A stretch of DNA of 64,000 nt from the NCBI RefSeq assembly GCF_023703775.1, contig NZ_CP098514.1, positions 620,001 to 684,000 on the forward strand, given 5' to 3'. This document shows, piece by piece, positions 1 to 64,000 of this stretch; position 1 is the stretch's first letter; the number at the start of each line of letters is the position of its first letter. The notes below the pieces were generated by a model. The model was given only the letters and a program-made list of their open reading frames with translations, searched no databases and had not been told where the DNA came from. This DNA is from Haloplanus sp. GDY1 (GTDB lineage Archaea > Halobacteriota > Halobacteria > Halobacteriales > Haloferacaceae). Made by a program: the position numbers and the translations under genes.

Positions 1-946
1 AATATTTCAGATAATTCTCTTTCGTCGTCTCAATATCATCATGGCCAAGTAGATCGGCAAGCAGTGAAATGTCACCACCGTCGTTAATGAAGTGGACACC
101 GAACGACTTTCTCAAGGTATGTGCGCCGACTCTCTTGACCTTCTGACCACCCCTATTCTCATAGACGGTTTCCTGTAAACCAGCGTTCTCTGCGGCTGTA
201 GTAACCACGTCAGTAACAGTCTGTTCGTCCATTCTCACTTGCCTTCGAGTAGGGAACAAGTATTCAGACTCTTCGGCGTAGAACACTTCATTTCTATCAG
301 CTTCGAGCCACATGGATAGCAGAGAATCCAGTGTTCCATGATACCAAACTGTTCGGGATTCATCTGTCTTCTTTCCGTAGATAGCTATCTTGCGGCTATC
401 TCTGTCGATGTGAGATATTTTGATACGGACTAATTCACTGCGACGGATACCAGTTTGATAGAGCAACCGAACAATCAGTTCGTTTCTAACTGTCGGCGCA
501 GGGACGTGGTTTACCAGCCGTCTAACTTCATGAATCTCAAGGGGCTTCTCACCTCCCTCTACCTCTTTCTTAGAATCACTGAACATACCGTCAATTCGCT
601 CGGGGGTAGCGTGTTCAGTAGGATCGTCACCTACGTCCATCTGAGGGAAACCCCTACGTCCATTCTCACCGAATTTCTCAATCGTACTGTAGAGATCGGA
701 GATAGCAGCATGAGCAACACGGATAGACGATGGAGCATATCCCTGTTCATTCAGCATATGTTGGTAGAAGTCTTCCACGTGACCACTGTGACAGTCTTCT
801 ATCCCTACGTCAGTCTCTTCCTCAAGATACTGAACGAAACGACGGATATGCCTACGATACTCCCTTGCAGTATCCGTATTCCCAGCAGCCTTGTAGCTAT
901 GATGAGCATCAATAGCCTGTTCGACTACAGAAACCTGTTCAGTCAT
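1..946 (-). CDS. Tyrosine recombinase (integrase), C-terminus cut by window edge
   Basis: I translated the open frame directly; it starts with ATG at 946 and runs off the left edge after 315 codons. The N-terminal ~120 residues look like a SAM-like core-binding domain. The catalytic part shows the family tetrad: Arg168 in TGIRRSEL, H276-x-x-R279 in HTLRKSFG, His302 in LLGHDDIETT and a Tyr at 312 or 315 in ENYLKY. Only a few residues can be missing. It is a XerC/D-like site-specific recombinase, expected to integrate or excise the element it sits in. It follows the 948-1433 gene with one base between stop and start, so the two are probably co-transcribed. Codon use is much AT-richer than the core genes to the right, which supports acquisition by transfer. 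Confidence 0.92.
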   Translation of the reverse strand, partial: MTEQVSVVEQAIDAHHSYKAAGNTDTAREYRRHIRRFVQYLEEETDVGIEDCHSGHVEDFYQHMLNEQGYAPSSIRVAHAAISDLYSTIEKFGENGRRGFPQMDVGDDPTEHATPERIDGMFSDSKKEVEGGEKPLEIHEVRRLVNHVPAPTVRNELIVRLLYQTGIRRSELVRIKISHIDRDSRKIAIYGKKTDESRTVWYHGTLDSLLSMWLEADRNEVFYAEESEYLFPTRRQVRMDEQTVTDVVTTAAENAGLQETVYENRGGQKVKRVGAHTLRKSFGVHFINDGGDISLLADLLGHDDIETTKENYLKY

Positions 947-947
947 A

Positions 948-1433
948 CTATCCTTCCCTCCAATAACGCGGTTCGTCTTCGTCGGGGATCATATTCACCG
1001 CGTTAGATTGACTAATCTGTGCCAAGGCTATGGAAGCCTCTTGCTTACTCACATTCACCTGTTCAGCAATCTCTTGGGGTGTTACAGCCGTATGAAGTGA
1101 GGTAGGTAGCTCACTGTAGACGGACGTGACAGTAGCGTCTGAGACGGCTGTGTTAGCCATAACAGTAGACTCAACTGATTCCACTATCTCAGTCAAACCG
1201 TCTATCTTGCCGTCGAGACGTGTTAGTAACGACTCTATATCGCCTAGTGAATCTCTATTCCCCGACGTAGTTTCAGCCGAACCAGTTCCGTAGGCATCAC
1301 CCAACTCCCGTGAGACAGAAAGTCGAATCAGATGGGAAAGTGAGTCGTATTCATCTGAGTCGTCTACTGCTGATTCCCATTTCTGTTTCTGAGTCTCATC
1401 TACTCGAAAGGCGATTGTAGGACGTTCACCCAT
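948..1433 (-). CDS. Integrase-associated hypothetical protein with RHH-like N-terminus
   Basis: A 161-residue protein; a longer reading upstream is discarded because it leaves the AT-rich element and enters an unrelated gene. The N-terminus (MGERPTIAFRVDETQKQKWE) resembles haloarchaeal proteins with a ribbon-helix-helix-like start. The middle (about 75-100) is amphipathic and may be a coiled coil. The last ~50 residues (TPQEIAEQVNVSKQEASIALAQI) look like a helix-turn-helix, and the protein ends with YWREG. It could be an accessory factor or regulator for the integrase 1 base downstream. Function is inferred from shape and position only. Confidence 0.75.
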   Translation of the reverse strand: MGERPTIAFRVDETQKQKWESAVDDSDEYDSLSHLIRLSVSRELGDAYGTGSAETTSGNRDSLGDIESLLTRLDGKIDGLTEIVESVESTVMANTAVSDATVTSVYSELPTSLHTAVTPQEIAEQVNVSKQEASIALAQISQSNAVNMIPDEDEPRYWREG

Positions 1434-1495
1434 GCTACTGTCTATTATCTCCCTGTAGTTAGTTGTTTGCACTGTAGGTACAGACGAATACCCAA

Positions 1496-1862
1496 CACGG
1501 TCTTCGCGCTGTTCGCCCTCGTCGCCCTCGGAACCCCCCGAACCGGCGTGATGGTCGCGATGGAGCGGGCGGGGGTCACGGAGCCCCTGGGAGCCCTGGT
1601 CGCGACCGCGGGCCTCGCGGCGGCCATCGGCTTCGCGCTCGTCGTCTCCGTCGGCGACGCGTACCTTCGGACGGTCGGCCGCCTCGACTACACCCGCGTG
1701 TCGCTCGCGACGGGCGCCCTGCTGACCGGCGTCGCCTACCTGTTCGCCGGGATCCTCGGCCTCGCGGTGTTCGCGCTCGCGGCGCTCGTGGGCCTCCTCC
1801 CGGCGGTTCTCGGCGTCCGACGGGTTCACCTGATGGCGGTGCTGGCGCCCGCGGTCATGTGA
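1496..1862 (+). pseudogene. 3' fragment of a membrane protein gene (possibly TctA-like permease), interrupted by the element
   Basis: From about 1496 the frame NTVFALFALVALGTPRTG... runs about 120 codons to a TGA at 1860-1862 and encodes three or four hydrophobic segments in normal GC-rich haloarchaeal codons. It has no plausible start: upstream the frame goes straight into the AT-rich integrase element, where base composition changes abruptly near 1490. The best reading is the C-terminal end of a larger transporter cut by integration. The sequence recalls the C-terminus of haloarchaeal DUF112/TctA-type tricarboxylate permeases, but that identification is tentative. Confidence 0.6.
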
Positions 1863-1939
1863 CGGCGTCTCCCACCTCCCGGGAACCGGCCGGCTAGTTC
1901 TTACTGTTACAAATCCAATGCTATCCCGGGTGAAGACGC

Positions 1940-2284
1940 ATGTCCACGCAGTTACTGACGGCGGCGGATCGAAAGCGGCGGGCCGCCCTCGACGCGATTC
2001 CGCCGTTAGAGCGGACGGAAACCGACGGCCGACTCCGGATCGTGCGGGGGTTCCGTGGCCTCACGCCCTCGCAGGCCGTCGGCTATCTGGAGGGGCTCGG
2101 CGGCGAGCGGGTCGACGACCGGACGGTGGCGGGGCCGGGCTGGCGGGCCACGCTCGACACGCGGACGATTCCCGTCGGCGCCTACCGGCTGACCGAGACG
2201 CTGATCACCTGGACCGGCGACCCCGACGCCGTGGAGGCGGTGGTCCTGCGGTTCCGGATCAAGGCCTTCAGGGCGCCCGGATGA
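1940..2284 (+). CDS. Conserved haloarchaeal hypothetical protein
   Basis: A 114-residue soluble protein ([20 protein letters not shown]...) with high codon bias typical of core genes. It has an alternating beta/alpha pattern and no membrane segments. I do not recognise a characterised family. It precedes the zinc-ribbon/aEF-1beta pair in the same direction but is separated by about 95 bases with its own promoter-like sequence (a TTAAAA box near 2351 serves the next gene). The start was chosen because it opens directly after an AT-rich stretch and gives the haloarchaeal composition. Confidence 0.7.
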
Positions 2285-2378
2285 GCGGGGTGGGGACGCC
2301 GCACCGCCCCGATCCGACCGCTCGGCGCTCGCAACCCGAAAGACAACGATTAAAACCCGCGAGCGGGTTCGTGACTGT

Positions 2379-2558
2379 ATGAGTCAGACCGAAGGGAAAC
2401 AGGAGCGCCAGTGTGTCTCCTGTGGTATCAACATCTCCGGGATGAGTGCCGCCTCGTTCAAGTGCCCGGACTGCGGACAGGGGATCTATCGCTGTGCGAA
2501 ATGCCGCAAGCAGAGCAACCTCTACGAGTGCCCGGACTGCGGGTTCAGGGGGCCGTAA
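2379..2558 (+). CDS. HVO_2753-family double zinc-finger small protein
   Basis: A 59-residue protein, the same length as Haloferax HVO_2753. It carries four CPxCG-type half knuckles: CVSCG, CPDCG, CAKC and CPDCG, enough for two zinc sites. Published work on the Haloferax protein describes two zinc sites and a role in swarming and biofilm; that is family knowledge. A TTAAAA box at about 2351-2356 lies 27 bases before the ATG, as for a leaderless transcript. The stop is two bases before the aEF-1beta start, so the genes form an operon and the protein may act near translation. Confidence 0.93.
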
Positions 2559-2560
2559 CG

Positions 2561-2827
2561 ATGGGGAAGGTCGCCGCCAAGATGAAGGTCATGCCCGAGA
2601 GCCCCGAGATCGACCTCGACGACCTGCAGGAGCGACTCGAGGCGTCGCTTCCGGAGGGGGCGAAGATCAACGGGTTCGAGCGCGACGAAGTCGCGTTCGG
2701 GCTGGTCGCGCTGCTGCCGACCGTGATCGTCCCCGACGACGCGGGCGGTACCGAGGCCGTCGAGGAGGCCTTCTCCGGCGTCGACGACGTGGAGAGCGTC
2801 GCCGTCGAGAACGTCGGCCGAATCTAA
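2561..2827 (+). CDS. ef1b: Translation elongation factor aEF-1 beta
   Basis: An 88-residue protein starting [20 protein letters not shown], the standard length and start of archaeal EF-1 beta. It is the guanine-nucleotide exchange factor that recharges aEF-1 alpha with GTP. The conserved C-terminal motif [12 protein letters not shown] and the central [11 protein letters not shown] strand are visible. It lies two bases after the zinc-finger gene and about 45 bases before L21e, in a ribosome-related cluster. Confidence 0.95.
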
Positions 2828-2873
2828 CAACGCACCATTTATAATCGCCACCGCAGTATTCACGTCCACGACG

Positions 2874-3164
2874 ATGCCGAATTCAAACGGTCCGCTGAAC
2901 GGGACGCGCGGAAAGCTCTCGAACGATCCGCGGGACCGCGGTACGTCCCCACCTCAGCGCGCGATTCAGGAGTACGACGTCGGTCAGAAGGTCCACCTCA
3001 AACTCGACCCCAGCGTCTCCGAGGGTCGGTTCCACCCGCGATTCAACGGTCACACCGGAACCGTCGTCGGGACGCAGGGCCGCGCGTTCAAGATCGAGAT
3101 CAACGACGGCGGCAAGGACAAGACGGTCATCGCACGCCCGGCCCACCTCAAGGCCCAAGAGTAG
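2874..3164 (+). CDS. rpl21e: 50S ribosomal protein L21e
   Basis: A 96-residue basic/acidic mixed protein with the L21e signature: an N-terminal [12 protein letters not shown] tail, the SH3-like core ([29 protein letters not shown]) and a C-terminal RPAHLKAQE. It is a component of the large ribosomal subunit. A TTTATAA box at 2838-2844 gives a start with a very short leader. The Rpo4/F gene follows eight bases later. Confidence 0.97.
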
Positions 3165-3171
3165 TCGCCCG

Positions 3172-3528
3172 ATGACCATCTTCAAAGAAAAAATCGACGA
3201 GGAGTACGTCACCATCTCGGAGGTCAAGGAACTCCTCGCCGAAGTCGAGGCGGAGCGTGCCGCCGACGTGGACCGCGAGATGCGCTACGAACTCGCGCGC
3301 GCCATCGAACACGCCAACACCTTCGCCGTCCTCGACGCCGAGGAGTCGCGTGACCTCGTCGAGGAACTTCTCGAACTCGACCAGGTCGACGAGGTGGCCG
3401 CGTTCAAGATCGCCGATCTGCTCCCGATGGACCGCGACGAACTCCGGTCGGTGTTCGCCCACGGCCGCTACTCGCTCGACGGCGACGAACTCGACGAGAT
3501 CCTGAACGTCGTCGCGAAGTACGCCTGA
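3172..3528 (+). CDS. rpo4: DNA-directed RNA polymerase subunit Rpo4 (RpoF)
   Basis: A 118-residue protein with the Rpb4 fold pattern: a short N-terminal tip (MTIFKEKIDEEYVTISEVKELL) that packs on Rpo7 and a helical HRDC-like bundle ending DELDEILNVVAKYA. Rpo4 with Rpo7 forms the stalk of archaeal RNA polymerase. It is joined to L21e, as in many archaea. In many archaeal genomes a DUF655 RNA-binding gene follows; here the next gene is on the other strand and belongs to a two-component pair. Confidence 0.96.
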   Translation: MTIFKEKIDEEYVTISEVKELLAEVEAERAADVDREMRYELARAIEHANTFAVLDAEESRDLVEELLELDQVDEVAAFKIADLLPMDRDELRSVFAHGRYSLDGDELDEILNVVAKYA

Positions 3529-3552
3529 GCTACCCGCGCGCTCGGCGACCGT

Positions 3553-4140
3553 TTATCCGTCCGTCCCGTCCTCGTTCGGCTCCGAGAGTCCCGAAATCGC
3601 CTGCTCGAAGGTGTCCCTATCCATCCCGGAGACCGTCTCGGACGCCCGCGCGTCGAGTTCCGACGCCCGCTCGGTCAACTCCCGGTACTCCTCGCTCTCG
3701 GCGAGTTCGCTCCGGGTCTTCTCCGCCTCCAGCGCCCCCAGTTTCTCCGCGATGGCGAAGCGCTCGCGAACTTGGTCGTCGTACTCGGAGAGCGTGAGCA
3801 GTTCGTCCACCGTCTCGCGGAGTTCCTCGTCGCCCACCGGCTTGGTCAGGTAGGCGTCGAAGCCCATCTCCGCGATGTCGAAGTCCGGGTCGACGGCGGT
3901 GACCATCGCCACCCTGACGTCGATATCCCGATCCCTGATCTCGGCGAGGACCTCCCGACCGGAGAGGCCGGGCATCCGCCGGTCGAGAAGCACCACGTCC
4001 GCGTCGCTCGCCTTCCCGAGTGCCTCCTCGCCGCTGTACGCTTTCAGTACGCGATAGTCCTCGGAGAACGCTAGGGCGTAGACGTCGACGACGTCTTTCT
4101 CGTCGTCGACGAGAAGAACCGTCGGCTGCGCTGATGGCAT
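3553..4140 (-). CDS. HalX-type response regulator
   Basis: A 195-residue protein. Residues 5-125 form a receiver domain: acidic pocket VDDEKD, phospho-acceptor Asp in DVVLLDRRMPG, Thr in MVTAVD and Lys in YLTKPVG. Residues 130-185 match the HalX domain, a haloarchaeal coiled-coil-rich output (RSELAESEEYRELTERASELD). No DNA-binding domain is obvious, so output is likely protein-protein. ATG at 4138-4140 is chosen because the upstream in-frame extension is only antisense to other genes. It lies 50 bases beyond the stop of the large histidine kinase and is its likely partner. Confidence 0.93.
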   Translation of the reverse strand: MPSAQPTVLLVDDEKDVVDVYALAFSEDYRVLKAYSGEEALGKASDADVVLLDRRMPGLSGREVLAEIRDRDIDVRVAMVTAVDPDFDIAEMGFDAYLTKPVGDEELRETVDELLTLSEYDDQVRERFAIAEKLGALEAEKTRSELAESEEYRELTERASELDARASETVSGMDRDTFEQAISGLSEPNEDGTDG

Positions 4141-4190
4141 GGTGTGAATAAGTGGAGCGTGACAGGTTAAACGGTGGGGTCGCCGCCGAC

Positions 4191-7100
4191 TCACTCGGCC
4201 GGTGTGTCCTCGGCGATGAGCCGTTCGGCTCCCGCCGAGGCGGGCCTGAGTCGAAGCTGTACGGTCGTCCCTCCGTCCCCGTCCTCGTGGCTCCGGAGTC
4301 GGCGCACCGCCCCCCCGTAGGAGTCGATCACCCAGCGGACGAGCCACAGGCCGAGGCCGCTGCTGTGTGTGAGCTGCGTGATCTCCTTCTCGCCCGTGAC
4401 GACCGCCCACTCGTCGTCCGGGATCCCGTCGCCGTCGTCGTGGAACCGGATCTCGTGCCAGTCCGCGCCGGCCGTCGCCTCGATCCGGAGGGACGGAGAC
4501 GGATCGTCGTTGTGCGCGAGGGCGTTCTCGATCAGCTCCTCGAACACGCGGGAGAGGTCCTCGTCGGCGGTCACCGGGAGTTCGGACGGCACGTCGAGCG
4601 TGATGTCGGCATCGGGGTGGGAGTCACGGAACGGCTCGACCGACTGTTCGAGATGGGAGACGGCGTCGACGCTCGTCGACGTGTCCCGCCGTCCGATGAT
4701 CCGTTCGAGCTCCTTGGCCTTCTCGCTGAGTCCGGCGAGGTCGCTCGCGTTGTCCCGCAGGGTTTCGGCCTGCTCCCTGAACTCCGGGTCGACGTTCGAC
4801 GCGAGCCACTCGGCCGAGAGCATGATGACGTTCAGGTCGTTCCGGAGGTTGTGACGCAGCACGCGGTTGAGGACCTGCAGATACCGCTCCCGTTTCTTCT
4901 GGTCCGTGATGTCGGTGTAGATGGCGAACCCGTACTCGTGGCCGTCCCGACGGTACGGAATCCACCGGATCAGGAAGTCGCGGTGGCCGTCGGCCGTCTC
5001 GCGTCGCGCCTCGGCGCTCTCGCGCTCCCCGTCGATGAGGCTGGCGTCGAGTGCCGTCGTCGGCGATCCGTCGTTCGGGACGATCAGGTCGTCGAGGGAT
5101 CGTCCCTGGAGTCCCCCGTCCTCGAACCCGAACACCGAGGTGAAGGCGGGGTTGGCGCGTCTGAGAATCGGCTCGTCGCCACGCATCTCGACTTCGGCGA
5201 CCGGATCGGGGAGGTTCTCGAACAGGTGCCGGAACCGGTCGCGCTCCGCTTCGAGTCGTTCGCGGGTCTCCGTGAGTTCGCGAATGTCGGTGACCGTCCC
5301 GACGATCCCCGCCTCGGGCACGTCCGGTGGGAACGTCGACAGCGCGAGTTCGACCGGCCGCTTGGCTCCGTCCCCGGTCAGGACGGACGTCTCGAAGGTG
5401 ACCGACCCGTCCGCACCCGCGTCGTCGAGTTCGTCGCGACGGGCGGCGTACTCCCGCCGGGCCGACGGCGCGACGAACTCGACGAGACGCCGGTCCTCGA
5501 GCGCCGACCGGTCGTAACCGACGAAGTCGGCGAACGGCTCCGTGACGAACGTGAAGTCGCCGTCGTCGTCGAGCAGGAACACCATCTCCTCGACCTGTTC
5601 GATGACGCGCCGGAATCGCCGAAGCTCCGTCTCCCGGTCGATGCGGTCGAGCGACACCCGCGCCGTCGTCGCCAGCAGTTCCGCGAGCGCGACGTCCTCG
5701 TCGTCGAAGTCGTCGGGCTCCTCCGATCCGATGCCAAGCGTCCCGTGATCGCCGAGAGGCAACACGATGGCGGACCTGAACGGGCCGTAGTCGTGACTGG
5801 TCTCCGCGGTCAGGTCGTCGACGACGAGCGGTTCGCCCGACTGGAACACGCGGCCGGCGATCCCCTCGTCGTCGTCGTAGTTCGGGGGCTGGGGGAGTCG
5901 CTTGGCGCCCGTCCGCGACAGCACCGTCGGCGGCAGGGTGTTGGTCTCCGCGTCGTGGAGGCGGACGATGTTCGAGTCGTAGCCCAGAATCTCCGACGTC
6001 GCCTCGACGACGAGTCCGGCGAGTTCCCCCGCGTCCCTCGCCTGCATGAACTCCTGTGTCGTCTCCAGCAGGTCGTCGAGGACCCGCTCGCGGCGCTTGC
6101 GCTCGGTCACGTCCTGGAAGTGAACCGAGATGCCGTCCTCGTCGGGGTAGGCGTTCACGTCGAACCAGCACTCCATCGGCTCGAAGTACGCCTCGAAGGA
6201 CACCGGTTCCTGGGTCTCCATGGCCTCGTGGTACCGCTCGTAAAACGCCGTGTCGACCGCCTCGGGAATCTCGTCCCAGAGGTGTCGACCGAGCAACCCG
6301 CCGATCCCGTAGTTCACGCCCATCGCCTCCCGCAGTATCGCCGCGCCCTCCTCGTTGGCGTACGTGACCCGCCACTCGTCGTCGAGGGCGAAGAAGCCGT
6401 CGTCGACCCGTTCGAGGATCCGCTCGAGTCTGTCGCGGGTCTCCGCTATCTCGCGGCGGTACTCGTCGCGTTCGAGTTCGTGGCGCAACCACCGCCTGAT
6501 CGTGTCGACGACCGTCCGTTCGGTCGGCGAGAACGGCTCCTCGCGCCCCTCCTCGTCGGCGAAACAGAGGGTGCCGTAGAGGTCGCCGCCGACACGGATC
6601 GTCCCGCCGAGATAGCAGCCGAACCCGTACGTCTCGTAGGCCGGGTCCGTGGCCATCCCCTCGTCGGCGGCGTTCCGGATCACGAGCGACTCCCCCTCCT
6701 CGTCGAGCGTGTGCCGACAGTACGTCTCGTCGAGGGATCGCTCGGCGCCCGGTTCGAGCAGCGGGTGATCGCCGTGGCTTCGGACGACCTCGAACCGCCC
6801 TGCCTCCTCGTCGATCCGGGAGAGGAAGGCGACGTCCGTGTCCAGATACGCACAGCCGAACGCCAGCAGGTCGTCGATCTGATCGTCGAAGGACCGCTCC
6901 GGGGCGGCGGTGATCCCGTGGAGGCGCTCCAGCACGCGCCGACTCTCGCGCAGGGCGCGCTCACGGCGTTTCCGCTCGGTGATGTCGTACCCGACGGCGA
7001 CGACGCTCGCGACGCGCGCATCGTCCCCGTCGCCGGCGGTGATGGGCTGCAACGAGAGGTCGATCACCCGCTCCCCGTCGTCGCCGTCGACCGTGACCTC

Positions 7101-8096
7101 GATCCGCGGCGTGGCGTCCCGCGTCGCCTCCTCGACCGCCGCTTCGAGTCGTCTCGGGGCGTCGCCGTCGGGGTCCCACCACGGCGCCTCCCAGAGCCGA
7201 CGTCCCTCGATCTCCTCGGCCGCCGCGTCGACCAGATCGAGGGCCGGCCGGTTCGCGCGCCGAATCCGCCCCTCCGCGTCGAGGACCGCCGTGAACGACG
7301 AGGGGTGATCGAACACCGCCTCGAACTGGCGCCGTCGGTGCGCCCCCTCCGTAGGGCTCCCGGTAGGCCGCACGAACGAGAGGACGCGATCCCGTCCGGC
7401 GATGGTCGCGGGTTCGAGGGTCGCCTCCACCCACGTCCGTTCGCCGTCGGCCGTCCGAACGGGCCACTCGAACGACGCCTGGCCGCCGGTCGCGGCCGCG
7501 CGAATCCGCTCGCGGACCCGCTCCTCGGTGTCCGGCGGTTCGCCCGAGGCGAGCGCCCCCAGGTCCAGTGACTCGCCGTCGGGGTCGCGCCCCAGCAGTT
7601 CGTAGAGCCGTCGGTTGGCGTCGATCACGGCGCCCGTCTCCGGATCGTGAACGGCGATGCCGTCGGTGGCCGCCTGGAATATCCGTTCGAACCGGCTGCG
7701 GTCGCGGTTCCCGGCGACGGTCGTCTCGATCCGGTTTCTGACCACCTCCCGGTCGATCTCCCCGTCGATCAGTCGCACCACGTCGGTCGCTCCGGCGTCG
7801 AGCCCGGCCGCGGCTCCCTCGGCCTCCGTCGCCAGCAACACCGGGAGGTCCGGACAGCTCGAACGGATCGCCGCCAGGGCCTCGACGCCGTCGACTCTCG
7901 GCGGGTCGTGGACACAGACCGCACAGTCGACACACGCGTCGCGCAGCACGGCCCGCGCCGCCTCGGCGTCGTGGGCCACGCTGACGGCGAACTCCGTCCC
8001 GCCGCCCGCCAACTGTTTCCGGACGTCGGGACCGTCTCCCCCGGTCGGTTCCACGAACAGTACGTCGATATCGGCATCGACCGGGCGGCACGTCAT
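4191..8096 (-). CDS. Multi-sensor PAS/GAF histidine kinase (1301 aa)
   Basis: Domain order, approximate residues: degenerate receiver 1-125 (acidic residue in CVHDPPRVDG, weak pocket), PAS 135-255, PAS 260-385, GAF 390-560, PAS 565-700, GAF 700-860, PAS 865-985, PAS 990-1080, then the kinase core. The H-box is RVLRHNLRND with His1082, the N-box ELIENALAHN has Asn near 1191, and DDGDGIPDDEW and GLGLWLV form the ATP lid. It has no membrane segment, so it should sense soluble or internal cues such as redox, light or small molecules. ATG at 8094-8096 is chosen: the longer frame to 8477 is proline/arginine-rich noise and an AT-richer stretch lies just upstream. Its partner is probably the HalX regulator downstream. 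Confidence 0.92.
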   Translation of the reverse strand: MTCRPVDADIDVLFVEPTGGDGPDVRKQLAGGGTEFAVSVAHDAEAARAVLRDACVDCAVCVHDPPRVDGVEALAAIRSSCPDLPVLLATEAEGAAAGLDAGATDVVRLIDGEIDREVVRNRIETTVAGNRDRSRFERIFQAATDGIAVHDPETGAVIDANRRLYELLGRDPDGESLDLGALASGEPPDTEERVRERIRAAATGGQASFEWPVRTADGERTWVEATLEPATIAGRDRVLSFVRPTGSPTEGAHRRRQFEAVFDHPSSFTAVLDAEGRIRRANRPALDLVDAAAEEIEGRRLWEAPWWDPDGDAPRRLEAAVEEATRDATPRIEVTVDGDDGERVIDLSLQPITAGDGDDARVASVVAVGYDITERKRRERALRESRRVLERLHGITAAPERSFDDQIDDLLAFGCAYLDTDVAFLSRIDEEAGRFEVVRSHGDHPLLEPGAERSLDETYCRHTLDEEGESLVIRNAADEGMATDPAYETYGFGCYLGGTIRVGGDLYGTLCFADEEGREEPFSPTERTVVDTIRRWLRHELERDEYRREIAETRDRLERILERVDDGFFALDDEWRVTYANEEGAAILREAMGVNYGIGGLLGRHLWDEIPEAVDTAFYERYHEAMETQEPVSFEAYFEPMECWFDVNAYPDEDGISVHFQDVTERKRRERVLDDLLETTQEFMQARDAGELAGLVVEATSEILGYDSNIVRLHDAETNTLPPTVLSRTGAKRLPQPPNYDDDEGIAGRVFQSGEPLVVDDLTAETSHDYGPFRSAIVLPLGDHGTLGIGSEEPDDFDDEDVALAELLATTARVSLDRIDRETELRRFRRVIEQVEEMVFLLDDDGDFTFVTEPFADFVGYDRSALEDRRLVEFVAPSARREYAARRDELDDAGADGSVTFETSVLTGDGAKRPVELALSTFPPDVPEAGIVGTVTDIRELTETRERLEAERDRFRHLFENLPDPVAEVEMRGDEPILRRANPAFTSVFGFEDGGLQGRSLDDLIVPNDGSPTTALDASLIDGERESAEARRETADGHRDFLIRWIPYRRDGHEYGFAIYTDITDQKKRERYLQVLNRVLRHNLRNDLNVIMLSAEWLASNVDPEFREQAETLRDNASDLAGLSEKAKELERIIGRRDTSTSVDAVSHLEQSVEPFRDSHPDADITLDVPSELPVTADEDLSRVFEELIENALAHNDDPSPSLRIEATAGADWHEIRFHDDGDGIPDDEWAVVTGEKEITQLTHSSGLGLWLVRWVIDSYGGAVRRLRSHEDGDGGTTVQLRLRPASAGAERLIAEDTPAE

Positions 8097-8230
8097 TCGA
8101 TACTCGGTAGTGGGGAGGGAACCGTAAATGTAGCGCACGCGGTCCCCCGTGGCCGCGGTGACGATGCGCACGGGGACGGGTCGGGGAGCGATCCGCCACG
8201 GCGTCGTCGCGGTCGGTCGACGGGCGGGGG

Positions 8231-8473
8231 TCACTTCACGGCGGCGGACCGTCGATCCGGGAGGTCGGACGCCCCGACCCGTACACCGGCGACCGCACCT
8301 GCAATCGCGCCGCTCGTCTCGGTGTCTCCCCCGCGGTTCACGGCAGTCACCATCGCTTCCTCGTCGTTCCCCGCGAGCGGTCCATCGCGAGGCGCCGTCC
8401 GCAGCGAATGCACGCGTATTCCGACGGCTCCAGCCTGTCGGGTGGATCGAAGGAGCGGGCGGTCGGAGCGCCG
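8231..8473 (-). pseudogene. C-terminal remnant of an ADP-ribosylglycohydrolase (DraG family)
   Basis: The frame contains EEAMVTAVNRGGDTETSGAI followed by AGAVAGVRVGASDLPDR. This is the conserved C-terminal metal-binding motif of DraG-type ADP-ribosylglycohydrolases (usually GGDTDTxGAIAGAxAGA). One metal ligand has changed (DTE instead of DTD). The N-terminal ~200 residues are missing: the frame meets a stop at 8474-8476 and has no proper start. It lies in the roughly 590-base gap between the histidine kinase and the helicase; I see nothing else convincing in that gap except the helicase promoter. Confidence 0.6.
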
Positions 8474-8655
8474 TCACGAGTTCGTCGGGCGCGTCCGCAC
8501 CGACGTCGCCAGTCCGACCTCCTCGTCGAGCACACGGACCGTCACGTCGGCACGGATCGGTCTTTTCACCCGTTCGATACGATTCGTCCGGACACTCCCG
8601 ATAACCGCCCGACGGGATCCGGTGATACCCCCGCTCATCGTCCTCTTGGCAAATG

Positions 8656-8661
8656 TATAAA
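8656..8661 (+). promoter_or_regulatory. TATA box of the UPF1-like helicase gene
   Basis: TATAAA stands 28 bases before the ATG at 8686, the normal spacing for a leaderless haloarchaeal transcript. This decides the start: an earlier ATG at 8653 overlaps the TATA box and is unlikely to be translated. Confidence 0.65.
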
Positions 8662-8685
8662 CGTTCGACTCGGATTCACAGTACC

Positions 8686-11454
8686 ATGGTTCCTTGGCGG
8701 GTGTACCAGCAGATCGCGATCGACCTCGACGTCTCTCCCGAGACGATGCACCTCGTGAACGTGCTCGCAGACGGCGGCTACCTCACCGAAAATCGGCCGC
8801 CGTATCTGCACTACGACCTTCCCGACTTCGGCACGCAAGTCACGTGGCTCGAGACGCACCCGACGCGCGGAATCGCGTTCTGTAAAGAGCGCTACGGGAC
8901 GGACGCGGCGGTCGCCGCGACCGTCCACGCCGTCGGGTCGGAGGTCGCCGCCCGCACGGAGGGCGAGCTGTCGGTTGGCTTCGCCATCCTCGGACGCTAC
9001 GTCGACGACTTCCTTCGGGACGTCTCCCGGCGCGACATCGCTGCCGAGGTCGAGACAGTCCGGTCGTATTTCGACGCGAACACGCTGGAACTCAAGCGCA
9101 TCGAGGACGCCCACACCGACGAGGGGGTTCCGCACGAGTACTGCGATTACTGCGGCGACGGCCTCGAACCCCCGTTCCGTTACCGCTGTGATTCGTGTGG
9201 CACGCGGTTCCCCGGCTGGTCGGCGCTCGTCTTCGCCGAAGGGGAAGAACAGAGCGACTCGAAGTGGCGCGAACAGCTCGACGTCACCGTCCTGAACCAA
9301 AACGTCGAGCAGCGATTCCTCGTCCTCCGCTCGAAGACCTCGCTCCCCGGATGGATCGAGGAGGGGGGGCAGATCGGCCGGATCGTCGACGGCAGCCTCC
9401 ACGACATGGGGCGCGTCGTGAATATCGATAACCGCGACATCCAGGTCGATTACTGGGGCGGCGTCGCGGCGAGCCTCGAATCGGGACGGGACATTACGGT
9501 CTGTAGCTCCGAAACGATGATCGCGACAACCCAGCAACTCGGGCTGTTGCGGGAGCTGCGCCGCGACTTCGCAGGCTGGCGGACCGAGCAGGACCCGGAT
9601 CCGACGGTGGCGAAACTCGCGGCCAACGGCCCGCACCTGTCCAACACGCTGGATCGACCCGCGATCACGCCGGCGACGCCCGTCGAACTAGACGGGGCGC
9701 GAAGTCTCGATGGATTCGAACTGGACGACTCCCAGCGGTCCGTGCTGGCCGAGATCCTCGGTCTCGGCCCCGGCGACCTCTCACTCGTCGTTGGCCCTCC
9801 TGGCTCCGGGAAGACCGAGGTCATCGCCAAAGCGGCTCACGAACTCGCCAACCGCGGCGAGTCCGTCCTCGTCACGTCACACACCAACATCGCGGTCGAC
9901 AACGTCATCGAGAAACTCGGCCATCGAGACACGCACCAACTCGTCCGGGCCGGCCGGCCGGAGAAAATGTCGAAGGGCACGTCCGAAGTGATGCTCTCGA
10001 AGGTCGTCGACGAGAGTGACGACGACTCCGTCTCGGAGTTGCTGGACGAGGTGGAGACGCTCAAATCGGAGATCAGCAACATGGGGGCACAACTGGAGCA
10101 CGATCAGGACCGATACGAGTTGCTGCAACGGGCGGCCGAAACCGGACCCGTAAGCAGCACGCAGCTGAGCGAGGCCGAGGAGGGGATCGACGCGAAGCAG
10201 GCCAAGCTCTCCGAAACGCGGCGGAAGATCCAGACGCTCCAGTCGAGAGCGGAGAGAGCCTCCATCGAGAACGCGGACATTACCGGCGCGACGATCGTCC
10301 GCTCCCAACTCGGCGGCCTCGCGCAGGTCCAGTTCGATACGGTCATCATCGACGAAGCGAGCCAAATCCCCGTTCCACTCGGCCTCCTCGGGATGATCAA
10401 CGCGAAGAAGTGGGTCGTCGTCGGCGACCACCACCAGCTCCAGCCGGTCCTCAAAACCCTCTCGACGAGCGACGGCAGCCCGCCCGACGACGCCTCCATC
10501 TTCTCGTTTCTCCGCAACCGATACGACATCGACCAGTGGCTCGATTACCACTACCGGAGCCACGCCGACATCATCGGCTTCTCCCAGGAACACGTCTACG
10601 ACGGGAACATCACCGTCGACGACTCCTGCCCCAGCGGGTTCGAGTGGACCCCCGCCGACGAGCCCGATTCGAACGTCGAAGCCATCTGCGACGGCCCGCC
10701 AGTGACGTTCGTGGACGTCGCCGGCGAGCAATCCTGGCGCAAACGCTTCAGCGGCTCCGTCAACACCGCAGAGGTCGACGTCGTCGCTGCCCTCGTCGCC
10801 CACCTCGTCGACGAGCACGGCGTCCCCGAATCCGAACTCGGCGTCATCACCCCCTATCGCGGACAACGCACCCTGATCGGCGACGAGCTCACCGACTACG
10901 GGAGTGTCGAAGTCTCGACCGTCGACGGCTTCCAGGGCCGCGAGCGTGAGACGATCGTCTTCAGCGCCGTCAACACCGAGAAATCCGGGCTGCAATTCGC
11001 GGGGAACGCGAACCGATTCAACGTCGCCTGCACCCGCCCGAAAGATCAGTTCGTCGTGGTCGGCAACAAGGCCGCCATCGAAGACGACGCACCGTGGAAC
11101 AACGCGCTCCGCGCGTTCATCAGATACGCCAGCGAACACGGCGGCGTCTTCGACTGGGACGGTGGACGCTGGATCGACGGGATCGATCCATCCGACGTCC
11201 CCGCACCCGAGCCGCGTGCCCGTCCGACGGACACCTCTCCCGTCGATCCGCAAGTCCGCTCCCGAGTCGCGGACATCGTTCGGTTGGCCCCGACCTCCAA
11301 CGGGGAGTTGGCCGACGAATGGGGTCTCGCCAGCGGGAAAGACGCCTGGCGATACCTCAGCTCGGAGCTCGACGATTACTACGAGCGAAACGCCGACCAC
11401 AAGATCCAACCGACGGCAGAGGCCCGAGAGCTCGCTTCGACCCCCGTGCGATGA
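8686..11454 (+). CDS. UPF1/Dna2-like SF1B helicase with zinc knuckle and C-terminal winged helix
   Basis: A 922-residue protein. Residues 153-172 hold a four-cysteine zinc knuckle (CDYCGDG...CDSCG). The helicase motifs are Walker A GPPGSGKT (370-377), Ia TSHTNIAVDNV, Walker B DEAS (556-559), III GDHHQLQPVL, V STVDGFQGRERE (about 745-755) and VI NVACTRPKDQ. Between Ia and II lies a long coiled-coil insertion (about 435-525), like the stalk of UPF1/IGHMBP2-type enzymes. The last ~60 residues look like a small winged helix. It probably unwinds RNA or DNA 5' to 3'. It stands alone in an island near tRNA-Arg with toxin-antitoxin genes, so a defence or mobile-element role is plausible but unproven. 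Confidence 0.88.
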   Translation: MVPWRVYQQIAIDLDVSPETMHLVNVLADGGYLTENRPPYLHYDLPDFGTQVTWLETHPTRGIAFCKERYGTDAAVAATVHAVGSEVAARTEGELSVGFAILGRYVDDFLRDVSRRDIAAEVETVRSYFDANTLELKRIEDAHTDEGVPHEYCDYCGDGLEPPFRYRCDSCGTRFPGWSALVFAEGEEQSDSKWREQLDVTVLNQNVEQRFLVLRSKTSLPGWIEEGGQIGRIVDGSLHDMGRVVNIDNRDIQVDYWGGVAASLESGRDITVCSSETMIATTQQLGLLRELRRDFAGWRTEQDPDPTVAKLAANGPHLSNTLDRPAITPATPVELDGARSLDGFELDDSQRSVLAEILGLGPGDLSLVVGPPGSGKTEVIAKAAHELANRGESVLVTSHTNIAVDNVIEKLGHRDTHQLVRAGRPEKMSKGTSEVMLSKVVDESDDDSVSELLDEVETLKSEISNMGAQLEHDQDRYELLQRAAETGPVSSTQLSEAEEGIDAKQAKLSETRRKIQTLQSRAERASIENADITGATIVRSQLGGLAQVQFDTVIIDEASQIPVPLGLLGMINAKKWVVVGDHHQLQPVLKTLSTSDGSPPDDASIFSFLRNRYDIDQWLDYHYRSHADIIGFSQEHVYDGNITVDDSCPSGFEWTPADEPDSNVEAICDGPPVTFVDVAGEQSWRKRFSGSVNTAEVDVVAALVAHLVDEHGVPESELGVITPYRGQRTLIGDELTDYGSVEVSTVDGFQGRERETIVFSAVNTEKSGLQFAGNANRFNVACTRPKDQFVVVGNKAAIEDDAPWNNALRAFIRYASEHGGVFDWDGGRWIDGIDPSDVPAPEPRARPTDTSPVDPQVRSRVADIVRLAPTSNGELADEWGLASGKDAWRYLSSELDDYYERNADHKIQPTAEARELASTPVR

Positions 11455-11655
11455 CGCACCGGGCCGCATGGCATCGATCTCGACCCGGACATCCAGCACG
11501 AGCCGAGTCCCAACCCCGTCGCGAACGAGTGAGGGCACCCCGAAGGAACCGACGCCCCGCTGTTCGTCCGAAACCACGCCGACTTCTACCACTGCCGCCT
11601 CGACGCCGGTGCAGGGGATCGCGGACCGGGCCGGGACTACCTGGACGACCTGTAA
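11455..11655 (+). pseudogene. Decayed coding segment in frame with the helicase
   Basis: After the helicase stop (11452-11454) the same frame continues with protein-like acidic sequence: GIDLDPDIQHEPSPNPVANE, a TGA at 11530-11532, then APLFVRNHADFYHCRLDAG and ...DYLDDL before TAA at 11653-11655. Composition and codon use look coding. It has no start codon in place. It could be a lost C-terminal extension of the helicase or the end of a separate gene. I see nothing recognisable from 11656 to 11874. Confidence 0.4.
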
Positions 11656-11874
11656 TCGAGCCCCTGGCGCTCTCCATCTCTCGCAGGCGACGGACTTCTC
11701 TGAGACTTGCCACACAACGACACACCGAGTACCTCGCCATCGGCGAGTGCTGCCCGGCTAGTTACGTCTCGCCCATCGGGAAGAGCACCGACGGAACGCG
11801 ATGCGCCAGCACTGTATCGTCACGGAGAGAACGGTGGCCGGCTGAACTCGCGCCAGAGAGGGTACTAACGCCGT

Positions 11875-12330
11875 TCAGGGTGGATTGTCCGCCTCGTTCA
11901 GCAGTTCGAGAGAGCCCGTTTCGTACGTGCGACGCCAGAGGTGATGTACGGCTCGTGTGACTAGCTTCGGCTCGGTAACGGTAATGCAGGAGCGCGGCGG
12001 GGTCTCTGACGGGGCGTCCGGCGGTTCGTGAACGTGCTTGTCCGGGGCGTCCGGTTTCGGATGGAAGTCGAATCGAAAGTCAACGGCCTGCTCGTCGGTG
12101 TGGTGGAAATTGTAGTACCCCCTTCGGTACCACCGCACGTCGAACCGGCACCAGTCTGCGTCTCCGATCCCATCATCGAGACGCACGACGAGTTTCGTCG
12201 GATCCAGCAGGCTGTCGAATCCGGCTTCCGAAACGAGGCCATCTACCCCCGTGAACTCCTCCCGGATCTGTTCCAACGCCGTATCGTCGAGCGGTCCGAC
12301 TTCGCCCTCGATATCTGCGTCGGGCTCCAT
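11875..12330 (-). CDS. TumE-like (DUF6516-like) putative toxin
   Basis: A 151-residue protein. The centre (KLVVRLDDGIGDADWCRFDV, then YYNFHHTDEQ and FDFHPKPDAPDKHVHEPPDA) resembles the TumE/DUF6516 pattern, in which a curved beta-sheet ends in an aromatic/His-rich 'YxYH...D...PHHKHVH' stretch. TumE-type proteins are toxins of type II-like modules paired with a helix-turn-helix partner. Here the start codon directly abuts the stop of the winged-helix gene, as in a toxin-antitoxin operon. The match is by eye and somewhat divergent, so toxicity is an inference. Confidence 0.6.
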   Translation of the reverse strand: MEPDADIEGEVGPLDDTALEQIREEFTGVDGLVSEAGFDSLLDPTKLVVRLDDGIGDADWCRFDVRWYRRGYYNFHHTDEQAVDFRFDFHPKPDAPDKHVHEPPDAPSETPPRSCITVTEPKLVTRAVHHLWRRTYETGSLELLNEADNPP

Positions 12331-12957
12331 CTATGCCGTCGATTGCTCGGTGTCGTCACTGAGCGCACCCCGTTCACGCGTCGAGCCCTGGACGACGGTA
12401 CTGGAATCTGCGACGCGAGCAGCAGCGGACTGGCTGTCGTCGGGATCGAAGTCGTACAGCGAGAGTGCTGCCTGTGCGATCTCGAGGTTCTGTTCGACCT
12501 GTTGCCAGCGGGTGACGTCTTGCCAACCGTCGTCGCCGGGGTCCAACTCGAGAGCGAGTTCATCGACGTCAGTCACGTCGTACTGCCCTCGGAACTCGCT
12601 CAGTTCTTCTTTGAGGTCGTGGATGGCGTCCCGGATTTCGCTCTTGGTGTGTTCGCGGTGGATGGCCGAGATACGCCGCATGGCCAGCATCTGTGGCGCG
12701 CGCATGTACCGGGTTCCGGAATCCGCGTTCACTGCTTTGACGCGGCCCGTCTCCGCCAGCGCAGCGAGGTACTTCCTCGCAGTCGGCTCGCTCACGCGTG
12801 CGCGGTCGGCGAGCGTGCTGACGGCCTCTGGTTCAGTGGTGACGTCGATGACGCTCCGGACGCGGTCAAACGTGGTCGTGTCGGATTTCCACTCCTCGAT
12901 GACGGCCTCGTTCACGTCCCCCTCCCAGCGTTCGTCGGGGGCGTCAGGTGTGGTCAT
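12331..12957 (-). CDS. Winged-helix regulator (DUF7342-like), probable antitoxin of the pair
   Basis: A 208-residue protein. Residues 40-95 form a winged helix (EAVSTLADRARVSEPTARKY with a following wing GTRYMRAP). Residues 100-165 are helical (MRRISAIHREHTKSEIRDAI...), likely for dimerisation. The acidic C-terminus is low in structure. Such haloarchaeal regulators commonly sit directly before small TumE-like ORFs. A TTTTTAT box lies ~29 bases upstream of the ATG, embedded in an inverted repeat (12988-13016), which fits autoregulation. Confidence 0.75.
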   Translation of the reverse strand: MTTPDAPDERWEGDVNEAVIEEWKSDTTTFDRVRSVIDVTTEPEAVSTLADRARVSEPTARKYLAALAETGRVKAVNADSGTRYMRAPQMLAMRRISAIHREHTKSEIRDAIHDLKEELSEFRGQYDVTDVDELALELDPGDDGWQDVTRWQQVEQNLEIAQAALSLYDFDPDDSQSAAARVADSSTVVQGSTRERGALSDDTEQSTA

Positions 12958-12983
12958 GGGTGCTAACGACTAATCGACCAGAG

Positions 12984-13016
12984 ATAAAAATACTTTCCTG
13001 CAAAAAACTAGTATTT
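12984..13016 (-). promoter_or_regulatory. Promoter and possible operator of the TumE-like/winged-helix operon
   Basis: An AT-rich block in GC-rich surroundings. The TATA-like box (TTTTTAT on the minus strand, about 12984-12991) is ~29 bases before the ATG at 12957. Seven-base arms AAATACT (12988-12994) and AGTATTT (13010-13016) form a perfect inverted repeat separated by 15 bases and overlap the box. Confidence 0.45.
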
Positions 13017-13029
13017 CCTCTACGTCTCT

Positions 13030-13353
13030 CTAATGGATAGAATCCTCACGAGTCTCAGGTTCCCAATCCTCTGTCCGGGACGGTTGCTCGCAGGCACTCC
13101 GAGTATCCTCGAAGTACGGATCGACCGATTTCGTATCGAGGACGACCTCTCGGAGGGCCTGCAAGACGGCGATAGCGAAGGCGTACTGGAGATCGAGCTC
13201 TCGGGCAGCCACTCGCTCCGACATCTCGCCCTCGGCGTGGGGAATCGCGTACGTGAGTGCGGCCGCGAGTTTTCCCGGGCCGTGCTTTTCGAGCAGGAGG
13301 TCGAGATCCCGATCCTGGGGTGAGCGGCCGAACGCTTCGATGTAGCTCCTCCC
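13030..13353 (-). pseudogene. Truncated ORF of unknown function
   Basis: The frame is open for 107 codons and looks coding (SYIEAFGRSPQDRDLDLLLE, then KHGPGKLAAALTYAIPHAEG), but it begins at a TAG (13354-13356) with no start codon; an internal ATG at 13224 would give only 64 residues (MSERVAARELDLQYAFAIAV...). It therefore appears to be the C-terminal part of a larger gene whose front was lost, at most 20 bases from a tRNA-Arg 3'-end copy at 13373. I do not recognise the family. Confidence 0.45.
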
Positions 13354-13372
13354 CTACGGCCGTCGCAAAATC

Positions 13373-13386
13373 ATGGGCGCTGCAGG
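13373..13386 (-). repeat. Short copy of the tRNA-Arg(TCG) 3' end (possible old att site)
   Basis: ATGGGCGCTGCAGG is identical to the first 14 bases (plus-strand reading) at the 3' end of the tRNA-Arg(TCG) at 14407-14420. It lies 1.03 kb away in the same orientation and next to a truncated ORF, as expected for a remnant attachment site. Confidence 0.55.
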
Positions 13387-13464
13387 CTCCGGTTCCACTG
13401 TCGAACGAATCGACCTTCCAGGCGTGAGGCGTCCGAATTCAGTGGGTATGAAATACACCGAAAG

Positions 13465-13480
13465 ACACAGTATCCTGTGT
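13465..13480 (+). promoter_or_regulatory. Palindrome upstream of vapB, probable autoregulatory operator
   Basis: ACACAG-TATC-CTGTGT is a perfect 6-base-arm palindrome ending 16 bases before the ATG of the ribbon-helix-helix antitoxin. RHH antitoxins typically bind such sites to repress their own operon; the assignment here is by position and symmetry. Confidence 0.5.
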
Positions 13481-13496
13481 TCACATAGCTTTGTGT

Positions 13497-13721
13497 ATGC
13501 CAACTATCACGGTCAACGTGGACGACGACCTGAAAGAGCGTATGGAAAAGCACCCCGAAATCAACTGGAGTGAGGTCACGCGACAGGCCATCCAAGAGAA
13601 GATCGAGACGCTCGAAGTGATGGACGAACTCACCAGCGAGAGCGAACTCACCGAGAGTGACGTACGGGAGATTGCGGATAAAATCAACGAGAGTGGACGA
13701 ACTCGCGTTGACGAGGAATAG
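13497..13721 (+). CDS. vapB: VapB-like ribbon-helix-helix antitoxin
   Basis: A 74-residue protein. The first 45 residues (MPTITVNVDDDLKERMEKHP, EINWSEVTRQAI) match the beta strand plus two helices of MetJ/Arc/CopG-type DNA-binding domains. The acidic C-terminal tail (ELTESDVREIADKINESGR) is the likely toxin-wrapping part. ATG 13497 is preferred over a start six bases earlier because the domain begins at MPTI. The PIN-domain gene follows 15 bases later. Codons are AT-richer than in the core. Confidence 0.88.
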   Translation: MPTITVNVDDDLKERMEKHPEINWSEVTRQAIQEKIETLEVMDELTSESELTESDVREIADKINESGRTRVDEE

Positions 13722-13736
13722 ACGTAAATTCGACGA

Positions 13737-14153
13737 ATGAAGTTGGTCATCGACGCTAACGTCGTCATCTCTGCACTCATCGCTGATTCAAAAACTCGGG
13801 AGCTTATCGTCACGCTCGAACCCGACCTTTTGACACCCGCGTTCGTCCACGACGAAATAGAGAATTACGAGGATCTAATCGTCGAGAAATCCGGGATGAA
13901 ACCGGACCGAGTGACACAGTTCATCGACCTTCTGTTCCAATACATCGACGTTGTCCCCGCCAGCGAGTTCTATCCGGCTATCAGGAGCGCGGACGAAGCA
14001 ATTGGCGACACCGATCCCGACGATGTACTGTATCTGGCCTGTGCCATCGCCCGAGATGCGGCCATCTGGAGTGATGACTCCGACTTCGACGAACAGGACC
14101 TGGTTGAGACGTACTCGACGAGTGATGTGATCGCCTCGTTCGACACGCGCTAA
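13737..14153 (+). CDS. vapC: VapC-like PIN-domain ribonuclease toxin
   Basis: A 138-residue PIN protein. The acidic metal-binding set is present: Asp6 in VIDANVV, a Glu in the second helix (HDEIENYEDLI), the Asp pair in DTDPDDVLYLACA, and WSDDSDF at the end of the domain. PIN toxins cleave RNA, often tRNA or rRNA. It follows the RHH antitoxin, giving a classic VapBC module. The pair lies between copies of the tRNA-Arg 3' end and is AT-richer than the surroundings, so it was probably acquired with an integration event. Confidence 0.9.
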   Translation: MKLVIDANVVISALIADSKTRELIVTLEPDLLTPAFVHDEIENYEDLIVEKSGMKPDRVTQFIDLLFQYIDVVPASEFYPAIRSADEAIGDTDPDDVLYLACAIARDAAIWSDDSDFDEQDLVETYSTSDVIASFDTR

Positions 14154-14301
14154 CTCAGTGTGTGATCGATTTTCTCTGTAGGTCCCAATTTGGACGTACG
14201 CGAATCCCGGTAACATCCACTCGCCCATCGAACGAAAGCAAAATCAGAACTGTTCGACCGATAATTGCCACGCAATCTGGCGATTATTTCACTCCAACTG
14301 T

Positions 14302-14362
14302 ATGGGCGCTGCAGGATTTTGAACCACGGTCGCTCGCTGCGCTCGCTCCCTGATTCAGATCC
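14302..14362 (-). repeat. tRNA-Arg(TCG) 3'-end copy folded into a hairpin module
   Basis: Starts with ATGGGCGCTGCAGGATTT(T)GAACC, the tRNA 3' end with one extra T, 105 bases from the real one. It continues with CACGGTCGC, a GCTCGCTGCGCTCGC-type stem, and CTCCCTGATTCAGATCC, whose end partly reverse-complements the tRNA T-arm part. The order and the flanking words match the module at 49098-49159 near a different tRNA. Confidence 0.65.
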
Positions 14363-14408
14363 GTCGCGGTACATCTTCCGCTCCTCACTTCGTTCGTCGC
14401 GGAACGAT

Positions 14409-14482
14409 GGGCGCTGCAGGATTTGAACCCGCGACAATCTGGTCCGAAGCCAGACACTCTGTCCAGGCTGAGCTAAGCGCCC
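14409..14482 (-). tRNA. tRNA-Arg (anticodon TCG)
   Basis: The minus strand folds into a complete cloverleaf: acceptor GGGCGCT/AGCGCCC, D stem GCTC/GAGT, anticodon stem TCTGG/CCAGA with loop CTTCGGA (anticodon TCG after U33), T stem GCGGG/CCTGC with loop TTCAAAT. It is 74 bases, intronless and without encoded CCA. A TTTAAC-type box lies near 14505-14510, upstream on the minus strand. The 3' end faces the accessory island (8.1-14.4 kb), the usual side for integrations. Confidence 0.95.
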
Positions 14483-14742
14483 CTCGTCCCTTGAGACTCG
14501 GTGGCCGGTGTTAAATGGCGCGATTCGCGCCGGTACATATCAGAACGACAATGTCTATCGGGGGGCGAGACACGTCGGCACGGTGGGTTTCTCCGTATCG
14601 GCGTCTCATCCCTCGATTCTGCGCAATCAAAAAGAATATTACCGGCTCACTATATGTTCATACTACCTCATGATTTCCGGAGAGTCGTGTCGTCCGCAGG
14701 GTGGGAGATATCCCCGTTCGAGGCTCCCCGCGAGGGTTCGCG

Positions 14743-15351
14743 ATGTATGACCTCGGTCCGCCGCTCGACGTCGAGGTCGAGCAGGGGACGAACCTGCTGC
14801 TCTCCGGTCCTGCACTCAGCGGCAAGAAGGGGCTCGCGTTCGACGTGCTCGCACACGGCATCGGCAACGGTGACGCCGCCATCGTCGTCAGCAACACGGA
14901 CGGCGCCAAGCGCGTCTTCGAGGACCTCGGTGAGCGCGTCGACTACGCCGACCGTCCGGTCGCCGTCGTCGACTGCGTGACCCGACAGCAGGGCGGCGAG
15001 GTGCGCGACGACACGCAGGTGCGGTATACCTCCTCGCCCGTCGACATGACCGGTGTCGGGATCAAGTTCTCCGAACTCTTGGAGGAGTTCTACGAGCAGC
15101 GGGGCGTGGAGCGCAACCGGGTGTTCCTCGACTCGCTGTCGACGCTCCTGATGTACTCGGATCTCCAGACGGTGTTTCGGTTCCTCCACGTGTTCACGGG
15201 ACGCGTCCAGAGCGTCGACGGGCTCGGCCTCTACGCCATCGACTCCTCGGCCCACGACGACAAGACGATGAACACGCTCAAACAGCTGTTCGACGGCGTG
15301 ATCGAGACCCGAGAGGACGGCGACCCGACGGCGAACCTGCCGGGCCGGTAG
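14743..15351 (+). CDS. RecA-superfamily (RAD55/KaiC-like) ATPase
   Basis: A 202-residue single-domain P-loop protein. The Walker A-like loop is SGPALSGKKG (altered from GxxxxGKT: it has GK-K) and the Walker B strand is NRVFLDSLSTLLMY. This family of haloarchaeal RecA-like ATPases has been linked to signal transduction rather than recombination. The altered P-loop suggests weak or absent hydrolysis. Start ATG 14743 gives MYDLGPPLDVEV, the natural beginning of the domain; an upstream in-frame ATG at 14701 would add 14 residues of non-conserved sequence. The ~260 bases between the tRNA and this gene hold only AT-rich promoter-like sequence. Confidence 0.8.
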   Translation: MYDLGPPLDVEVEQGTNLLLSGPALSGKKGLAFDVLAHGIGNGDAAIVVSNTDGAKRVFEDLGERVDYADRPVAVVDCVTRQQGGEVRDDTQVRYTSSPVDMTGVGIKFSELLEEFYEQRGVERNRVFLDSLSTLLMYSDLQTVFRFLHVFTGRVQSVDGLGLYAIDSSAHDDKTMNTLKQLFDGVIETREDGDPTANLPGR

Positions 15352-15389
15352 CGGGTGATTCTTGAGTCGGTGGCGCGTAGGGGAGACGA

Positions 15390-15809
15390 ATGACCGACAC
15401 GGATATCGACGCGTTGCTCGACGCCGACCGCATCGCCGTCGTCGGCTGCTCGGGGACGCCAGGCAAGGCGGCCCACGACGTGCCGGCGTACCTTCGGGAG
15501 CGGGGGTACGACGTCGTCCCGGTCAATCCGAACCGGGACGAGGTGCTGGGGCGGCCGGCCGCCGACAGTCTCGCGGACGTGAGCGAGTCGGTGGATCTGG
15601 TCGACGTGTTCCGACCGAGCGAGGAGGTGAGCGGCATCGTCGACGCCGCCATCGAGCGCTCGCGGACCCGCGGCGACGTGCGGGGCATCTGGCTCCAGCG
15701 GGGGATTCGCGACGACGAGGCGGCCGCCCGGGCCCGCGAGGCGGGGTTGCTCGTCGTTCAGGATCGCTGTATGAAGGTCGAACACCGACGGCGACGCGGG
15801 GGCGAGTAG
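15390..15809 (+). CDS. CoA-binding protein (YccU-like)
   Basis: A 139-residue Rossmann-type CoA-binding domain: MTDTDIDALLDADRIAVVGC followed by SGTPGKAAHDVPAYLRERGY, VVPVNPN, and LVDVFRPSEEV, with GIWLQRGIRDDEA and the terminal VQDRCMKVEH carrying the conserved RCxxxEH motif. Members bind CoA thioesters; their biological role is unclear. It converges end-to-end with the coiled-coil gene at 15810. Confidence 0.92.
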   Translation: MTDTDIDALLDADRIAVVGCSGTPGKAAHDVPAYLRERGYDVVPVNPNRDEVLGRPAADSLADVSESVDLVDVFRPSEEVSGIVDAAIERSRTRGDVRGIWLQRGIRDDEAAARAREAGLLVVQDRCMKVEHRRRRGGE

Positions 15810-16106
15810 TCAGGCGTCGGAGGCGGTGTCGTCGCCCTCCTCGTCCCCGGCCACGTCCTCGGCGTCGACGACGTGGACCTCGGCGGTGATCGCCTCCACG
15901 TCGATCCCCTCCCGGTCGGCGAGGGCGTCGAGGATGGCCCGCTGTTCGGCCAGTTCCCGGTCGAGGTCGTCGACCCGATCTTTCGTCTCGTCGACCGTCT
16001 CCCGCGTCTCCCGCACCTGTTCTTTGAGCTGATTCAGACGCGCGTAGACGTCCTCGGCCATGTCGGCGATCTGCTGGAGCTTCTTCGCCGTACTTCCAAG
16101 ACCCAT
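15810..16106 (-). CDS. DUF5798-type haloarchaeal coiled-coil protein
   Basis: A 98-residue protein (MGLGSTAKKLQQIADMAEDV...). Residues 15-65 form a continuous heptad coiled coil (LKEQVRETRETVDETKDRVD). The C-terminus is acidic and disordered. The sequence matches a small conserved haloarchaeal family that I know as DUF5798; function unknown. No membrane segment. Confidence 0.78.
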   Translation of the reverse strand: MGLGSTAKKLQQIADMAEDVYARLNQLKEQVRETRETVDETKDRVDDLDRELAEQRAILDALADREGIDVEAITAEVHVVDAEDVAGDEEGDDTASDA

Positions 16107-16151
16107 GCCTGTGCCTTTCGCGCGGGCCTTGAGTGTGTTTCGGGGTCGCGC

Positions 16152-17198
16152 TCACTCGACGACCCCGATCCGCGGCACCGCGCGCCGGAGGAGGAGGTAG
16201 GCGCCGACGCCGATGGCGACGTATCCGGCGACGAGAACCGGGGTGCCCGGGCCGACGCTGTCGACGGCGAGGCGGGCCACGGCGTTGACGGGGTTGGCCG
16301 GCAGGAGCGTCGACCCGCCGAAGGCGACGAGGACGCCCACGGAGTAGAGGAACTGCGCCGCCCGCCGATCCGGGGAGAGCAGGGCGATGGTCGCGCCGAG
16401 CGTCACGACCAGGAGGGAGAGCGCCGCGACGACGACCAGGACGGCCACGGGGTGGCGGACGGTCGTCCCGTTGAGGTGGAGGAGCGCGATCCAGAGCGCC
16501 GCCTGCGCGGGAGCGAGGCCGGCGGCGGCCCACACCTTGCCGTCGACGATGTCGACGGTCGAGACGGGGGCGACCCGGAGGAGTTCGAGCGTCCCGCGCT
16601 CCACCTCCTCGGTCAGCGAGTCGACGGTCATCGAGCCGCTGATGAAGACGGGGAGAAAGCAAAGCAGCGGCAGCAACACGGTGTAACTGAACCCGTAGTA
16701 CGGCGAGGCGTCGCTCCGTGGCGGGAGGTCGAGCGGCGTCGACGAGAGGAACGACGACCGGGCCGACCGCTCGACCCGCTCGAACCGCGACAGCGCGTCC
16801 CGCAACTGGACGACGATGATCGTCGTCCGCACGTTGCCGTCGGGCACCGTCGCCGAGACGAACACCCGGCCGGCCCGGCGGTCCGCGAGGAGGACGGCGT
16901 CCACCTCCCCGCGCTCGAACGCGGCCCGTGCCGTCGTCTGTGAGGCGTAGGCTCGCCCCGTGATCGACGGCTGTTCGTCGACCACCCGGAGCAGGTCGTC
17001 GCTCGCGTCGCCGGTGACTGCCACCTCGGTGTCGAACCCCTCCACGCTCCCCGGATCGTACAGCGAGACCAGCCCGACGACGAGAAAGGACGAGAACGCG
17101 GCGATGAACAGTTGGATGAGCAAGGCGAGGACGATGGTCTTCTCGGAGCGGAGCGTCGCGAGCTCCCGCTTCGCGATGGTGACTCGCGGATCAGCCAA
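16152..17198 (-). CDS. ABC-2 type exporter permease
   Basis: A 348-residue integral membrane protein. It has one N-terminal helix (TIVLALLIQLFIAAFSSFLV), a ~130-residue extracytoplasmic domain and then five helices, the typical ABC-2/NatB plan. The cytoplasmic motif LTEEVERGTLELLRVAPVST is the coupling region of this family. It overlaps the upstream PrsW-fused permease by eight bases and completes a three-gene exporter operon (ATPase 19104-19994, fused permease 17191-19107). The substrate is unknown. Confidence 0.88.
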   Translation of the reverse strand: MADPRVTIAKRELATLRSEKTIVLALLIQLFIAAFSSFLVVGLVSLYDPGSVEGFDTEVAVTGDASDDLLRVVDEQPSITGRAYASQTTARAAFERGEVDAVLLADRRAGRVFVSATVPDGNVRTTIIVVQLRDALSRFERVERSARSSFLSSTPLDLPPRSDASPYYGFSYTVLLPLLCFLPVFISGSMTVDSLTEEVERGTLELLRVAPVSTVDIVDGKVWAAAGLAPAQAALWIALLHLNGTTVRHPVAVLVVVAALSLLVVTLGATIALLSPDRRAAQFLYSVGVLVAFGGSTLLPANPVNAVARLAVDSVGPGTPVLVAGYVAIGVGAYLLLRRAVPRIGVVE

Positions 17199-19107
17199 GG
17201 GCGCTCACCACCGCGAGGTTGTAGGCCGCGTGTAGCAGCGTCGCCGGCACGAGCGTCGCGAGATACCACTCGCGGGAGCGACTCGCCCCCAGCGCCGCGA
17301 TGCTCGTCGTCGTCGCGTGGAGGACGAGGGGGGCAAGGAGAAGGCCGAGGGCGACGCCCGACTCGACGCCGACGGGGGTGAAGGCCGCCCGTCCGAGCGC
17401 GAGGTCCGGCAGGCCGACGAACTGGACGACGGCGGTCAGCTTCTCGCCGAGGAAGAAGCCGAGCCCCGAGAGCGACCCGAGGACGAGGGCGGTACGGAGG
17501 GTCCGCCGGTCGGCGAACTCGTTTCGGAACCCCGCGTAGACGTGGACGCTCTTGGCCACCTCCTCGACGGCGGCGACGACGAGCAGGAGGAGGGGAATCG
17601 ACACGTCCACGGGGAGGACGAAGAGGACGGCGATGGCGAGGAGTTCCGCGATGAAGACGAAGGGAATCGAGAGCGCGCTCAGGACGGCCATCGACCGTCT
17701 CCCCGCGATCCGGCTGTCGAGCGCGTCGAGGAACTTCAGCGGGACGGACCGCTGGGTGAACATGTCCTCCTCGCGGTAGACGCCGACGCCGAGGAGGAAG
17801 AGGACGGCCGACCCGACGTAGAAGGGGCCGGTCGAGAAGGCGTACTGGGCGAGGGTGACGCCCGTCCCCTGCAGGTCACGGACGACGAGCGTCAGCGGCG
17901 AGATGAGCGCGATGGGGGTCACGTTCGTGAAGATTGCGGGGACGAACGCGTAGGAGGTGAGAAAGACGGAGATGGTGACGGTGACGAAGGTGAGTTCCTT
18001 GAACGAGCGGGCGAACATGCCGCCGACGAACGTCGCCGCGAGGTAGAGCGCGGCGATGGGGGCGACGGCGGCGACGCTCGTCACCCCGCCGCCGATGACG
18101 AGGGCGACCAGCGCCGTCAGGCCGACGAGCACGGTCAGGTAGGGCAGGGTCTTGCCGGCGACGATGGCCGACGGCGTGACGGGCGCGACGAGCAGGAGTT
18201 CGCCCCGGCGGTTGATCCGCTCGTTGAGGACGCTGCTCCCGTAGGGCTGGATGACGAAGTTCATGGGGACGAAGAAGACGAACGCGAGGACGAGCGCACC
18301 GAAGGGGAAGGGCGGCGAGATGTCGGCCGGCGACCCGGAGGTGCCGCCGAGGAGGCTACTCCCCCCGAGCAACGGGACGCCGAGCGAGCCGTCGGCGTCG
18401 GTGAGGCCGTCGGCCGCGGTGTCCGCTGCCGTGTCCGACCCGCCGGCGTCGGCGGGAGTGCCGCCGGCGTCGCCACCCGCGTCACGGCCACGACCGTCGT
18501 CGGTCCCGCCGCCGGCCCCGTCACCGGCGTCGGTACTCCCACCGGCGTCGGTACTCCCACCGGCGGCGGCGCTCCCGCCGCCCTCGACGGCCGCGGCACC
18601 GCCCACGCCGCTCCGATCCGCGTACTGGAGCGTGACGACGACGGGGAACGCCGCCGAGACGTTCGCCTCGTCGCGCATGCTGTCGAGGTTGTGCCGGCGG
18701 ACGGCGCTCCGGAACGTCGACAGCGCGGCCTCGGCCTTGCGGGAGTCGGCGACGTAGAACCGGCCGTCGCGGACGACCACCTCGACGCCGCGGCCGAGCG
18801 AGCCGAGGTCGGGGGGCCGCGCCGCGAGTGCCGGGCTCTCCCGCACCACCTCGTGGTAGGGGCTGTCGGGGGCGACGCCGACCCGGTAGACGTCCCGGTC
18901 GAGGGCGACGCCGCCCGTGGCGACGGCCGCGCCGCCGACGGCGCCCGCGAACAGGAGCGCCACGAGGCCGAGCGCGGCGGTTCGGCGGTCGATCACGCCG
19001 ACGCTCCGGCTCACCTCCCAGCGGGCGATGCGGGCGACCGCCCGGATCCAGTCCCGGAGCCGTTCGCCGAGACGACCGAGGCGTGCCGACGGCGACGGCG
19101 CCGTCAC
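17191..19107 (-). CDS. ABC-2 permease fused to a PrsW-like intramembrane protease
   Basis: A 638-residue membrane protein in two parts. Residues 1-410 resemble an ABC-2 permease: N-terminal helix, an extracytoplasmic loop containing a Gly/Ala/Asp/Ser-rich linker (about 170-245), and helices including the coupling motif LNERINRRGELLLVAPVTPS. Residues 440-638 resemble PrsW/CPBP-type proteases: EEVAKS (the EExxK motif), GFFLGEK, then His in VLHATTTS and LLHAAYN. Both permeases in the operon pair with the ATPase at 19104; ATGA overlap with it shows coupling. The fusion suggests export and membrane proteolysis of a peptide or protein. Confidence 0.82.
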   Translation of the reverse strand: MTAPSPSARLGRLGERLRDWIRAVARIARWEVSRSVGVIDRRTAALGLVALLFAGAVGGAAVATGGVALDRDVYRVGVAPDSPYHEVVRESPALAARPPDLGSLGRGVEVVVRDGRFYVADSRKAEAALSTFRSAVRRHNLDSMRDEANVSAAFPVVVTLQYADRSGVGGAAAVEGGGSAAAGGSTDAGGSTDAGDGAGGGTDDGRGRDAGGDAGGTPADAGGSDTAADTAADGLTDADGSLGVPLLGGSSLLGGTSGSPADISPPFPFGALVLAFVFFVPMNFVIQPYGSSVLNERINRRGELLLVAPVTPSAIVAGKTLPYLTVLVGLTALVALVIGGGVTSVAAVAPIAALYLAATFVGGMFARSFKELTFVTVTISVFLTSYAFVPAIFTNVTPIALISPLTLVVRDLQGTGVTLAQYAFSTGPFYVGSAVLFLLGVGVYREEDMFTQRSVPLKFLDALDSRIAGRRSMAVLSALSIPFVFIAELLAIAVLFVLPVDVSIPLLLLVVAAVEEVAKSVHVYAGFRNEFADRRTLRTALVLGSLSGLGFFLGEKLTAVVQFVGLPDLALGRAAFTPVGVESGVALGLLLAPLVLHATTTSIAALGASRSREWYLATLVPATLLHAAYNLAVVSALG

Positions 19108-19994
19108 TGCGCCTCCCGCGGGCCGTCGTCCGACTCGGCCGCCAGATCCAGGAATATCTCCTCGAGGCTCGGTTCGTCGGTGCGGATGTCGACCACCTCG
19201 CCGCCGGCCGCGGCCGCCGCCTCGCGCACGCCCTCGACGGCGTCCATGTCCGCGACGGTGACGGCGTGGCGGTCGCCGGCCGGATCCGTCTCGGGGAGGG
19301 AGACGGAGGTGAACACGCGGTACTCGGTGGTGCCGTACTCCTCGCGTATCTCCGGGACGGTCCCGCGGGCGACGATTTCGCCGCGGTTCATGATCGCGAC
19401 CCGGTCACAGACGCTCTCGACGTGATAGAGGTTGTGGGCGCTGAAGAGGACGGTCTTGCCCGCGTCGCGGAGTTCCCGGACGAACTCCAGGACGTAGTTG
19501 GTCGTCAGCGGGTCGAGGCCGCTCGCGGGTTCGTCGTAGATCAGCACGTCGGGGTCGTTCACCAGCGACCGGGCGATGGCCACCTTGCGTTTCATCCCCT
19601 TGGACACGTCGCCGAGTCGCCGGTCGCGGTGGTCGAGTTCGAGGCGGTCGAGCGTCCCCTCGATCCGCTCGGTCGCCGTCCCGCTCGGCACCCCGTAGAG
19701 GTCGGCGAAGAAGTCGAGATACGAGCGGGCGGTCATGTCCTCGTAGAGCGGTGACTCCTCGGGGAGGAAGCCGAGGGAGCGACGCATCTCGGGATCGGCG
19801 GCGTCGAATCCGGCGACGGTGGCCGATCCGGCCGAGGGTTCGACGAGGCCGGCGAGCATCTTCAGCGTCGTCGTCTTGCCCGCGCCGTTCGGGCCGACGA
19901 TGCCGAAGATTTCGCCCCGATCCACGTCGAAGGTACTGCCGACCACGGCGGGGAAGTCGCCGTAGGTCTTCCGGAGGGAGTCGGCCTCGATCAT
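19104..19994 (-). CDS. ABC exporter ATP-binding protein
   Basis: A 296-residue ATPase: Walker A GPNGAGKTT, Q-loop LPEESPLYEDM, signature DVSKGMKRK (a KGM variant of LSGGQ), Walker B VLIYDEPASGLDP, H-loop FSAHN, and a ~80-residue C-terminal extension. It belongs to the NatA/CcmA-like class that powers ABC-2 exporters. ATG 19992-19994 (MIEADSLRK) is chosen because the domain begins there; an upstream in-frame start would add 12 residues of non-conserved sequence. First gene of the three-gene exporter operon. Confidence 0.93.
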   Translation of the reverse strand: MIEADSLRKTYGDFPAVVGSTFDVDRGEIFGIVGPNGAGKTTTLKMLAGLVEPSAGSATVAGFDAADPEMRRSLGFLPEESPLYEDMTARSYLDFFADLYGVPSGTATERIEGTLDRLELDHRDRRLGDVSKGMKRKVAIARSLVNDPDVLIYDEPASGLDPLTTNYVLEFVRELRDAGKTVLFSAHNLYHVESVCDRVAIMNRGEIVARGTVPEIREEYGTTEYRVFTSVSLPETDPAGDRHAVTVADMDAVEGVREAAAAAGGEVVDIRTDEPSLEEIFLDLAAESDDGPREAQ

Positions 19995-20054
19995 CTGGCG
20001 GAGGGTGGAGCGGACGGGGGTTAAACGCACGGCCCGCAGAATCAGTCGTGATTC

Positions 20055-20786
20055 TCACCGCTCGACGACGTCGATCCGCTCGCGGAGCCACGCGGCCGCC
20101 TCGGCGACGGCCTCGCCGTCGGTGCCCGTGATCTTCAGGCGGTTCCGGCCGCCGGTGTTCGGGTAGCTCCCGACCGTCACGTCGAACCGCTCGCGGACGC
20201 CGGCGAGCGCCTCGACCATCGATCCCTCGGGCTGTGGGGTGTACAGCGTGGCCGAGACGGCGTCGCCGCCGAACTCCCCCGCCACGAGGTCGAAGAGCGC
20301 GCGCACCTCCGCGGGGACGCCCGGGAACGCGTAGACGTTCGCGAGGACGCAGCCGGGACACAGCCCCTCGGGGTTGACGAGCGGGCGACTCCCCTCCGGG
20401 AGCGCGGCCCAGGCGTCGACGTCGATGTCGAGGTCGTGGGCCTCGACCAGGTCGGGGTTCTCGTCGCGGTAGGCGGCGACGGTCTCGACCACGTCCTCGC
20501 GGACGGCCGGGTGGACGACCAGGTCGCGGTCGAAGGCGTCCGCGATGGCGTCGGCCGTCACGTCGTCGTGGGTTCCGCCGAGGCCGCCGGTGACGACGAC
20601 GGCGTCGAACGCCGCCGACCACTCGCGGACCGTCTCGTCGATCAGTTCGCGGTCGTCCGGGACGGTCAGGATGCGGGTGACCGTCGCGCCGGCGTCGGTC
20701 AGCCGACCCGCGAGCCACGTCGCGTTCGTGTTCTCGGTGTCGCCCGCGAGCACCTCGTCACCCACGGTGAGGATGGCGACTTCCAT
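20055..20786 (-). CDS. CinA/MoaB-like molybdopterin-binding domain protein
   Basis: A 243-residue protein beginning MEVAILTVGDEVLAGDTENT, the CinA N-terminal signature. VVVTGGLGGTHDDVTADAIA is the GGxGxTxDD ligand-binding loop. It lacks the C-terminal amidohydrolase (PncC) domain of bacterial CinA, as most archaeal versions do. Stand-alone forms are linked to NMN/ADP-ribose pyrophosphatase-type chemistry in some lineages; the exact activity here is unknown. Confidence 0.88.
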   Translation of the reverse strand: MEVAILTVGDEVLAGDTENTNATWLAGRLTDAGATVTRILTVPDDRELIDETVREWSAAFDAVVVTGGLGGTHDDVTADAIADAFDRDLVVHPAVREDVVETVAAYRDENPDLVEAHDLDIDVDAWAALPEGSRPLVNPEGLCPGCVLANVYAFPGVPAEVRALFDLVAGEFGGDAVSATLYTPQPEGSMVEALAGVRERFDVTVGSYPNTGGRNRLKITGTDGEAVAEAAAWLRERIDVVER

Positions 20787-20871
20787 CGGTGACGCTCAGG
20801 GCGGCCGAGGTGAAAAGGGCCACTGTCCGGGTCGCGGGGCCGTCGTCACGACCGGCGACCGGTGGCGGCGA

Positions 20872-21732
20872 TCAGTCGTACTCGTAGAAGCCCTGGCCCG
20901 TCTTCCGGCCGAGGTCGCCGGCGTCGACCTTCCGCTTGAGGAGGTAGGGCGGCTTGTAGCGGTCGCCGAGTTCCTCGTGGAGCGTCTGGCTGGCGTCGAG
21001 ACAGACGTCGAGGCCGATGTGATCCGCGAGTTCGAGCGGCCCCATCGGGACGTTCGTCCCGAGTTTCAGTCCCGAGTCCATGTCGGCCTTCGAGGCGACG
21101 CCCTCGTCGTAGGCGCGGATGCCCTCGTTGATCCACGGCATCAGCACGCGGTTGACGACGAAGCCGGGCTTGTCGTCGGACTCCCAGGTCGTCTTGCCGA
21201 AGTCCTCGGCGAGGGCGTGCGAGAGGTCGACGGTCGCGTCGCTGGTCTTCTCGCCGACGACGAGTTCCAGACCCTCCATGATCGGTGCCGGGTTCATGAA
21301 GTGGAGGCCGACGACGAGTTCCGGCCGGTCGGTCGCCGACGCGATGGTCGTGATGGAGAGCGTGGAGGTGTTGGTCGCGAGCACCACGTCGTCGTCGACG
21401 GCGGCATCGAGGTCAGCGAAGACGTCCTGCTTGATCTCCATGTTCTCGACGGCGGCCTCGACGACGTAGTCGCAGGCCGCGAGGTCGTCGAGGTCGGTCG
21501 TTCCGGAGATGCGGGAAACGGCGGCGTCGGCCTCCTCCCGTGTCAGTTCGTCCTTCTCGACGAACCGGGAGAGGCTGTCGTCGATGCGGTCGAAGCCGTC
21601 CGCGACCAGGTCGTCCTCGATGTCGCGCATCACCACGTCGTACCCGGCGGTGGCGGCGACCTGTGCGATGCCGCTGCCCATCGTCCCGGCGCCGACGACC
21701 CCGACGGTGTCGATGTCGCTGAGTTCTCGCAT
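20872..21732 (-). CDS. 3-hydroxyacyl-CoA dehydrogenase (3-hydroxybutyryl-CoA type)
   Basis: A 286-residue NAD-dependent enzyme of beta-oxidation or butanoate metabolism. The N-terminal Rossmann motif is [29 protein letters not shown] and HFMNPAPIM provide the catalytic His; the C-terminal dimerisation domain ([20 protein letters not shown]) ends with the typical [12 protein letters not shown]. Length and ending fit the family. ATG 21730-21732 is preferred over a longer frame because [14 protein letters not shown] starts the fold. Confidence 0.95.
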
Positions 21733-21850
21733 TGGGAGGTCGTGGGCACGGCAAGGTTGTAAGGCTAGCGAACGGGGCAGTGCCGGCGGCCGACGCCCCG
21801 ATCCCACCATTTATGAGGTGGTGATACACGCGTGACAGTAGGACCGAACC

Positions 21851-23434
21851 ATGGGACCGGACGACCACGACCGGATTCCGGCGGCGGTGCCGCCGCTTCC
21901 GGTGTCCGAGTTCGACTTCGCGGCGCTGGAACTGGGGGAGCGCATCGGCACCGGTGGGGACGCGGACGTCTACCGGGCGACCGTCGAGGGTGGTGAAACG
22001 GTCGCCGTCAAGCAACCGCGCTTCGAGGGGACGATTCAGGAGCGGGCCATCGAGAAGTTCGCGAACGAGGCCGAAACCTGGGACCGTCTCGACGACCACG
22101 ACAACGTCGTGACGGTGTACGGCTGGGGGACGGAGCCGCTCCCGTGGCTGGCCCTCGAGTTCATGGACGGCGGGACGCTCGCGGGGCGACTGGGGGATAT
22201 CGACCTGCCCGAGGCGCTGTGGCTCGCCGGCCGCGTCGCCGAGGGGGTCCGGCACGGCCACCGTCACGGCGTCGCCCACCTCGACCTCAAACCGACCAAC
22301 CTCCTCCTCCGGGAGACGGGACCGGGAACCTGGGACTACCCGAAGGTGAGCGACTGGGGACTCGCCAAACTCCTGCTCCGACACTCCAACAGCGTGGAGG
22401 GGCTGTCCCCCACCTACGCCGCGCCCGAACAGTTCGATTCGGAGACGTTCGGGAGCGCCGACGATCTGACCGACGTCTACCAACTCGGGGCGGTGACCTA
22501 CGCGCTCCTGACGGGCGAGCCGCCGTTCACGGGCTCCGCGGCGGCGGTGATGCGGCGCGTCCTGCAGGACACGCCGGAGCCGCCGTCGGCTGTCGCCTCG
22601 AGTCTGCCGCCGGCGGTCGACGAGGTGGTCATGCCAGCGCTGGCGAAACGGAAGGCCGACCGCTACGAGGGCGTCCTCCCGTTCCGGAAGGCGCTGGACC
22701 GGCTGTTCGAGCGGATCGTCGCCGGCGCGGGTGGGAGCGCTGCGGGTGCGGCCGCCGCGCCGTCCAACGACCCCTTCGCCAGCGCCGCGTCGGCCGCGGC
22801 CGGCGGCCGTGAATCGTCGGCCGACGGGTCGACGGCGACGGAGCGTGATGCCGACGACGGCGACGACGGACTCGTGACTCGCCGTCGGGCGCTGGGCGTC
22901 CTCGGCGCGGGCGTCGTCGGCGCCGGCGGGTGGCTGGCGACGACCGAACTCGGTGGCGACCGGGCGAACGCGGCGGGGGTGCCGGCGGACGACACGGCGA
23001 CGCCGGAGCCGACGGCGACGCCAGAGCCGACGGCGACGCCCACGACCACGGCGCCGGGCATTTCGAGCGAGGAACTCGACGAGGCCATGGTTGAACTCGT
23101 CGAAGCGGACGCGACGATCACCGTCGGTCCCGGCGGCAGTCTCCAGTTCGAGCCGGCGAACATGGCCATCTCGGTGGACGACGTGGTCGAGTGGGTGTTC
23201 GACAGCGGCGGTCACAACGTCTCCGGCCACCCCGAGGCCCACCCGGACGTGTCGATCCCGGCGGGGGCGGAGCCGTTCGCGAGCTACGACCACTCGGGCG
23301 ACGACGTGAACCACGTCGCACTCCGAGAGGCCGGGGACAGCTACAAACACCTGTTCGAGGAGCCGGGCGACTACACCTACGTCTGTGTGCCTCACGCCGC
23401 CTCGGGGATGATCGGCCAGATAACCGTCCGCTGA
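21851..23434 (+). CDS. Ser/Thr protein kinase fused to a secreted halocyanin-like blue-copper domain
   Basis: A 527-residue fusion. Residues 25-290 form a Hanks-type kinase: glycine loop GTGGDADVY (33-41), Lys54 in VAVK, a Glu in ANEAETW, catalytic HLDLKPTN with Asp145 and Asn150, DWG at 168-170 and APE at 191-193, so it looks active. After an Ala/Gly/Ser linker, LVTRRRALGVLGAGVVGAGG (341-360) is a twin-arginine-like signal/anchor helix. A TPEPTATPEPTATPTT stalk follows. Residues 415-527 form a plastocyanin-like domain with all four copper ligands: His455, Cys512, His515 and Met520. Topology: kinase in the cytoplasm, cupredoxin outside. It likely signals redox or copper state; upstream and downstream genes are divergent or unrelated. 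Confidence 0.9.
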   Translation: MGPDDHDRIPAAVPPLPVSEFDFAALELGERIGTGGDADVYRATVEGGETVAVKQPRFEGTIQERAIEKFANEAETWDRLDDHDNVVTVYGWGTEPLPWLALEFMDGGTLAGRLGDIDLPEALWLAGRVAEGVRHGHRHGVAHLDLKPTNLLLRETGPGTWDYPKVSDWGLAKLLLRHSNSVEGLSPTYAAPEQFDSETFGSADDLTDVYQLGAVTYALLTGEPPFTGSAAAVMRRVLQDTPEPPSAVASSLPPAVDEVVMPALAKRKADRYEGVLPFRKALDRLFERIVAGAGGSAAGAAAAPSNDPFASAASAAAGGRESSADGSTATERDADDGDDGLVTRRRALGVLGAGVVGAGGWLATTELGGDRANAAGVPADDTATPEPTATPEPTATPTTTAPGISSEELDEAMVELVEADATITVGPGGSLQFEPANMAISVDDVVEWVFDSGGHNVSGHPEAHPDVSIPAGAEPFASYDHSGDDVNHVALREAGDSYKHLFEEPGDYTYVCVPHAASGMIGQITVR

Positions 23435-23513
23435 GGCGTCCGCGAGCCGACTGCCCGCGCTCCTCGCGCCCGACCACACGCTTTATGTGTGAATTCGTCG
23501 GAATGTCCTATAC

Positions 23514-24326
23514 ATGATCCCCGGTGCTGACTCCGCGATCACCCGCGACGGCAAGGCACTGATCCTCGCGTACGACCACGGACTCGAACACGGCCCGGTC
23601 GACTTCGAGCCGGTGCCGGAGACGACCGACCCCGCGACGGTGTTCGACGTGGCGACCCACGACGCCGTGACGGCCGTCGCCGTCCAGAAGGGCGTCGCCG
23701 AGGCGTACTACCCCTCCTACGAGGACGACGTGACGCTGCTGGCGAAGCTCAACGGTACGAGCAACCTCTGGATGGGGGAGCCCGACTCGTCGGTCAACTG
23801 GTCGGTCGACTACGCGGCCGACCTCGGCGCGGACGCCATCGGCTTCACCGTCTACGGCGGTTCGAACCACGAGGTCGAGATGTTCGAGGAGTTCCGCGAC
23901 GCCCAGGAGGCGGCCCGCGAACACGACATGGGCGTCGTGATGTGGTCCTACCCCCGCGGGCAGGGACTGAAGGACGACACGAGCCCGGACACCATCGCCT
24001 ACGCCGCCCGACTCGGCCTCGAACTCGGCGCCGACATCGCGAAGGTGAAGTATCCCGGCTCGGCCGACGCGATGAACTGGGCCGTCCGGAGCGCGGGCGA
24101 CATGAAGGTCGTCATGAGCGGCGGGTCGAAGACCAGCGACGAGGCGTTCCTCTCGACGGTCCGCGAGGCGATGGACGCCGGCGCGAACGGGCTGGCCGTC
24201 GGGCGCAACGTCTTCCAGCGGCAGAACCCCGAGGCGATCCTCGATGGACTCGAAGCCGTCATCTTCGACGACGCGTCCGTCGACGAGGCCCTCGCCGCCA
24301 CCGGCGGGATCGAAGCCAGCGACTGA
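23514..24326 (+). CDS. fba: Fructose-bisphosphate aldolase, archaeal class I (DhnA type)
   Basis: A 270-residue TIM barrel that cleaves or forms fructose-1,6-bisphosphate. MIPGADSAI is followed by the family signature [11 protein letters not shown]. The Schiff-base lysine is in KVKYPGS (Lys177, with Lys179 nearby), and the phosphate-binding loop is VMSGGSKT and [10 protein letters not shown]. It shares a stop/start overlap (TGATG) with the FBPase gene downstream, forming a gluconeogenic unit. A TTTATG box lies ~30 bases upstream. Confidence 0.96.
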
Positions 24327-25174
24327 TGGACCGCTCCGACACCGTCGCCGCGGTCCGCGAGGCGGTGGCCGCGGCGGCCCCCGAGATCCGGGCGGGGCTG
24401 CCCGGCCGCCGCGAGAAGTCGGACGCCGAGAACCCCACCGGCGACCGCCGGCTGGCGGCCGACGAGTACGCCGACGAACTGCTCGAAGAGCGCCTCGGCG
24501 GCCTCGACGGCGTCGGGGAGTATGCGAGCGAGGAGCGGGAAGCCGTGATCGATACGGGGAGCGGTCTCTCCGTCGCGGTCGACCCCCTCGACGGCTCCTC
24601 GAACCTCAAGCCGAACAACGTCATGGGGACCATCGTCGGCGTCTACGACGCACCGCTCCCCGCTCGAGGCCGGGACTTGGTCGCCGCGGGCTACGTCCTC
24701 TACGGGCCGATCACTACCATGGCCTTCGCTCACGAGGGTTCGACGACGGAGTACCTGATCGAGGACGGGGAAGCGACGGCGCTGCGCGAGGACGTGACGC
24801 TGCCCGACGACCCGACCGTGTACGGCTTCGGCGGGCGCGTCCCCGACTGGCCCGACGACTTCGCGGCCTACGTCGAGGGGATCGAATCCGAACTCAAACT
24901 CCGCTACGGCGGGGCGATGATCGGCGACGTGAACCAGGTGCTCACCTACGGCGGCGTCTTCGCCTACCCCGCACTGGAGTCGGCGCCGGCCGGCAAACTC
25001 CGACTCCAGTTCGAGGGCAACCCCGTGGGATACGTGATCGAATCGGCCGGCGGCCGGAGTTCCGACGGCGAGCGGTCGCTGCTCGACGTCGCCCCCGACG
25101 GCCTCCACGACCGGACGCCGGTCCACCTCGGCAACGCCCCCCTGATCGACCGGCTGGAGTCGACGCTCGACTGA
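24326..25174 (+). CDS. fbp: Fructose-1,6-bisphosphatase, class I-like
   Basis: A 282-residue sugar phosphatase of the FBPase/inositol-phosphatase superfamily. The metal-binding motif is [10 protein letters not shown]. The acidic N-terminal motif is replaced by [20 protein letters not shown], and the substrate-binding end is [19 protein letters not shown]. It removes the 1-phosphate of fructose-1,6-bisphosphate, the irreversible step of gluconeogenesis. It overlaps the aldolase stop codon, so both steps are co-expressed. Confidence 0.94.
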
Positions 25175-25260
25175 CTCGGCGAGCGATCCCTCGCGGTAAT
25201 CGGTCATTTACGCCGCGTATGCCGCGTATACTCACGGGGGTGGTCCTCCACGGATGAGGT

Positions 25261-25659
25261 ATGTCAACCAACCGGACGGAGGCCGCGCGCTCCTCCGAGA
25301 CGGTCGGGCCGTCGGTCGGCGGGTCCTCCCTCGCCCGCCTCGCCGCCCGGCCCACGGCCTACGCGGGGTGGCTCTGGGCTCTCACGGTCGCCGCACTGCT
25401 TCTCGACGGCGCGCTCACCCTCGTCGGCATCCGCCTCGGGCTGACCGAACTCAACCCCGTCGCCGCGTCCCTCATCGCCGAGGTGGGCGTGCTCCCGGCG
25501 CTCGCGGCCCTGAAGGGCGGCGCGGTCGGCGTCGGCCTCGCGGGGTGGGTCGTGATGCCCGCCGACTACCGGGGGCTGGTCCCCGCCGGACTGGCGCTCC
25601 CCTGGACCCTCGCGACCCTCGTCAACCTGTTCACCGTCGGGGTCGTCGTCCTCGGCTGA
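25261..25659 (+). CDS. DUF5658-like haloarchaeal membrane protein
   Basis: A 132-residue protein with four hydrophobic segments (about 35-55, 65-85, 85-105 and 110-130). The pattern LLDGALTLVGIRLGLTELNP at the first helix matches the small haloarchaeal DUF5658 membrane family. The N-terminal 30 residues are Ser/Thr-rich and cytoplasmic-looking. Function unknown. It follows the FBPase gene by ~85 bases and precedes the CitE-like gene; there is no clear operon. Confidence 0.78.
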   Translation: MSTNRTEAARSSETVGPSVGGSSLARLAARPTAYAGWLWALTVAALLLDGALTLVGIRLGLTELNPVAASLIAEVGVLPALAALKGGAVGVGLAGWVVMPADYRGLVPAGLALPWTLATLVNLFTVGVVVLG

Positions 25660-25700
25660 CAGGGCCGAGGATTCATGCCTCCGGACGTCGACGCCACCGT

Positions 25701-26546
25701 ATGGCTCGCCGAACCCTCCTGTTCTCGCCGGGCGACCGCCCGGAACTGTGTCGGAAGGCGCCCGCAACCGGTGCCGACACGGTCGTGTTCGACCTCGAGG
25801 ACGCCGTCGCGCCCGCCCGGAAGGACGAGGCGCGAGCGGCCGTGGCAGACCTGCTCGCGGACCCGGCGTTCGACCACCCGGACGTCGAGGTGGCGGTTCG
25901 CGTCGCCGCCGACCCGGACGCCGCGGCGACGGATCTCGACGCCCTGATGGGGGAGGCCGGCGGTCCCGACGCCGTGATGGCCCCGAAGGCCGGCGTCGAG
26001 AGCGTGCGCGCCCTCGCCGACGCCCTCGAAGCGCGGGGCCTGTCGATCCCCGTCCTCGCCATCGTCGAGACGGCGACGGGCGTCCTCGACGCGCGCGAGG
26101 TGGCGGCGCTCGACCCCGTCGACGCGCTCTGTTTCGGGGCGGAGGACCTCGCGGCCGACCTCGGGGCGACCCGAACCGAGGAGGGGACCGAGGTGCTCTA
26201 CGCCCGCGAACACGTCGTCGTGGCGGCGCGCGCGGCGGGCGTCGACGCCATCGACACGGTCTACACGGACCTCGACGACCTGGACGGCCTCCGCTCCGCC
26301 GCGGAGTTCGCCGCGACGCTCGGCTACGACGGGAAGTTGGCCGTCCACCCCGATCAGGTGCCGGTCGTCGCCGAGGCGTTCGCGCCGGACGAGGAGGCGG
26401 TGGCGTGGGCGAAGCGGGTCCTCTCGGCACGGGAGGCGGCCGACGCCGACGACCGGGGCGTCTTCGAGGTGGACGGCGAGATGATCGACGCACCGTTGCT
26501 CGCGCGGGCCGAGCGCATCCTCGACCGGGCGAACGAGGACGGGTGA
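25701..26546 (+). CDS. citE: CitE-like HpcH/HpaI family lyase (malyl- or citramalyl-CoA lyase type)
   Basis: A 281-residue TIM barrel. [20 protein letters not shown] starts the fold, [11 protein letters not shown] carries the metal Asp/Glu pair, MAPKAG and [12 protein letters not shown] line the active site, and [15 protein letters not shown] and [10 protein letters not shown] match CitE-like proteins. Stand-alone CitE relatives in haloarchaea include malyl-CoA/citramalyl-CoA lyases of acetyl-CoA assimilation; substrate cannot be decided from sequence alone. No other citrate-lyase subunits are present. Confidence 0.85.
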
Positions 26547-26601
26547 CCGCGGCCCGTCGGTCGAAAGGACTGTATTGCAGGAGGGCGAACCGGCGGGTCA
26601 G

Positions 26602-27855
26602 ATGGCGGAAATCAATCCGTTCGAGAGCCTCCAGGAGCAGATCGACGACGCCGCGGCCTATCTCGACGCGGACGACGACGTGATCGAGCGGCTCAAGCGT
26701 CCGGAGCGCGTGCTGGAGACGACGCTCTCGGTCGACATGGACGACGGCTCGGTCGAGCAGTTCCACGCCTACCGGGTCCAGTTCAACGGCGACCGCGGCC
26801 CCTACAAGGGCGGCATCAGATACCACCCGAACGTCACGCAGGACGAGGTGACGGCCCTCTCGGGGTGGATGGTCTACAAGTGTGCCGTGGTCGACATCCC
26901 CTACGGCGGCGCGAAGGGTGGCATCGCGTTCGACCCGCGGGAGTACTCCGAGAGCGAACTCGAACGGATCACCCGCGCCTTCGCGGTGGAACTCCACCCC
27001 TTCATCGGCGAGGACCGCGACATCCCCGCCCCCGACGTGAACACGGGTCAGCGGGAGATGAACTGGATCAAGGACACCTACGAGACGCTGGAGCGGACCA
27101 CCGAGCCCGGCGTCGTGACCGGGAAGGCGCCGTCCTCCGGCGGGAGCGCGGGGCGTATCGAGGCGACCGGCCGGTCGACGATGCTCACCGCCCGCGAGGC
27201 GTTCGACTACCTCGGCGGCGGCATCGAGGGCGCGACGGTCGCGGTCCAGGGCTACGGCAACGCCGGGTCGGTCGCCGCCCGCCTCCTCGACGAGGTGGGG
27301 GCGACGGTGGTGGCCGTCAGCGACTCGCAGGGCGGCATCTACGACGCCGACGGCCTCGACACCGAGGCGGTCAAGGACCACAAGCGGGAGACGGGATCGG
27401 TCGTCGGCTACCCCGACGCGGCCGAGGAACTGACGAACGAGGAACTGCTCACGGCCGACGTGGATCTGCTCGTTCCGGCGGCGCTGGAGAACGCCGTCGA
27501 CGCCGACGTCGCCCGCGACGTGCGGGCGGACGTGGTCGTCGAGGCGGCCAACGGGCCGCTGACCCCCGACGCGGACGACGTGCTCACCGACCGCGACGTC
27601 TACGTCTTCCCCGACATCCTCGCGAACGCGGGCGGCGTCACCGTCTCCTACTTCGAGTGGGTGCAGAACCGACAGCGGTTCTCGTGGACCGAGGAGCGTG
27701 TGAACGACGAACTCGAACGGGTCATCACCGAGGCGTTCGACCGCCTGGTCGACACCTACGAATCGACGGACGCTCCGAACTTCCGGCGGGCCGCGTACGT
27801 CGTCGCCATCGACCGGGTGGCGGACGCGTTCGACGACGGCGGCAACTGGCCGTAG
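26602..27855 (+). CDS. gdhB: Glutamate dehydrogenase
   Basis: A 417-residue hexameric-type Glu/Leu/Phe/Val dehydrogenase that interconverts glutamate and 2-oxoglutarate. [14 protein letters not shown] contains the substrate Lys; [14 protein letters not shown] has the catalytic Lys and Asp. The Rossmann motif is VQGYGNAG, and the C-terminal [12 protein letters not shown] is the family block. Start ATG 26602 gives [13 protein letters not shown]; an upstream GTG/TTG extension adds nine unlikely residues. It lies ~40 bases before pyrB. Confidence 0.96.
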
Positions 27856-27896
27856 CTCCGGGGGATTGAAGACGCCGCGGGTGGCTCACACACGTA

Positions 27897-28811
27897 ATGT
27901 TACAGGACCACCTCATCAGTGCGGCCCACCTCTCACGGGACGACATCGAGGCGGTGCTCGACCACGCGGCGGCCATCGACGCCGACCCCGAGTTCGTCCG
28001 CGGCCGGCACGACGGGCGCGTGCTCGCGCTCTGCTTTTTCGAGCCCAGCACCCGGACGAAGATGAGCTTCGAGACGGCGATGAAGCGCCTCGGTGGCGAG
28101 ACCATCGACATGGGATCGGTGGAGTCGTCGTCGGTCAAGAAAGGCGAGAGCCTCGCGGACACCGTGCGGGTCATCGAGGGGTACGCCGACGCCCTCGTCC
28201 TCAGACACCCGAGCGAGGGGTCGGCGAAACTCGCCTCGGAGTTCGTCGAGGTGCCCCTCGTCAACGCGGGCGACGGCGCCGGACAGCACCCCAGCCAGAC
28301 GCTCCTTGACCTCTACACCATCCGCGAGAACGCGGGGCTCGACGACATCACCGTCGGCATCATGGGCGACCTGAAGTACGGGCGGACGGTCCACTCGCTC
28401 GCCCACGCGCTGACCAACTTCGACGTGCGCCAGCACTTCGTCAGCCCGGAGAGCCTGCGCCTGCCGCGGAACGTCCGCTACGACCTGCACGAGGCGGGCG
28501 CGCAGGTGCGCGAACACACGGATCTGACGGAGGTGCTCCCCGAACTCGACGTGCTCTACGTCACCCGCATCCAGCGCGAGCGGTTCCCCGAGGAACGGGA
28601 GTACCGCGAGGTCGCCGGCGAGTACCGCATCGACAACGAGGTGCTCGCGGACGCCCGCGACGACCTGACGGTGATGCACCCGCTGCCGCGCGTCGACGAG
28701 ATCGCCCCGGAGGTAGACGAGACGGCGCGCGCGAAGTACTTCGACCAGGCCCACAACGGCGTCCCCGTTCGGATGGCCCTGCTCGACTCCCTGCTCGGAG
28801 GCGACCGATGA
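27897..28811 (+). CDS. pyrB: Aspartate carbamoyltransferase, catalytic subunit
   Basis: A 304-residue enzyme for the first committed step of pyrimidine synthesis. The carbamoyl-phosphate loop is [32 protein letters not shown] follows, and HPLPRVDEI is the aspartate-binding end. Length is standard. Its stop overlaps the pyrI start by four bases, so subunit stoichiometry is set by translational coupling. Confidence 0.97.
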
Positions 28812-29293
28812 GCGAGAAAGAACTCCGCGTCAGCAAGATCCGCAACGGTACCGTCATCGACCACGTCACCGCCGGCCAGGCGCTGAACGTCCTGGCCATC
28901 CTCGGCATCGACGGCAGCGGCGGCGAGAGCGTCAGCGTCGGCATGAACGTCCCCAGCGACAAGCTCGGGCTGAAGGACGTGGTGAAAGTCGAGGGCCGCG
29001 AACTCAGCCAATCGGAGGTGGACGTGCTCTCCCTGATCGCCCCGGAGGCGACGATCAACATCATCCGCGACTACGAGGTGATCGAGAAGAACCGTGTCGA
29101 GCGCACCGAGTCGGTGACCGGCATCCTCGTCTGCCCGAACCACAACTGCATCACGAACGGCGACGAGCCCGTCCAAACCGAGTTCGACGTCCTCGAGGAC
29201 GGCGTCCGCTGTGCGTACTGCGGCACCATCGTCCGCGAGGGGGACGTCGCCGAACACATCGACGCCCGCGGGTCGGGCGAAACCGCTTTGTGA
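28808..29293 (+). CDS. pyrI: Aspartate carbamoyltransferase, regulatory subunit
   Basis: A 161-residue protein: an N-terminal allosteric nucleotide domain ([20 protein letters not shown]) and a C-terminal zinc domain with four cysteines, CPNHNC and CAYC. It binds nucleotide effectors and assembles with PyrB into the regulated dodecamer. It overlaps pyrB by four bases. Confidence 0.97.
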
Positions 29294-29314
29294 CCGGTGG
29301 CCCAACGGACGCCC

Positions 29315-29419
29315 ATGTCAGGGAAGACGAAGTTCATCCTGGTGCTCGCACTGATCGCAATCGGCTACGTCCTGCTCTCCGGTGACAAGGAACCGGTCGA
29401 AGTCGACGTCGAGGAGTAG
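29315..29419 (+). CDS. Small single-helix membrane protein (34 aa)
   Basis: The ORF encodes M-SGKTKFILVLALIAIGYVLL followed by the acidic tail SGDKEPVEVDVEE. One hydrophobic helix (6-21) and an acidic C-terminus are visible. It starts 21 bases after pyrI in the same direction. I recall very similar tiny proteins in other haloarchaea, so it is probably real, but function is unknown. Confidence 0.7.
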   Translation: MSGKTKFILVLALIAIGYVLLSGDKEPVEVDVEE

Positions 29420-29484
29420 CTCCCTTCTCGCTCCCCGCTGCCGGGGAGCGAACGACTTACCCGCCGTGCCCCCCACCGACGGGT

Positions 29485-30354
29485 ATGTACGGCGTCGTCA
29501 CGCGAAACGCCGAGGAACTGGAGTGGTCGGCGTTCGACGTCGGCTGCTACGAGGTGAAGGACGTGACCGGGCGGGCGGCCGCGCCGCTCTCGACCGGAGT
29601 CAACATGGTCTCGGCCTTCGGCGACAACGCCGCCGTCGGCGACGACCCCTCGATGGCCGCCGTCGACGCCGAGGGGCGCCCCGCGACCCGCGAGCGACCC
29701 TACTTCGACTGGTCGTACGTCTGTCCGACTCACGCGGAGTACCGCGAGGGGTTGCTCGAAATCGTCGACGACTGCGTCGACGCCAATCCGGACCTCCGCC
29801 TCGACGACGTCGGCTTCCCCCGCGACGGCTACTGTCGCTGTGACCGGTGCGACCGCCGCTTCGCCGAGAGCGACGTCGACGACCGCGAGGACTGGCGGGC
29901 GTCCGTCGTCACCGACTTCGTCGCCGCGGTGCGCGACCGGGTGCCGGGCGACCTCTTACTCACCCTGTATCCCGATCCCTACCCCGGCCACCTGCGCGCC
30001 CGGAGCGGCGTCGACGTCGAGGCGCTGGCGGCGCTGGTCGACCGGTTCGTCGTCCCCGTCTACGACACCGCGTACGGGACGACCTACTGGCTGGAGACCA
30101 TCGTCAAGGGGTTCGAGAGCCGGCTCTCGGAGCTCGACCCCGACCTCGCCGTCGAACTCTACGCCGTCGACGTGGACGTCGACGCCCTCGTGAACGCCAC
30201 CGAGGTGGCCGAGACGTACGCCGACGCCGTCTACTTCGGCTACGACGCGAGCAACGCGGCGGCGGCCGTCCGGCGGATGCGGGCCGACCGCCGCGAGGGC
30301 GTCTCACACGGCGCCGACGACGACACGGGCGGCGACGCTCACAGCGGCCCGTAG
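29485..30354 (+). CDS. Putative TIM-barrel protein with Cys4 motif, conserved haloarchaeal
   Basis: A 289-residue soluble protein (MYGVVTRNAEELEWSAFDVG). The pattern YFDWSYVCPTHAEYREGLLE ... LDDVGFPRDGYCRCDRCDRR recalls glycoside-hydrolase-like TIM barrels in which a catalytic 'LDDxxFP' strand is followed by a CxCxxC zinc-like loop. The C-terminal half has repeated beta-alpha units ending in a disordered acidic tail. No secretion signal, so it acts in the cytoplasm. I infer a barrel hydrolase or epimerase-like fold; the substrate is unknown. Confidence 0.65.
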   Translation: MYGVVTRNAEELEWSAFDVGCYEVKDVTGRAAAPLSTGVNMVSAFGDNAAVGDDPSMAAVDAEGRPATRERPYFDWSYVCPTHAEYREGLLEIVDDCVDANPDLRLDDVGFPRDGYCRCDRCDRRFAESDVDDREDWRASVVTDFVAAVRDRVPGDLLLTLYPDPYPGHLRARSGVDVEALAALVDRFVVPVYDTAYGTTYWLETIVKGFESRLSELDPDLAVELYAVDVDVDALVNATEVAETYADAVYFGYDASNAAAAVRRMRADRREGVSHGADDDTGGDAHSGP

Positions 30355-30440
30355 GACAGTGCCCAGACCACGGCGATGCCGAGCGAGAACACGAGAACGG
30401 CGAACAGTCCGAGCACGTACAGCATGCGGCCCGTCGTCAT
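30339..30440 (-). CDS. Small single-helix membrane protein (33 aa)
   Basis: The ORF encodes MTTGRMLYVLGLFAVLVFSL and GIAVVWALSYGPL, almost entirely one membrane helix. It overlaps the 3' end of the convergent gene by 16 bases. Position just beyond menC (start 30440, menC stop 30481) suggests it may be the last gene of the men transcript. Function unknown. Confidence 0.6.
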   Translation of the reverse strand: MTTGRMLYVLGLFAVLVFSLGIAVVWALSYGPL

Positions 30441-30480
30441 ATCTCCCGTTCGGCGCCGATTCGTATAGCTTCGGCGGTGC

Positions 30481-31551
30481 TCAGACCAGGTCGTCGAAGG
30501 CCGCACCGGCGACGCCCGGCCCGTCCGGGACGTCGACCGACCCGCGCTCGACCGGCGCCGGATCGGCCGCGAGGTCGGCTTCGAGCGCCCCGCCCGTCGC
30601 CAGTCCGCAGGGCCGCACGTCGGGAATCGCGGCCGCGACGTGGACCGCGGCCGTCCGGGCCGGCGCGGCGTCTATCGTCGTCGTCACCACGGGGTCGACG
30701 TTCGCCTCTCGCGCCGCCATCGCCCCCCGGTACGTCCGACCGGGGCCGCCGAGCGCCATCGGCTTCAGGATCAGGACGTCCGCGGCGCCGGCGTCGAGGG
30801 CCGCCGCCAACGACGTCGCGGCGAGCGTCTCGTCGAGCGCGACGTCGACGCCGCGGCCCCGGAGGGCGGCGTGCCCCGACAGGTCGTCGGCCGGGAGCGG
30901 CTGTTCGAGGTAGGCCAGATCCAGCGTCGCGAGCGCCGCGACCGCCTCCCGCGCCGTCTCGCGGTCCCACGCGCCGTTGGCGTCCGCCCGGAGCGTCACC
31001 TCGGGGCCGACGGCCGCCCGAACGGCCCGGAGGCGGGTCACGTCCCGGTCGAGGCCGCCGACCCCGACTTTCACCTTGAGACACGAGAAGCCCGCGTCGA
31101 CGGCGTCGATGGCCGCCGCGACCGTCTCCTCGGCCGACGCGTCGCCGAGCGTCGCGTTCACCGGCACCGTCGACGCCGGGTCGTCGGCGAGGAGCGCGGC
31201 GAGCGACCGCCCGCGCCGGCGACCCGCCGCGTCGAGGAGGGCCCCCTCGACGGCGTGGCGGGCCGCCGGGGCGTCGCCGAGGGGGTCGGTGACGGCCGGC
31301 GGGGCGTCGGCCAGCGGGTCCGCGGGGTCGCCTAAGGCGTCGAAGGCGCCGTGTTCCGTCGCCGAAACCGCGTCGAGCGCCGCCCGGCAGTCGTCGAGCG
31401 ACTCGGTCCACCCCGGGAGTGGCGTGGCCTCGCCGACCCCCCGGACGCCGTCGGCGTCGAGCCCCACGAGGACGCCCTCGCGTCGCTCGATACGGCCCCG
31501 GGCGGTCGACAGCGGCGACGCGAGGTCGAGCGAGAACTCGCGGCGCCTCAT
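30481..31551 (-). CDS. menC: o-Succinylbenzoate synthase
   Basis: A 356-residue enolase-superfamily enzyme dehydrating SHCHC to o-succinylbenzoate in menaquinone synthesis. Visible active-site elements: the base pair of lysines in CLKVKVG, metal ligands in RADANGAW, YLEQPLP and VALDETL, and the second base in LILKPMALGG. It overlaps menA by four bases. The menaquinone genes (menF-menD-menB and menA-menC) are all on this strand; a menE ligase gene is not seen. Confidence 0.94.
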   Translation of the reverse strand: MRRREFSLDLASPLSTARGRIERREGVLVGLDADGVRGVGEATPLPGWTESLDDCRAALDAVSATEHGAFDALGDPADPLADAPPAVTDPLGDAPAARHAVEGALLDAAGRRRGRSLAALLADDPASTVPVNATLGDASAEETVAAAIDAVDAGFSCLKVKVGVGGLDRDVTRLRAVRAAVGPEVTLRADANGAWDRETAREAVAALATLDLAYLEQPLPADDLSGHAALRGRGVDVALDETLAATSLAAALDAGAADVLILKPMALGGPGRTYRGAMAAREANVDPVVTTTIDAAPARTAAVHVAAAIPDVRPCGLATGGALEADLAADPAPVERGSVDVPDGPGVAGAAFDDLV

Positions 31552-32489
31552 AGGCCGACGGCGAGGCCGACGCCGAACAGGAGGGCGTGGGCCGCGAGCA
31601 GTTTGCCGGTGCGCTCCAGCGCCGGGTTCAGCGCCTCGCCCGCGGTTCGGGTGCAGACGGTGCGGGCGACGGCGACGGCGAGCGGCAGCGTCAGGAGGGG
31701 GAGGCAGACGGCGAGCGAGGCGGGGCCGGCGAGCCACAGCGCTGGCGGGACGAGATACGCCAGCGCGAGGAGGGCGACGTACTGGACGCGACTCCAGCGG
31801 TAGCCCAGGCGGACGGCGAGGGTGCGCTTTCCCGTCCGGGCGTCGGTCTCCATGTCGCGGACGTTGTTGACGACGAGGATGTTCGTCGACAGCGCGGCGA
31901 CGGGGAGGCTGGCGACGACGGCGACGGGCGGGAGCGTCCCGGGTGGGATAGTGAGCGGGAACGGTCCGGCGAGGACGGCGGCGGCCTGCACGTAGTACGT
32001 TCCCGTGACGGCGACGACGCCGAAGAAGACGAACACGAAGAGGTCGCCGAGGCCGTGGTAGCCGAGCGGATAGGGGCCGCCGGTGTAGGCGTAGCCGGCG
32101 GCGACCGACAGGAGGCCGACGATCAGGATGGGGAGGCCGCCCACGTAGACGAGCGTCGTGCCCACGAGGACGGCGGCCCCGAAGGTGAGGTAGGTGGCGC
32201 GCTTGACGGACTCGGGGGGGATGAGTCCCGACTGCGTGACGCGGGTGAAGCCCTCGCGGTCCTCGGTGTCGGCGCCCCTGACGGCGTCGTAGTAGTCGTT
32301 GGCGAAGTTGGTGCCGATCTGAATGAGGGCGGCACCGAGCAGCGCCGCGGCCGCGGCGAGGAGGTGTTCGACGCCCCGTCCGACCGCGAGGCCGGTGCCG
32401 ACGGCGACCGGTGCGGCGGTCGCCGGGAGGGTCTGCGGTCGCGCGGCCATCAGCCACGCCCGCCGGCGACTGATCTCCTGTGCGCTCAT
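31548..32489 (-). CDS. menA: 1,4-Dihydroxy-2-naphthoate polyprenyltransferase
   Basis: A 313-residue UbiA-family membrane enzyme with about eight or nine helices. It attaches the isoprenoid chain to 1,4-dihydroxy-2-naphthoate. The two Asp-rich motifs are [14 protein letters not shown] and [16 protein letters not shown]. It is translationally coupled to menC. ATG 32487-32489 is chosen; the longer frame upstream is arginine/proline shadow sequence. Confidence 0.95.
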
Positions 32490-32532
32490 CGGCCGACGTT
32501 CGGGACGCCATCGCGTAAAGACTGCCGCTTCG

Positions 32533-33708
32533 TCACCACCAGACCGCGAACAGGAGGCGGAACGTCGCGTACGCGCCGACCGTCGAGAGGATGGGCACCA
32601 CGTTCTGCATGAGGACGACCCGGCCCGTCGTCTCGGGGTTGAACAGTTCGGCGGCGCTGGGCGTGTCCTCGGGTTCCTCCTCGCCGATGCCCGGCGCCTC
32701 CTCGCCCGGGTCCTCCGTGGTGAGCGCGCCGACGGAGACGTTCGGCCGCTTCTCGCCGCGCACACCCTCGGAGACGGTGATGGAGCGGGTGGCCCGCCCC
32801 CACCCCAGGCCGACGATGGACATGGTGGCGATGATGACGAAGGAGGCGGGGATGCCGATTGCCGACAGCCCGATGACGATGCCCGAGGAGATGACGGCGA
32901 CGACGATGGCCGCGGTGAGTGGGAGGTCGGTGATGTCGTTGCCGAGGGTGTCGAGCGTCCGGCGGGCGATGGTGAGGGCGCCGACGGTGACGGCGGCACA
33001 GCCGAGGACGATCAGGAGGTTCAGATCGATCCCGGCGCCGTACAGCGGCGCGATGGCGTTGGCGATGTTCGAGGTGCCCGAGGAGAAGGCCATCAGACAG
33101 CCGATGCTGACGACGACGGTCGTTCCCGCCACCTCCCGGCGGGTTGTGTTCGGCCCCGACTGCGGGAGCGGGAGCGATCCGGAGCGATCCAGGGTCAAGA
33201 GCGGGCCGTCGCTCTGCTCGACCGCGACCCAGCGGTTGATCGTCGGGTAGAAGTAGCGGCCGACGACGCCCGAGACCCAGAAGCCGACGAGGGGGGCGAC
33301 GATCCACCAGACGGCGATTTCGCCCATGACGGCCCAGTCGAGTTCGCCCGCCGCGACGCCCAGGCCGGCGATGGCGCCGACGGCCGTCATCGACGTGGAG
33401 GCCGGGACGCCGACGTAGTTGCCGACGAACAGCGCGCCGCCGATGAAAAAGAGGACGACGATGCTGCTCTCGACGGTGAAGACGCCGGGGTCGGTCACCA
33501 GTTCTCGCCCGAGCGTGTTCACCACGCGGCGGCCGATGGTCCACGCGCCGACCGAGAAGAAGACGGCCATGAGCGCGCCCGCGAACAGTTTCGAGATGAC
33601 GCCCGCGCCGACCGCCGGGCCGAACGCCGGCCCGGTGTTCGAGCCGCCGATGTTGAAGCCGACGAACAGCGCCACCGCGAACCCGACGAGGAGGAGGGGT
33701 CCGATCAT
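32533..33708 (-). CDS. pitA: PiT-family inorganic phosphate permease
   Basis: A 391-residue membrane protein with about ten helices. The duplicated PiT signature is present: GFNIGGSNTGPAFGPAVGAG near the N-terminus and MAFSSGTSNIANAIAPLYGA in the second half, with a cytoplasmic loop between (about 290-350). It imports phosphate, likely with sodium or protons. It lies between menA and menB and follows the coiled-coil gene by 49 bases, so those two may form their own unit. Confidence 0.93.
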   Translation of the reverse strand: MIGPLLLVGFAVALFVGFNIGGSNTGPAFGPAVGAGVISKLFAGALMAVFFSVGAWTIGRRVVNTLGRELVTDPGVFTVESSIVVLFFIGGALFVGNYVGVPASTSMTAVGAIAGLGVAAGELDWAVMGEIAVWWIVAPLVGFWVSGVVGRYFYPTINRWVAVEQSDGPLLTLDRSGSLPLPQSGPNTTRREVAGTTVVVSIGCLMAFSSGTSNIANAIAPLYGAGIDLNLLIVLGCAAVTVGALTIARRTLDTLGNDITDLPLTAAIVVAVISSGIVIGLSAIGIPASFVIIATMSIVGLGWGRATRSITVSEGVRGEKRPNVSVGALTTEDPGEEAPGIGEEEPEDTPSAAELFNPETTGRVVLMQNVVPILSTVGAYATFRLLFAVWW

Positions 33709-33757
33709 CGGTCGGGCGGGGCAGTCGGCCGGTCGGCGGGTCTCGGTCGGGGCGCGT

Positions 33758-34237
33758 TCATTCCTCCTCCGTCGTCTCGGCGTCGTCCCTCGTCATCGCG
33801 TCGATCTGATCGGACCGCGGCCGCCGGTCGACGCGCTCGTTCACCTGCTCCAGTTGCTCGATGATGTCGTCCACCTCCTCCGAGATGGTCCGTTCGACGT
33901 TCTCGGTGACTTCCTCGGTGACCGTCCGTTCCACCTTCTCGGTGACCTCCTCGGCGACGGTCTGTTCGACGCTCTCGGTCACCTCCTCGGTCACTTCCTC
34001 GGTCATCTCCTCCGTGAGCGTCTCCTCGACCTTCTCGGTCACCTCCTGGGTCATCCACTCGGGGTCGAATCGAGCCATCTTCCAGACGACGTGAATCGCG
34101 TAGGAGATCAGTGCCCCGATACCGAACGCGACGCCGACGCCGGTACCGGCATCGGGGATGAGAATGAGCGCCACCGAAGAGAGGATGACGATCCCGTACG
34201 CCAGATCGACGAGAAAGTCGACGCGGTTCGGATTCAT
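33758..34237 (-). CDS. Membrane-anchored amphipathic repeat protein
   Basis: A 159-residue protein with two N-terminal membrane helices (10-30, 33-52) followed by ~90 residues of repeats. The unit is about 12 residues, EEVTEKVERTVT / EEVTENVERTIS, repeated roughly six times with Glu/Thr/Val periodicity, giving an amphipathic helix or coiled coil on the cytoplasmic side. The tail is polar. It is 49 bases upstream of the PiT gene on the same strand; a role as partner or scaffold for the permease is possible. Family unknown. Confidence 0.75.
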   Translation of the reverse strand: MNPNRVDFLVDLAYGIVILSSVALILIPDAGTGVGVAFGIGALISYAIHVVWKMARFDPEWMTQEVTEKVEETLTEEMTEEVTEEVTESVEQTVAEEVTEKVERTVTEEVTENVERTISEEVDDIIEQLEQVNERVDRRPRSDQIDAMTRDDAETTEEE

Positions 34238-34297
34238 CTACTCTCACGTGTGGGCTTCGAACATATACCCCCTCGCTTTCCGCTCGTCCGCGTGGCA

Positions 34298-35230
34298 TCA
34301 GTAGTGCCACGGCACGTCGGAGAAGTCCGGCTCCCGGCCGTCGAGAAACGCGTCCCGACCCTCGCTCGCCTCGTCGGTCATGTACGCCAGCCGGGTCGCC
34401 TCGCCGGAGAACACCTGCTGGCCGACCAGTCCGTCGTCCACGAGGTTGAACGCGTACTTCAGCATGCGCATCGCGGTCGGGCTCTTTTTCGTCATGGTCT
34501 CGGCCCACTCCAGGGCGACGTCCTCCAGGTCGCCGTGGGGCACCGCCTCGTTGACCATGCCCATCTCCGCCGCCTCCGCGGCGTCGTAGGTCTTGCCGAG
34601 GAAGAATATCTCCCGTGCCTTCTTCTGGCCGACCTGTCTGGCGAGGTAGGCGGAGCCGAACCCGCCGTCGAAGGAGGCGACGTCGGGGTCGGTCTGGAGG
34701 AACTTCGCGTGCTCCTCGCTCGCGAGGGTCAGGTCACAGACGACGTGCAGGGAGTGGCCGCCGCCGACGGCCCACCCCGGGACGACGGCGACGACGGGTT
34801 TGGGCATGAAGCGGATCAGCCGCTGGACCTCGAGGACGTGGAGTCGTCCGACGGTCGGCGTGTCGGCGTCGAGTTCGGCGTCGCCGGTGTCGGCCCCGTC
34901 GGCGGTGTCACCGGCCTCGTCCTCGCGGTACTCGTAGCCCGACTCCCCGCGGATGGCCTGATCGCCGCCCGCGGAGAAGGCCCAGCCGCCGTCCTTCGGC
35001 GACGGGCCGTTGCCCGTCAGAAGGACCGTGCCCACGTCGGCCTGCTGGCGGGCGTGATCCAGCGCCGCGTAGAGTTCGTCGACGGTGCGGGGGCGGAAGG
35101 CGTTGCGCACCTCGGGCCGGTCGATGGCGATCCGCACCGCCGGCACGTCGTCCGCGCGATGGTAGGTCACGTCACTGAACTCGTCGGTGACGGCCGTCCA
35201 CCGGTCGGGGTCGAAGAGGTCGGAAACCAT
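34298..35230 (-). CDS. menB: 1,4-Dihydroxy-2-naphthoyl-CoA synthase
   Basis: A 310-residue crotonase-fold enzyme closing the naphthoquinone ring. Typical MenB blocks are visible: RPEVRNAFRPRTVDEL, AFSAGGDQAIRG, the oxyanion loop PGWAVGGGHSLHVVCDLTLA, QTDPDVASFDGGFGSAYLAR and EGRDAFLDGREPDFS. An acidic insert (about 110-135) is haloarchaeal. ATG 35228-35230 is preferred since the conserved MenB start (MVSDLFDPDRW) lies there. Confidence 0.95.
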   Translation of the reverse strand: MVSDLFDPDRWTAVTDEFSDVTYHRADDVPAVRIAIDRPEVRNAFRPRTVDELYAALDHARQQADVGTVLLTGNGPSPKDGGWAFSAGGDQAIRGESGYEYREDEAGDTADGADTGDAELDADTPTVGRLHVLEVQRLIRFMPKPVVAVVPGWAVGGGHSLHVVCDLTLASEEHAKFLQTDPDVASFDGGFGSAYLARQVGQKKAREIFFLGKTYDAAEAAEMGMVNEAVPHGDLEDVALEWAETMTKKSPTAMRMLKYAFNLVDDGLVGQQVFSGEATRLAYMTDEASEGRDAFLDGREPDFSDVPWHY

Positions 35231-35268
35231 ACCCCGACTGGGGGACGGCGCGCGCAAAAAGGTGCAGG

Positions 35269-35619
35269 TCAGGCCACCCCGTCCAGCCACCGTGCGACGG
35301 GGCCGACCGGCGAGGTGAGCCACGCGACGACGAACACCGTCGCCGAGACGAGGACGCCGAGGAGGACGTTCGCCACGATGACCACCGAGTACGCGAGGAT
35401 GCCCAGGACGACGATACCGGTCGCCAGCCGTCGCTCCCGGGTCATGTCCCCGAGGGGATTCCCCGGCGACAGGCGGTCGAGCAGCCACGCGACGAGATAG
35501 AGGACGGCCGCGAGGAAGACGCCGAAGAGGACGGCATCGCTCACCGCGACGGCGTACAGGAAGACCAGGAGCGCGACGGCGACGACTGGGAGCGTCCAGG
35601 TCGGGCGGGTGGAGGGCAT
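35269..35619 (-). CDS. Four-helix membrane protein in the men cluster
   Basis: A 116-residue protein with two pairs of helices (about 8-45 and 68-105) around a cytoplasmic loop SPGNPLGDMTRERRL. The start MPSTRPTWTLP at 35617-35619 is preferred over an upstream in-frame ATG (nine residues earlier) because the first helix begins there. It lies between menD and menB on the same strand and may be carried along by the operon. Function unknown. Confidence 0.72.
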   Translation of the reverse strand: MPSTRPTWTLPVVAVALLVFLYAVAVSDAVLFGVFLAAVLYLVAWLLDRLSPGNPLGDMTRERRLATGIVVLGILAYSVVIVANVLLGVLVSATVFVVAWLTSPVGPVARWLDGVA

Positions 35620-35656
35620 CGGCGAGGAGTGGTACCGGCGGTTCAATAAATCCCGG

Positions 35657-37423
35657 TCACTCGACCAGTTCGGCCACCGTCTCCTCGACCAGACGCTCCC
35701 GCGTCCGCTGGCTCGCCTCGGCGTCCGTCCGCACCTCGATCACCTCCGTGCCGTCGGTGGCGACGGCGTCGGCGTACGCCGCCCGGAAGCCCTCGCGGTC
35801 GTCGACGGCCGCGTGGTCGAGGTCGTAGAGGTCGGCCGTCGGCTCGAAGTCGAGGCCGTGTGGCGTCCGGAACGACTCGGTGAAGGGGGGATCGAACGAC
35901 TCGATGGGGAGGCGATGGAAGATGCCGCCGCCGTCGTTGTTCACCAACACGACCGTCGCGTCGACGGCGCACCGGAGCGCCGACAGCAGGCCGTTGCCGT
36001 CGTGGTGGTACGCCAGGTCGCCGACGACGAGCGTGAGGCCGTCGGTCGTGGCGCTCCCGGCGCCGAAGCCGGTGGAGACGACGCCGTCGATGCCCGAAGC
36101 CCCGCGGTTGCCGAGGACGGTGTAGTTCGCGGCCGCCGGCCCGGCGTACCGGTCGGCGTCGCGGACGGGGTTCGAGTTCGAGACGACGAGCGTCGACGGT
36201 TCGGGCGCGAGGTCGGCCACGTCCGCGAGGACGGCCCCCTCGAAGTAGCCGCCGTCGCCGTCGCCCGTCGCGTCGCCGACGACGTCCCGGTGGACCCGGT
36301 CGGCCTCGGCCCACCGCTCGCGCCACCCGGGGTCGTCCGGACCGGCGACGAGTTCCGCGAGGCGGGCCGCGAGCCGGGAGGGGTCCGCGACCACGAGGTC
36401 GGTCGCCCGGAACGCCGCCTCGCGCCACCCGCCCGCGGGGTCGACGACGAACTGCCGCGCGTCGGTCCGGGACAGGTACGTCCGGAGGCGCTTCGAGGTG
36501 GGCGAGGCGCCGATCCGGAGGACCGCCTCGGGGTCGGGCCAGTCGTCGGTCACACGGGGGTCGAGGTAGCCGTCGTAGCCGCCGACGGTCGTCGTCACGC
36601 GGGTGTGGCCGCCGAACCGCAGCCCCGAGAGCGGGTCCGCGAGGATCGGAAAGCCCGTCGCGTGTGCGAGGGCGGTGACCGCCTCCGGGTCGACGCCCGG
36701 CGGGTCCGCGGGGCCGGCGACGATCAGGCCGCGCCCCACCGACAGCGCCTCGACGAGCGGCCGGAGGTCGGCCCGATCCAGTTGCGGCGTCCCCGCGGTC
36801 GTCTTCACGAACGGTCGGTCGTCGTCGCGGCCGGCCGCGGCGAGGGGGTCGAGATCCGGGGGCACGTCGCCCTCGACGGGCGTCGGCTCCAGCGGCTTCC
36901 GGAACCGGCAGTTGAGGTGGACCGGTCCCGAGGGGGTCCCCGTCGCCTCGGCGACGGCGCGGGCGGCGGTCGTCCGCAGCGAGCGGAGCTTCCGCGCCTC
37001 GGCTTCGGGTTCGGGCAGGTCGGCGTACCAGCGGACGGCGTCGCCGTAGAGTTTCTCCTGATCGACGGTCTGGTTGGCGCCGCTGTCGTGGAGTTCGGGC
37101 GGGCGGTCGGCGGTGAGGAGGAGCAGCGGGACCCGCCCCCGGTCGGCCTCGACGACCGCGGGGTGGTAGTTCGCCGCCGCGGTGCCCGAGGTGCAGATCA
37201 GCGGCGTCACCTCACCCGTTCGCCTCGCGCGGCCGAGCGCGAAGTACGCGGCCGAGCGCTCGTCGAGGACGGAGAAGGCCCGCAGGTCGTCGTGTTCGGC
37301 GACGGCGGTGACCAGGGGCGTGGAGCGACTGCCCGGCGAGACGACGACGGCGTCGACGCCGGCACGCGCGAGTTCGTCGACCAGCGCCCGCCCCCAGAGG
37401 GCGTTCCGGTTCGGCGCGCTCAT
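35657..37423 (-). CDS. menD: 2-Succinyl-5-enolpyruvyl-6-hydroxy-3-cyclohexene-1-carboxylate synthase
   Basis: A 588-residue thiamine-diphosphate enzyme joining isochorismate and 2-oxoglutarate. The N-terminal SPGSRSTPLVTAVAEH and SAAYFALGRARRTGEV contain the conserved Glu/Arg region; SGTAAANYHPAVVEA and LTADRPPELHDSGANQT are MenD blocks. The C-terminal TPP/Mg motif is GDLAYHHDGNGLL and VLVNNDGGGIFHRLP. It overlaps menF by four bases. Confidence 0.96.
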   Translation of the reverse strand: MSAPNRNALWGRALVDELARAGVDAVVVSPGSRSTPLVTAVAEHDDLRAFSVLDERSAAYFALGRARRTGEVTPLICTSGTAAANYHPAVVEADRGRVPLLLLTADRPPELHDSGANQTVDQEKLYGDAVRWYADLPEPEAEARKLRSLRTTAARAVAEATGTPSGPVHLNCRFRKPLEPTPVEGDVPPDLDPLAAAGRDDDRPFVKTTAGTPQLDRADLRPLVEALSVGRGLIVAGPADPPGVDPEAVTALAHATGFPILADPLSGLRFGGHTRVTTTVGGYDGYLDPRVTDDWPDPEAVLRIGASPTSKRLRTYLSRTDARQFVVDPAGGWREAAFRATDLVVADPSRLAARLAELVAGPDDPGWRERWAEADRVHRDVVGDATGDGDGGYFEGAVLADVADLAPEPSTLVVSNSNPVRDADRYAGPAAANYTVLGNRGASGIDGVVSTGFGAGSATTDGLTLVVGDLAYHHDGNGLLSALRCAVDATVVLVNNDGGGIFHRLPIESFDPPFTESFRTPHGLDFEPTADLYDLDHAAVDDREGFRAAYADAVATDGTEVIEVRTDAEASQRTRERLVEETVAELVE

Positions 37424-38757
37424 CGTTCGAGTTCGTCGAGGATCGGTCGGTACTTCAGTTGCACTTCGTCCCACTCCCGGTCGGGGTCGGAGTCGGCGAC
37501 GACCCCGACGCCGGCGAAGAGCGTCGTCGAGGTGTCCCGCGAGAGCGCCGAGCGGATGGCGACCGCGAAGGTACCGTTGCCGGCGGCGTCGACCCAGCCG
37601 ACCGGCGCGGCGTACCACCCGCGGTCGAACGGCTCCGTCTCGCGGATGGTCGCCAGCGCGCGCTCGGGCGGCAGCCCCCCCACGGCGGGCGTCGGGTGCA
37701 GCGCCTCGACCAGGTCGAGGACGTGCGCGTCGCGGTCCAGCGTCGCCGTGATGGGGGTCGAGAGGTGCTGGACCGTCTCCAGCCGGCGGACGCGGCGCTC
37801 GCCGGCCGTGATCGAGGACGCGAACGGCGCCAGCTGTTCGCGGATGGTCTCCGCGACGAGTTCGTGTTCGTGGACGTTCTTCTCGTCTCCGAGCAGCTCC
37901 TCGGCCAGCCAGTCGTCCTCGGCGGGCGTGTCGCCCCGACCGGTCGTGCCGGCGAGCGCGCCCGTCGTGACCGTCCGGCCGTGGAGTCCCACCAGGCGTT
38001 CGGGCGTGGCGCCGAAGAAACTCGGCCGGTCGGGATCGGGGGTCGGTTCGACGAGGAACCGGTAGCAGTCGGGGTACGTCGAGCCGAGGCGGGCGAGCAC
38101 GTCGGGCACCGAGAGCGGCCGGTCGAGGGTCACCTCGAGCGCCTGCGCGAGGACGACCTTCCGGAGGTCGCCGTCGCGGATGCGCTCGACGGCGGCCTCG
38201 ACTGACTCCCGCCAGTCGGCCCGGGGGGTCGTCCGCGTCCGCGAGACGATTTCGGGCGGCGGGCCGGGGTCGAACGCGTCCAGGCCGGCCAGTCGCTCGC
38301 GCTCCTCGTCGAGGCGGTCCTCGACGGCGTCGGCCGTCGCGTCGGGACCGACGGCGTTGACGGTCAGCCACGTCCCACGATCCGTCTCGGTCACCTGCAC
38401 GCGCGGGAGGACGAAGCGCGCGCCGGGGAAGTCGGCCCACACGTCGTCGTCGCCGGAGTCGTCGTGGAAGGCGAAGCCGCCGAACAGGCGGGGACAGGCC
38501 GCCTCGGTGCCGGCGTGGACGTCGCCCGAGCGCAACACCCGGTCGACGCCCTCCCGGATCGCGGCGAACCGGTCCCGGCCGTCGGCGGTGATGGCGGCGG
38601 CGACGCCGCCGGCGACGACCGTCGCCTCGTCGGGGGCGGTCCAGAACGTCCGCGGCGCCGGCAGCGCGTCGAGGGCGGCGCGGAGCGAGGGGACCGACGC
38701 CCTGATCGACCGACTGACGAGACGCGCTCCCGCCTCGTCGCTTCGCGGGACACCCAT
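37420..38757 (-). CDS. menF: Isochorismate synthase
   Basis: A 445-residue chorismate-binding enzyme, first step of menaquinone synthesis. Typical C-terminal blocks are seen: VVLAQALEVTLDRPL, FFGATPERLVG, the catalytic-base/Mg region LLGDEKNVHEHELVAETIRE, HLSTPITATL, LHPTPAVGGLPP and FAGVGVVADSDPDREWDE. ATG 38755-38757 is chosen; an AAAAG box ~27 bases before it fits a leaderless transcript. First gene of the men operon. Confidence 0.95.
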   Translation of the reverse strand: MGVPRSDEAGARLVSRSIRASVPSLRAALDALPAPRTFWTAPDEATVVAGGVAAAITADGRDRFAAIREGVDRVLRSGDVHAGTEAACPRLFGGFAFHDDSGDDDVWADFPGARFVLPRVQVTETDRGTWLTVNAVGPDATADAVEDRLDEERERLAGLDAFDPGPPPEIVSRTRTTPRADWRESVEAAVERIRDGDLRKVVLAQALEVTLDRPLSVPDVLARLGSTYPDCYRFLVEPTPDPDRPSFFGATPERLVGLHGRTVTTGALAGTTGRGDTPAEDDWLAEELLGDEKNVHEHELVAETIREQLAPFASSITAGERRVRRLETVQHLSTPITATLDRDAHVLDLVEALHPTPAVGGLPPERALATIRETEPFDRGWYAAPVGWVDAAGNGTFAVAIRSALSRDTSTTLFAGVGVVADSDPDREWDEVQLKYRPILDELER

Positions 38758-38793
38758 TATAAGTCCGTGAGGACGCCGCACTCTTTTACCTAA

Positions 38794-39387
38794 CTATCCG
38801 TAGCGTTCCTCGCGCCAGGGGTTCGCCGTCACGGAGTAGCCACGCTTCTCCCAGAACCCCCGAACCGGTTCGGTGTGAAACTCGACGCCCGTCACCCACT
38901 TCGCCCCCTTGTACGCGTACTTGTGGGGCGTGACGACCCGGACGGGGCCGCCGTGGTCCCGCGGCAAGGGGTCGCCGTCGAACTCGAAGGCGAGAAGCGT
39001 CTCCGGGCGGAGCGCGTCGTCGAGCGGGAGGTCGGTCGTGTAGTCGTCGGCGGCGTGAAAGCGGACGTGGACCGCGTCCGACTCGACGCCGACGTGGTCC
39101 GCGACCGTGGCGAGCGACACTCCGGTGAACGCACAGTCGAAGCGACTCCACCCGGTCACGCAGTGGAAGTCCTGTCGCTGCGTCTCGACGCCGAGGTCGG
39201 TGAACGCCTCCCAGTCGAGGGTGACGGGATCCTCGACGGCGCCGCGCACCGAGAGCGACCACTCCTCGCGGGTGACTCGCGGGACGTTCCCCTTCGAGAG
39301 TACGGGAAACGACTCCGTGCGATGCTGGCCCGGGGGCAGACGCTCGTCGCCGAACTCCCGGTAGAGCTCCGTCCGATCCTCGACCAT
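38794..39387 (-). CDS. Sulfite-oxidase-like molybdopterin oxidoreductase
   Basis: A 197-residue single-domain molybdopterin protein. The molybdenum-binding Cys is in DFHCVTGWSRFD. Other family blocks are SKGNVPRVTREEWSLSVRGA, VEDPVTLDWEAF, LPRDHGGPVRVVTPHKYAYKG and KWVTGVEF. It lacks the heme and dimerisation domains of full sulfite oxidases and resembles MsrP/YedY-type catalytic subunits, but shows no Tat signal, so it is probably cytoplasmic. The physiological substrate is unknown. Confidence 0.88.
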   Translation of the reverse strand: MVEDRTELYREFGDERLPPGQHRTESFPVLSKGNVPRVTREEWSLSVRGAVEDPVTLDWEAFTDLGVETQRQDFHCVTGWSRFDCAFTGVSLATVADHVGVESDAVHVRFHAADDYTTDLPLDDALRPETLLAFEFDGDPLPRDHGGPVRVVTPHKYAYKGAKWVTGVEFHTEPVRGFWEKRGYSVTANPWREERYG

Positions 39388-39664
39388 GCTCTTGCTGGTG
39401 GCGTCCTCCGTAAGTCACTACCGAACGCGGAGCGGACTACCGGCCGACGGTCGCACCAGCCCCGTGCCGGCTCGATGCTCCCGGCTCCGATGGGGTCCCG
39501 CCCGGCGCGCCGACGGCGTCGCCGTGTCGGCTGATTACACGAATCCGAAACTACAGTTCGTACTGCCGGTGAAATTACTCGTATCGAGGAACACTGAGTT
39601 ATCGAACACCGAACCAGCCCCCGCAGAATTTAAATACGGCCCTTCCAAAGCGACGAACGTTCAA

Positions 39665-39877
39665 ATGCCGAACGTGGAAATAACCGTCCCGGAACATCTG
39701 GAGATGCAGATCGCTCAACTGATCGAGCAGGGTGAGTTCGTCAACCGGGAGGAGGCCATCCAGGAACTGCTCTCGACGGGACTGCGGGCGTACAAGACGA
39801 GCGGTCCGATCGAGGAGGAAGAGCCCGGGTTCGAGGACGAGGGCATGATGGGTCACGAGGACGAGTACGTGTTCTGA
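39665..39877 (+). CDS. Ribbon-helix-helix protein (DUF7120-like)
   Basis: A 70-residue protein. Residues 1-45 form an RHH-like domain (MPNVEITVPEHLEMQIAQLI, then EFVNREEAIQELLSTGLRAY). The C-terminus is acidic and ends GMMGHEDEYVF, conserved in related haloarchaeal proteins. It is likely a DNA-binding regulator. A TTTAAATA box at about 39630-39637 lies 30 bases before the ATG. The ~275 bases between it and the sulfite-oxidase-like gene hold no other gene I can see. Confidence 0.85.
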   Translation: MPNVEITVPEHLEMQIAQLIEQGEFVNREEAIQELLSTGLRAYKTSGPIEEEEPGFEDEGMMGHEDEYVF

Positions 39878-39960
39878 TCGCCGCGACGGGACGGCTTCTC
39901 GGGCGCGCATGGGAGCCTGACGCAATAATCCTTAACCGGCCTACGTCCGTACGCGGGTGT

Positions 39961-40239
39961 ATGCACAAGGAAGAACTCCTCGAACTGCACGAACAGATGG
40001 TGACGATCATGAACTACTTCCGGAGCCAGGAGTCGGTCGACGAGAGCATCTTCGACCCGTACGAATCCCTGAGCGTCGACCCCTCGCACGTCCACAAGTC
40101 CAAGAGCGAACACAAACACGCGGTGTTCGTCCTCGGCAACGCGCTGGCGACGGCGATGAGCGAGGACGAGTTCTCGGACGCCGGGCGAGTCGGCAAGCGG
40201 ATGGCCGAACTCGCCGAGGACGCCGAGAACAAGCTGTAA
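39961..40239 (+). CDS. UPF0058 family protein
   Basis: A 92-residue protein (MHKEELLELHEQMVTIMNYF ... VHKSKSEHKHAVFVLGNALA). It matches the small archaeal UPF0058 family, all-helical and metal-ligand-like because of the conserved His residues. Function unknown. It has its own AT-rich promoter (AATCCTTAACC, about 39927-39937) and is widely conserved in haloarchaea. Confidence 0.93.
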   Translation: MHKEELLELHEQMVTIMNYFRSQESVDESIFDPYESLSVDPSHVHKSKSEHKHAVFVLGNALATAMSEDEFSDAGRVGKRMAELAEDAENKL

Positions 40240-40328
40240 CCGCCGACGCCGGGCACCGGGTGACTCCCGTAGCGACCACCACGCCGTTGCCCGTCGGATT
40301 CATTACCGACGGGGCGTGAACGGGGGAC

Positions 40329-41993
40329 ATGCTCGGCCTCCCGGATGCGGCGACCCTCTTTCGATCCGCGCTCCTCCTCTCGGCGCTTCTCGCCGTGGTC
40401 GTCGTCTTCGCGCTTGACCGCCCCCGCGGTCGGTGGGGCGGGCGCCTTCGCTCGCGGTTCGTCCTCGGCGTCCCGTGGGGAACGCTCGTCTCCGTCGGCG
40501 TCGTCCTGGCGGTGTATCTGTTCGTTCAGGGGGGATGGGACCACTGGTACGCGCCGGTCACCATCCCCTTCCGGGCGTGGTCGTACTTCTACCCGCTGGG
40601 GATGGTGACCGCGGGGTTCGCCCACTCCGGGCCGGGGCATCTGCTCGGTAACCTCGTCGGGACGGTGGTGCTCGCCCCCCTCGCGGAGTACGCGTGGGGA
40701 CACTTTCCCCGAAAGCGGGGGTCACAGACGTTCACGTCGCCACTCACCGACCCGTACGTGCGGGCGTTCGTGATCTTCCCGGGCGCGGTCGTCGCCGTCG
40801 GCCTGTTCACTGCGGCCTTCGCCATCGGCCCCGTCATCGGCTTCTCGGGCGTCGTCTTCGCCTTCGCGGGGTTCGCGCTGGTCCGCTACCCGATCACGGC
40901 GGTGGTCGCCGTCACCGCCGGCAACGGCGTTCGGACGCTCTACGCCGCGTTCCGGAACCCCACGGTGTCGGCGAGCGCCGGTCCCTCGTACTCCTCGCCC
41001 TGGTGGGCCGACATCGCGATCCAGGGCCACGCCATCGGCCTCCTCGCCGGAATCCTCCTCGGCGTGTGGGTCGTGCGGAGGCAGGCGACGGAGCGGCCCT
41101 CGGCCGCCAGGGTCGCCGTCGGCGTCGTCCTGTTCTCCGTCGCCCAGTCGCTGTGGGCGGTGTACTGGTACCGCGGCGGCGAGACGTACGTCCTCTACCG
41201 CGCGGCGGGGTTCGCGCTGGTGATCCTGCTCGCGACGCTGGTGGCCGGCACGGTGGCGGCGTCGGCCCGCCCGCTCGTGTCGATGCCCGAGCGCCCGGAC
41301 GCGGTGCGGGCCGTTCCGCGGTGGCGGATCGGCGCGACGGTCCTGTTGCTCTGTACGGCGGCGCTGGCCGGCCCTGCGGTCCCCGTCAACCTGATGACGG
41401 CCCAGTCCGGCGACCTGCCGGGACAGGACGACCCGATCACGGTTCGGGGCTACGAGGTGACCTACGCCGAGGACGTGCCCAACGGGATGGTGTCGGTCGT
41501 CGACGTGGAGGCGTTCGGCGAGACGACGCGGGTCAACACGTCGGGGGTGATCGTCAGGAACCGCGACCGCGGCATCTGGATGACCGCCGTCTCGAAGGGC
41601 CGACTCGACTTCACGGGGACGACCCGCGTTCGACTCGGCGGCGTCGGCTGGCGGGACTCGGTCCGCGTCCAGCGGACGGGGTGGAACGCCATCGGCGGCG
41701 GCACGGTCTACCGGGTCCGACTCTCCCACGACGGCCGGAACGTGACCGCCTACACCTCGCCGTCGGTGCGGGCCGACCCCGTGATCGCCGGGCGCAACGT
41801 CTCCGTGGAGGCGACGCGGACGGGCTTCCGACTCAACGTCTCGCTGGGGAATCGGTCGGCTACGGGACCCATGCCCGCGGTCAACGAGACGGCGTCGATC
41901 GGTGGCCTGGAGTTCGCCAACGCCGAGGGACGGGTCTACGCGATCAACGGCGCGACGCGAGTCCGGGTGGCGAGACGGGAGACCTACGAGTAG
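40329..41993 (+). CDS. Rhomboid-family intramembrane serine protease with C-terminal extracytoplasmic domain
   Basis: A 554-residue membrane protein. The rhomboid core spans about 1-320: HSGPGHLLGNLVGTVV is the family His/Asn block, the catalytic Ser is in IGFSGVVFAF and the catalytic His in IQGHAIGLLAGILLG. Another helix (about 335-355) leads to a ~200-residue extracytoplasmic beta-rich domain. The protease should cleave membrane helices of other proteins; the extra domain may recognise substrate. It converges with the methyltransferase gene two bases away. Confidence 0.88.
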   Translation: MLGLPDAATLFRSALLLSALLAVVVVFALDRPRGRWGGRLRSRFVLGVPWGTLVSVGVVLAVYLFVQGGWDHWYAPVTIPFRAWSYFYPLGMVTAGFAHSGPGHLLGNLVGTVVLAPLAEYAWGHFPRKRGSQTFTSPLTDPYVRAFVIFPGAVVAVGLFTAAFAIGPVIGFSGVVFAFAGFALVRYPITAVVAVTAGNGVRTLYAAFRNPTVSASAGPSYSSPWWADIAIQGHAIGLLAGILLGVWVVRRQATERPSAARVAVGVVLFSVAQSLWAVYWYRGGETYVLYRAAGFALVILLATLVAGTVAASARPLVSMPERPDAVRAVPRWRIGATVLLLCTAALAGPAVPVNLMTAQSGDLPGQDDPITVRGYEVTYAEDVPNGMVSVVDVEAFGETTRVNTSGVIVRNRDRGIWMTAVSKGRLDFTGTTRVRLGGVGWRDSVRVQRTGWNAIGGGTVYRVRLSHDGRNVTAYTSPSVRADPVIAGRNVSVEATRTGFRLNVSLGNRSATGPMPAVNETASIGGLEFANAEGRVYAINGATRVRVARRETYE

Positions 41994-41994
41994 T

Positions 41995-42621
41995 TCAGTC
42001 CCACTCGATCCGGAACACTTCCGTGTCGATCTCCCGTCTGTCGGCGGCGTGGTGGTCGAACTGGCGGTCGAGGTCGAACTGCGCCGCGAAGGCGTGAGTC
42101 ACCTCGCCGCCGTTGTCGGCGGCGAAGGCCTCGACGAACTCCCGGCTGCCGGCGTTGTGGACCGAGTAGGAGACGTCGGCGACGTCCGCGGCGGTCGCCA
42201 GAAAGGCGCGGTCTGCGTGTTCGTTCCCCTCCTGTGCGCCGAAAGGCGGGTTCATGACGACCGTCGTGGGGCCGTCCGGACACAGCGGCGCGCGGGTGGC
42301 GTCGGCCTGCACCCAGTGAATCTCCGTGCGCGTCCCGACCCGCCGTCGGTTCTCGCGGGCGATGTCGAGGGCGTCGCGGTCGATCTCCACGCCGACCGCG
42401 CGGTCGGGGCCGCGCAGCGCCGCCCCGAGCGTGAACATGCCCGTCCCCGCGCCGAGGTCGAGGACGGTTCGCCCCTCGATGTCGCCGTTGAGGTCCGCCA
42501 CGTGGACGACGTGCGCGGCCAGTTCCGGCGGTGTCGGGTACTGTTCGAGGGCGGCCTGCGGGTTCTCGAAGCCGGCGACGACCGCCAACTGCCCGGCGAG
42601 TCCGGCCTTCGTCGCCGTCAT
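41995..42621 (-). CDS. METTL5-family nucleic-acid N6-adenine methyltransferase
   Basis: A 208-residue Rossmann methyltransferase. SAM motif LDLGAGTGMFTLGAAL, acidic VGVEIDRDAL, and the catalytic NPPF motif in VVMNPPFGAQ that marks N6-adenine or N4-cytosine methylation. The N-terminal FENPQAALEQYPTPPELAAH is the METTL5/COG2263 signature; eukaryotic METTL5 methylates 18S rRNA. ATG 42619-42621 is preferred. About 240 bases of AT-rich, gene-free sequence lie upstream. Confidence 0.9.
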   Translation of the reverse strand: MTATKAGLAGQLAVVAGFENPQAALEQYPTPPELAAHVVHVADLNGDIEGRTVLDLGAGTGMFTLGAALRGPDRAVGVEIDRDALDIARENRRRVGTRTEIHWVQADATRAPLCPDGPTTVVMNPPFGAQEGNEHADRAFLATAADVADVSYSVHNAGSREFVEAFAADNGGEVTHAFAAQFDLDRQFDHHAADRREIDTEVFRIEWD

Positions 42622-42859
42622 CGACCCACCGCCCCACGGACCCACGCCGTCCGTTCGCCCGCCTCCACCGTCAGGGACCCTGTGGGTGTCATCCTCGCCG
42701 GGACATATTTTCTGGTTATACTAAAGTCTTTGTGAATGTGCAATAGTAATACTCCGTCGACGGGACGCCCCGACACTCATGTGCGAGGAGCCCGTAGTGA
42801 CGCCGGGGGTCACACGCTCCAACACCCCCATTCCCCCTATTCCCGGCGTCGGAGCTTCT

Positions 42860-43435
42860 TCAGGCCACACACGACCAGAGGCCACGCCGCTCGGTTCTGG
42901 CCGTGCGTTCGAGCGCGGCGTATCGCTCCCGTTCACGGAACGACGAGTCGTAGAGCCGGGCGTGTCCCCGTTCGAGCAACGCCGCGTTGAACGACTCGCC
43001 GTCGACGATGACGTAGGCGAGCAGTCGGTCGTAGCCGCCGCGCCGGCCGGCGGCGTCGTCGAAGCGAAGCGTCACGCGCCGGTCGGCGAGGCGGTCGGTC
43101 GCGAAGGCAGTCGCCGCCTCCCCGTGCCGCCGGAGGCAGGTCCGCCCCGCCTCGGTGTCGGGCACCCCCTCGAACTCCGCGGGGTCGGTCTCGACGTGGA
43201 CCTCCGGCGTGTCGACGCCCAGCAACCGCACCGTGTCCGTCCGACCGCCCGGGAATCGGACGTCGACCGTGTCACCGTCGACGACGTCGGTCACGCGGAC
43301 CGTCGTGCCGCTCTCGGGCGTCGCCGTCGACTCGGCCGCCGTCTCCACGTCGACACTGGGCGTCACGCTCACGCAGCCGGCGCTCAGGAGGACGGCGGCC
43401 AGCAGGACGGGAAGCAAGCGGTCGCGTCGGAACAC
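42860..43435 (-). CDS. Thermonuclease-like lipoprotein
   Basis: A 191-residue protein with a signal peptide and lipobox (LLAAVLLSAGC, Cys21). The nuclease domain is of the staphylococcal SNase type: VRVTDVVDGDTVDVRF with metal Asp, VRLLGVDTPEV with catalytic Arg, GESFNAALLERGHAR and ending RRGLWSC. It would hydrolyse DNA or RNA on the cell surface, perhaps for nutrient use. It precedes argS's stop by 40 bases. Confidence 0.9.
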   Translation of the reverse strand: MFRRDRLLPVLLAAVLLSAGCVSVTPSVDVETAAESTATPESGTTVRVTDVVDGDTVDVRFPGGRTDTVRLLGVDTPEVHVETDPAEFEGVPDTEAGRTCLRRHGEAATAFATDRLADRRVTLRFDDAAGRRGGYDRLLAYVIVDGESFNAALLERGHARLYDSSFRERERYAALERTARTERRGLWSCVA

Positions 43436-43475
43436 GTCGGGGGGTCGAGGCGACGGGGGAAAAGCCCCCCGGCGG

Positions 43476-45374
43476 CTACATCTCGGCGAGCGTCTCGATG
43501 CCGAGCAGTTCCAGCCCGTTCTCGAACACCTGCGCGGTGGCGTCGGTCAGGACGAGGCGCTCCTCGGCCGCCGTCTCCGCGTCGAGAACCCGGTTCTTGT
43601 GGTAGAAGGAGTTGAACACGTGCGCCAGGTCGAGCAGGTAGCGAGCCAGCGGCGCGGCGTCGTAGCGCTCCTCGCAGCGTTCGAGGACGAGCGGGTAGCG
43701 ACCGAGGTGGTAGAGCAGGTTGTGGTCCGTGTCGTTGAACGCCGACGGATCGACCGCCTCGACGGCCGGGACCCGCTCGGCCGACTCGAGGATGCTGTAC
43801 GCACGGGTGGTGGCGTACTGGACGTAGGGGCCGGTGTCGCCCTCCAGCGACACCGCCTCGTCGATGTCGAAGGTGATGTCCTTCCCGCGGTTCGAGGCGA
43901 CCATCCCGTACTTGACCGTCGCGAGCGCGATCTTCCGGGCGATGGCGTCCACCTCCTCGGGGTCGACGTTGCGGCCCTTCTCCTCGACGATGTCGCGGGC
44001 GCGCTCCCGGGCCGCGTCGAGCACCTCGCGGACCGTGACGATCTGTCCGCCCCGGGTCGACATGCTCCCCTCGGGCAGGCTGATCATGCCGTAGTCGATG
44101 TGTTCGAGGCGCACCTCGTCGTACCCCATCTTGCGCGCCGCGACGAACAACTGCTGGAAGTAGCGGTTCTGCTCGCTGGCGACGACGTACACCGACTGGT
44201 CGGCGTCGAACTCGCTGACGCGGTACTCGATGGTCGCCAGGTCGCGTGTCCCGTACACCGTCGAGCCGTCCGACTTGACGATGTAGAAGGCGTCGAAGCC
44301 GGCGTCCTCGACGCTCCCGGCTTCCTCGAGCATCTCCCGGGCGCGGTCCAGCGACGGGTCGACGTGTGCGGCCGCCGGATCGCCCGCGTCCTCGTAGTCG
44401 TCGTCGTAGATGGGGATGAAGACCGAGCCGTCCGGACCGCGCATCGCCACGTCGTCTTCGAGGGCCTTCTCGACGACCAGGTCGTTCCAGCCCTCGCGGG
44501 CGTAGAAGCTCTCGCCCAGCCAGCAGTCGAAGTCGACGCCGAGTTCCGCGTAGATGGCCTCGAAGCGCTCGATGCTCGCCTCGCGGAACCGCTCCCAGCG
44601 CTCGACGGCCGCCTCGTCGCCGCGCTCGAGGCGCGCGAACCACTCCTTGCCGTCGTCGACGTGGTACGCCCGCTCCTCGGCGACCGACGCCGCGAACCCC
44701 TCGGTCAGCGCGCCGAACTCCTCGACGTCCTCGAGCAGGCCGTCGCGCCGCTCGAACTGCTGGTAGAGGTCTAGCAGGTGGGCGATGGGGTCGGCCTCGA
44801 ACGCCGCCTCGTCGCCGAACTCGACGTACTCGTGGAGCAGGTTACCGAACTGCGTCCCCCAGTCGCCGAGGTGGTTGTCGCGGGTCACGTCGTGGCCCCG
44901 CTCCTCCAGGACGTTCATGAGCGCGTCGCTGAGGATGGTGTTGCGCAGGTGACCCACGTGGAGCGGCTTGGCGATGTTCGGCGAGGAGACGTCGGCGACG
45001 ATCCGGTCGGGGTCCTCGCGCTCCCGTGACCCGTACGCCGACCCCTCCGCGTCGATGGTCGCGAGCGTCCGCCGAGCCATCCGCTCGACGTCGAGGTGGT
45101 AGTTGATGTGCCCGTTCACGACCGTGACCGAGGCGACGCCGTCCGGCAGGCCCCGTTCCCGGTGGCCCTCGGCCAGTTTCTCGGCGACGGCCATCGGGTT
45201 CGCGCCGGCGTCCGCCGCGATGGCGAAGGAGATGGCGGACGAGAACTCGCCTTTCTCCTCGTCGTCGAACGCCTCCAGTTCGACGGCCGAGGGCTCCACG
45301 TCGCGGTCGTAGCCCGCGTCGGTTACCGCGCCGCGTAAGCCCTCGAATAGCTCGCGCTTGATGGCTCCAAGCAT
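43476..45374 (-). CDS. argS: Arginyl-tRNA synthetase
   Basis: A 632-residue class I synthetase. N-terminal additional domain (about 1-110), the HIGH motif as KPLHVGHLRN, the region SMSTRGGQIV that replaces KMSKS-like loop, and the C-terminal anticodon-binding DALR domain ending LGIETLAEM. TTTATG lies ~30 bases before the ATG, giving a leaderless start. Its product charges the three tRNA-Arg genes of this window, two of which lie within 4 kb. Confidence 0.96.
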   Translation of the reverse strand: MLGAIKRELFEGLRGAVTDAGYDRDVEPSAVELEAFDDEEKGEFSSAISFAIAADAGANPMAVAEKLAEGHRERGLPDGVASVTVVNGHINYHLDVERMARRTLATIDAEGSAYGSREREDPDRIVADVSSPNIAKPLHVGHLRNTILSDALMNVLEERGHDVTRDNHLGDWGTQFGNLLHEYVEFGDEAAFEADPIAHLLDLYQQFERRDGLLEDVEEFGALTEGFAASVAEERAYHVDDGKEWFARLERGDEAAVERWERFREASIERFEAIYAELGVDFDCWLGESFYAREGWNDLVVEKALEDDVAMRGPDGSVFIPIYDDDYEDAGDPAAAHVDPSLDRAREMLEEAGSVEDAGFDAFYIVKSDGSTVYGTRDLATIEYRVSEFDADQSVYVVASEQNRYFQQLFVAARKMGYDEVRLEHIDYGMISLPEGSMSTRGGQIVTVREVLDAARERARDIVEEKGRNVDPEEVDAIARKIALATVKYGMVASNRGKDITFDIDEAVSLEGDTGPYVQYATTRAYSILESAERVPAVEAVDPSAFNDTDHNLLYHLGRYPLVLERCEERYDAAPLARYLLDLAHVFNSFYHKNRVLDAETAAEERLVLTDATAQVFENGLELLGIETLAEM

Positions 45375-45446
45375 TCTTCGGCAATCCTCACCTCTACTCC
45401 CGCATAAATCTCACTACATCGGCGGCACGGAGGCCGCTGACCCCGC

Positions 45447-45848
45447 TCACGCGCCGCGGTCGTCCGCCCGCGGGGCGAACAGGAGGAAGGCGACGACGCC
45501 CGTGATCCAGACGACGAACACGACCCGGTCGCCGCCGTACTGTCCCGCCAGCGCCAGCGGGCTCACGCTCACCCCGAACAGGCCGACGGCGTAGCCGAGC
45601 TTGTCCGTCCGGTCGTCGAACTCGACGGCCGTGGCGCCGAGCGACAGATCGTAGGCCAGATAGAAGTACGCCGCGCCGGCGTACACCGTCGCCGTCCCCA
45701 GCGCCACGAACGGAGCGGCCACGAGACCCCCGTACACGACGGCACCGACGGCCAGTCCGGTGACCGCCGCCAGCGGGAGGGCGCGATCCCTCACCGTCGA
45801 GGAGTGGGTCGTCGACCCGTCGCTCCCGGGAGACGGACGGTCGGACAC
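45447..45848 (-). CDS. Small membrane protein, coupled to upstream gene
   Basis: A 133-residue protein with three or four helices after a ~20-residue polar start (VSDRPSPGSDGSTTHSSTVR). I choose GTG 45846-45848, one base after the stop of the upstream gene, so translation is probably coupled. A much longer frame upstream is arginine/proline/serine-rich shadow sequence. Unknown function. Confidence 0.6.
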   Translation of the reverse strand: MSDRPSPGSDGSTTHSSTVRDRALPLAAVTGLAVGAVVYGGLVAAPFVALGTATVYAGAAYFYLAYDLSLGATAVEFDDRTDKLGYAVGLFGVSVSPLALAGQYGGDRVVFVVWITGVVAFLLFAPRADDRGA

Positions 45849-45849
45849 G

Positions 45850-46125
45850 TCACTCGGGGCGCTCCGCCGACCCCTCGGCGGCGTACCGGGCGAGCAGATC
45901 GCGGGCCCGTTCGAGGTGTCTCGCCCGCTCCGCGTGTGTCGCCTCGGCGATGTCCAGCAGCTTGTATCGCACCCGACAGAGGGATCCCGGATCCAGCCCC
46001 TGTCCGCTCTGGGCGCGGGCCCAGAGGGTCGCGGCGAGCCTGTCGAGTCGCTGTTCCTCACCGGTGTCCGGTGGCTCCTCGATGGCGTCGAGCAGCCGCC
46101 TGTTCACCTCCCGAAGCGTGCGCAT
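45850..46125 (-). CDS. Small helical hypothetical protein
   Basis: A 91-residue all-helical protein (MRTLREVNRRLLDAIEEPPD ... RARHLERARDLLARYAAEG). A CTAAAG box lies ~35 bases before the ATG. One base separates it from the membrane-protein gene downstream, so the two probably work together. I do not recognise the family. Confidence 0.65.
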   Translation of the reverse strand: MRTLREVNRRLLDAIEEPPDTGEEQRLDRLAATLWARAQSGQGLDPGSLCRVRYKLLDIAEATHAERARHLERARDLLARYAAEGSAERPE

Positions 46126-46226
46126 GGGTGCCCTTCGTCGCGAACTCGGAAATGTCTTTAGCCGTGTACAATACGCACACGTTCGATGCGTCGTGGGCTG
46201 ACGATCGCGTCGTGGTGTCGGGAGAA

Positions 46227-46356
46227 CGTCCCGGGGGCGTTCCACGCGAGCGGATGCGGGCGTGGGGCTCGTCGGGAGCGAACGAAGTGAGCGTCCCGGG
46301 GGCGTTCCACGCGAGCGGATGCGAGCGTGGGGCTCGGCGGGAACGAACGAAGTGAG
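46227..46356. repeat. Two tandem 65-bp palindromic repeats
   Basis: Units 46227-46291 and 46292-46356 are nearly identical. Each begins CGTCCCGGGGGCGT, like the tRNA-Arg(CCG) acceptor end, then CCACGCGAGCGGATGCG(G/A)GCGTGG (arms CCACGC/GCGTGG) and ends GAACGAAGTGAG. A third copy is at 46501-46565, directly next to the tRNA. Confidence 0.8.
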
Positions 46357-46440
46357 CGTCCCGGCGGCGATTTGAACTCGCCGAGACGGTCGGCCTCGCT
46401 CCGCTCGGCCGCTGCGTCTCGCCTGCTCAAATCGCGACGT
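46357..46440. repeat. tRNA-Arg(CCG) 3'-end copy inside a long hairpin
   Basis: CGTCCCGGCGGCGATTTGAAC is identical to the first 21 bases at the tRNA 3' end (46566-46586). The following 60 bases fold back: GCGATTTGA...GAGACG on the left pairs with CGTCTCG...TCAAATCGC on the right, enclosing an inner CGGCC/GGCCG stem. Confidence 0.7.
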
Positions 46441-46444
46441 CGTC

Positions 46445-46502
46445 CGTTTCTACCGACACGGACGCCTCGCTGTCGCTCGGCGTCGTAGTGTCGGTAGAAA
46501 CG
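46445..46502. repeat. Perfect 15-bp inverted repeat
   Basis: CGTTTCTACCGACAC (46445-46459) and GTGTCGGTAGAAACG (46488-46502) pair perfectly around a 28-base loop that is itself partly palindromic. It lies between the tRNA-like hairpin and the third 65-bp unit. Its role could be termination of the tRNA transcript or a recombination structure; I cannot decide. Confidence 0.7.
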
Positions 46503-46565
46503 TCCCGGCGGCGTCCCACGCGAGCGGATGCGAGCGTGGGGCTCGTCGGGAGCGAACGAAGTGAG
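46501..46565. repeat. Third 65-bp palindromic repeat, abutting the tRNA
   Basis: Same unit as at 46227 and 46292 with a few substitutions (CGTCCCGGCGGCGTCCCACG...GTGAG). The next base begins the tRNA 3' flank. Together the copies fill most of the gap between the 45850 gene and the tRNA. Confidence 0.75.
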
Positions 46566-46566
46566 C

Positions 46567-46638
46567 GTCCCGGCGGCGATTTGAACGCCGGTCCCTGGCT
46601 CCGGAAGCCAAGAGGATAGTCCACTACCCTACCGGGAC
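46567..46638 (-). tRNA. tRNA-Arg (anticodon CCG)
   Basis: Cloverleaf on the minus strand: acceptor GTCCCGG/CCGGGAC, D stem GGGT/ATCC, anticodon stem TTGGC/GCCAG with loop TTCCGGA (anticodon CCG), T stem CGGCG/CGCCG with loop TTCAAAT. 72 bases, intronless, no encoded CCA. A TATATA box ~30 bases upstream (about 46668-46674). Confidence 0.94.
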
Positions 46639-46774
46639 ACGTCGATCCATTCTTGCCCGGAGCCACGTATATACCTATTGATCGGAGCCGTCGGCCGAGC
46701 CACTCCCGTCTCAGGTTCTGCAGCACATCGTAGGTCCTTTCTACCGGCTGCGGTCAACTGCGAACGGACCTCCG

Positions 46775-48184
46775 ATGCCCTCCAAACGCCACCTCTCCCG
46801 CCGTCGATTCGTCGCCCTGGCCGTCGGCACCGGCGCCCTCGCTGGGTGTGCGGGCGACGGGGACGGCGGTACGGCGACGCCCGAGACGACGACCCGCACC
46901 GAGACGGCGACGGACACCGGGACGCCGACGCCCGAGCGGACGACCGCCGCCGACGAGCGCGCGGTCGTCGACGCCGTCGAGCGGGTGGCCGTCCCCTTCG
47001 AACTGACGCCGCCGGCCGCCGGCCTCGATACCGTCGCCGCTCGGCTCGCCGAGTCCCGAATCGTCGGCATCGGCGAGAACTCCCACGGCGTCGCGGAGTT
47101 CAAGACCATCCCCGAGCTGTTGGTGCCCCGACTGGTGAGCGAGCACGGCTATCGCCTCGTCGCCGTCGAGGGGACGCTCGGCGAGTTCGCGCCCGTGAAC
47201 GAGTACGTCACCGGCGGCGACGTGACCCTCGACGAGGCGATGGCGTCGCTCGAATTCTACTTCTGGAAGGCCGACGGCATCCGTCGGCTCTTCGAGTGGC
47301 TCCGGGAGTGGAACGCCGGCCGCCCGGCGGGGGATCGGGCGGTCGTCCACGGGTACGACGCCCAGTTCTTCGACGTGAACGCGACGGCGATCCGGGACTA
47401 CCTGGCGCGGGTCGATCCGGCGTATCTGGACGACGTCGAGGCCGACCTGACGCCGCTGACGGAACCCCTCTACGAGCGTCACGAAGTCGAGTTCGTGACC
47501 GACGAGCGGCTGGCGCTGCTCGACGCCCTCCGGGAGCGGTTGCGGACCCACCGACGCGAGTACGTGGCGGCGAGTTCGGAGTCTGCCTGGCGACTGGCTC
47601 GCCGGCACGTCCGGACGCTCGAACGCGCACTTCGGTTCCAGGCGGAGCTGCAGGCCGAGAACTACACGCGTGGCAAGAGCATCCGCGACGCGGCCATGGC
47701 GAACAACGTCGCGTGGCTCCGCGAGTGGACCGGCTCGGATCGCGCCGTCGTCCTCGGCAACTCCAATCACACGATGCGCAACGACGGCGGGGACGGCGCC
47801 ACCCGGATGGGCCAACACCTCTCCGACGAGTTCGGCGACGACTACTACTCCCTCGGGATGCTGTTCGGCACCGGTACCTTCGCGGCACCGACCGGATCGC
47901 ACCGGGAGGCGTTCGAGACGTACGACCTCGACGGTCCGGTCGAGGGAACGCTCGCGGCGACTCTCGCCGAGGTGGAACACTCGCACCTCTTCCTGGATTT
48001 CGACGCCGCCAGCGACCGGCCGCAGGTCGACGCCCTGCTCGACGACATCTCGACGGTGCAGTTCTCGGTCCCTCGGGCGGCGAAACGCGGCGCCGTCCCG
48101 TTGCCGGTCTCGCCGGACGCCGTGTTCGACGGCGTCACCTTCGTCCACACCGCCTCGCCGGCGTCGTTCTCCTCGCCGGAGTGA
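46775..48184 (+). CDS. Erythromycin-esterase-family Tat lipoprotein
   Basis: A 469-residue secreted protein. N-terminus: twin-arginine motif SRRRFVALAVGTGALAGCAG with a lipobox Cys, then a Thr-rich stalk (about 30-60). The esterase family blocks are IVGIGENSHGVAEFKTIPEL (catalytic His/Glu region), VAVEGTLGEF, VHGYDAQFF and VLGNSNHTMRNDGG. Relatives hydrolyse macrolide lactones or act as succinoglycan-type enzymes; in an archaeon with no macrolide target the natural substrate is likely another ester. Surface-anchored. Confidence 0.85.
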   Translation: MPSKRHLSRRRFVALAVGTGALAGCAGDGDGGTATPETTTRTETATDTGTPTPERTTAADERAVVDAVERVAVPFELTPPAAGLDTVAARLAESRIVGIGENSHGVAEFKTIPELLVPRLVSEHGYRLVAVEGTLGEFAPVNEYVTGGDVTLDEAMASLEFYFWKADGIRRLFEWLREWNAGRPAGDRAVVHGYDAQFFDVNATAIRDYLARVDPAYLDDVEADLTPLTEPLYERHEVEFVTDERLALLDALRERLRTHRREYVAASSESAWRLARRHVRTLERALRFQAELQAENYTRGKSIRDAAMANNVAWLREWTGSDRAVVLGNSNHTMRNDGGDGATRMGQHLSDEFGDDYYSLGMLFGTGTFAAPTGSHREAFETYDLDGPVEGTLAATLAEVEHSHLFLDFDAASDRPQVDALLDDISTVQFSVPRAAKRGAVPLPVSPDAVFDGVTFVHTASPASFSSPE

Positions 48185-48196
48185 GCGTCACCCCGG

Positions 48197-48838
48197 CTAG
48201 CCCATCCCGGCGTCCTCGAACGCCCGTTCGAGCGAGTTTCCGTCGTCGATCAGGCGCTCCACCTGGCGTTCCTTGCGATCCACCGCGTCCGCCTCCGCGG
48301 CGACGTCCTCGACGGCGTCGCGGTCGATCACGACCACCCCGGACTCGTCGCCGACGAGGACGTCGCCGGGCGCCATCGACGCGCCGCCGACGGTGACCCG
48401 GACGTCTCGCTCGACCGCCGCGTCCCCGCTCGGGCCGCGTGGCGTGACCTCCCGTGCGAAGGCGGGGAATCCAAGCTCCCGTATCCCGGAGACGTCCCGA
48501 ACCGCGCCGTCGGTGACCATGCCCCTCACGCCCTGCTCGCTCGCGTACGACGAGAGCAACTCGCCCCAGATGGCCTCGTCGACGCTCTCGTCGGCGTCGA
48601 CCACCACGACCTCGTCCTCGCGGGCGGCGTCGAGGGTCCCGACGGGCGCCCAGAGCGCGTCCGGGTCGAGGACGACGGTCCGTACCGTCCCGGCGAACGC
48701 GCAGTCGGCGTGGACGGGGTCGATCCCGGGAGCCAGCGTTCTCACGCCCCCGTGGTTCGTGTCCGCTATCGCGGCCGGGGAACGCCGCTCCAACCGGTCC
48801 AGTACCTCGCTCTCGACAGGTCCGGGGTCCGTCGACAT
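48197..48838 (-). CDS. RraA/HMG-aldolase-like family protein
   Basis: A 213-residue protein of the RraA/4-hydroxy-4-methyl-2-oxoglutarate aldolase superfamily: SPAAIADTNHGGVRTLAPGI, AFAGTVRTVVLDP, GELLSSYASEQGVRGMVTDG containing the conserved G-x-V-x-D-G..R region (GAVRDVSGIRELGFP), and PGDVLVGDESGVVVI with the metal Asp/Glu. Either an aldolase/decarboxylase or a protein-binding inhibitor; no RNase E exists in archaea, so an enzymatic role is more likely. ATG 48836-48838 is preferred. Confidence 0.85.
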   Translation of the reverse strand: MSTDPGPVESEVLDRLERRSPAAIADTNHGGVRTLAPGIDPVHADCAFAGTVRTVVLDPDALWAPVGTLDAAREDEVVVVDADESVDEAIWGELLSSYASEQGVRGMVTDGAVRDVSGIRELGFPAFAREVTPRGPSGDAAVERDVRVTVGGASMAPGDVLVGDESGVVVIDRDAVEDVAAEADAVDRKERQVERLIDDGNSLERAFEDAGMG

Positions 48839-48915
48839 GTCCGGGCGGACGACCCCCGTCGACAAAACAACTGTGCAGCGTGGCGTCCCGGAGACGGTCC
48901 GTGTGGCTACCGGCC

Positions 48916-48975
48916 GTGGCGGGATTCGAACCCTACGAGACGAGCGAAGCGAGTCTCGGTCCGGTCCGAATCGCC
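48916..48975. repeat. tRNA-Arg(CCT) 3'-end copy in a hairpin, distal module
   Basis: GTGGCGGGATTCGAACCC copies the 3' end of the tRNA at 49199. It runs into CGAGAC-GAGCGAAGCGAG-GTCTCG-type stem and returns with CGAATC, complementing GATTCG on the left arm. Confidence 0.65.
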
Positions 48976-48980
48976 GGTAA

Positions 48981-49073
48981 CCGTTTTCGACGTCGCTTCA
49001 TTCGGTCGGAAAACGGGCGTGGCGGGAGTCCCGCGAGCGACCGTAGGGAGCGAGGGGGACTACGCCACGCGCG
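48981..49073. repeat. CCGTTTTC/GAAAACGG hairpin followed by a second tRNA-Arg(CCT) 3'-end module
   Basis: 48981-49016 is a hairpin with arms CCGTTTTC and GAAAACGG. It is followed directly by GGGCGTGGCGGGA (49015-49027), copied from the tRNA 3' end, which then pairs with its near-reverse-complement GGGGGACTACGCCACGC ending at 49073. Confidence 0.6.
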
Positions 49074-49097
49074 TCGAACGAACGACAGTGAGTGAGA

Positions 49098-49159
49098 CGG
49101 GCGTGGCGGGATTCGAACCACGGTCGCAAATCGAAGATTTGCTCCCTGATTCGAATCCC
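49098..49159. repeat. tRNA-Arg(CCT) 3'-end copy in a perfect hairpin, proximal module
   Basis: GGGCGTGGCGGGATTCGAACC equals the tRNA 3' end exactly, 101 bases away. GGGATTCGAA (49107-49116) pairs perfectly with TTCGAATCCC (49150-49159), with an inner stem GCAAATC/GATTTGC. The words GAACCACGGTCGC and GCTCCCTGATTC recur in the module at 14302 near another tRNA. Confidence 0.75.
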
Positions 49160-49164
49160 GATCT

Positions 49165-49200
49165 CCGTTTTCGATCTCGCTTCGCTCGATCAGAAAACGG
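49165..49200. repeat. CCGTTTTC/GAAAACGG hairpin bordering the tRNA 3' end
   Basis: CCGTTTTCGATCTCGC...GATCAGAAAACGG is the same hairpin type as at 48981-49016 with a different loop; it ends at the first bases of the tRNA. Could act as the tRNA terminator region and as the border of the duplicated unit. Confidence 0.65.
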
Positions 49201-49270
49201 GCGTGGCGGGATTCGAACCCGCGATCTAGAGGTTAGGAACCTCTCGCCCTATCCACTAGGCCACACGCCC
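49199..49270 (-). tRNA. tRNA-Arg (anticodon CCT)
   Basis: Minus-strand cloverleaf: acceptor GGGCGTG/CACGCCC, D stem GCCT/GGGC, anticodon stem AGAGG/CCTCT with loop TTCCTAA (anticodon CCT), T stem GCGGG/CCCGC with loop TTCGAAT. 72 bases, no intron, no encoded CCA. The gap 48839-49378 holds only this tRNA and its hairpin copies. Confidence 0.95.
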
Positions 49271-49378
49271 TCCCGCGGTCGTAGACGGGACGCTACCAAA
49301 AAGGTCGGTATCCCGACCCGGCCCCTCGCACGTTTTGACACTTGCACCAGAGTTTATTCATGGGAAGAAACATAACGG

Positions 49379-49810
49379 ATGACCATGGATGACCGACTGG
49401 CGGACACCGAACGGCGTCGACTCCTCACTCTGGTTGGTAGCGGCCTCGCGGCCGGCCTCGCCGGCTGTTCGGGAGGCGGCGGAGGCGGTGGCGGGGAGGA
49501 GGAGACGGCGACGGCCACCGCCACGGCGACGGCGACTGCGACGGCCACCGCCGGCGGCGGTGGCGGCGACACCGTTCCCTCCGCGTACCGGACGGCGACG
49601 AGCATCGGCGGCACCCAGCGCAATCCCGACTCGCTCTCCTCGCAGTCCGCGGTGAACTACCAGCCCGAGCCACGGGACGGCCAGCAGTGTTCGGACTGCC
49701 GGTTCTACATCGAGGACAAGAACGGCGACGGGATGGGCGCGTGTGCCATCGTCGCCGGGACGGTCGCGCCCGAGGGCTACTGCGTCAGTTACGCGGAGTA
49801 TCAGGGCTGA
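49379..49810 (+). CDS. High-potential iron-sulfur protein (HiPIP), exported
   Basis: A 143-residue protein. N-terminal Tat-like signal ERRRLLTLVGSGLAAGLAGC with lipobox, then a glycine stretch and a low-complexity Glu/Thr/Ala linker (about 38-60). The mature domain carries four cysteines in HiPIP order: CSDCRFYIED, GACAIVAGTV and GYCVSYAEYQ, ligating one [4Fe-4S] cluster. HiPIPs are soluble extracytoplasmic electron carriers. It is ~60 bases before nosD and may donate electrons to a copper enzyme or oxidase. Confidence 0.9.
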   Translation: MTMDDRLADTERRRLLTLVGSGLAAGLAGCSGGGGGGGGEEETATATATATATATATAGGGGGDTVPSAYRTATSIGGTQRNPDSLSSQSAVNYQPEPRDGQQCSDCRFYIEDKNGDGMGACAIVAGTVAPEGYCVSYAEYQG

Positions 49811-49867
49811 GGCGTCTAGAGACACACACCAGACGACGTATAACCCGCCCTCGATTACGTCCGGTCG

Positions 49868-51787
49868 ATGACGTCGGGGGATACGCGGACGTGGCAGGTG
49901 GCGGCGGCGACGTGTACGCTCCTCTTGCTGGGCGCGTCGCTCGGGGCCTTCGCGGTCGACCTCGGATCGGCTCGTCCCGACCCGGTGGCCTACGGGGAGA
50001 CGGTGAAACTCGGCGTCGCGTCCGAGGCCGAACGGGTGGCCGAACACCGCGGCGCCTCCGTCCCCCGCGTCGAGGTGTTCTACTCGCAGTATCAGTACGT
50101 GATCGGCTACGCGGGTGTCGCCGAGGCCGTCGCGGCGCTCGACGACCCCGGACGGGAGCGGCAGTTCGGCTACCCCCTCGCGGTCTACGTCTCGGACTAC
50201 GCGGGACGGTCGCCGCGCTGTGCCGACGACGGCACCCTGCGGACGGCGACGAACCCGGACTGGGTGTCGGTGACCGACGCCCGGTTCGTCGTCGGGAGCG
50301 ACGCGCAGGTCGCCGGGAATCCGGTGGTCGTCCCGTTCTCGACGGCCGCGGACGCGGTCGCCTTCGCCGACGGCTGCGGCGGGCGGGTCGTCGACTGGGA
50401 CGGACTCCGTCGCGATCCGCCGCCGGCGACCGCCGCGGCCGGCGTGCGGGCGACGGTCGACGACCGCCGGGATTCGGCCGATCGCCGGGCGGCGGCCGCG
50501 CGGGAGTTGCTCGACCGCGAGGTGTCGGTCGTGGTGGGGCGGGACGCGCCGACGATCCGAGCGGGGATCGAGGCGGCACCGCCGAACACGACCGTCGTCG
50601 TCCCACCGGGTCGCTACGCCGAACGCGTCGTGGTGAACCGGTCGCTCACTCTCCGTGGTCGGGGCGCGACGCTCGACGGCGGCGGGAACGGGACGGTCGT
50701 CGACGTGAGGGCAGACGACGTGGCGGTGACCGGATTCACGATCCGCGGCGTCGGCAACGCGACCCGAGCGAACGGGAGCGCCGAGGGGAGCGACGACTGG
50801 GACGCCCGGATTCAGCGCGGCTACGGCGCCGGCGACGCGGGCGTCGCCGCGACGAACGTCTCCCGGCTGTACGTCCGGAACGTGACGATCCACACGCCGG
50901 CGAACGGCGTCCGCCTCCGCCGCGTCCCGGGTGCGGTCGTCGAGGGGCTGACCGTCTACGGCTCCGCCGAGTGGCTCGACGGGTTCATGGGCGTCGTCGC
51001 GATGCACGACCCGGTCGTCGTCCAGGACTCGCGCGTCCAGGGGGGCCGCGACGGCGTCTACCTCCACCGCGCGGCGGGCACCGTCGTCCGGAACAACACC
51101 TTCCTCGATCAGCGATTCGGCGTCCACCTGATGTACACGTCGGATACGCTGATCGCCGACAACGTGGCACGCGGCCAGGCGTCGAGTGGCGTGATCGTCA
51201 TGACGCGCCCGTCGGGCAACGCCATCGTCGGCAACGACGTGCGCGACGCCAGCGGCGGCATCTTCGTCGGCGGCGCGGATAGCTACGTCGCGGACAACGT
51301 GGTCGCCGACACCGACCGGGGGCTCGTGACCTACGCGACGAGGACGACGTTCACGGGCAACGTGGCCTACGACAACGCGGTGGGATTCGCCGCCTCGACG
51401 GTGGTTCCCTCGAACCGGGTGTACGGCAACGACTTCGTGGCGAACGACCGACACGCGACGGCGGGGCCGGGGCCGCTCCGGATCTTCACCCACGAGGGCC
51501 GCGGGAACTACTGGGAGGGCGCCTACGACACGACCCTCGGCGAGAGCCGGACGCTCGACCGGGCGTACTCGCCGACCGACCCGCTGGACCGTCGACTCCA
51601 CCGGACCGACGCGGCGATGACGCTGAGTGCGTCGCCCACGATCAGGGGAGTTCGCGCGCTCCGCGGCACCACGCCCGGCTTCCGGAAGGCGAGCATCGTC
51701 GACACGGCGCCGCTGGCCCGTCCGGCGAACCCGGAACTGCTCGCTCGCGCCCGCAACGGGAGCGACCCGCAGGGGGTGGAGGCGTGA
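49868..51787 (+). CDS. nosD: NosD-like copper-maturation protein with N-terminal NosL-like domain
   Basis: A 639-residue secreted protein. After an N-terminal signal helix (WQVAAATCTLLLLGASLGAF), residues 40-190 resemble NosL: DARFVVGSDAQVAGNPVVVP then ADAVAFADGCGGRVVDWDGL parallels the stand-alone NosL at 53931. The Cys pair of NosL is missing. Residues 215-560 are a right-handed parallel beta-helix with CASH-type repeats (VRNVTIHTPANGVRLRRV, NNTFLDQRFGVHLMYTSDTL), as in NosD, which with NosF and NosY helps insert copper into nitrous-oxide reductase. The gene overlaps nosF by four bases. Confidence 0.88.
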   Translation: MTSGDTRTWQVAAATCTLLLLGASLGAFAVDLGSARPDPVAYGETVKLGVASEAERVAEHRGASVPRVEVFYSQYQYVIGYAGVAEAVAALDDPGRERQFGYPLAVYVSDYAGRSPRCADDGTLRTATNPDWVSVTDARFVVGSDAQVAGNPVVVPFSTAADAVAFADGCGGRVVDWDGLRRDPPPATAAAGVRATVDDRRDSADRRAAAARELLDREVSVVVGRDAPTIRAGIEAAPPNTTVVVPPGRYAERVVVNRSLTLRGRGATLDGGGNGTVVDVRADDVAVTGFTIRGVGNATRANGSAEGSDDWDARIQRGYGAGDAGVAATNVSRLYVRNVTIHTPANGVRLRRVPGAVVEGLTVYGSAEWLDGFMGVVAMHDPVVVQDSRVQGGRDGVYLHRAAGTVVRNNTFLDQRFGVHLMYTSDTLIADNVARGQASSGVIVMTRPSGNAIVGNDVRDASGGIFVGGADSYVADNVVADTDRGLVTYATRTTFTGNVAYDNAVGFAASTVVPSNRVYGNDFVANDRHATAGPGPLRIFTHEGRGNYWEGAYDTTLGESRTLDRAYSPTDPLDRRLHRTDAAMTLSASPTIRGVRALRGTTPGFRKASIVDTAPLARPANPELLARARNGSDPQGVEA

Positions 51788-52509
51788 CGGGGGAGTCGTC
51801 GCTGCGCGCGACGGACGTGACCCGGACCTTCGGCGACGTGACCGCGCTCTCGGACGTGTCGCTGTCGGTGCCGGCGGGGTCGGTCGTCGCCCTGATCGGG
51901 CCGAACGGCTCGGGGAAGACGACGCTTCTCCGGGTCCTCGCGGGGCTGCTCGACCCGACGGCTGGAGCGGTCGACTACGAGGGCCCGCCGGCGACTCGAC
52001 CGCTCGGCTACCTGCCACAGGAGCCGACCTTCCGGCCGGGCTTCACGGCCATGGAGACGGCGTCGTTCTACGCTCGCCTCGTCGACGACGACCCGGCGGC
52101 CCTGCTCGACCGGGTCGGGCTCTCGGCGGTGGCGGACCGGCGCGTCGAAGCGCTCTCGGGGGGGATGACGCGGCTGCTCGGCATCGCGCAGGCGCTCGCC
52201 GGCGACCCTCCGGTTCTCGCCCTCGACGAGCCAGCGAGCGGCCTCGATCCGGGGATGAGCCGACGGGTGTTCGGCGTCGTGGAGGGGCTGGCCGAGGCGG
52301 ACCACGCCGTCGTCGTCACCTCCCACGACCTCCCCCTGGTCGAGCGGACGGCCGATCGGATCGTCGTCCTCGACCGGGGGGCGGTCGTCGCGGCCGGATC
52401 GCCCGCCGAACTCCGAGAGCGGACCGGCGGCCCGCTCCACGAGACGTTCACGGCGCTCGTCGGCGGCGACGAGGGCTCCGTCGCCGTTCGCACGCGGGGG
52501 GACGAATGA
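51784..52509 (+). CDS. nosF: NosF-like ABC ATPase
   Basis: A 241-residue ATPase: Walker A GPNGSGKTT, Q-loop LPQEPTFRPG, signature ALSGGMTRLLG, Walker B VLALDEPASGLDP, H-loop TSHDLPLVE. It powers the NosDFY complex. The start is GTG at 51784 within the nosD stop; the stop overlaps the nosY ATG (ATGA). Confidence 0.92.
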   Translation: MTGESSLRATDVTRTFGDVTALSDVSLSVPAGSVVALIGPNGSGKTTLLRVLAGLLDPTAGAVDYEGPPATRPLGYLPQEPTFRPGFTAMETASFYARLVDDDPAALLDRVGLSAVADRRVEALSGGMTRLLGIAQALAGDPPVLALDEPASGLDPGMSRRVFGVVEGLAEADHAVVVTSHDLPLVERTADRIVVLDRGAVVAAGSPAELRERTGGPLHETFTALVGGDEGSVAVRTRGDE

Positions 52510-53324
52510 CCGGTCCGCTCGGCGCGTTCTGGGCGGTGTTCGCCCGCGAGGTGCGCGCGGCGTCGCGCAGCCCGACCTACGCCCTCCTCGGACTGGCCGT
52601 GACGCTCGTCGTCTTCGGCGTGGCTCTCGCGGGCGACGGCCCCTCGGCGGGCTACGTCCCGACGGTCGTCGACGTGTTGCTGATCGTCGAGGTGCTGGTG
52701 CCCGCCGTCGCGTTCGCCGTCGGCTACCGGGCCGTCGCGGACGACGCCGAGCGGGGACGGCTGGAGGTGCTGGCCACCTACCCGCTCCCCGCGCCGTCGT
52801 ACGTCGGCGGCGTCTACGCCGGTCGCGCGGTGGCGCTTCTGGCGGTCGTGCTGGTTCCGCTGGCGGCGCTCGGCCTCCACGTCGCGACGACGGCCGCCCC
52901 CTCGACGACCGTCTTCGCCACGCACCGCGGCGTCGACTCGCCGCTCCTGTTCGTCCGCTTTCTGGCGCTGACGGCGGCGCTCGCGCTCGTCGCCCTCGCC
53001 CTCGCCGTCGCGCTCTCGTCGGTCGCCGGGTCGCGGCGGCGGGCCATCCTCCTCGCGCTCGTCGGTCTGCTGGTCGTGGTCGTCGGCGCCGACGTCGCCG
53101 TCTTCGGCGCCGTGACGGGCGACGTCGGCGTGGGGCTCGACGCCCTGCTCGCGCTCTCGCCGTCGAGCGCCTACCGTGGGCTGGTCTTCGAGACGGTGCT
53201 CTACGTTGCCTTCACCGGTCGCTCCGCGTTCGTCTCGGTGCCGGCCGCGGTCGGGAGCCTCTGCGTCTGGGGCGTCGGCTCCCTGGCCGTCGCGACGCTC
53301 GCCGTCCGGACGGGACGCCGGTGA
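52506..53324 (+). CDS. nosY: NosY-like ABC permease
   Basis: A 272-residue membrane protein with six helices: MTGPLGAFWAVFAREVRAAS then TYALLGLAVTLVVFGVALAG, LIVEVLVPAVAFAVGYRAVA, the coupling motif AERGRLEVLATYPLPAPSYV, and three C-terminal helices. It is the membrane part of the Nos copper-assembly ABC complex. ATG 52506 is chosen because the long frame upstream is arginine-rich shadow sequence of nosF. Confidence 0.92.
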   Translation: MTGPLGAFWAVFAREVRAASRSPTYALLGLAVTLVVFGVALAGDGPSAGYVPTVVDVLLIVEVLVPAVAFAVGYRAVADDAERGRLEVLATYPLPAPSYVGGVYAGRAVALLAVVLVPLAALGLHVATTAAPSTTVFATHRGVDSPLLFVRFLALTAALALVALALAVALSSVAGSRRRAILLALVGLLVVVVGADVAVFGAVTGDVGVGLDALLALSPSSAYRGLVFETVLYVAFTGRSAFVSVPAAVGSLCVWGVGSLAVATLAVRTGRR

Positions 53325-53339
53325 GTCGCCGTACGCCGC

Positions 53340-53867
53340 TCAGTCCTCGGCCTCGGCGCCGTGGAGACCGGCGTCGACCAAGCGCATGAACCGGTCGACG
53401 AGGCGGTCCGAGAGCGACGGCGTGACCGCCTGGAGGAGCGCCACCGTCTCCGACGGGCGCGTGAGCGACACCTCGACCCGTCCACGGTCGCCGTAGGACC
53501 GCTCGACGACCCCGGCGTCTTCGAGCGTGTCGACGTGCCAGGAGACGGTGCTGCGCGCCAGGTCGAGTCGGTCCGCGAGCGTCGACGCCGGGAGCCGTCC
53601 GTCCTCGACGAGATGGGTGATGAGTTCGCGCGCCGTCTCGCGGCGATACAGCGAGAGCACCCGTCGCTCCCAGGCGTCGTACTCGGTGTCGAAGTAGTGG
53701 GTGCGTCCCCGGATGCGCTCGGCGACGACGTCGCCGCTCCGGCCGAGCCGTCGGAGGTGGTACTGCGCCTGCCCGGTCGCGATGTCCAGGTTCCGTACGA
53801 GTTGGTTGAAGTGCACGCCGGGATTGCGCCGGACGTGGTCGCGGACCCGTCGGCGGACGTCGGTCAT
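53340..53867 (-). CDS. Two-winged-helix transcriptional regulator
   Basis: A 175-residue protein with two consecutive winged helices: 1-75 (MTDVRRRVRDHVRRNPGVHF NQLVR, AQYHLRRLGRSGDVV) and 80-150 (ARELITHLVEDGRLPASTLA, TVSWHVDTLEDAGVVER). This double HTH arrangement is common in haloarchaeal repressors. It is convergent with nosY and divergent from nothing close, with a palindrome at 53877 in front of its start. It probably controls the nos genes and itself. ATG 53865-53867 is chosen; the longer frame covers the palindrome. Confidence 0.85.
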   Translation of the reverse strand: MTDVRRRVRDHVRRNPGVHFNQLVRNLDIATGQAQYHLRRLGRSGDVVAERIRGRTHYFDTEYDAWERRVLSLYRRETARELITHLVEDGRLPASTLADRLDLARSTVSWHVDTLEDAGVVERSYGDRGRVEVSLTRPSETVALLQAVTPSLSDRLVDRFMRLVDAGLHGAEAED

Positions 53868-53876
53868 GGCCGTGAT

Positions 53877-53895
53877 ATTGTGCCGACGGGACAAT
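53877..53895. promoter_or_regulatory. Palindrome in front of the winged-helix regulator
   Basis: ATTGTGCCGACGGGACAAT has arms ATTGTCCCG-like/CGGGACAAT with one mismatch. It ends 9-10 bases before the ATG and lies on the start of the regulator gene and after the nosL stop, a place for an autoregulatory operator. Confidence 0.45.
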
Positions 53896-53930
53896 CGCCT
53901 CTCGTCGATTCCCACTCGCTGGGAATCGGC

Positions 53931-54494
53931 CTACCCACGCGCCACGAGTTCGCGGGAGATCCCCTCGGCGTCGACGATCTCCCCCCCGTACGCCGCCGCG
54001 AACGCCTCGGCGTCGCCGTCGTCGCCGAACGGCACCAGCGCCGGCCCCATCGCTCCCTCCACCCCCGACCCGGCCACCACGCGCAACTCCTCGGTGGCTC
54101 CGAACGCCTCGGCGTCGAGGTGGGCCGAGAGGACGCGGTCGCCGTTCGCCTCGCGGACCGCGTAGTCGACCGTCGAGTAGTCGGTCAGGTAGGTGACCCG
54201 CGGCCGCCACCCGCGGCGCTCGGTCGCGAACCGATGTCGGAAGGTACAGACCGTACTGCAGAAGCGGGCCGGCGGGTCGTGGCCCTCGGGACTGTGCTCG
54301 CGGTAGTAGGTCTGTCCCGACGGCCCGGACTGGCGGTCGACGACCATCCCGCACTGGTCGCACCCGCCGGCGCCGGAAAGCGAGACGGCGGCCGGCCGGT
54401 CCGTCGACCCCGAACACCCCGCGAGGGAGACGGCGGCCGCCACGCAGCACAGGACTCGCCGCCGGGTCGGCCCGGCGGACGCGTGTCGCGTCAT
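53931..54494 (-). CDS. nosL: NosL-like copper chaperone lipoprotein
   Basis: A 187-residue protein with a Tat-type signal (TRRRVLCCVAAAVSLAGCSG, lipobox Cys). The copper motif CDQCGMVVD is intact, followed by FCSTVCTFRHRF and the NosL C-terminal pattern GPALVPFGDDGDAEAFAAAY. NosL delivers Cu(I) to the NosD/F/Y complex. It lies on the opposite strand from nosDFY, beyond the regulator. No nosZ reductase gene is seen in the window. Confidence 0.93.
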   Translation of the reverse strand: MTRHASAGPTRRRVLCCVAAAVSLAGCSGSTDRPAAVSLSGAGGCDQCGMVVDRQSGPSGQTYYREHSPEGHDPPARFCSTVCTFRHRFATERRGWRPRVTYLTDYSTVDYAVREANGDRVLSAHLDAEAFGATEELRVVAGSGVEGAMGPALVPFGDDGDAEAFAAAYGGEIVDAEGISRELVARG

Positions 54495-54548
54495 GGTCGT
54501 GCTTGATCGGCGGGCGTCAAAGCTCCCGTGGTGTACTCGTCGAAAACG

Positions 54549-54872
54549 TCATCGAGAGGGACCGCCGCCCCCGGTGACGAGGTACGCGGCCGTCAGGATC
54601 AACACGGCGATGGCGAGGTCGGTCGTGTGTTCGACGAGGTGGTGGACGACCATCGGGATCCGCCCGAGGACCGTCCCGATCCCGACGATCGATCGGACGA
54701 CGAGCAGCCCGATGGCCACCGTCAGCAGGGTGTACGACCGCGACCGGCGGCGTCGCGCCGCCACCAGCGCGACGGCGAACAGCGAGAGCGTGCCAGCCGT
54801 CGTGAGCCCGAGGACGACGAGCAACGCGAGTGCTTCGCCCGTCCCCAGCCAGTTCCCCGTCGGAAGGACCAT
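54549..54872 (-). CDS. Three-helix membrane protein
   Basis: A 107-residue protein with three helices: 12-37, 47-67 and 78-100. An RRRRSRS stretch marks the first cytoplasmic loop. HHLVEHTTD lies near the third helix and may bind metal or heme. It neighbours the nosL gene on the same strand, 54 bases away. I do not recognise a characterised family. Confidence 0.7.
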   Translation of the reverse strand: MVLPTGNWLGTGEALALLVVLGLTTAGTLSLFAVALVAARRRRSRSYTLLTVAIGLLVVRSIVGIGTVLGRIPMVVHHLVEHTTDLAIAVLILTAAYLVTGGGGPSR

Positions 54873-54956
54873 CTCGGTCCGGACCCTCTCGTCCCACGAC
54901 CCAATAGGTTGTGGACGACTCGCGTCCGGCGAAAAGAACCGTCCGCGCCGGCGACC

Positions 54957-55331
54957 CTACTCCTCGGAGACGAACGCGACGGTGCAGTCCGCGTTCAACA
55001 GGACGAGCTGCGAGACGCTGCCCATCAGCGCCTTGCCGATCGGCGTCTGTTTCCGCGGCCCGAGGACGATGTAACTGGCGTCTCGGTCCTCGGCCTCGCG
55101 GAGAATGCGCGCGGCCGGATCCCCCAGCGCCCCCGCGGCGGTGACGTTCTCGGGGTCGTCGAGCGCCAGGCGGATCGCGTTGGTGGCGATTTCCTCCGCG
55201 GCCGACACCGCCTCGGTCTCCGGCTGGACGTTGAGCACGACCAGTTCCTCTCCGAACGCCTGTGCGAGTTCGTAGCCACGCTGTACCACACGGGACTCGT
55301 CCGCGTCGTCGACGGCAGCCAGGATTGACAT
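54957..55331 (-). CDS. Universal stress protein (UspA family)
   Basis: A 124-residue UspA domain: MSILAAVDDADESRVVQRGY, the second-strand VVLNVQP, and the ATP-binding C-terminal pattern GDPAARILREAEDRDASYIV, GPRKQTPIGKALMGSVSQLV. It binds nucleotides and responds to stress in many organisms. Its ATG follows a GC-poor gap of ~200 bases that separates it from the ribokinase gene. Confidence 0.93.
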   Translation of the reverse strand: MSILAAVDDADESRVVQRGYELAQAFGEELVVLNVQPETEAVSAAEEIATNAIRLALDDPENVTAAGALGDPAARILREAEDRDASYIVLGPRKQTPIGKALMGSVSQLVLLNADCTVAFVSEE

Positions 55332-55536
55332 GGCAGTTACCTCTCGTTTCGGGAATGAGATAAACGTTGGTTACGATTGTCACGTCGAGGGAATCCGTCC
55401 ACCGGAGGTGGCCGAGTCCGACCGCGACGGCGCTCCAGTCGGCCGTTCCACTCGACACGGTGGACGTGTCAGGTGCGACGAACGGAGGTGGGTCCGACCC
55501 GAACGTATAGGTGGCCGGCGGACGGGTGGGATCGGC

Positions 55537-56481
55537 ATGGGTCGCGTGGCGAGTCTCGGAAGCATCAACGTGGACCGCGTCGTCTCGGCGACGGTCGGCG
55601 ACCTGGCGGCGTTCGCCGAGCGGTTCGACTGGTTCCCGGAGCGCGGACACACCGTCCGGGTCGAGACGCTCCCCGACGACTTCGACGTCGACGCCGACGA
55701 GGTTCGCCACGGGGGGAAGGGAGCGAACCAGGCCGTCGCGGCGTCGCGTGCCGGCGCCGAGACGACGATGTTCGGCAAGGTCGGTCGGGATCACGCGGCG
55801 TACGGCGTGCTCCCGGCACTCGCCGACGACGGCGTCGACGCCGACGGCGTCGGGACGGCCGACGCGCCGACCGGGACGGCTTACGTGTTCGTCGAGGCGT
55901 CGGGCGACAACCGGATCGTCGTCCGCCCGGGCGCAAACGCGGCCGTCGACGACTCGTACGTCCGGGGACGGTACGACGCCATCGTCGGCGCCGACTGCCT
56001 CCTCCTGCAAAACGAGATTCCGGTCGCGCCGGTGGCGGCGCTGCTCGCCGACCTGGCGGACGAACCGGACCGGCCGACGGTGGTCCTCGACCCGGCGCCC
56101 CCCGAGGGGGTGGCGCCGCTGCTCTCCTGCGAGGCGGTGGATTACTGCACGCCGAACGCGGCCGAGTACGCGGCGCTCGACGGCGCTCTCGACGGCTTCG
56201 GTGGGGTCGTCGTTCGCAAGCGCGGCGGCGACCCGGTCGTCGTCGAGCGGGCGGGCGAGCGCCTGTTCTCGGTCGCGCCCCCGACGGTCGATCCGGTCGA
56301 CACGACCGGCGCCGGCGACGCCCTGAACGGCGCGCTGGCGGCGCGACTCGCGGCGGGGGACCCGCTCCGCGAGGCGGTCGCAGTGGCGACGGTCGCCGGG
56401 TCGCTCGCCACCCGCGAGGCCGGTGCGCGGAACGGCGTGCCGACGCTCGACGGGATTCGGGCGTTCCGCGAGTCCGGCTGA
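55537..56481 (+). CDS. rbsK: PfkB-family sugar kinase (ribokinase-like)
   Basis: A 314-residue kinase. SINVDRVVSATVGDLA starts the fold, GGKGANQAVAASRAGA is the N-terminal PfkB signature, QNEIPVAPVAALLADL and the ATP/anion-hole motif DTTGAGDALNGALAARLA with catalytic Asp close the domain. It phosphorylates ribose or a related sugar or nucleoside. The Hsp20 gene ends convergently 82 bases downstream. ATG 55537 is preferred; the longer frame is shadow sequence. Confidence 0.9.
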   Translation: MGRVASLGSINVDRVVSATVGDLAAFAERFDWFPERGHTVRVETLPDDFDVDADEVRHGGKGANQAVAASRAGAETTMFGKVGRDHAAYGVLPALADDGVDADGVGTADAPTGTAYVFVEASGDNRIVVRPGANAAVDDSYVRGRYDAIVGADCLLLQNEIPVAPVAALLADLADEPDRPTVVLDPAPPEGVAPLLSCEAVDYCTPNAAEYAALDGALDGFGGVVVRKRGGDPVVVERAGERLFSVAPPTVDPVDTTGAGDALNGALAARLAAGDPLREAVAVATVAGSLATREAGARNGVPTLDGIRAFRESG

Positions 56482-56562
56482 TCCCCGACGGATGCTGGGT
56501 CCGCCGGCAGTTCGCCATCCCGGTCCGGAGACGCCCCCGACGGGCGCTCGACGCCCCGCCGT

Positions 56563-57012
56563 TCAGTTCACGTCGATCCGAGTGCCGCGCGAGTCCGGCT
56601 CCGCCTTCGGCATCCGCACCGTCAACACCCCGTTGTTGTACGTGGCGGTGATCCCCTCCTCGTCGACGGACGCGGGGAGGTCGATCGACCGCGAGACGGA
56701 GGCGTGGCGGCGCTCGCGCCGGACGTACTCCCCCTCCTCGGACTCGGTCGTCTCGTCACGTTCGGCGGCGATCCGCAGCGTCCGCTCGGTCACCCGCACG
56801 TCGATGTCCTCGGTCTCGAAGCCGGGCAGGTCGCCCGTCAACACGAGTTCCTCCCCCGTGTCTTCGAGGTCGACGCTCATGCCCGTCGCCGCCGGCCGCG
56901 GCAACCCACCTTCGAGGTCCTCCGGGTCCCACATCCGCGCCGCGTTCTCGAAGTTCTCCTGCATTCGCTCGAACAGGTCCTCGATGTCGTCGAACGGGTT
57001 TCGTCGGGTCAT
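56563..57012 (-). CDS. hsp20: Hsp20-family small heat-shock protein
   Basis: A 149-residue alpha-crystallin protein: N-terminal MTRRNPFDDIEDLFERMQEN, then the crystallin domain with LPGFETEDIDVRVTERTLRI and the closing NNGVLTVRMPKAEPD. It forms oligomers holding unfolded proteins. ATG 57010-57012 is chosen over a GTG 12 bases upstream. It lies 75 bases downstream of the phosphoribosyltransferase gene's stop. Confidence 0.93.
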   Translation of the reverse strand: MTRRNPFDDIEDLFERMQENFENAARMWDPEDLEGGLPRPAATGMSVDLEDTGEELVLTGDLPGFETEDIDVRVTERTLRIAAERDETTESEEGEYVRRERRHASVSRSIDLPASVDEEGITATYNNGVLTVRMPKAEPDSRGTRIDVN

Positions 57013-57087
57013 CCGTGTCGACACCTGACGGTCTCCTAACTGAAATTCCGCACGGTCGTTCCTGAAGGGTGGGAACGGGCGGGCGAG

Positions 57088-57741
57088 TCAGGGGCCGTCG
57101 TCGAGATACGCCATCGCCTCCTCGTCGCTCACCTGGTCGAACCGGTCGTAGAACCCGCCGACCGCCCGGAAGTCGGCGGGCGTTTCGAGGCAGATCACGG
57201 CGTCCGCCTCGCGTTCGAGTCGCTCCACCGTGTCGGGTGGCGCGACGGGTATCGCGAGGACGACCCGCGCCGCGTCCCTCGCTCGCACGAGGCGGAGCGC
57301 GGCGATGGCGGTCGCCCCCGTCGCGGCGCCGTCGTCGACCACGACGACCGACCGTCCGGTCAGGTCGGGCGCCGGCCGGTCGCTCCGGTAGCGCGACGCC
57401 TTCTCGCGGGCCGCCCGGGCCTCCCGTTCGCGCTCGCGTTCGACGTACGCGTCGCTCACGCCGAGACGGTCGATGACGTCCTCGTCGAGCCACGCGCTCC
57501 CGTCGCTGCCGACGGCGCCGATGGCGTACTCCGGGTTGCCGGGGGCACCGATCTTCGAGGCGGCAACGACGTCGAGCGTCGCGTCGAGGGCGTCGGCCAC
57601 GGCCCGCCCGAGCGGCAACCCGCCCCGCGGAATCGCGAGGACGACGTCGGCCTCGACCCCCCGATTCCGGAGTTCGGTCGCCAGCCGTCGGCCCGCCTCG
57701 GTGCGATCCGCGAACCGGCCGCCGTCGGCGTCGGTGGTCAT
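57088..57741 (-). CDS. Phosphoribosyltransferase
   Basis: A 217-residue type I PRTase: PRPP-binding loop VVVVDDGAATGATAI, the hood region LAIPRGGLPLGRAVADALDA and KIGAPGNPEYAIGAVGSDGS. This kind of Asp/Gly-rich 'predicted PRTase' in archaea has uncertain base specificity. It starts MTTDADGGRFADRTE at 57739-57741 (an upstream frame is discarded) and ends before Hsp20. Confidence 0.85.
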   Translation of the reverse strand: MTTDADGGRFADRTEAGRRLATELRNRGVEADVVLAIPRGGLPLGRAVADALDATLDVVAASKIGAPGNPEYAIGAVGSDGSAWLDEDVIDRLGVSDAYVEREREREARAAREKASRYRSDRPAPDLTGRSVVVVDDGAATGATAIAALRLVRARDAARVVLAIPVAPPDTVERLEREADAVICLETPADFRAVGGFYDRFDQVSDEEAMAYLDDGP

Positions 57742-57793
57742 GTCGTACTGTAGGGTATCCACGGTGAAATGCATCACTCCCGGAGTGGGACCC

Positions 57794-58024
57794 TCACCCG
57801 TCCGTGTCGTCCGCTCGCACCCAGGCCGCGACGAGTCGGTTCACGTTGTGGAGGAGGACGGCGACGCTGAGCAGCGTCGTGACGAGGTAGACGACGAACC
57901 CCGGCGGGCCGCCGAGCGACCCCCCGATCACGCCGCCGGTGATGCCGACGACGGTGAGTTCGAGCCACGTCACGAGGATCCGGGAGGCGAGTCGCGGCGG
58001 GTCCGGCGCCGCCTCGTCGGGCAT
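57794..58024 (-). CDS. Small membrane protein of the cytochrome bd operon
   Basis: A 76-residue protein with two helices (about 15-35, 38-58). Its ATG overlaps the CydB stop (TGATG), so it is co-translated with cydAB, in the position of the CydX/CydH-type small subunits of bacterial bd oxidases. Sequence resemblance to CydX is not clear, and it is longer. Confidence 0.65.
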   Translation of the reverse strand: MPDEAAPDPPRLASRILVTWLELTVVGITGGVIGGSLGGPPGFVVYLVTTLLSVAVLLHNVNRLVAAWVRADDTDG

Positions 58025-59025
58025 CAGTACGACTCCCCCGCCTCGATCGGCCCGCTGAACGCCGAGTAGAGGACGGCGAAGTAGGCGAACACGAGGGGGA
58101 GCAGGAGCGCCGCCCCGATCGACATGAGGTTGAGCGAGAGCGTCGGGACGATGGCCGCCTCGACGGTCAGTCCCGTCGCGGGGTCGACCGACGGGTAGAG
58201 CAGAACCGCGATCACGGCGACGAGCGCGAAGACCAGTCCGGCCGCGGCGACGAAGGCGGCGTAGTACCGATCCCGGTGTGTCGCGACGGCGTAGCCGGCC
58301 GCGAGGAGGAGCGTGGCGGCGACCAGTCCCAGCACGGCCGGCGACCGCATCGCCGCCCGCAGGTCCGGCGCGAGGGCGTAGAGCGCGGCGAGCGTGACGA
58401 CCACCAGCACCAGGTACGCCACCAGCGCGCGGTGGCCGTCGGCCCGCAGGTCCGCCCGCAGGTCGCCGCGGGTCTTCAGGCGCAGGAACGCCACCCCGTC
58501 GACGACGGTGAGCGCGACGACGGTCAGGCCGGCGAGGAGGCCCGCGGGCGTGACGAGCGCCGTCGCCCCGAGCAGCCAGTTCGCGGTGAACATCCCGAGG
58601 AGGAAGGGAGTGGCGACGCTGCCCGCGACGAAGGAACGCCCCCACCACCTCTGCCACCGCTCGTCGTGGCGCTGTTCGTACATCTCGGGCGCGAGGCCGC
58701 GGAGGATCAGTCCCCCGAGGATGGCGAACATGAGCAGGTAGTGGCGACTGAACAGATTGGCGTAGACGGCCGGGAAGGCGGCGAACATGACGCCGCCGAA
58801 CACCACCAGCCACACCTCGTTGCCGTCCCAGAAGGGGCCGATGGCCGCGAGGAACTGCTCGCGGATCTCCTCGTCCTCGCGGGTCGCGAAGAGCGCGCCG
58901 ACGCCGAAGTCGAAGCCGTCGAGAAAGAGGAAGGTCCCGAAGATGAAAAACAGGAGCGCGAACCAGAGGTCGGGGAGCGGCAGGCCGAACAGCGGGCCGC
59001 TCGACAGCGCGTCGACGCTAGTCAT
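58024..59025 (-). CDS. cydB: Cytochrome bd quinol oxidase subunit II
   Basis: A 333-residue membrane protein with eight to nine helices. PLPDLWFALLFFIFGTFLFL DGFDFGVGALF is the family N-terminus, and NEVWLVVFGGVMFAAFPAVY follows. It forms the bd oxidase with CydA, reducing oxygen with menaquinol or ubiquinol-like quinones. It overlaps cydA by eight bases. Confidence 0.94.
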   Translation of the reverse strand: MTSVDALSSGPLFGLPLPDLWFALLFFIFGTFLFLDGFDFGVGALFATREDEEIREQFLAAIGPFWDGNEVWLVVFGGVMFAAFPAVYANLFSRHYLLMFAILGGLILRGLAPEMYEQRHDERWQRWWGRSFVAGSVATPFLLGMFTANWLLGATALVTPAGLLAGLTVVALTVVDGVAFLRLKTRGDLRADLRADGHRALVAYLVLVVVTLAALYALAPDLRAAMRSPAVLGLVAATLLLAAGYAVATHRDRYYAAFVAAAGLVFALVAVIAVLLYPSVDPATGLTVEAAIVPTLSLNLMSIGAALLLPLVFAYFAVLYSAFSGPIEAGESY

Positions 59026-60439
59026 CGGCGGTCGCTCCCGTCGACGACTCCGTTCGGTCGGTCGCCCGGAGGTCCGCACCGTCGGGCGGCCCGGCGCGGA
59101 CGATGCGCGTGACCACGTAGCCATAGAGGGCGAGCAAGCCGAGATACAGCCCCGCGAAGCCGACGAGCGTCGCCGTCGCCTCGGCGCCGGTGAGGCCGGG
59201 CGAGACGCCCGCACTCGTCTTCATGACCCCCTGGATGATCCACGGCTGGCGACCGACCTCGGTGACGATCCACCCCACCTCGACGGCGAAGACGCCGAGC
59301 GGTGCCGAGGCCATCAGCGCCTTGTGCAACAGGTCGTCTTCGAGGAGTTCGCCCCTGTACCAGCGGTAGCCGCCCCAGAACGCGAGGAGGACGAACCAGA
59401 ACCCGAGCGCGACCATCATGCGGAACGCCCAGAAGACGATCGCGACGGGTGGCTGTGGTCCCTCGAACTCCTCTAGGCCGCGGATGGTCGCCTGTGGGTT
59501 CCCGCCGCTCGCCAGCCACGACGCCCCGCCCGGGATGCCGATGCCGAATATCTCCTTCGCTCGCGGGTCGACCAGGTTCTCGACGCTCGTCGGGACGGCG
59601 ACGATGTACTCGGGGACATAACTGTCCGTCTCCCAGACGGCCTCCATCGCCGCGAACTTCTGGGGCTGGGTCTCGTAGACGTGGCGTGCGTACATGTCGC
59701 CGTGGATCACCTGCAGCGGCGCCGTGATCAGGAGGGCGACGAGGCCGATCTTGAGCGTCGTCTCCCAGAACTCGGCGTGTTCGACCGGGCGATCCCAGAC
59801 GTGATGCCGGAAGACGAAGTAGGCGCTCAGCCCGCAGATGGCGAGGGCGACGGACTCGACGGCCGCGTTCTGCATGTGGACGAACATCCAGAAAAATCGG
59901 GGGTTGAGGTAGGCGGCGACCGGGTCGGTCAGGTGGACCACCCGGTGACCGTTCTCGACGACCATCTCGAACCCCCGCGGGGTCTGCATCCACGAGTTGG
60001 CGATCAGGATCCAGACGGCCGAGAGCCAGGTGCCGAGGCCGACGGCGACGGCCGACACCATGTAGAGCGCGTCGCCGACGCGCTCCCGGCCGTAGACGAA
60101 GACCCCGAGGAAGGTGGCCTCCAGCATGAACGCCATCATCCCCTCGACGGCGAGTGGGCCGCCGAACAGCGGCCCGGCCGTCGTCGCGAAGGCGGCGAAG
60201 TTGGTGCCGAACTCGAACTCGAGGACGATGCCGGTCACCGTCCCGACGACGAAACTCACGGCGAAGATGCGGGTCCAGAACCGACGCAACTGCTCGTATA
60301 TCGGCTTCCCCGTCCGGATGTCCTTCCAGGTGAAGTAGACGAGAAAGGGCGCGAGCCCCATGCTCACCACGGGGAAGACGATGTGGACGATGGTCGTGAG
60401 GGCGAACTGGAGCCGGCTTGCAGTGACTGGGTCTACCAT
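59018..60439 (-). CDS. cydA: Cytochrome bd quinol oxidase subunit I
   Basis: A 473-residue membrane protein. The heme ligands are expected at His in TTIVHIVFPVVSM (19), His in WMFVHMQNAAVES (~184) and Met in WAFRMMVALGF. The Q-loop between helices 6 and 7 is short, as in many archaeal and Gram-positive bd oxidases. MVDPVTASRLQFALTTIVHI is the true start (ATG 60437-60439). Menaquinone genes elsewhere in the window fit menaquinol as donor. Confidence 0.95.
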   Translation of the reverse strand: MVDPVTASRLQFALTTIVHIVFPVVSMGLAPFLVYFTWKDIRTGKPIYEQLRRFWTRIFAVSFVVGTVTGIVLEFEFGTNFAAFATTAGPLFGGPLAVEGMMAFMLEATFLGVFVYGRERVGDALYMVSAVAVGLGTWLSAVWILIANSWMQTPRGFEMVVENGHRVVHLTDPVAAYLNPRFFWMFVHMQNAAVESVALAICGLSAYFVFRHHVWDRPVEHAEFWETTLKIGLVALLITAPLQVIHGDMYARHVYETQPQKFAAMEAVWETDSYVPEYIVAVPTSVENLVDPRAKEIFGIGIPGGASWLASGGNPQATIRGLEEFEGPQPPVAIVFWAFRMMVALGFWFVLLAFWGGYRWYRGELLEDDLLHKALMASAPLGVFAVEVGWIVTEVGRQPWIIQGVMKTSAGVSPGLTGAEATATLVGFAGLYLGLLALYGYVVTRIVRAGPPDGADLRATDRTESSTGATADD

Positions 60440-60640
60440 GTGCGGGGTCGGCGTCTCACCCACCCAATTGAACGTCCTGTCTATTCGTTGTTGGGTCGGT
60501 CGGCGCGTCCTCGGTGGTTCTCGCGACCCGACGGAGTTCAACCGCTCCATCGTTCCCAGAGTCCGGGAATCCTCGGGACTCCCGGCCGATACTGTATTTC
60601 GACCGACACAATTACTACCGTCGGGACCGTCGGCTCGCGT

Positions 60641-60832
60641 ATGCTCCTCCGCATCGCCGCGCTCGCACTCGGCGTCGCCGAGACGCTCCGTCCCCGTCAG
60701 GTCGTCGACTTCTGGATGAACCTGGCGACCGAAGACGAAGTGACGCTCCGCCCCTGGGTGTACACGGCCGCCCGGATCGAGGGCCTGTTTCTCGTGTTGT
60801 GGGCGTTGCGCCGGCGGTCCAGCGACGACTGA
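60641..60832 (+). CDS. Small membrane-associated protein (63 aa)
   Basis: Encodes MLLRIAALALGVAETLRPRQ VVDFWMNLATEDEV... with one N-terminal and one C-terminal amphipathic or membrane helix. It faces away from cydA across a 200-base, AT-rich promoter region. Haloarchaea contain similar short proteins next to various genes; function unknown. Confidence 0.62.
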   Translation: MLLRIAALALGVAETLRPRQVVDFWMNLATEDEVTLRPWVYTAARIEGLFLVLWALRRRSSDD

Positions 60833-60886
60833 TCCCCGACGGGAAGACGTCCGGTCGACGGCGCTCGCCCACGAACGAGCGGCGGC

Positions 60887-61600
60887 CTACCCGTCGAGGT
60901 AGCGGTCGGCGACCTCGATACGCTCGGCGAGCGTCCCGAGGAACCGCGCCGCGTCGGCGCCGTCGACGACGCGGTGGTCGAAGCTCAGGTCGAACCTGAC
61001 CTCCTGGCGGAAGGTGACGCCCCCTCCCCCGTCCGGGCGGGCGCGCTCCCGGAGGCGGCTCAGCCCCAGGATGGCCACCTCCGGCGGGTTGATGATCGGG
61101 GTGAAGGAGTCCACGCCGAGGGGGCCGAGGTTCGACAGGGTGATCGTCCCGCCCCGGAGGTCGGCCATCGAGTGCTCGCCGGCCTGCACGGCGTCGGTCA
61201 GTCGGCGGCGCTCCCGCGCCACCTCGGCGAGCGACTTCGACCCCACGTCCGCGAGTACCGGCGCGACGAGGCCGTCGTCGACGGCGACGGCGACGCCGAC
61301 GTTGTGCTCCTCGTAGAGTCGGTGGCGGCCGTCCTCGAAGGTCGCGTTGAACGACGGGTGGGCGTCCAGCGCCGCCGAGAGGGCACGGATCACCACGTCG
61401 GTGATGGCGACGCCCTCGCCGGCGCGGTCCGCCGTCCCGGCGAGCGTCTCGGCGTCCACCTCGCGGCTCGCGGTGACGTGGACGGCCTCGCGGTAGCTCT
61501 CGGCCAGTCGCTCGGCGATGGTCCGTCGCATCGGGCTCGGCGTGCGCTCCTCGCGGAGCGTGCGCGGCGCCGGGCCGTCGCCTTCGTCGGACCCGGGCAT
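60887..61600 (-). CDS. 2-Oxoacid dehydrogenase E2, catalytic domain only
   Basis: A 237-residue acyltransferase catalytic domain: SPMRRTIAERLAESYREAVH, NATFEDGRHRLYEEHNVGVA, the CoA site, and the catalytic block DLSFDHRVVDGADAARFLGT ending LAERIEVADRYLDG. It lacks the usual N-terminal lipoyl domain and the E1/E3-binding domain. The lipoyl domain is encoded separately at 61602. No E3 (dihydrolipoamide dehydrogenase) gene lies here. Confidence 0.9.
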   Translation of the reverse strand: MPGSDEGDGPAPRTLREERTPSPMRRTIAERLAESYREAVHVTASREVDAETLAGTADRAGEGVAITDVVIRALSAALDAHPSFNATFEDGRHRLYEEHNVGVAVAVDDGLVAPVLADVGSKSLAEVARERRRLTDAVQAGEHSMADLRGGTITLSNLGPLGVDSFTPIINPPEVAILGLSRLRERARPDGGGGVTFRQEVRFDLSFDHRVVDGADAARFLGTLAERIEVADRYLDG

Positions 61601-61601
61601 G

Positions 61602-61862
61602 TCAGTCGGGGGCGATCCAGGCGAGCGTGTCGCCGACGGCGAACTCCGCGTCCTCCGCGCGGGCGATTTCGGCGAGTTCCCCGGCAACCGGCGCGAGGAC
61701 GTCCACGCTCACCTTCTCGATCTGTATCTCACAGAGGCTCTCGCCCGCCTCGACGCGGCGCCCCTCGGTCGCGAACCAGTTGACGACGACTCCCTCCTCG
61801 GCGTCGACGTCGTCGCTCCAGTCGCCGTCGGCGACGACGGGGACGCGGTCGCTCCCGCTCAT
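61602..61862 (-). CDS. Free-standing lipoyl-domain protein
   Basis: An 86-residue protein consisting of one lipoyl domain with the target lysine in CEIQIEKVSVDVLAPV. Its stop and the E2 catalytic start are one base apart (TGAcATG) in different frames. Its ATG overlaps the E1-beta stop by four bases. It would carry acyl groups between E1 and the catalytic E2. Confidence 0.9.
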   Translation of the reverse strand: MSGSDRVPVVADGDWSDDVDAEEGVVVNWFATEGRRVEAGESLCEIQIEKVSVDVLAPVAGELAEIARAEDAEFAVGDTLAWIAPD

Positions 61863-62863
61863 CGGGTCGCCCGGACCGCGGCCTCGATGTCCGTCGCGCC
61901 CGGAATCACCTCCGTCTCCAGCGACCGCGCGTAGGGGATCGGCACGTCCGGGAGCGCCACCCGCTCGACCGCCTCCAGCGCGTCGAGGGCCTCGTCCGTC
62001 ACGCTCGCGACGATTTCGCCCGTCAGCCCGAACGAGCGGTAGTCCTCGTCGACGACGACCAGTCGCCCGGTCTTCCGCACCGACTCGATGACCGTCTCCC
62101 GGTCCAGCGGCACGAGCGTCCGGAGGTCGATCACCTCGGCCTCGATGCCGTCCTCGGCGAGGGCGGCGGCGGCGTCGAGCGCCCGGTGGACGTGTAGGCC
62201 GAGGGTCACGACGGTGGCGTCGGATCCCTCGCGTTTCACGTCGGCGCGGCCGAAGGGGATGGTGTAGTCCGTCTCGGGGACGGGCGTCTTCGGGCCGTCC
62301 GGCGCGGGCAGCCACCCGAGGCCCATCAGGCGCTTGTGGTACATGTACACCACCGGGTCGTCGTCCCGGATGGCGTTGTGCATCAGTCCCTTGGCGTCGT
62401 AGGCGGTGGCGGGGACGACCACCTTCATCCCCGGGAGGTGGGCGAAGGTGCCGTAGAGGGTCTGGGAGTGCTGGGCGGCGTCGTTGTACGTGCCGCCGAC
62501 GGCGGTCGTCATGACCATCGGCACGTTCACCGCGCCGCCGCTCATGTACGTGTTCTTCGCCATGTTGTTGTAGATCTGATCCATCGCGACGCCGAAGAAG
62601 TCGACGAACATGAGTTCCGCGATGGGGCGCATCCCCTGCTGGGCGGCGCCGACGGCCGCGCCGAGGTAGGCCGTCTCGCTGATCGGCACGTCCACGATCC
62701 GGTCGTGGCCGAACTCCTCGAGGAGCCCCTGGGTGCTGTCGAAGATGCCGCCGTAGTCGGCCACGTCCTCGCCCATGTAGAACACCTCCTCGTTCTCGCG
62801 CATCTCGGTCCCGATGGCCTCGACGATGGCGCGACTCATCGTCAGTTCGCGGTCGACGGTCAC
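61859..62863 (-). CDS. 2-Oxoacid dehydrogenase E1 component, beta subunit
   Basis: A 334-residue transketolase-like protein: FYMGEDVADYGGIFDSTQGL, ISETAYLGAAVGAAQQGMRP, and the C-terminal DYRSFGLTGEIVASVTDEAL. With the alpha subunit it forms the TPP-dependent decarboxylase. Four-base overlaps with both neighbours show a tight operon. Substrate (pyruvate, branched-chain oxoacid or acetoin-like) cannot be decided. Confidence 0.93.
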   Translation of the reverse strand: MTVDRELTMSRAIVEAIGTEMRENEEVFYMGEDVADYGGIFDSTQGLLEEFGHDRIVDVPISETAYLGAAVGAAQQGMRPIAELMFVDFFGVAMDQIYNNMAKNTYMSGGAVNVPMVMTTAVGGTYNDAAQHSQTLYGTFAHLPGMKVVVPATAYDAKGLMHNAIRDDDPVVYMYHKRLMGLGWLPAPDGPKTPVPETDYTIPFGRADVKREGSDATVVTLGLHVHRALDAAAALAEDGIEAEVIDLRTLVPLDRETVIESVRKTGRLVVVDEDYRSFGLTGEIVASVTDEALDALEAVERVALPDVPIPYARSLETEVIPGATDIEAAVRATR

Positions 62864-63909
62864 CGCTCCTCACCCCCCGTCTCCGCCAGGTCGAAGTCGG
62901 GTTCCGTGTCGGTCACGCCCGAGGCGGGGTTGACGAAGGCGTCCTCGTAGGCGGCCTCGGGGTCGGGGTTCGGTTCCCCCTTCGCCCACTCGATGGCCTC
63001 GTCCACTCGGTCGTGGGCCTCCGCCCGGATGGCCGCGAGGGCCTCGTCGTCGACGCCCTCGGCCCGCAGGTCGGCCGCCAGTCGCTCGATGGAGTCGCGC
63101 TCGGTCGCCGCCTCGCGGTCCTCGTCGGGCCGGTAGCTCTCGGGGTCGCCCATGAAGTGACCCATCCGGCGGTGGACCTGGACCGAGAGGATCGTCGGAC
63201 CGTTCCCGTCGCGGGCGCGCCCGACAGCCTCCCGAGCGGCCTCGTAGACGGCGACGGCGTCGTCGTGGTCGACGGCGACGCCGGCCACCTCGAACCCGCC
63301 CGCCCGGGACGCGGCGCTCTCGACGTCCGTGACGCGCTCCTGGGGCATGCTGATCGCCCAGTCGTTGTCCTCGACGACGAAGACCACGGGCAGGTCGTGG
63401 ACGGCCGCGAAGTTCAGCGACTCCAGGAACCCGCCCTGATCGATCGCGCCCTCGCCGAGGTAGGCGACGGCGACGCTGTCGGTGTTGCGCTTCTTCGCCG
63501 CGAGACCGGCACCGGCCGCCGGCGGACACCCCTGCGCGATGATCCCGCTGCAGGCGAAGTTGACTTCGGGGTCGAAGAGGTGCATGTGGCCGCCCTTCCC
63601 CGAACCGAGCCCCGTCTCGCGGCCGAAGATCTCGGCCGTCATCCGCTTCAGGTCGACACCCTTCGCGATGGCGACGTGGTGGGGGCGGTGGGGGGCGGTG
63701 ACGGTGTCGTCGTCGCGCAGGTGCGCACAGACCCCCGCCGCGGCCGCCTCCTGTCCCGCCGCGAGGTGGAGTTCACCCGGTATCGGCCCGGCCGAGATGT
63801 CGAACTTCGGTTGCTTTCCCTCCAGATACTCCTCCTGAAGCCGCTCCTCGTAGTAGCGGGCGGTCACCATGTCCGCGTACATCTCCCGAAGCGTGCCTTG
63901 TGGTATCAT
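62860..63909 (-). CDS. 2-Oxoacid dehydrogenase E1 component, alpha subunit
   Basis: A 349-residue TPP enzyme: GRETGLGSGKGGHMHLFDPE, LGEGAIDQGGFLESLNFAAV and VVFVVEDNDWAISMPQ (the GDG/NN-type TPP-Mg motif). ATG 63907-63909 is chosen over a GTG two codons earlier; an ATATAA box at 63935-63940 fits a leaderless start near 63911. First gene of the operon. Confidence 0.93.
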   Translation of the reverse strand: MIPQGTLREMYADMVTARYYEERLQEEYLEGKQPKFDISAGPIPGELHLAAGQEAAAAGVCAHLRDDDTVTAPHRPHHVAIAKGVDLKRMTAEIFGRETGLGSGKGGHMHLFDPEVNFACSGIIAQGCPPAAGAGLAAKKRNTDSVAVAYLGEGAIDQGGFLESLNFAAVHDLPVVFVVEDNDWAISMPQERVTDVESAASRAGGFEVAGVAVDHDDAVAVYEAAREAVGRARDGNGPTILSVQVHRRMGHFMGDPESYRPDEDREAATERDSIERLAADLRAEGVDDEALAAIRAEAHDRVDEAIEWAKGEPNPDPEAAYEDAFVNPASGVTDTEPDFDLAETGGEER

Positions 63910-63934
63910 ACCCACTACCCGTTCCGTCGTTCAG

Positions 63935-63940
63935 ATATAA
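63935..63940 (-). promoter_or_regulatory. TATA box of the 2-oxoacid dehydrogenase operon
   Basis: TTATAT on the minus strand (ATATAA on plus) lies ~28 bases before the ATG at 63909. Upstream of it (63954-63972) GTCAC and GTGAC form a short inverted repeat around nine bases that may be a regulator site. The last ~30 bases of the window hold no gene I can identify. Confidence 0.5.
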
Positions 63941-64000
63941 TAATGTAGGTGGCGTCACACCTTCGGAGTGACACGCGGGGAGCGGGCTCACGGCGTCGTT

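What the first reader, a model, noticed from the sequence alone, without database searches (positions are those of the whole stretch)
14302..14362. Hairpin modules at two different tRNA-Arg genes share the same internal core
The module near tRNA-Arg(TCG) and the one at 49098-49159 near tRNA-Arg(CCT) have different tRNA-derived ends but the same internal words: GAACCACGGTCGC - stem - GCTCCCTGATTC. The inner stem differs (GCTCGCTGCGCTCGC versus AAATCGAAGATTT). This suggests a conserved core that acquires the 3' end of whichever tRNA it sits next to, as expected for a small palindromic mobile or retron-like element using tRNA sequence.
Basis: seen in the sequence. Interest (0 to 1): 0.6.

Follow-up and report, generated by a model that had tools for sequence, protein, structure and literature searches.

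The report
tRNA-matched hairpin inserts in haloarchaea
Salt-loving archaea carry short hairpin DNA units just behind many tRNA genes; each unit has the same core but ends in a copy of its own neighbour tRNA's tail, which looks like an undescribed kind of miniature insertion unit.

Summary
Each module lies 3' of a tRNA gene, on its strand: spacer hairpin, 5' arm, CAGGGAGC-variable hairpin-GCGACCGTGG, then a copy of that tRNA's end from the T-loop on. The exact core occurs in 136 of 392 genomes of the order; reversed control 0. Of 148 modules held, 141 have a same-strand tRNA within 390 nt upstream. The tail fits the adjacent tRNA at least as well as every other isoacceptor in 117 of 135. The 5' arm covaries with the tail. 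In this genome 22 of 44 tRNA genes have such tail copies downstream, 0 of 44 upstream. Relatives show sites with and without the unit. One array of 11 units sits at a non-tRNA site where a sister genome has only a T-loop-like GGTTCGGTCC. That points to insertion or copying of DNA at a T-loop box. 'Retron-like' is not supported: reverse transcriptase in 2 of 20 module-rich genomes, none here. The enzyme is unknown. My paper searches showed no description.

The parts
14408..14482 (-). tRNA-Arg(TCG) gene, host of the first module
   Evidence: ARAGORN; Rfam RF00005
14363..14407 (-). spacer (H1) between the tRNA 3' end and the module
   Evidence: fold
14353..14362 (-). 5' arm, partly complementary to the T-loop/T-stem copy (imperfect in this copy)
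   Evidence: covariation over many modules
14326..14352 (-). type A core: CAGGGAGC, inner hairpin GAGCGCAGCGA (two W-C pairs, tandem G.A pairs, GNA-type loop), GCGACCGT
14303..14325 (-). copy of the tRNA-Arg(TCG) 3' end, with one extra A in the T-loop
   Evidence: D1
49198..49270 (-). tRNA-Arg(CCT) gene, host of a three-unit array
49161..49197 (-). spacer hairpin (H1) of unit 1
49149..49160 (-). 5' arm of unit 1, pairs with the tail copy
   Evidence: I2
49120..49148 (-). type A core of unit 1 with inner hairpin AAATCTTCGATTT
49098..49119 (-). copy of the tRNA-Arg(CCT) 3' end
   Evidence: D1 (23 nt, 100%)
49014..49097 (-). unit 2, type B: outer arms from the acceptor end, core hairpin with tandem G.A on the opposite strand, tail copy 49014-49030; the model of type A hits it on the + strand at 49023-49065
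48911..49013 (-). unit 3: spacer hairpin, hairpin core in inverted orientation relative to the cores behind the Arg(CCT) tRNA in G199 and G260, tail copy 48911-48932
46565..46638 (-). tRNA-Arg(CCG) gene with a further array
   Evidence: ARAGORN (not reported by Rfam)
46501..46564 (-). type B unit behind tRNA-Arg(CCG)
46357..46500 (-). type A-like unit with full T-arm tail copy behind tRNA-Arg(CCG); model hit 46364-46438(-) only at E 0.66
46227..46356 (-). two more type B units with degraded tails

Best explanation
A family of short, gene-free insertion units of Halobacteria anchored at tRNA genes. A unit is: spacer hairpin, 5' arm, conserved core hairpin, copy of the tRNA from the T-loop to its 3' end. 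Shown: the architecture, tail and arm tracking of the tRNA, species with and without the unit, and an array at a T-loop-like box that is not a tRNA. Inferred mechanism: the core, folded as a single-stranded hairpin (W-C pairs, tandem G.A pairs, small loop), is the recognised form. It is joined to DNA at the universal T-loop box GGTTCRA, so the junction keeps the tRNA's own 3' end and leaves the tRNA gene whole, with a second tRNA tail behind the unit. The matching 5' arm is made by copying the tail during the event. Arrays then grow by exchange between tail copies. The joining enzyme (a trans-acting recombinase, or replication and repair machinery) is not identified; the units have probably been inherited for long times, with rare new events.
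For: Exact core in 136 of 392 genomes and 53 of 95 genera, reversed control 0. Same-strand tRNA upstream in 141 of 148. Tail >= all other isoacceptors in 117 of 135. Outer stem W-C pairs at positions 1-8: 798 of 1136, 0 of 300 shuffles; covariation score 0.254 vs 0.140 and 0.166 vs 0.099 in shuffles, 0 of 500 each. Sites without and with the unit at tRNA-Leu(GAG) (G000 L344 vs G370 L361) and tRNA-Leu(CAA) (9 of 12 searched genomes seen without, vs L117 with about 94 bp more, between 23-nt direct repeats). Non-tRNA site: G296 has 11 tandem 50-bp units between copies of GTGGTTCGATCC; G000 has TACTAGGGTGGTTCGGTCC there and no unit. Tandem-G.A/GNA hairpins in the own genome: 28 in 9.9 kb behind the 22 tail-bearing tRNAs, 4 in 9.9 kb behind the other 22, 0 in 19.3 kb upstream, on both strands. 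The variable stem covaries within the fixed G.A frame.
Against: No enzyme found and no gene linked to the units; no exact core in viral contigs and no match of one unit in plasmids or phages. Inner hairpins are mostly inherited with their tRNA. At tRNA sites the polarity (gain or loss) is not proven, since recombination between tails would also delete units. The model fold is lower on the tRNA-sense strand in 138 of 142 type A modules, which an RNA role would explain equally well. Boundaries differ between cases (tail only, tail plus H1, 12-13 bp), which is untidy for one site-specific enzyme. 33 of 142 tails depart from the canonical T-loop start.
Confidence: 0.45

Rival explanations
1. Replication or repair accidents without a dedicated enzyme: GC-rich hairpins behind tRNA genes make a nascent strand fold back and switch template at the palindromic T-arm, which copies the tail, the inverted arm and a neighbouring hairpin; the core is merely what survives.
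For: Tandem units of many periods; tail plus H1 duplicated with the hairpin at the junction at Leu(GAG); 1-nt irregularities at the T-loop junction in many tails; inheritance with the tRNA; no linked gene.
Against: The same core words at tRNA genes of 53 genera need a constraint or a common donor; an ectopic array carries the same core at a T-loop-like site.
Confidence: 0.3
2. Structured RNA: the tRNA transcript runs on, and the trailer folds into hairpins that act in 3' processing, termination or as a stable small RNA; arms follow the tail by selection for pairing.
For: Always on the tRNA's strand where a tRNA was called; sense fold lower than antisense in 138 of 142; fixed T.G pair in the core; outer stem covaries.
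Against: Outside that fixed pair G.T is not favoured over A.C (34 vs 27, p 0.44), as RNA selection would give; type B units carry the G.A hairpins on the antisense strand and in the own genome the counts are 12 sense to 16 antisense behind tail-bearing tRNAs; 22 of 44 tRNA genes lack a unit; an array exists with no tRNA.
Confidence: 0.17
3. Remnants of ordinary integrative elements: attL/attR left after the inside of a tRNA-integrated element was lost.
For: Direct repeats of the tRNA 3' end are the mark of tRNA integration (PMC8371274, PMC9897764, passages read); a real element of about 10 kb lies between tRNA-Glu and the unit in G370.
Against: That element has a much longer att copy, reaching into the anticodon arm, beside the unit's 20-23 nt tail; the core is the same at tRNAs of more than 30 isoacceptors; 5' arms track the tRNA; no viral or plasmid carrier found.
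Confidence: 0.06
4. Retron-like or other reverse-transcribed element.
For: Hairpin plus tRNA tail resembles a primer-bound template (resemblance only).
Against: RVT_1 in 2 of 20 module-rich genomes, none in the window's genome.
Confidence: 0.02

Closest known systems
rtT repeats of the E. coli tyrT operon (recalled, no call)
   Same: Tandem repeats behind a tRNA gene, each holding a short copy of the tRNA 3' end.
   Different: Recalled as long repeats at one tRNA operon; here a common hairpin core is joined to the tails of more than 30 tRNA isoacceptors, with covarying arms.
Integron attC sites and CALINs, also in archaea (PMC9668308, abstract and passages read)
   Same: Imperfect single-strand hairpins, variable terminal stem, tandem arrays.
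   Different: No cassette genes noticed between the units; no GTTRRRY R-box (T-loop GTTCRAA instead; box recalled); integron integrase not searched for; 'Halobacter' does not occur in the text searched.
tRNA-integrated mobile elements (archaeal tyrosine recombinases, PMC8371274; tRNA fragments, PMC9897764; passages read)
   Same: Target is the tRNA 3' part, the tRNA stays whole, a direct repeat remains.
   Different: Tens of base pairs instead of kilobases, no integrase gene, constant core at very many tRNAs, inverted arm.
REP/BIME and IS200/IS605-derived PATEs (PMC3119063, passages read; REP recalled)
   Same: Short palindromes, both orientations in arrays, strand-specific hairpin.
   Different: Y1 transposase absent in 4 of 20 module-rich genomes; tail tracks the tRNA.

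Membership tests
retron | reverse transcriptase gene with adjacent msr/msd | tested here: not met
   RVT_1 in 2 of 20 module-rich genomes, own genome 0
IS200/IS605-type element or REP/RAYT | Y1 transposase in the genome that holds the units | tested here: not met
   Y1_Tnp in 16 of 20; absent in G115, G254, G251, G312; past activity is not excluded
CRISPR/casposon | Cas1 in the genome | tested here: not met
   Cas1 in 3 of 20, own genome 0
integron/attC | folded single-strand site with conserved boxes and variable terminal structure | tested here: inconclusive
   conserved arms, covarying and variable inner stem; R-box differs
integron/attC | integron integrase and gene cassettes | not tested
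   IntI not searched; no cassette-like gene noticed between units in the arrays printed
tRNA-integrated element | direct repeat of the tRNA 3' part flanking the insert | tested here: met
tRNA-integrated element | integrase gene inside the insert | tested here: not met
   inserts of tens of bp up to arrays of a few hundred
known RNA family | match to an Rfam 15 model at the gathering score | tested here: not met
   only tRNA reported in the window; this includes rtT if, as recalled, it has an Rfam model

The most novel reading that the evidence does not exclude
A new class of miniature, protein-free mobile unit: a folded single-stranded hairpin with tandem G.A pairs is spliced by an unknown haloarchaeal enzyme into the T-loop box GGTTCRA of any tRNA gene (and of chance look-alikes), leaving the tRNA whole and taking on that tRNA's 3' end as its own, so that arrays of tRNA-tailed hairpins build up behind about half of the tRNA genes of a genome.
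Probability: 0.3. Interest if true: 0.85.

Novelty: new variant of a known kind. Interest (0 to 1): 0.7.

Why it matters
[quoted passage not shown] It gives a natural system to ask how T-loop DNA is recognised and how single-stranded hairpins are inserted, and it warns annotators: tRNA 3' flanks in Halobacteria hold tail copies that can mislead att-site, island and tRNA-fragment searches.

Tried and rejected
Retron/RT, Y1 transposase and Cas1 as needed partners: each missing from several module-rich genomes. Viral or plasmid origin: no exact core in viral contigs, no match of unit L003 in plasmids or phages. Kink-turn reading of the G.A pairs: the three-base bulge is not there (by eye). RNA-only reading: G.T 34 vs A.C 27, both strands used. 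The first enrichment count of G.A hairpins (51 sense, 9 antisense) was taken in loci chosen for the module and is biased; the unbiased own-genome count has no sense bias (12 vs 16 behind tail-bearing tRNAs, 1 vs 3 behind the others). Clean empty site for the window's own TCG module: not found; in three sister genomes tRNA-Arg(TCG) is followed by unrelated DNA. Paper searches for a published description listed none that I recognised; subscription journals are mostly not held. Rows dropped: 6 duplicate modules and 7 without a called tRNA before the tail test; the listing was cut and not every listed place was fetched, so the 148 modules are those in the 135 loci held; bacterial chance hits (five loci, L137, L147, L161, L163, L185) were left out and a sixth, L220, looks alike by eye.

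Full report
What was checked first. The two modules of the finding exist as written. Read on the minus strand they lie behind tRNA genes: tRNA, spacer of about 45-55 nt that usually folds, a 5' arm, CAGGGAGC, a variable hairpin, GCGACCGTGG, and then a copy of the tRNA from the T-loop (TTCRA..) to its 3' end. The same paired words occur five times in this 3.4-Mb genome, each behind a tRNA, with no match for the reversed pattern.

How general it is. In 392 genomes of the order, 136 hold the exact core, in 53 of 95 genera, and the reversed control is 0 in all. I held 135 loci with 148 module copies; 141 have a tRNA on the same strand 27-390 nt upstream. Among 142 unique modules 135 have a called tRNA. 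Their tails score at least as high against the adjacent tRNA as against every other isoacceptor in 117 of 135, strictly higher in 101; mean score 37.3 against 19.9. In the 18 failures the tails are degraded or better matched by another isoacceptor with a similar end. Of 119 modules left in the loci after I set aside six non-haloarchaeal-looking hits by eye (125 before), 111 have such a tRNA; these overlap the first set.

An unbiased look at one genome. Of the 44 tRNA genes of this genome with flanks in hand, 22 have a copy of their own 3' end within 450 nt downstream at score 23 or more, and 0 of 44 have one upstream. Eleven of the 44 carry the CGACCG[T/A]GGTTC core end in that flank; the 14-mer CGACCGWGGTTCRA occurs 11 times in the whole genome. 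A second unit type (B) has outer arms made from the acceptor end and its hairpin on the other strand; the covariance model of type A finds type B on the opposite strand. In two of the window's tRNA loci (Arg-CCT and Arg-CCG) the types are interleaved.

Structure. In 142 modules there are 87 different inner hairpins; over these, 54% of facing positions are W-C or G.U and 30% are G.A, against 31% and 24% in shuffles. The 11-nt class has the frame GA-NN-NNN-NN-GA, with the two inner pairs covarying. The outer arm follows the tail over about eight positions. On gap-free alignments of 29 (11-nt class) and 26 (9-nt class) modules, thinned by genus, hairpin and amino acid, 93.8% and 90.4% of cells pair; cells with changes on both sides are 43 and 26, against 13.2 and 10.7 in shuffles, reached by 0 of 500. 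Two measures for the second set (pairs with a change on both sides; further pair types) and one for the first (further pair types) do not exceed shuffles. The RNA fold is lower on the tRNA-sense strand in 138 of 142 modules, but outside the fixed T.G pair G.T is not commoner than A.C (34 to 27), and in the own genome the tandem-G.A hairpins behind tRNAs lie on both strands (12 sense, 16 antisense behind tail-bearing tRNAs). A single-stranded fold is thus well supported; that it acts as RNA is not.

Filled and empty sites. At tRNA-Leu(GAG) of the window's genome (L344) the tRNA is followed by one hairpin and then GGTGATTCCC; in G370 (L361) the tail and that hairpin are doubled with the arm and core between; G260 (L347) is also filled but has another hairpin behind the tail. 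At tRNA-Leu(CAA) in genus g2, twelve genomes were chosen for having no exact core; in nine I saw the site, empty, in three variants of the first hairpin; in L117 about 94 bp with the core lie between the tRNA and one of these variants, between 23-nt direct repeats. Gain cannot be told from loss at these sites. The clearest case is not at a tRNA: G296 holds 11 tandem 50-bp units of the core between copies of GTGGTTCGATCC, between two genes; no tRNA was called in the 3 kb around. The window's genome has TACTAGGGTGGTTCGGTCC and no unit there, G199 a close variant without a unit; G260 is diverged and G370 has other DNA at that place. The T-loop box, not a working tRNA, thus appears to be the site. 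This rests on one array.

Spread. Inner hairpins at the same isoacceptor are nearly alike inside a genus (mean normalised edit distance 0.154, 105 pairs) and differ between genera (0.466, 299 pairs). Different tRNAs of one genome are closer (0.499, 97 pairs) than random pairs of different genus and isoacceptor (0.572), as low in 4 of 2000 permutations; identical hairpins at two tRNAs of one genome were seen in two genomes, this one (Glu and Arg-TCT) and G202. I read this as old, mostly inherited units with rare copying between tRNA genes.

Partners and carriers. Among 20 module-rich genomes Y1 transposase is found in 16, reverse transcriptase in 2, Cas1 in 3, so none is needed now. The exact core is not in viral contigs, and one unit (L003) has no match in plasmids or phages. 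An ordinary integrated element of about 10 kb stands between tRNA-Glu and the unit in G370, with a much longer att copy of its own, which separates the two phenomena.

Verdict. The best account is a DNA insertion or copying event at the T-loop box that uses a folded hairpin core; host repair without a dedicated enzyme is the main rival, an RNA trailer function the next. Reading of papers: passages of PMC3119063, PMC8371274, PMC9897764 and PMC9668308; the rest only as search listings.

Noticed in passing
L358 and L359 (G370 C7:1343109-1353260): An element of about 10 kb integrated in tRNA-Glu(TTC), with its long att copy directly before a hairpin unit.
   Followed up: partly
L117:1650-2000 and many places in genus g2 genomes: The stretch behind tRNA-Leu(CAA) (query 450-800) matches dozens of places per genome: an unidentified dispersed repeat of roughly 340 bp.
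   Followed up: no
L087, L035, L122, L125: Second tRNA-Leu(CAA)-like copies interrupted in the variable arm by a long hairpin insert, then a normal T-arm and 3' end.
   Followed up: no
L027 around 1500(-) and L254 around 2881(-): The core words in a different setting (TTTTGCCAGGGAGC..GTGGTTCGAGAC) without tRNA tail or arm, near other G.A hairpins.
   Followed up: no
L390 around 1500(+): A unit behind a 3'-half tRNA-Leu fragment rather than a whole tRNA, as after integration of a larger element.
   Followed up: partly
window 46565-46638(-): tRNA-Arg(CCG) is called by ARAGORN but not reported by Rfam's tRNA model at the gathering score.
   Followed up: no

Follow-up and report, generated by a model that had tools for sequence, protein, structure and literature searches.

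The window analysed here is the whole 64,000-nucleotide stretch of Haloplanus sp. GDY1 (contig NZ_CP098514.1, positions 620,001 to 684,000). On its forward strand, an open reading frame at 21851-23434 (stop codon included) starts with ATG and runs over 527 codons without a single internal stop. It would encode a 527-residue Ser/Thr receptor-like kinase with a C-terminal blue-copper domain, and has a full-length orthologue in a congener, G007. From the N-terminus, the protein is made up of a kinase domain, a low-complexity linker, a twin-arginine (RR) anchor, a Thr/Pro-rich linker and a plastocyanin-fold domain. The gene is flanked by a divergent 3-hydroxyacyl-CoA dehydrogenase gene (Pfam 3HCDH; 20872..21810, minus strand), which synteny in congeners marks as the conserved neighbour of an insertion site, and on the other side of that site by a DeoC/FBA-type aldolase gene (Pfam DeoC; 23514..24326, plus strand), placed likewise by synteny and carrying its own TATA-like element upstream.

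No operon of the fusion with copper or respiration genes was found, its neighbours being the dehydrogenase and the aldolase. The first-pass annotation had drawn attention to other copper-handling and respiratory proteins in the window. These are real, but they lie 26-36 kb away and show no linkage with the fusion. They comprise NosL/NosD-like genes (49868-51787) and cytochrome bd (59018-60550). At 49868-51787, on the plus strand, NosL-like and NosD-like domains occur in one protein, and the gene overlaps by 4 bases that of an ABC transporter ATPase (51784-52509, plus strand); together, they form a putative nos-type copper-insertion cassette. The minus-strand gene at 59018-60550 encodes cytochrome bd oxidase subunit I (PF01654, 2e-140).

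The fusion recurs in G007, an independent assembly, as an open frame with the same 1-527 architecture and 69% identity, and it is again located between the 3HCDH and FBA-type aldolase genes. In 10 further congeners, these two genes are found near each other with no intervening kinase, separated by as little as 91 bases in G011 and by up to 4.7 kb in G009, where the gap contains transposase-like ORFs. The window fusion is not a chimera, because a congener encodes this protein in the corresponding conserved position; an assembly or annotation join of two genes, which the first-pass annotation had considered, is ruled out by this orthologue and its synteny. A chance ORF is ruled out by profile matches and selection. 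Indeed, comparison of the window and G007 genes (NG86) gave dN 0.16 and dS 0.78 for the kinase, dN 0.50 and dS 0.87 for the first linker, and dN 0.24 and dS 0.48 for the copper domain, where the values are blurred by the apparent gene conversion in G007. Judging from these rates, the kinase halves of both fusions are under purifying selection. As far as sequence can tell, 21851-23434 is a real gene for a membrane kinase with a blue-copper outer domain, both intact and recurrent.

The kinase domain (residues 21-290; 21911..22720, plus strand) is of the Hanks/PknB-like type. Pfam Pkinase (PF00069) matches residues 27-271 with an E-value of 2.6e-32 and 112.7 bits, for a gathering score of 31.7. 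A residue check found the catalytic set complete, with K54 (the VAIK lysine), D145, N150 and D168; Lys54, Asp145 and Asp168 are thus exactly where the first-pass annotation had numbered them. Further motifs are a GTGGDADV loop, E73, HLDLKPTN, DWG (containing D168) and APE. HLD replaces HRD and DWG replaces DFG, and both HLDLKPTN and DWG are common to most relatives. The HRD arginine is absent from the window kinase and most of its family, which have HLD, as well as from G085 and G507, which have HHD. The window protein would therefore be classed as a non-RD kinase that is otherwise complete, the missing arginine being compatible with both activity and family membership. Because of the HLD motif, however, activation by the RD-kinase scheme alone is not possible. 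The AlphaFold2 model has pLDDT values mostly above 90, and Foldseek finds its closest solved fold in Mycobacterium tuberculosis PknB (E 9e-19). The model for PASTA receptor kinases of the PknB/Stk1 type (NF033483) gives 168.2 bits, from the kinase part only, and this is well below its cut-off of 450.

Behind the kinase, a fast-evolving linker rich in Ala, Gly, Ser and Asp (residues 291-342; 22721..22876, plus strand) has 45% amino-acid identity with that of G007. It leads to the anchor TRRRALGVLGAGVVGAGGWLATT (residues 343-365; 22877..22945, plus strand), a Gly-rich shared motif which is the best hydrophobic stretch of the protein, with a Kyte-Doolittle mean of 1.39 over 19 residues. A Thr/Pro-rich linker follows (residues 366-415; 22946..23095, plus strand), presumably extracellular. 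AlphaFold2 places both linkers at low confidence, with pLDDT below 50 (over most of the first one), and they are predicted to be disordered, so that a transmission path through the protein is not evident. The description of the anchor as Tat-like in the first-pass annotation stands in one respect: a twin-arginine, TRRRALGVLGAGVVGAGGWLA, precedes a weakly hydrophobic stretch, and [STN]RR is kept in all fusions. It falls short in another, as the motif sits at residue 343, behind the kinase, and not at the N-terminus. An internal Tat signal behind a 340-residue cytoplasmic domain is unusual, and this weighs against the reading that we favour below. The anchor region of the window protein has no lipobox Cys, and the stand-alone blue-copper protein L049 has the lipobox LAGC.

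Twin-arginine segments obey a positive-inside arrangement, which puts the side N-terminal to the anchor in the cytoplasm. From the RR type of the anchor, the kinase would be cytoplasmic and the copper domain extracellular. With small variations, all five blue-copper fusions, a LamG kinase and a kinase with a periplasmic binding protein have the pattern [STN]RR..LG..G.G..G.GG ahead of their exported part. Since halocyanin-like, LamG and periplasmic-binding domains all follow this one anchor, the slot behind it takes exported binding modules. Two other views of the anchor were considered. Inheritance along with the halocyanin was dropped in favour of the kinase lineage, given that this anchor is shared by the LamG paralogue L055 and that the one of the stand-alone gene is different and comes with a lipobox. 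Release by signal peptidase between ANA and AG, immediately after the anchor, is weakly supported, the site being SGA in G007 and missing in G085 and in the LamG paralogue.

The C-terminal domain (residues 416-527; 23096..23431, plus strand) has a plastocyanin fold according to Pfam, AlphaFold2 and Foldseek. Pfam Copper-bind (PF00127) matches residues 426-526 (E 5.4e-14, 52.8 bits, gathering score 21.2); the domain modelled alone reaches a mean pLDDT of 96.9, and Foldseek relates it to pseudoazurin/plastocyanin (E 1.9e-9). The type-1 ligand set His, Cys, His, Met is complete, and its numbering in the first-pass annotation is exact. Three of the putative ligands are invariant among 47 aligned cupredoxins, namely His455 (23213..23215, plus strand; column H40), Cys512 (23384..23386, plus strand; column C97) and His515 (23393..23395, plus strand; column H100). 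The putative axial ligand Met520 (23408..23410, plus strand; column M105) is at least 90% conserved and is replaced by Asp in G507. On the other hand, the halocyanin label given earlier to this domain did not survive: it scores 49.5 bits with the halocyanin model TIGR03102, for a curated cut-off of 93.8. Its stand-alone sister likewise fails (49.1 bits), and the fusions of G085 (262) and G522 (240) pass. By this model, the window domain and its sister are best classed as plastocyanin-family blue-copper proteins rather than halocyanins; from its family, the sister would be an electron carrier. In the copper-domain tree, the window domain has a branch of 0.26, compared with 0.02-0.13 for stand-alone genes. 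The organism's own genome has 13 blue-copper domain matches. Two blue-copper matches within one genome (G000:C1:1023458-1023787 and 1181264-1181593) have equal scores of 141.2 bits and are possibly duplicated genes.

The kinase half belongs to a modular family that is expanded in haloarchaea. The own genome contains 12 of its members, the other eleven being 44-60% identical to the window kinase over the kinase part, and one PP2C phosphatase. N- or C-terminal partners in the family include PQQ-type repeats or propellers, LamG, FtsZ, HEAT-like repeats and a DnaK-like ATPase; Laminin_G_3, FtsZ and, in G007, Peripla_BP_6 are confirmed by Pfam, and the PQQ, HEAT and DnaK assignments were read by eye. 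The closest paralogue of the window kinase (L055:2932-4917, plus strand, own genome) has the same anchor and a C-terminal LamG/concanavalin-like domain. In G007, L119:1393-3882 (plus strand) combines a family kinase, the same RR anchor and a periplasmic binding protein of the branched-chain amino-acid type (PF13458, 8e-65); a frameshift near residue 175 interrupts its kinase part, so that it may be decaying. With LamG and periplasmic binding domains in the equivalent position of other members, following an anchor of the same type, the window protein is most naturally interpreted as a receptor.

Other members illustrate the range of the family. A gene of the own genome (L048:2134-4089, minus strand; C1 about 372103-374058) joins a kinase to a complete C-terminal FtsZ/tubulin GTPase (PF00091 1.6e-32, FtsZ_C 3.3e-19), a candidate kinase-cytoskeleton fusion. 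An Hsp70/DnaK-like ATPase, identified by eye, is N-terminal to a family kinase in L062:208-3858 (plus strand, own genome) and in L128:2013-5138 (minus strand, G085). A 1991-residue frame in G028 (L126:1-5973, plus strand) has a kinase-like segment, a coiled coil and, by eye, a UvrD-like helicase. Two tandem family kinase domains share one frame in G001 (L115:3414-6989, minus strand); the second has HLGLHPSN at the catalytic loop, lacks the catalytic Asp and looks inactive. Finally, the region 1466816-1499141 of C1 in G085 (L128, L129) looks like a signalling island, with several family kinases, a PP2C-like gene recognised by eye (L129:1858-2580) and transposase-like genes.

A search for the same fusion elsewhere, as suggested by the first-pass annotation, was fruitful: besides G007, kinase/blue-copper fusions occur in G085, G507 and G522. 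The fusion is nevertheless rare, with at least five carriers among about 520 distinct Halobacteriales genomes, a lower bound as the widest searches scored the best few candidates per genome. In G085, which belongs to another family of the order, a kinase is followed by two copper domains (L129:9066-11144). The G507 protein contains a kinase, a helix-hairpin-helix, the anchor and one copper domain having Asp for the axial Met. The G522 protein (L164:1242-3191, plus strand) has an RR anchor, two halocyanin domains and a pseudokinase devoid of the VAIK Lys and of the catalytic-loop Asn. Loss of kinase residues, which the first-pass annotation had raised as a concern for the homologues, is thus confined among fusions to the distant G522, and the full ligand set is kept in four of the five fusion proteins. 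Because G507 has no axial Met and the G522 kinase is degenerate, neither half is always used canonically.

Trees of both halves argue for repeated assembly. In the tree of copper domains, those of the window and G007 fall among stand-alone genes of their own genus, the fused G085 domains sit beside the G085 stand-alone gene (83% identical), and the G522 domains are placed elsewhere. Forcing the window, G007, G085 and G507 copper domains into one clade costs 228 log-likelihood units (p-AU 2.7e-7). The 38-row kinase tree joins the LamG kinase to those of the window and G007, and pairs the G085 kinase with that of G507; one clade for the fusion kinases is rejected (p-AU 3.0e-5). A single origin of all fusions is therefore rejected by AU tests on both halves, with the caveats that later domain swaps could mimic the result for the copper half alone and that the groups were defined once an exploratory tree had been inspected. 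On this evidence the pairing arose at least twice in haloarchaea, and G522 would be a further case.

The G007 fusion carries the trace of a more recent event. Over about 400 bases, its copper domain and adjoining linker have 95% DNA identity with the G007 stand-alone gene; the tract starts in the linker past the anchor and ends at the last codon. Over that extracellular tract, the window and G007 fusions have only 71% amino-acid identity. The simplest reading is that the extracellular part alone underwent recent gene conversion or replacement by the stand-alone gene. Such an exchange suggests that the fused domain and the working carrier can replace each other.

Several known systems resemble the window protein in part. 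As in PASTA kinases of the PknB/StkP type, an N-terminal cytoplasmic Hanks kinase, a low-complexity juxtamembrane linker, one anchor and an extracellular C-terminal sensor follow each other; in contrast, the window protein has no PASTA repeats, carries a blue-copper domain where the sensor would be, has HLD for HRD and carries a twin-arginine anchor. A 2005 survey described bacterial Ser/Thr kinases joined to periplasmic solute-binding or ANF-receptor domains in Streptomyces and Nostoc (PMC1262709). They share with the present family the combination of a kinase and an exported binding domain (here L119 of G007), whereas the present family is haloarchaeal and has an RR anchor; that survey makes no mention of copper or plastocyanin. 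On the copper side, halocyanin is a haloarchaeal one-electron carrier, also found as a halocyanin/CbaD fusion (PMC8305020), and NirK-plastocyanin fusions occur in Halobacteria (PMC11237513). Halocyanin and related carriers have the same plastocyanin fold and type-1 ligand set, but the window domain is fused to a kinase, has no lipobox and stays below the TIGR03102 cut-off. The CbaD and NirK proteins are haloarchaeal blue-copper fusions as well, with a redox enzyme as the partner, where the window protein has a signalling kinase. CusS-type histidine kinases are membrane kinases that report extracytoplasmic copper (PMC10100754), and they differ from the window protein in phosphotransfer class, being histidine and not Ser/Thr kinases. 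The sensor of CusS binds Cu(I)/Ag(I) and is not known to be a cupredoxin. The main text of a survey of archaeal two-component systems (PMC5847659) contains neither copper nor cupredoxin nor plastocyanin. Full-text searches of open-access papers, assessed from titles, abstracts and counts, yielded no account in which a blue-copper domain acts as a kinase sensor. Receptor Ser/Thr kinases and blue-copper carriers are each known; their pairing as a kinase with a blue-copper outer domain appears to be new in the open-access literature searched.

We favour, with confidence that is no better than even, the view that the protein is a single-pass receptor Ser/Thr kinase displaying a copy of the cell's blue-copper carrier as bait, and reading its redox state, copper loading or docking. 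An uncleaved internal signal-anchor of the RR Tat type would leave the N-terminus inside and the C-terminus outside, with the PknB-like kinase in the cytoplasm and the folded blue-copper domain outside the membrane. The latter would have been copied from the cell's small blue-copper carrier and grafted onto the kinase, and hence should be recognised and electronically addressed by the carrier's partners, such as oxidases, dehydrogenases or copper donors. A change in the redox state, copper occupancy or docking of the domain would be passed through the anchor by altered receptor association and so activate or silence the kinase, probably via dimerisation of kinase domains as in PknB. For PknB-type kinases, passage of the signal by altered receptor association has been proposed. 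The PP2C of the genome would reverse the phosphorylation; in G085, a gene recognised by eye as PP2C-like is located about 6.5 kb from the fusion. The most likely single input is the redox state, which would be determined by the electron flux in the carrier pool. A narrower proposal, tentative and on balance doubtful, is that this transmembrane kinase gauges the redox poise of the extracytoplasmic carrier pool by means of a decoy carrier copy; it would then represent a new receptor class, made repeatedly, in which the decoy was kept in step with the carrier by gene conversion in at least one lineage. A strict redox role is weakened by several features: G507 has lost the axial ligand, G522 has a pseudokinase, copper genes are not linked to the fusion and the linkers are predicted to be disordered.

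The same architecture can be read in other ways. Metal loading (apo versus holo) rather than electron flow might switch the domain, the kinase then reporting extracellular copper or copper delivery. The four ligands all kept in the window and G007 proteins would fit such a copper-availability sensor, as would the dependence of haloarchaea on many blue-copper proteins, reflected in the 13 matches, and the presence of NosL/NosD-like copper genes within the same window; against this, G507 has no axial ligand and copper efflux genes are not linked to the fusion. Moreover, type-1 sites are generally pre-organised and bind copper very tightly, which suits a carrier more than a reversible sensor. We consider this explanation unlikely. 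Somewhat less credence still is due to a module for binding proteins or surfaces, docking to the S-layer or to a partner oxidoreductase, with incidental copper and a kinase that senses contact or crowding. LamG or solute-binding domains do stand behind the same anchor in other receptors of the family, the axial Met is lost in G507 and the window copy has evolved more rapidly than stand-alone genes, yet ligands are complete in four of five fusion proteins, and the recent overwriting of the G007 domain by the stand-alone gene amounts to a restored carrier identity, not to drift.

That the fusion only tethers an electron carrier to the membrane, the kinase being a passenger that signals independently or is vestigial, appears improbable. 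There are precedents in haloarchaeal fusions of blue-copper domains with redox partners (halocyanin/cbaD, PMC8305020; NirK-plastocyanin, PMC11237513), and the kinase half of G522 is a pseudokinase. However, between window and G007 the kinase is the most constrained of the three parts compared, with a dN of 0.16 against 0.24 for the copper domain and 0.50 for the linker, the stand-alone proteins already possess a Tat signal and a lipobox anchor, and the anchor of the fusion is that of the kinase lineage, common to the LamG kinase. An artefact joining a kinase gene to a halocyanin gene has a vanishingly small probability, in view of the single open frame, of the same fusion with synteny in an independent assembly and of the additional fusions elsewhere.

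The kinases with interchangeable exported modules behind one RR anchor look like a haloarchaeal receptor system that is uncatalogued in the open-access literature searched. The recurrent pairing with blue-copper domains suggests that haloarchaea have a means of sensing extracellular copper or electron flow and of responding with protein phosphorylation in the cytoplasm. Such a link is otherwise little understood in archaea and, if the receptor reading is true, the fusion would couple protein phosphorylation in archaea directly to electron flow or copper status on the extracytoplasmic side.
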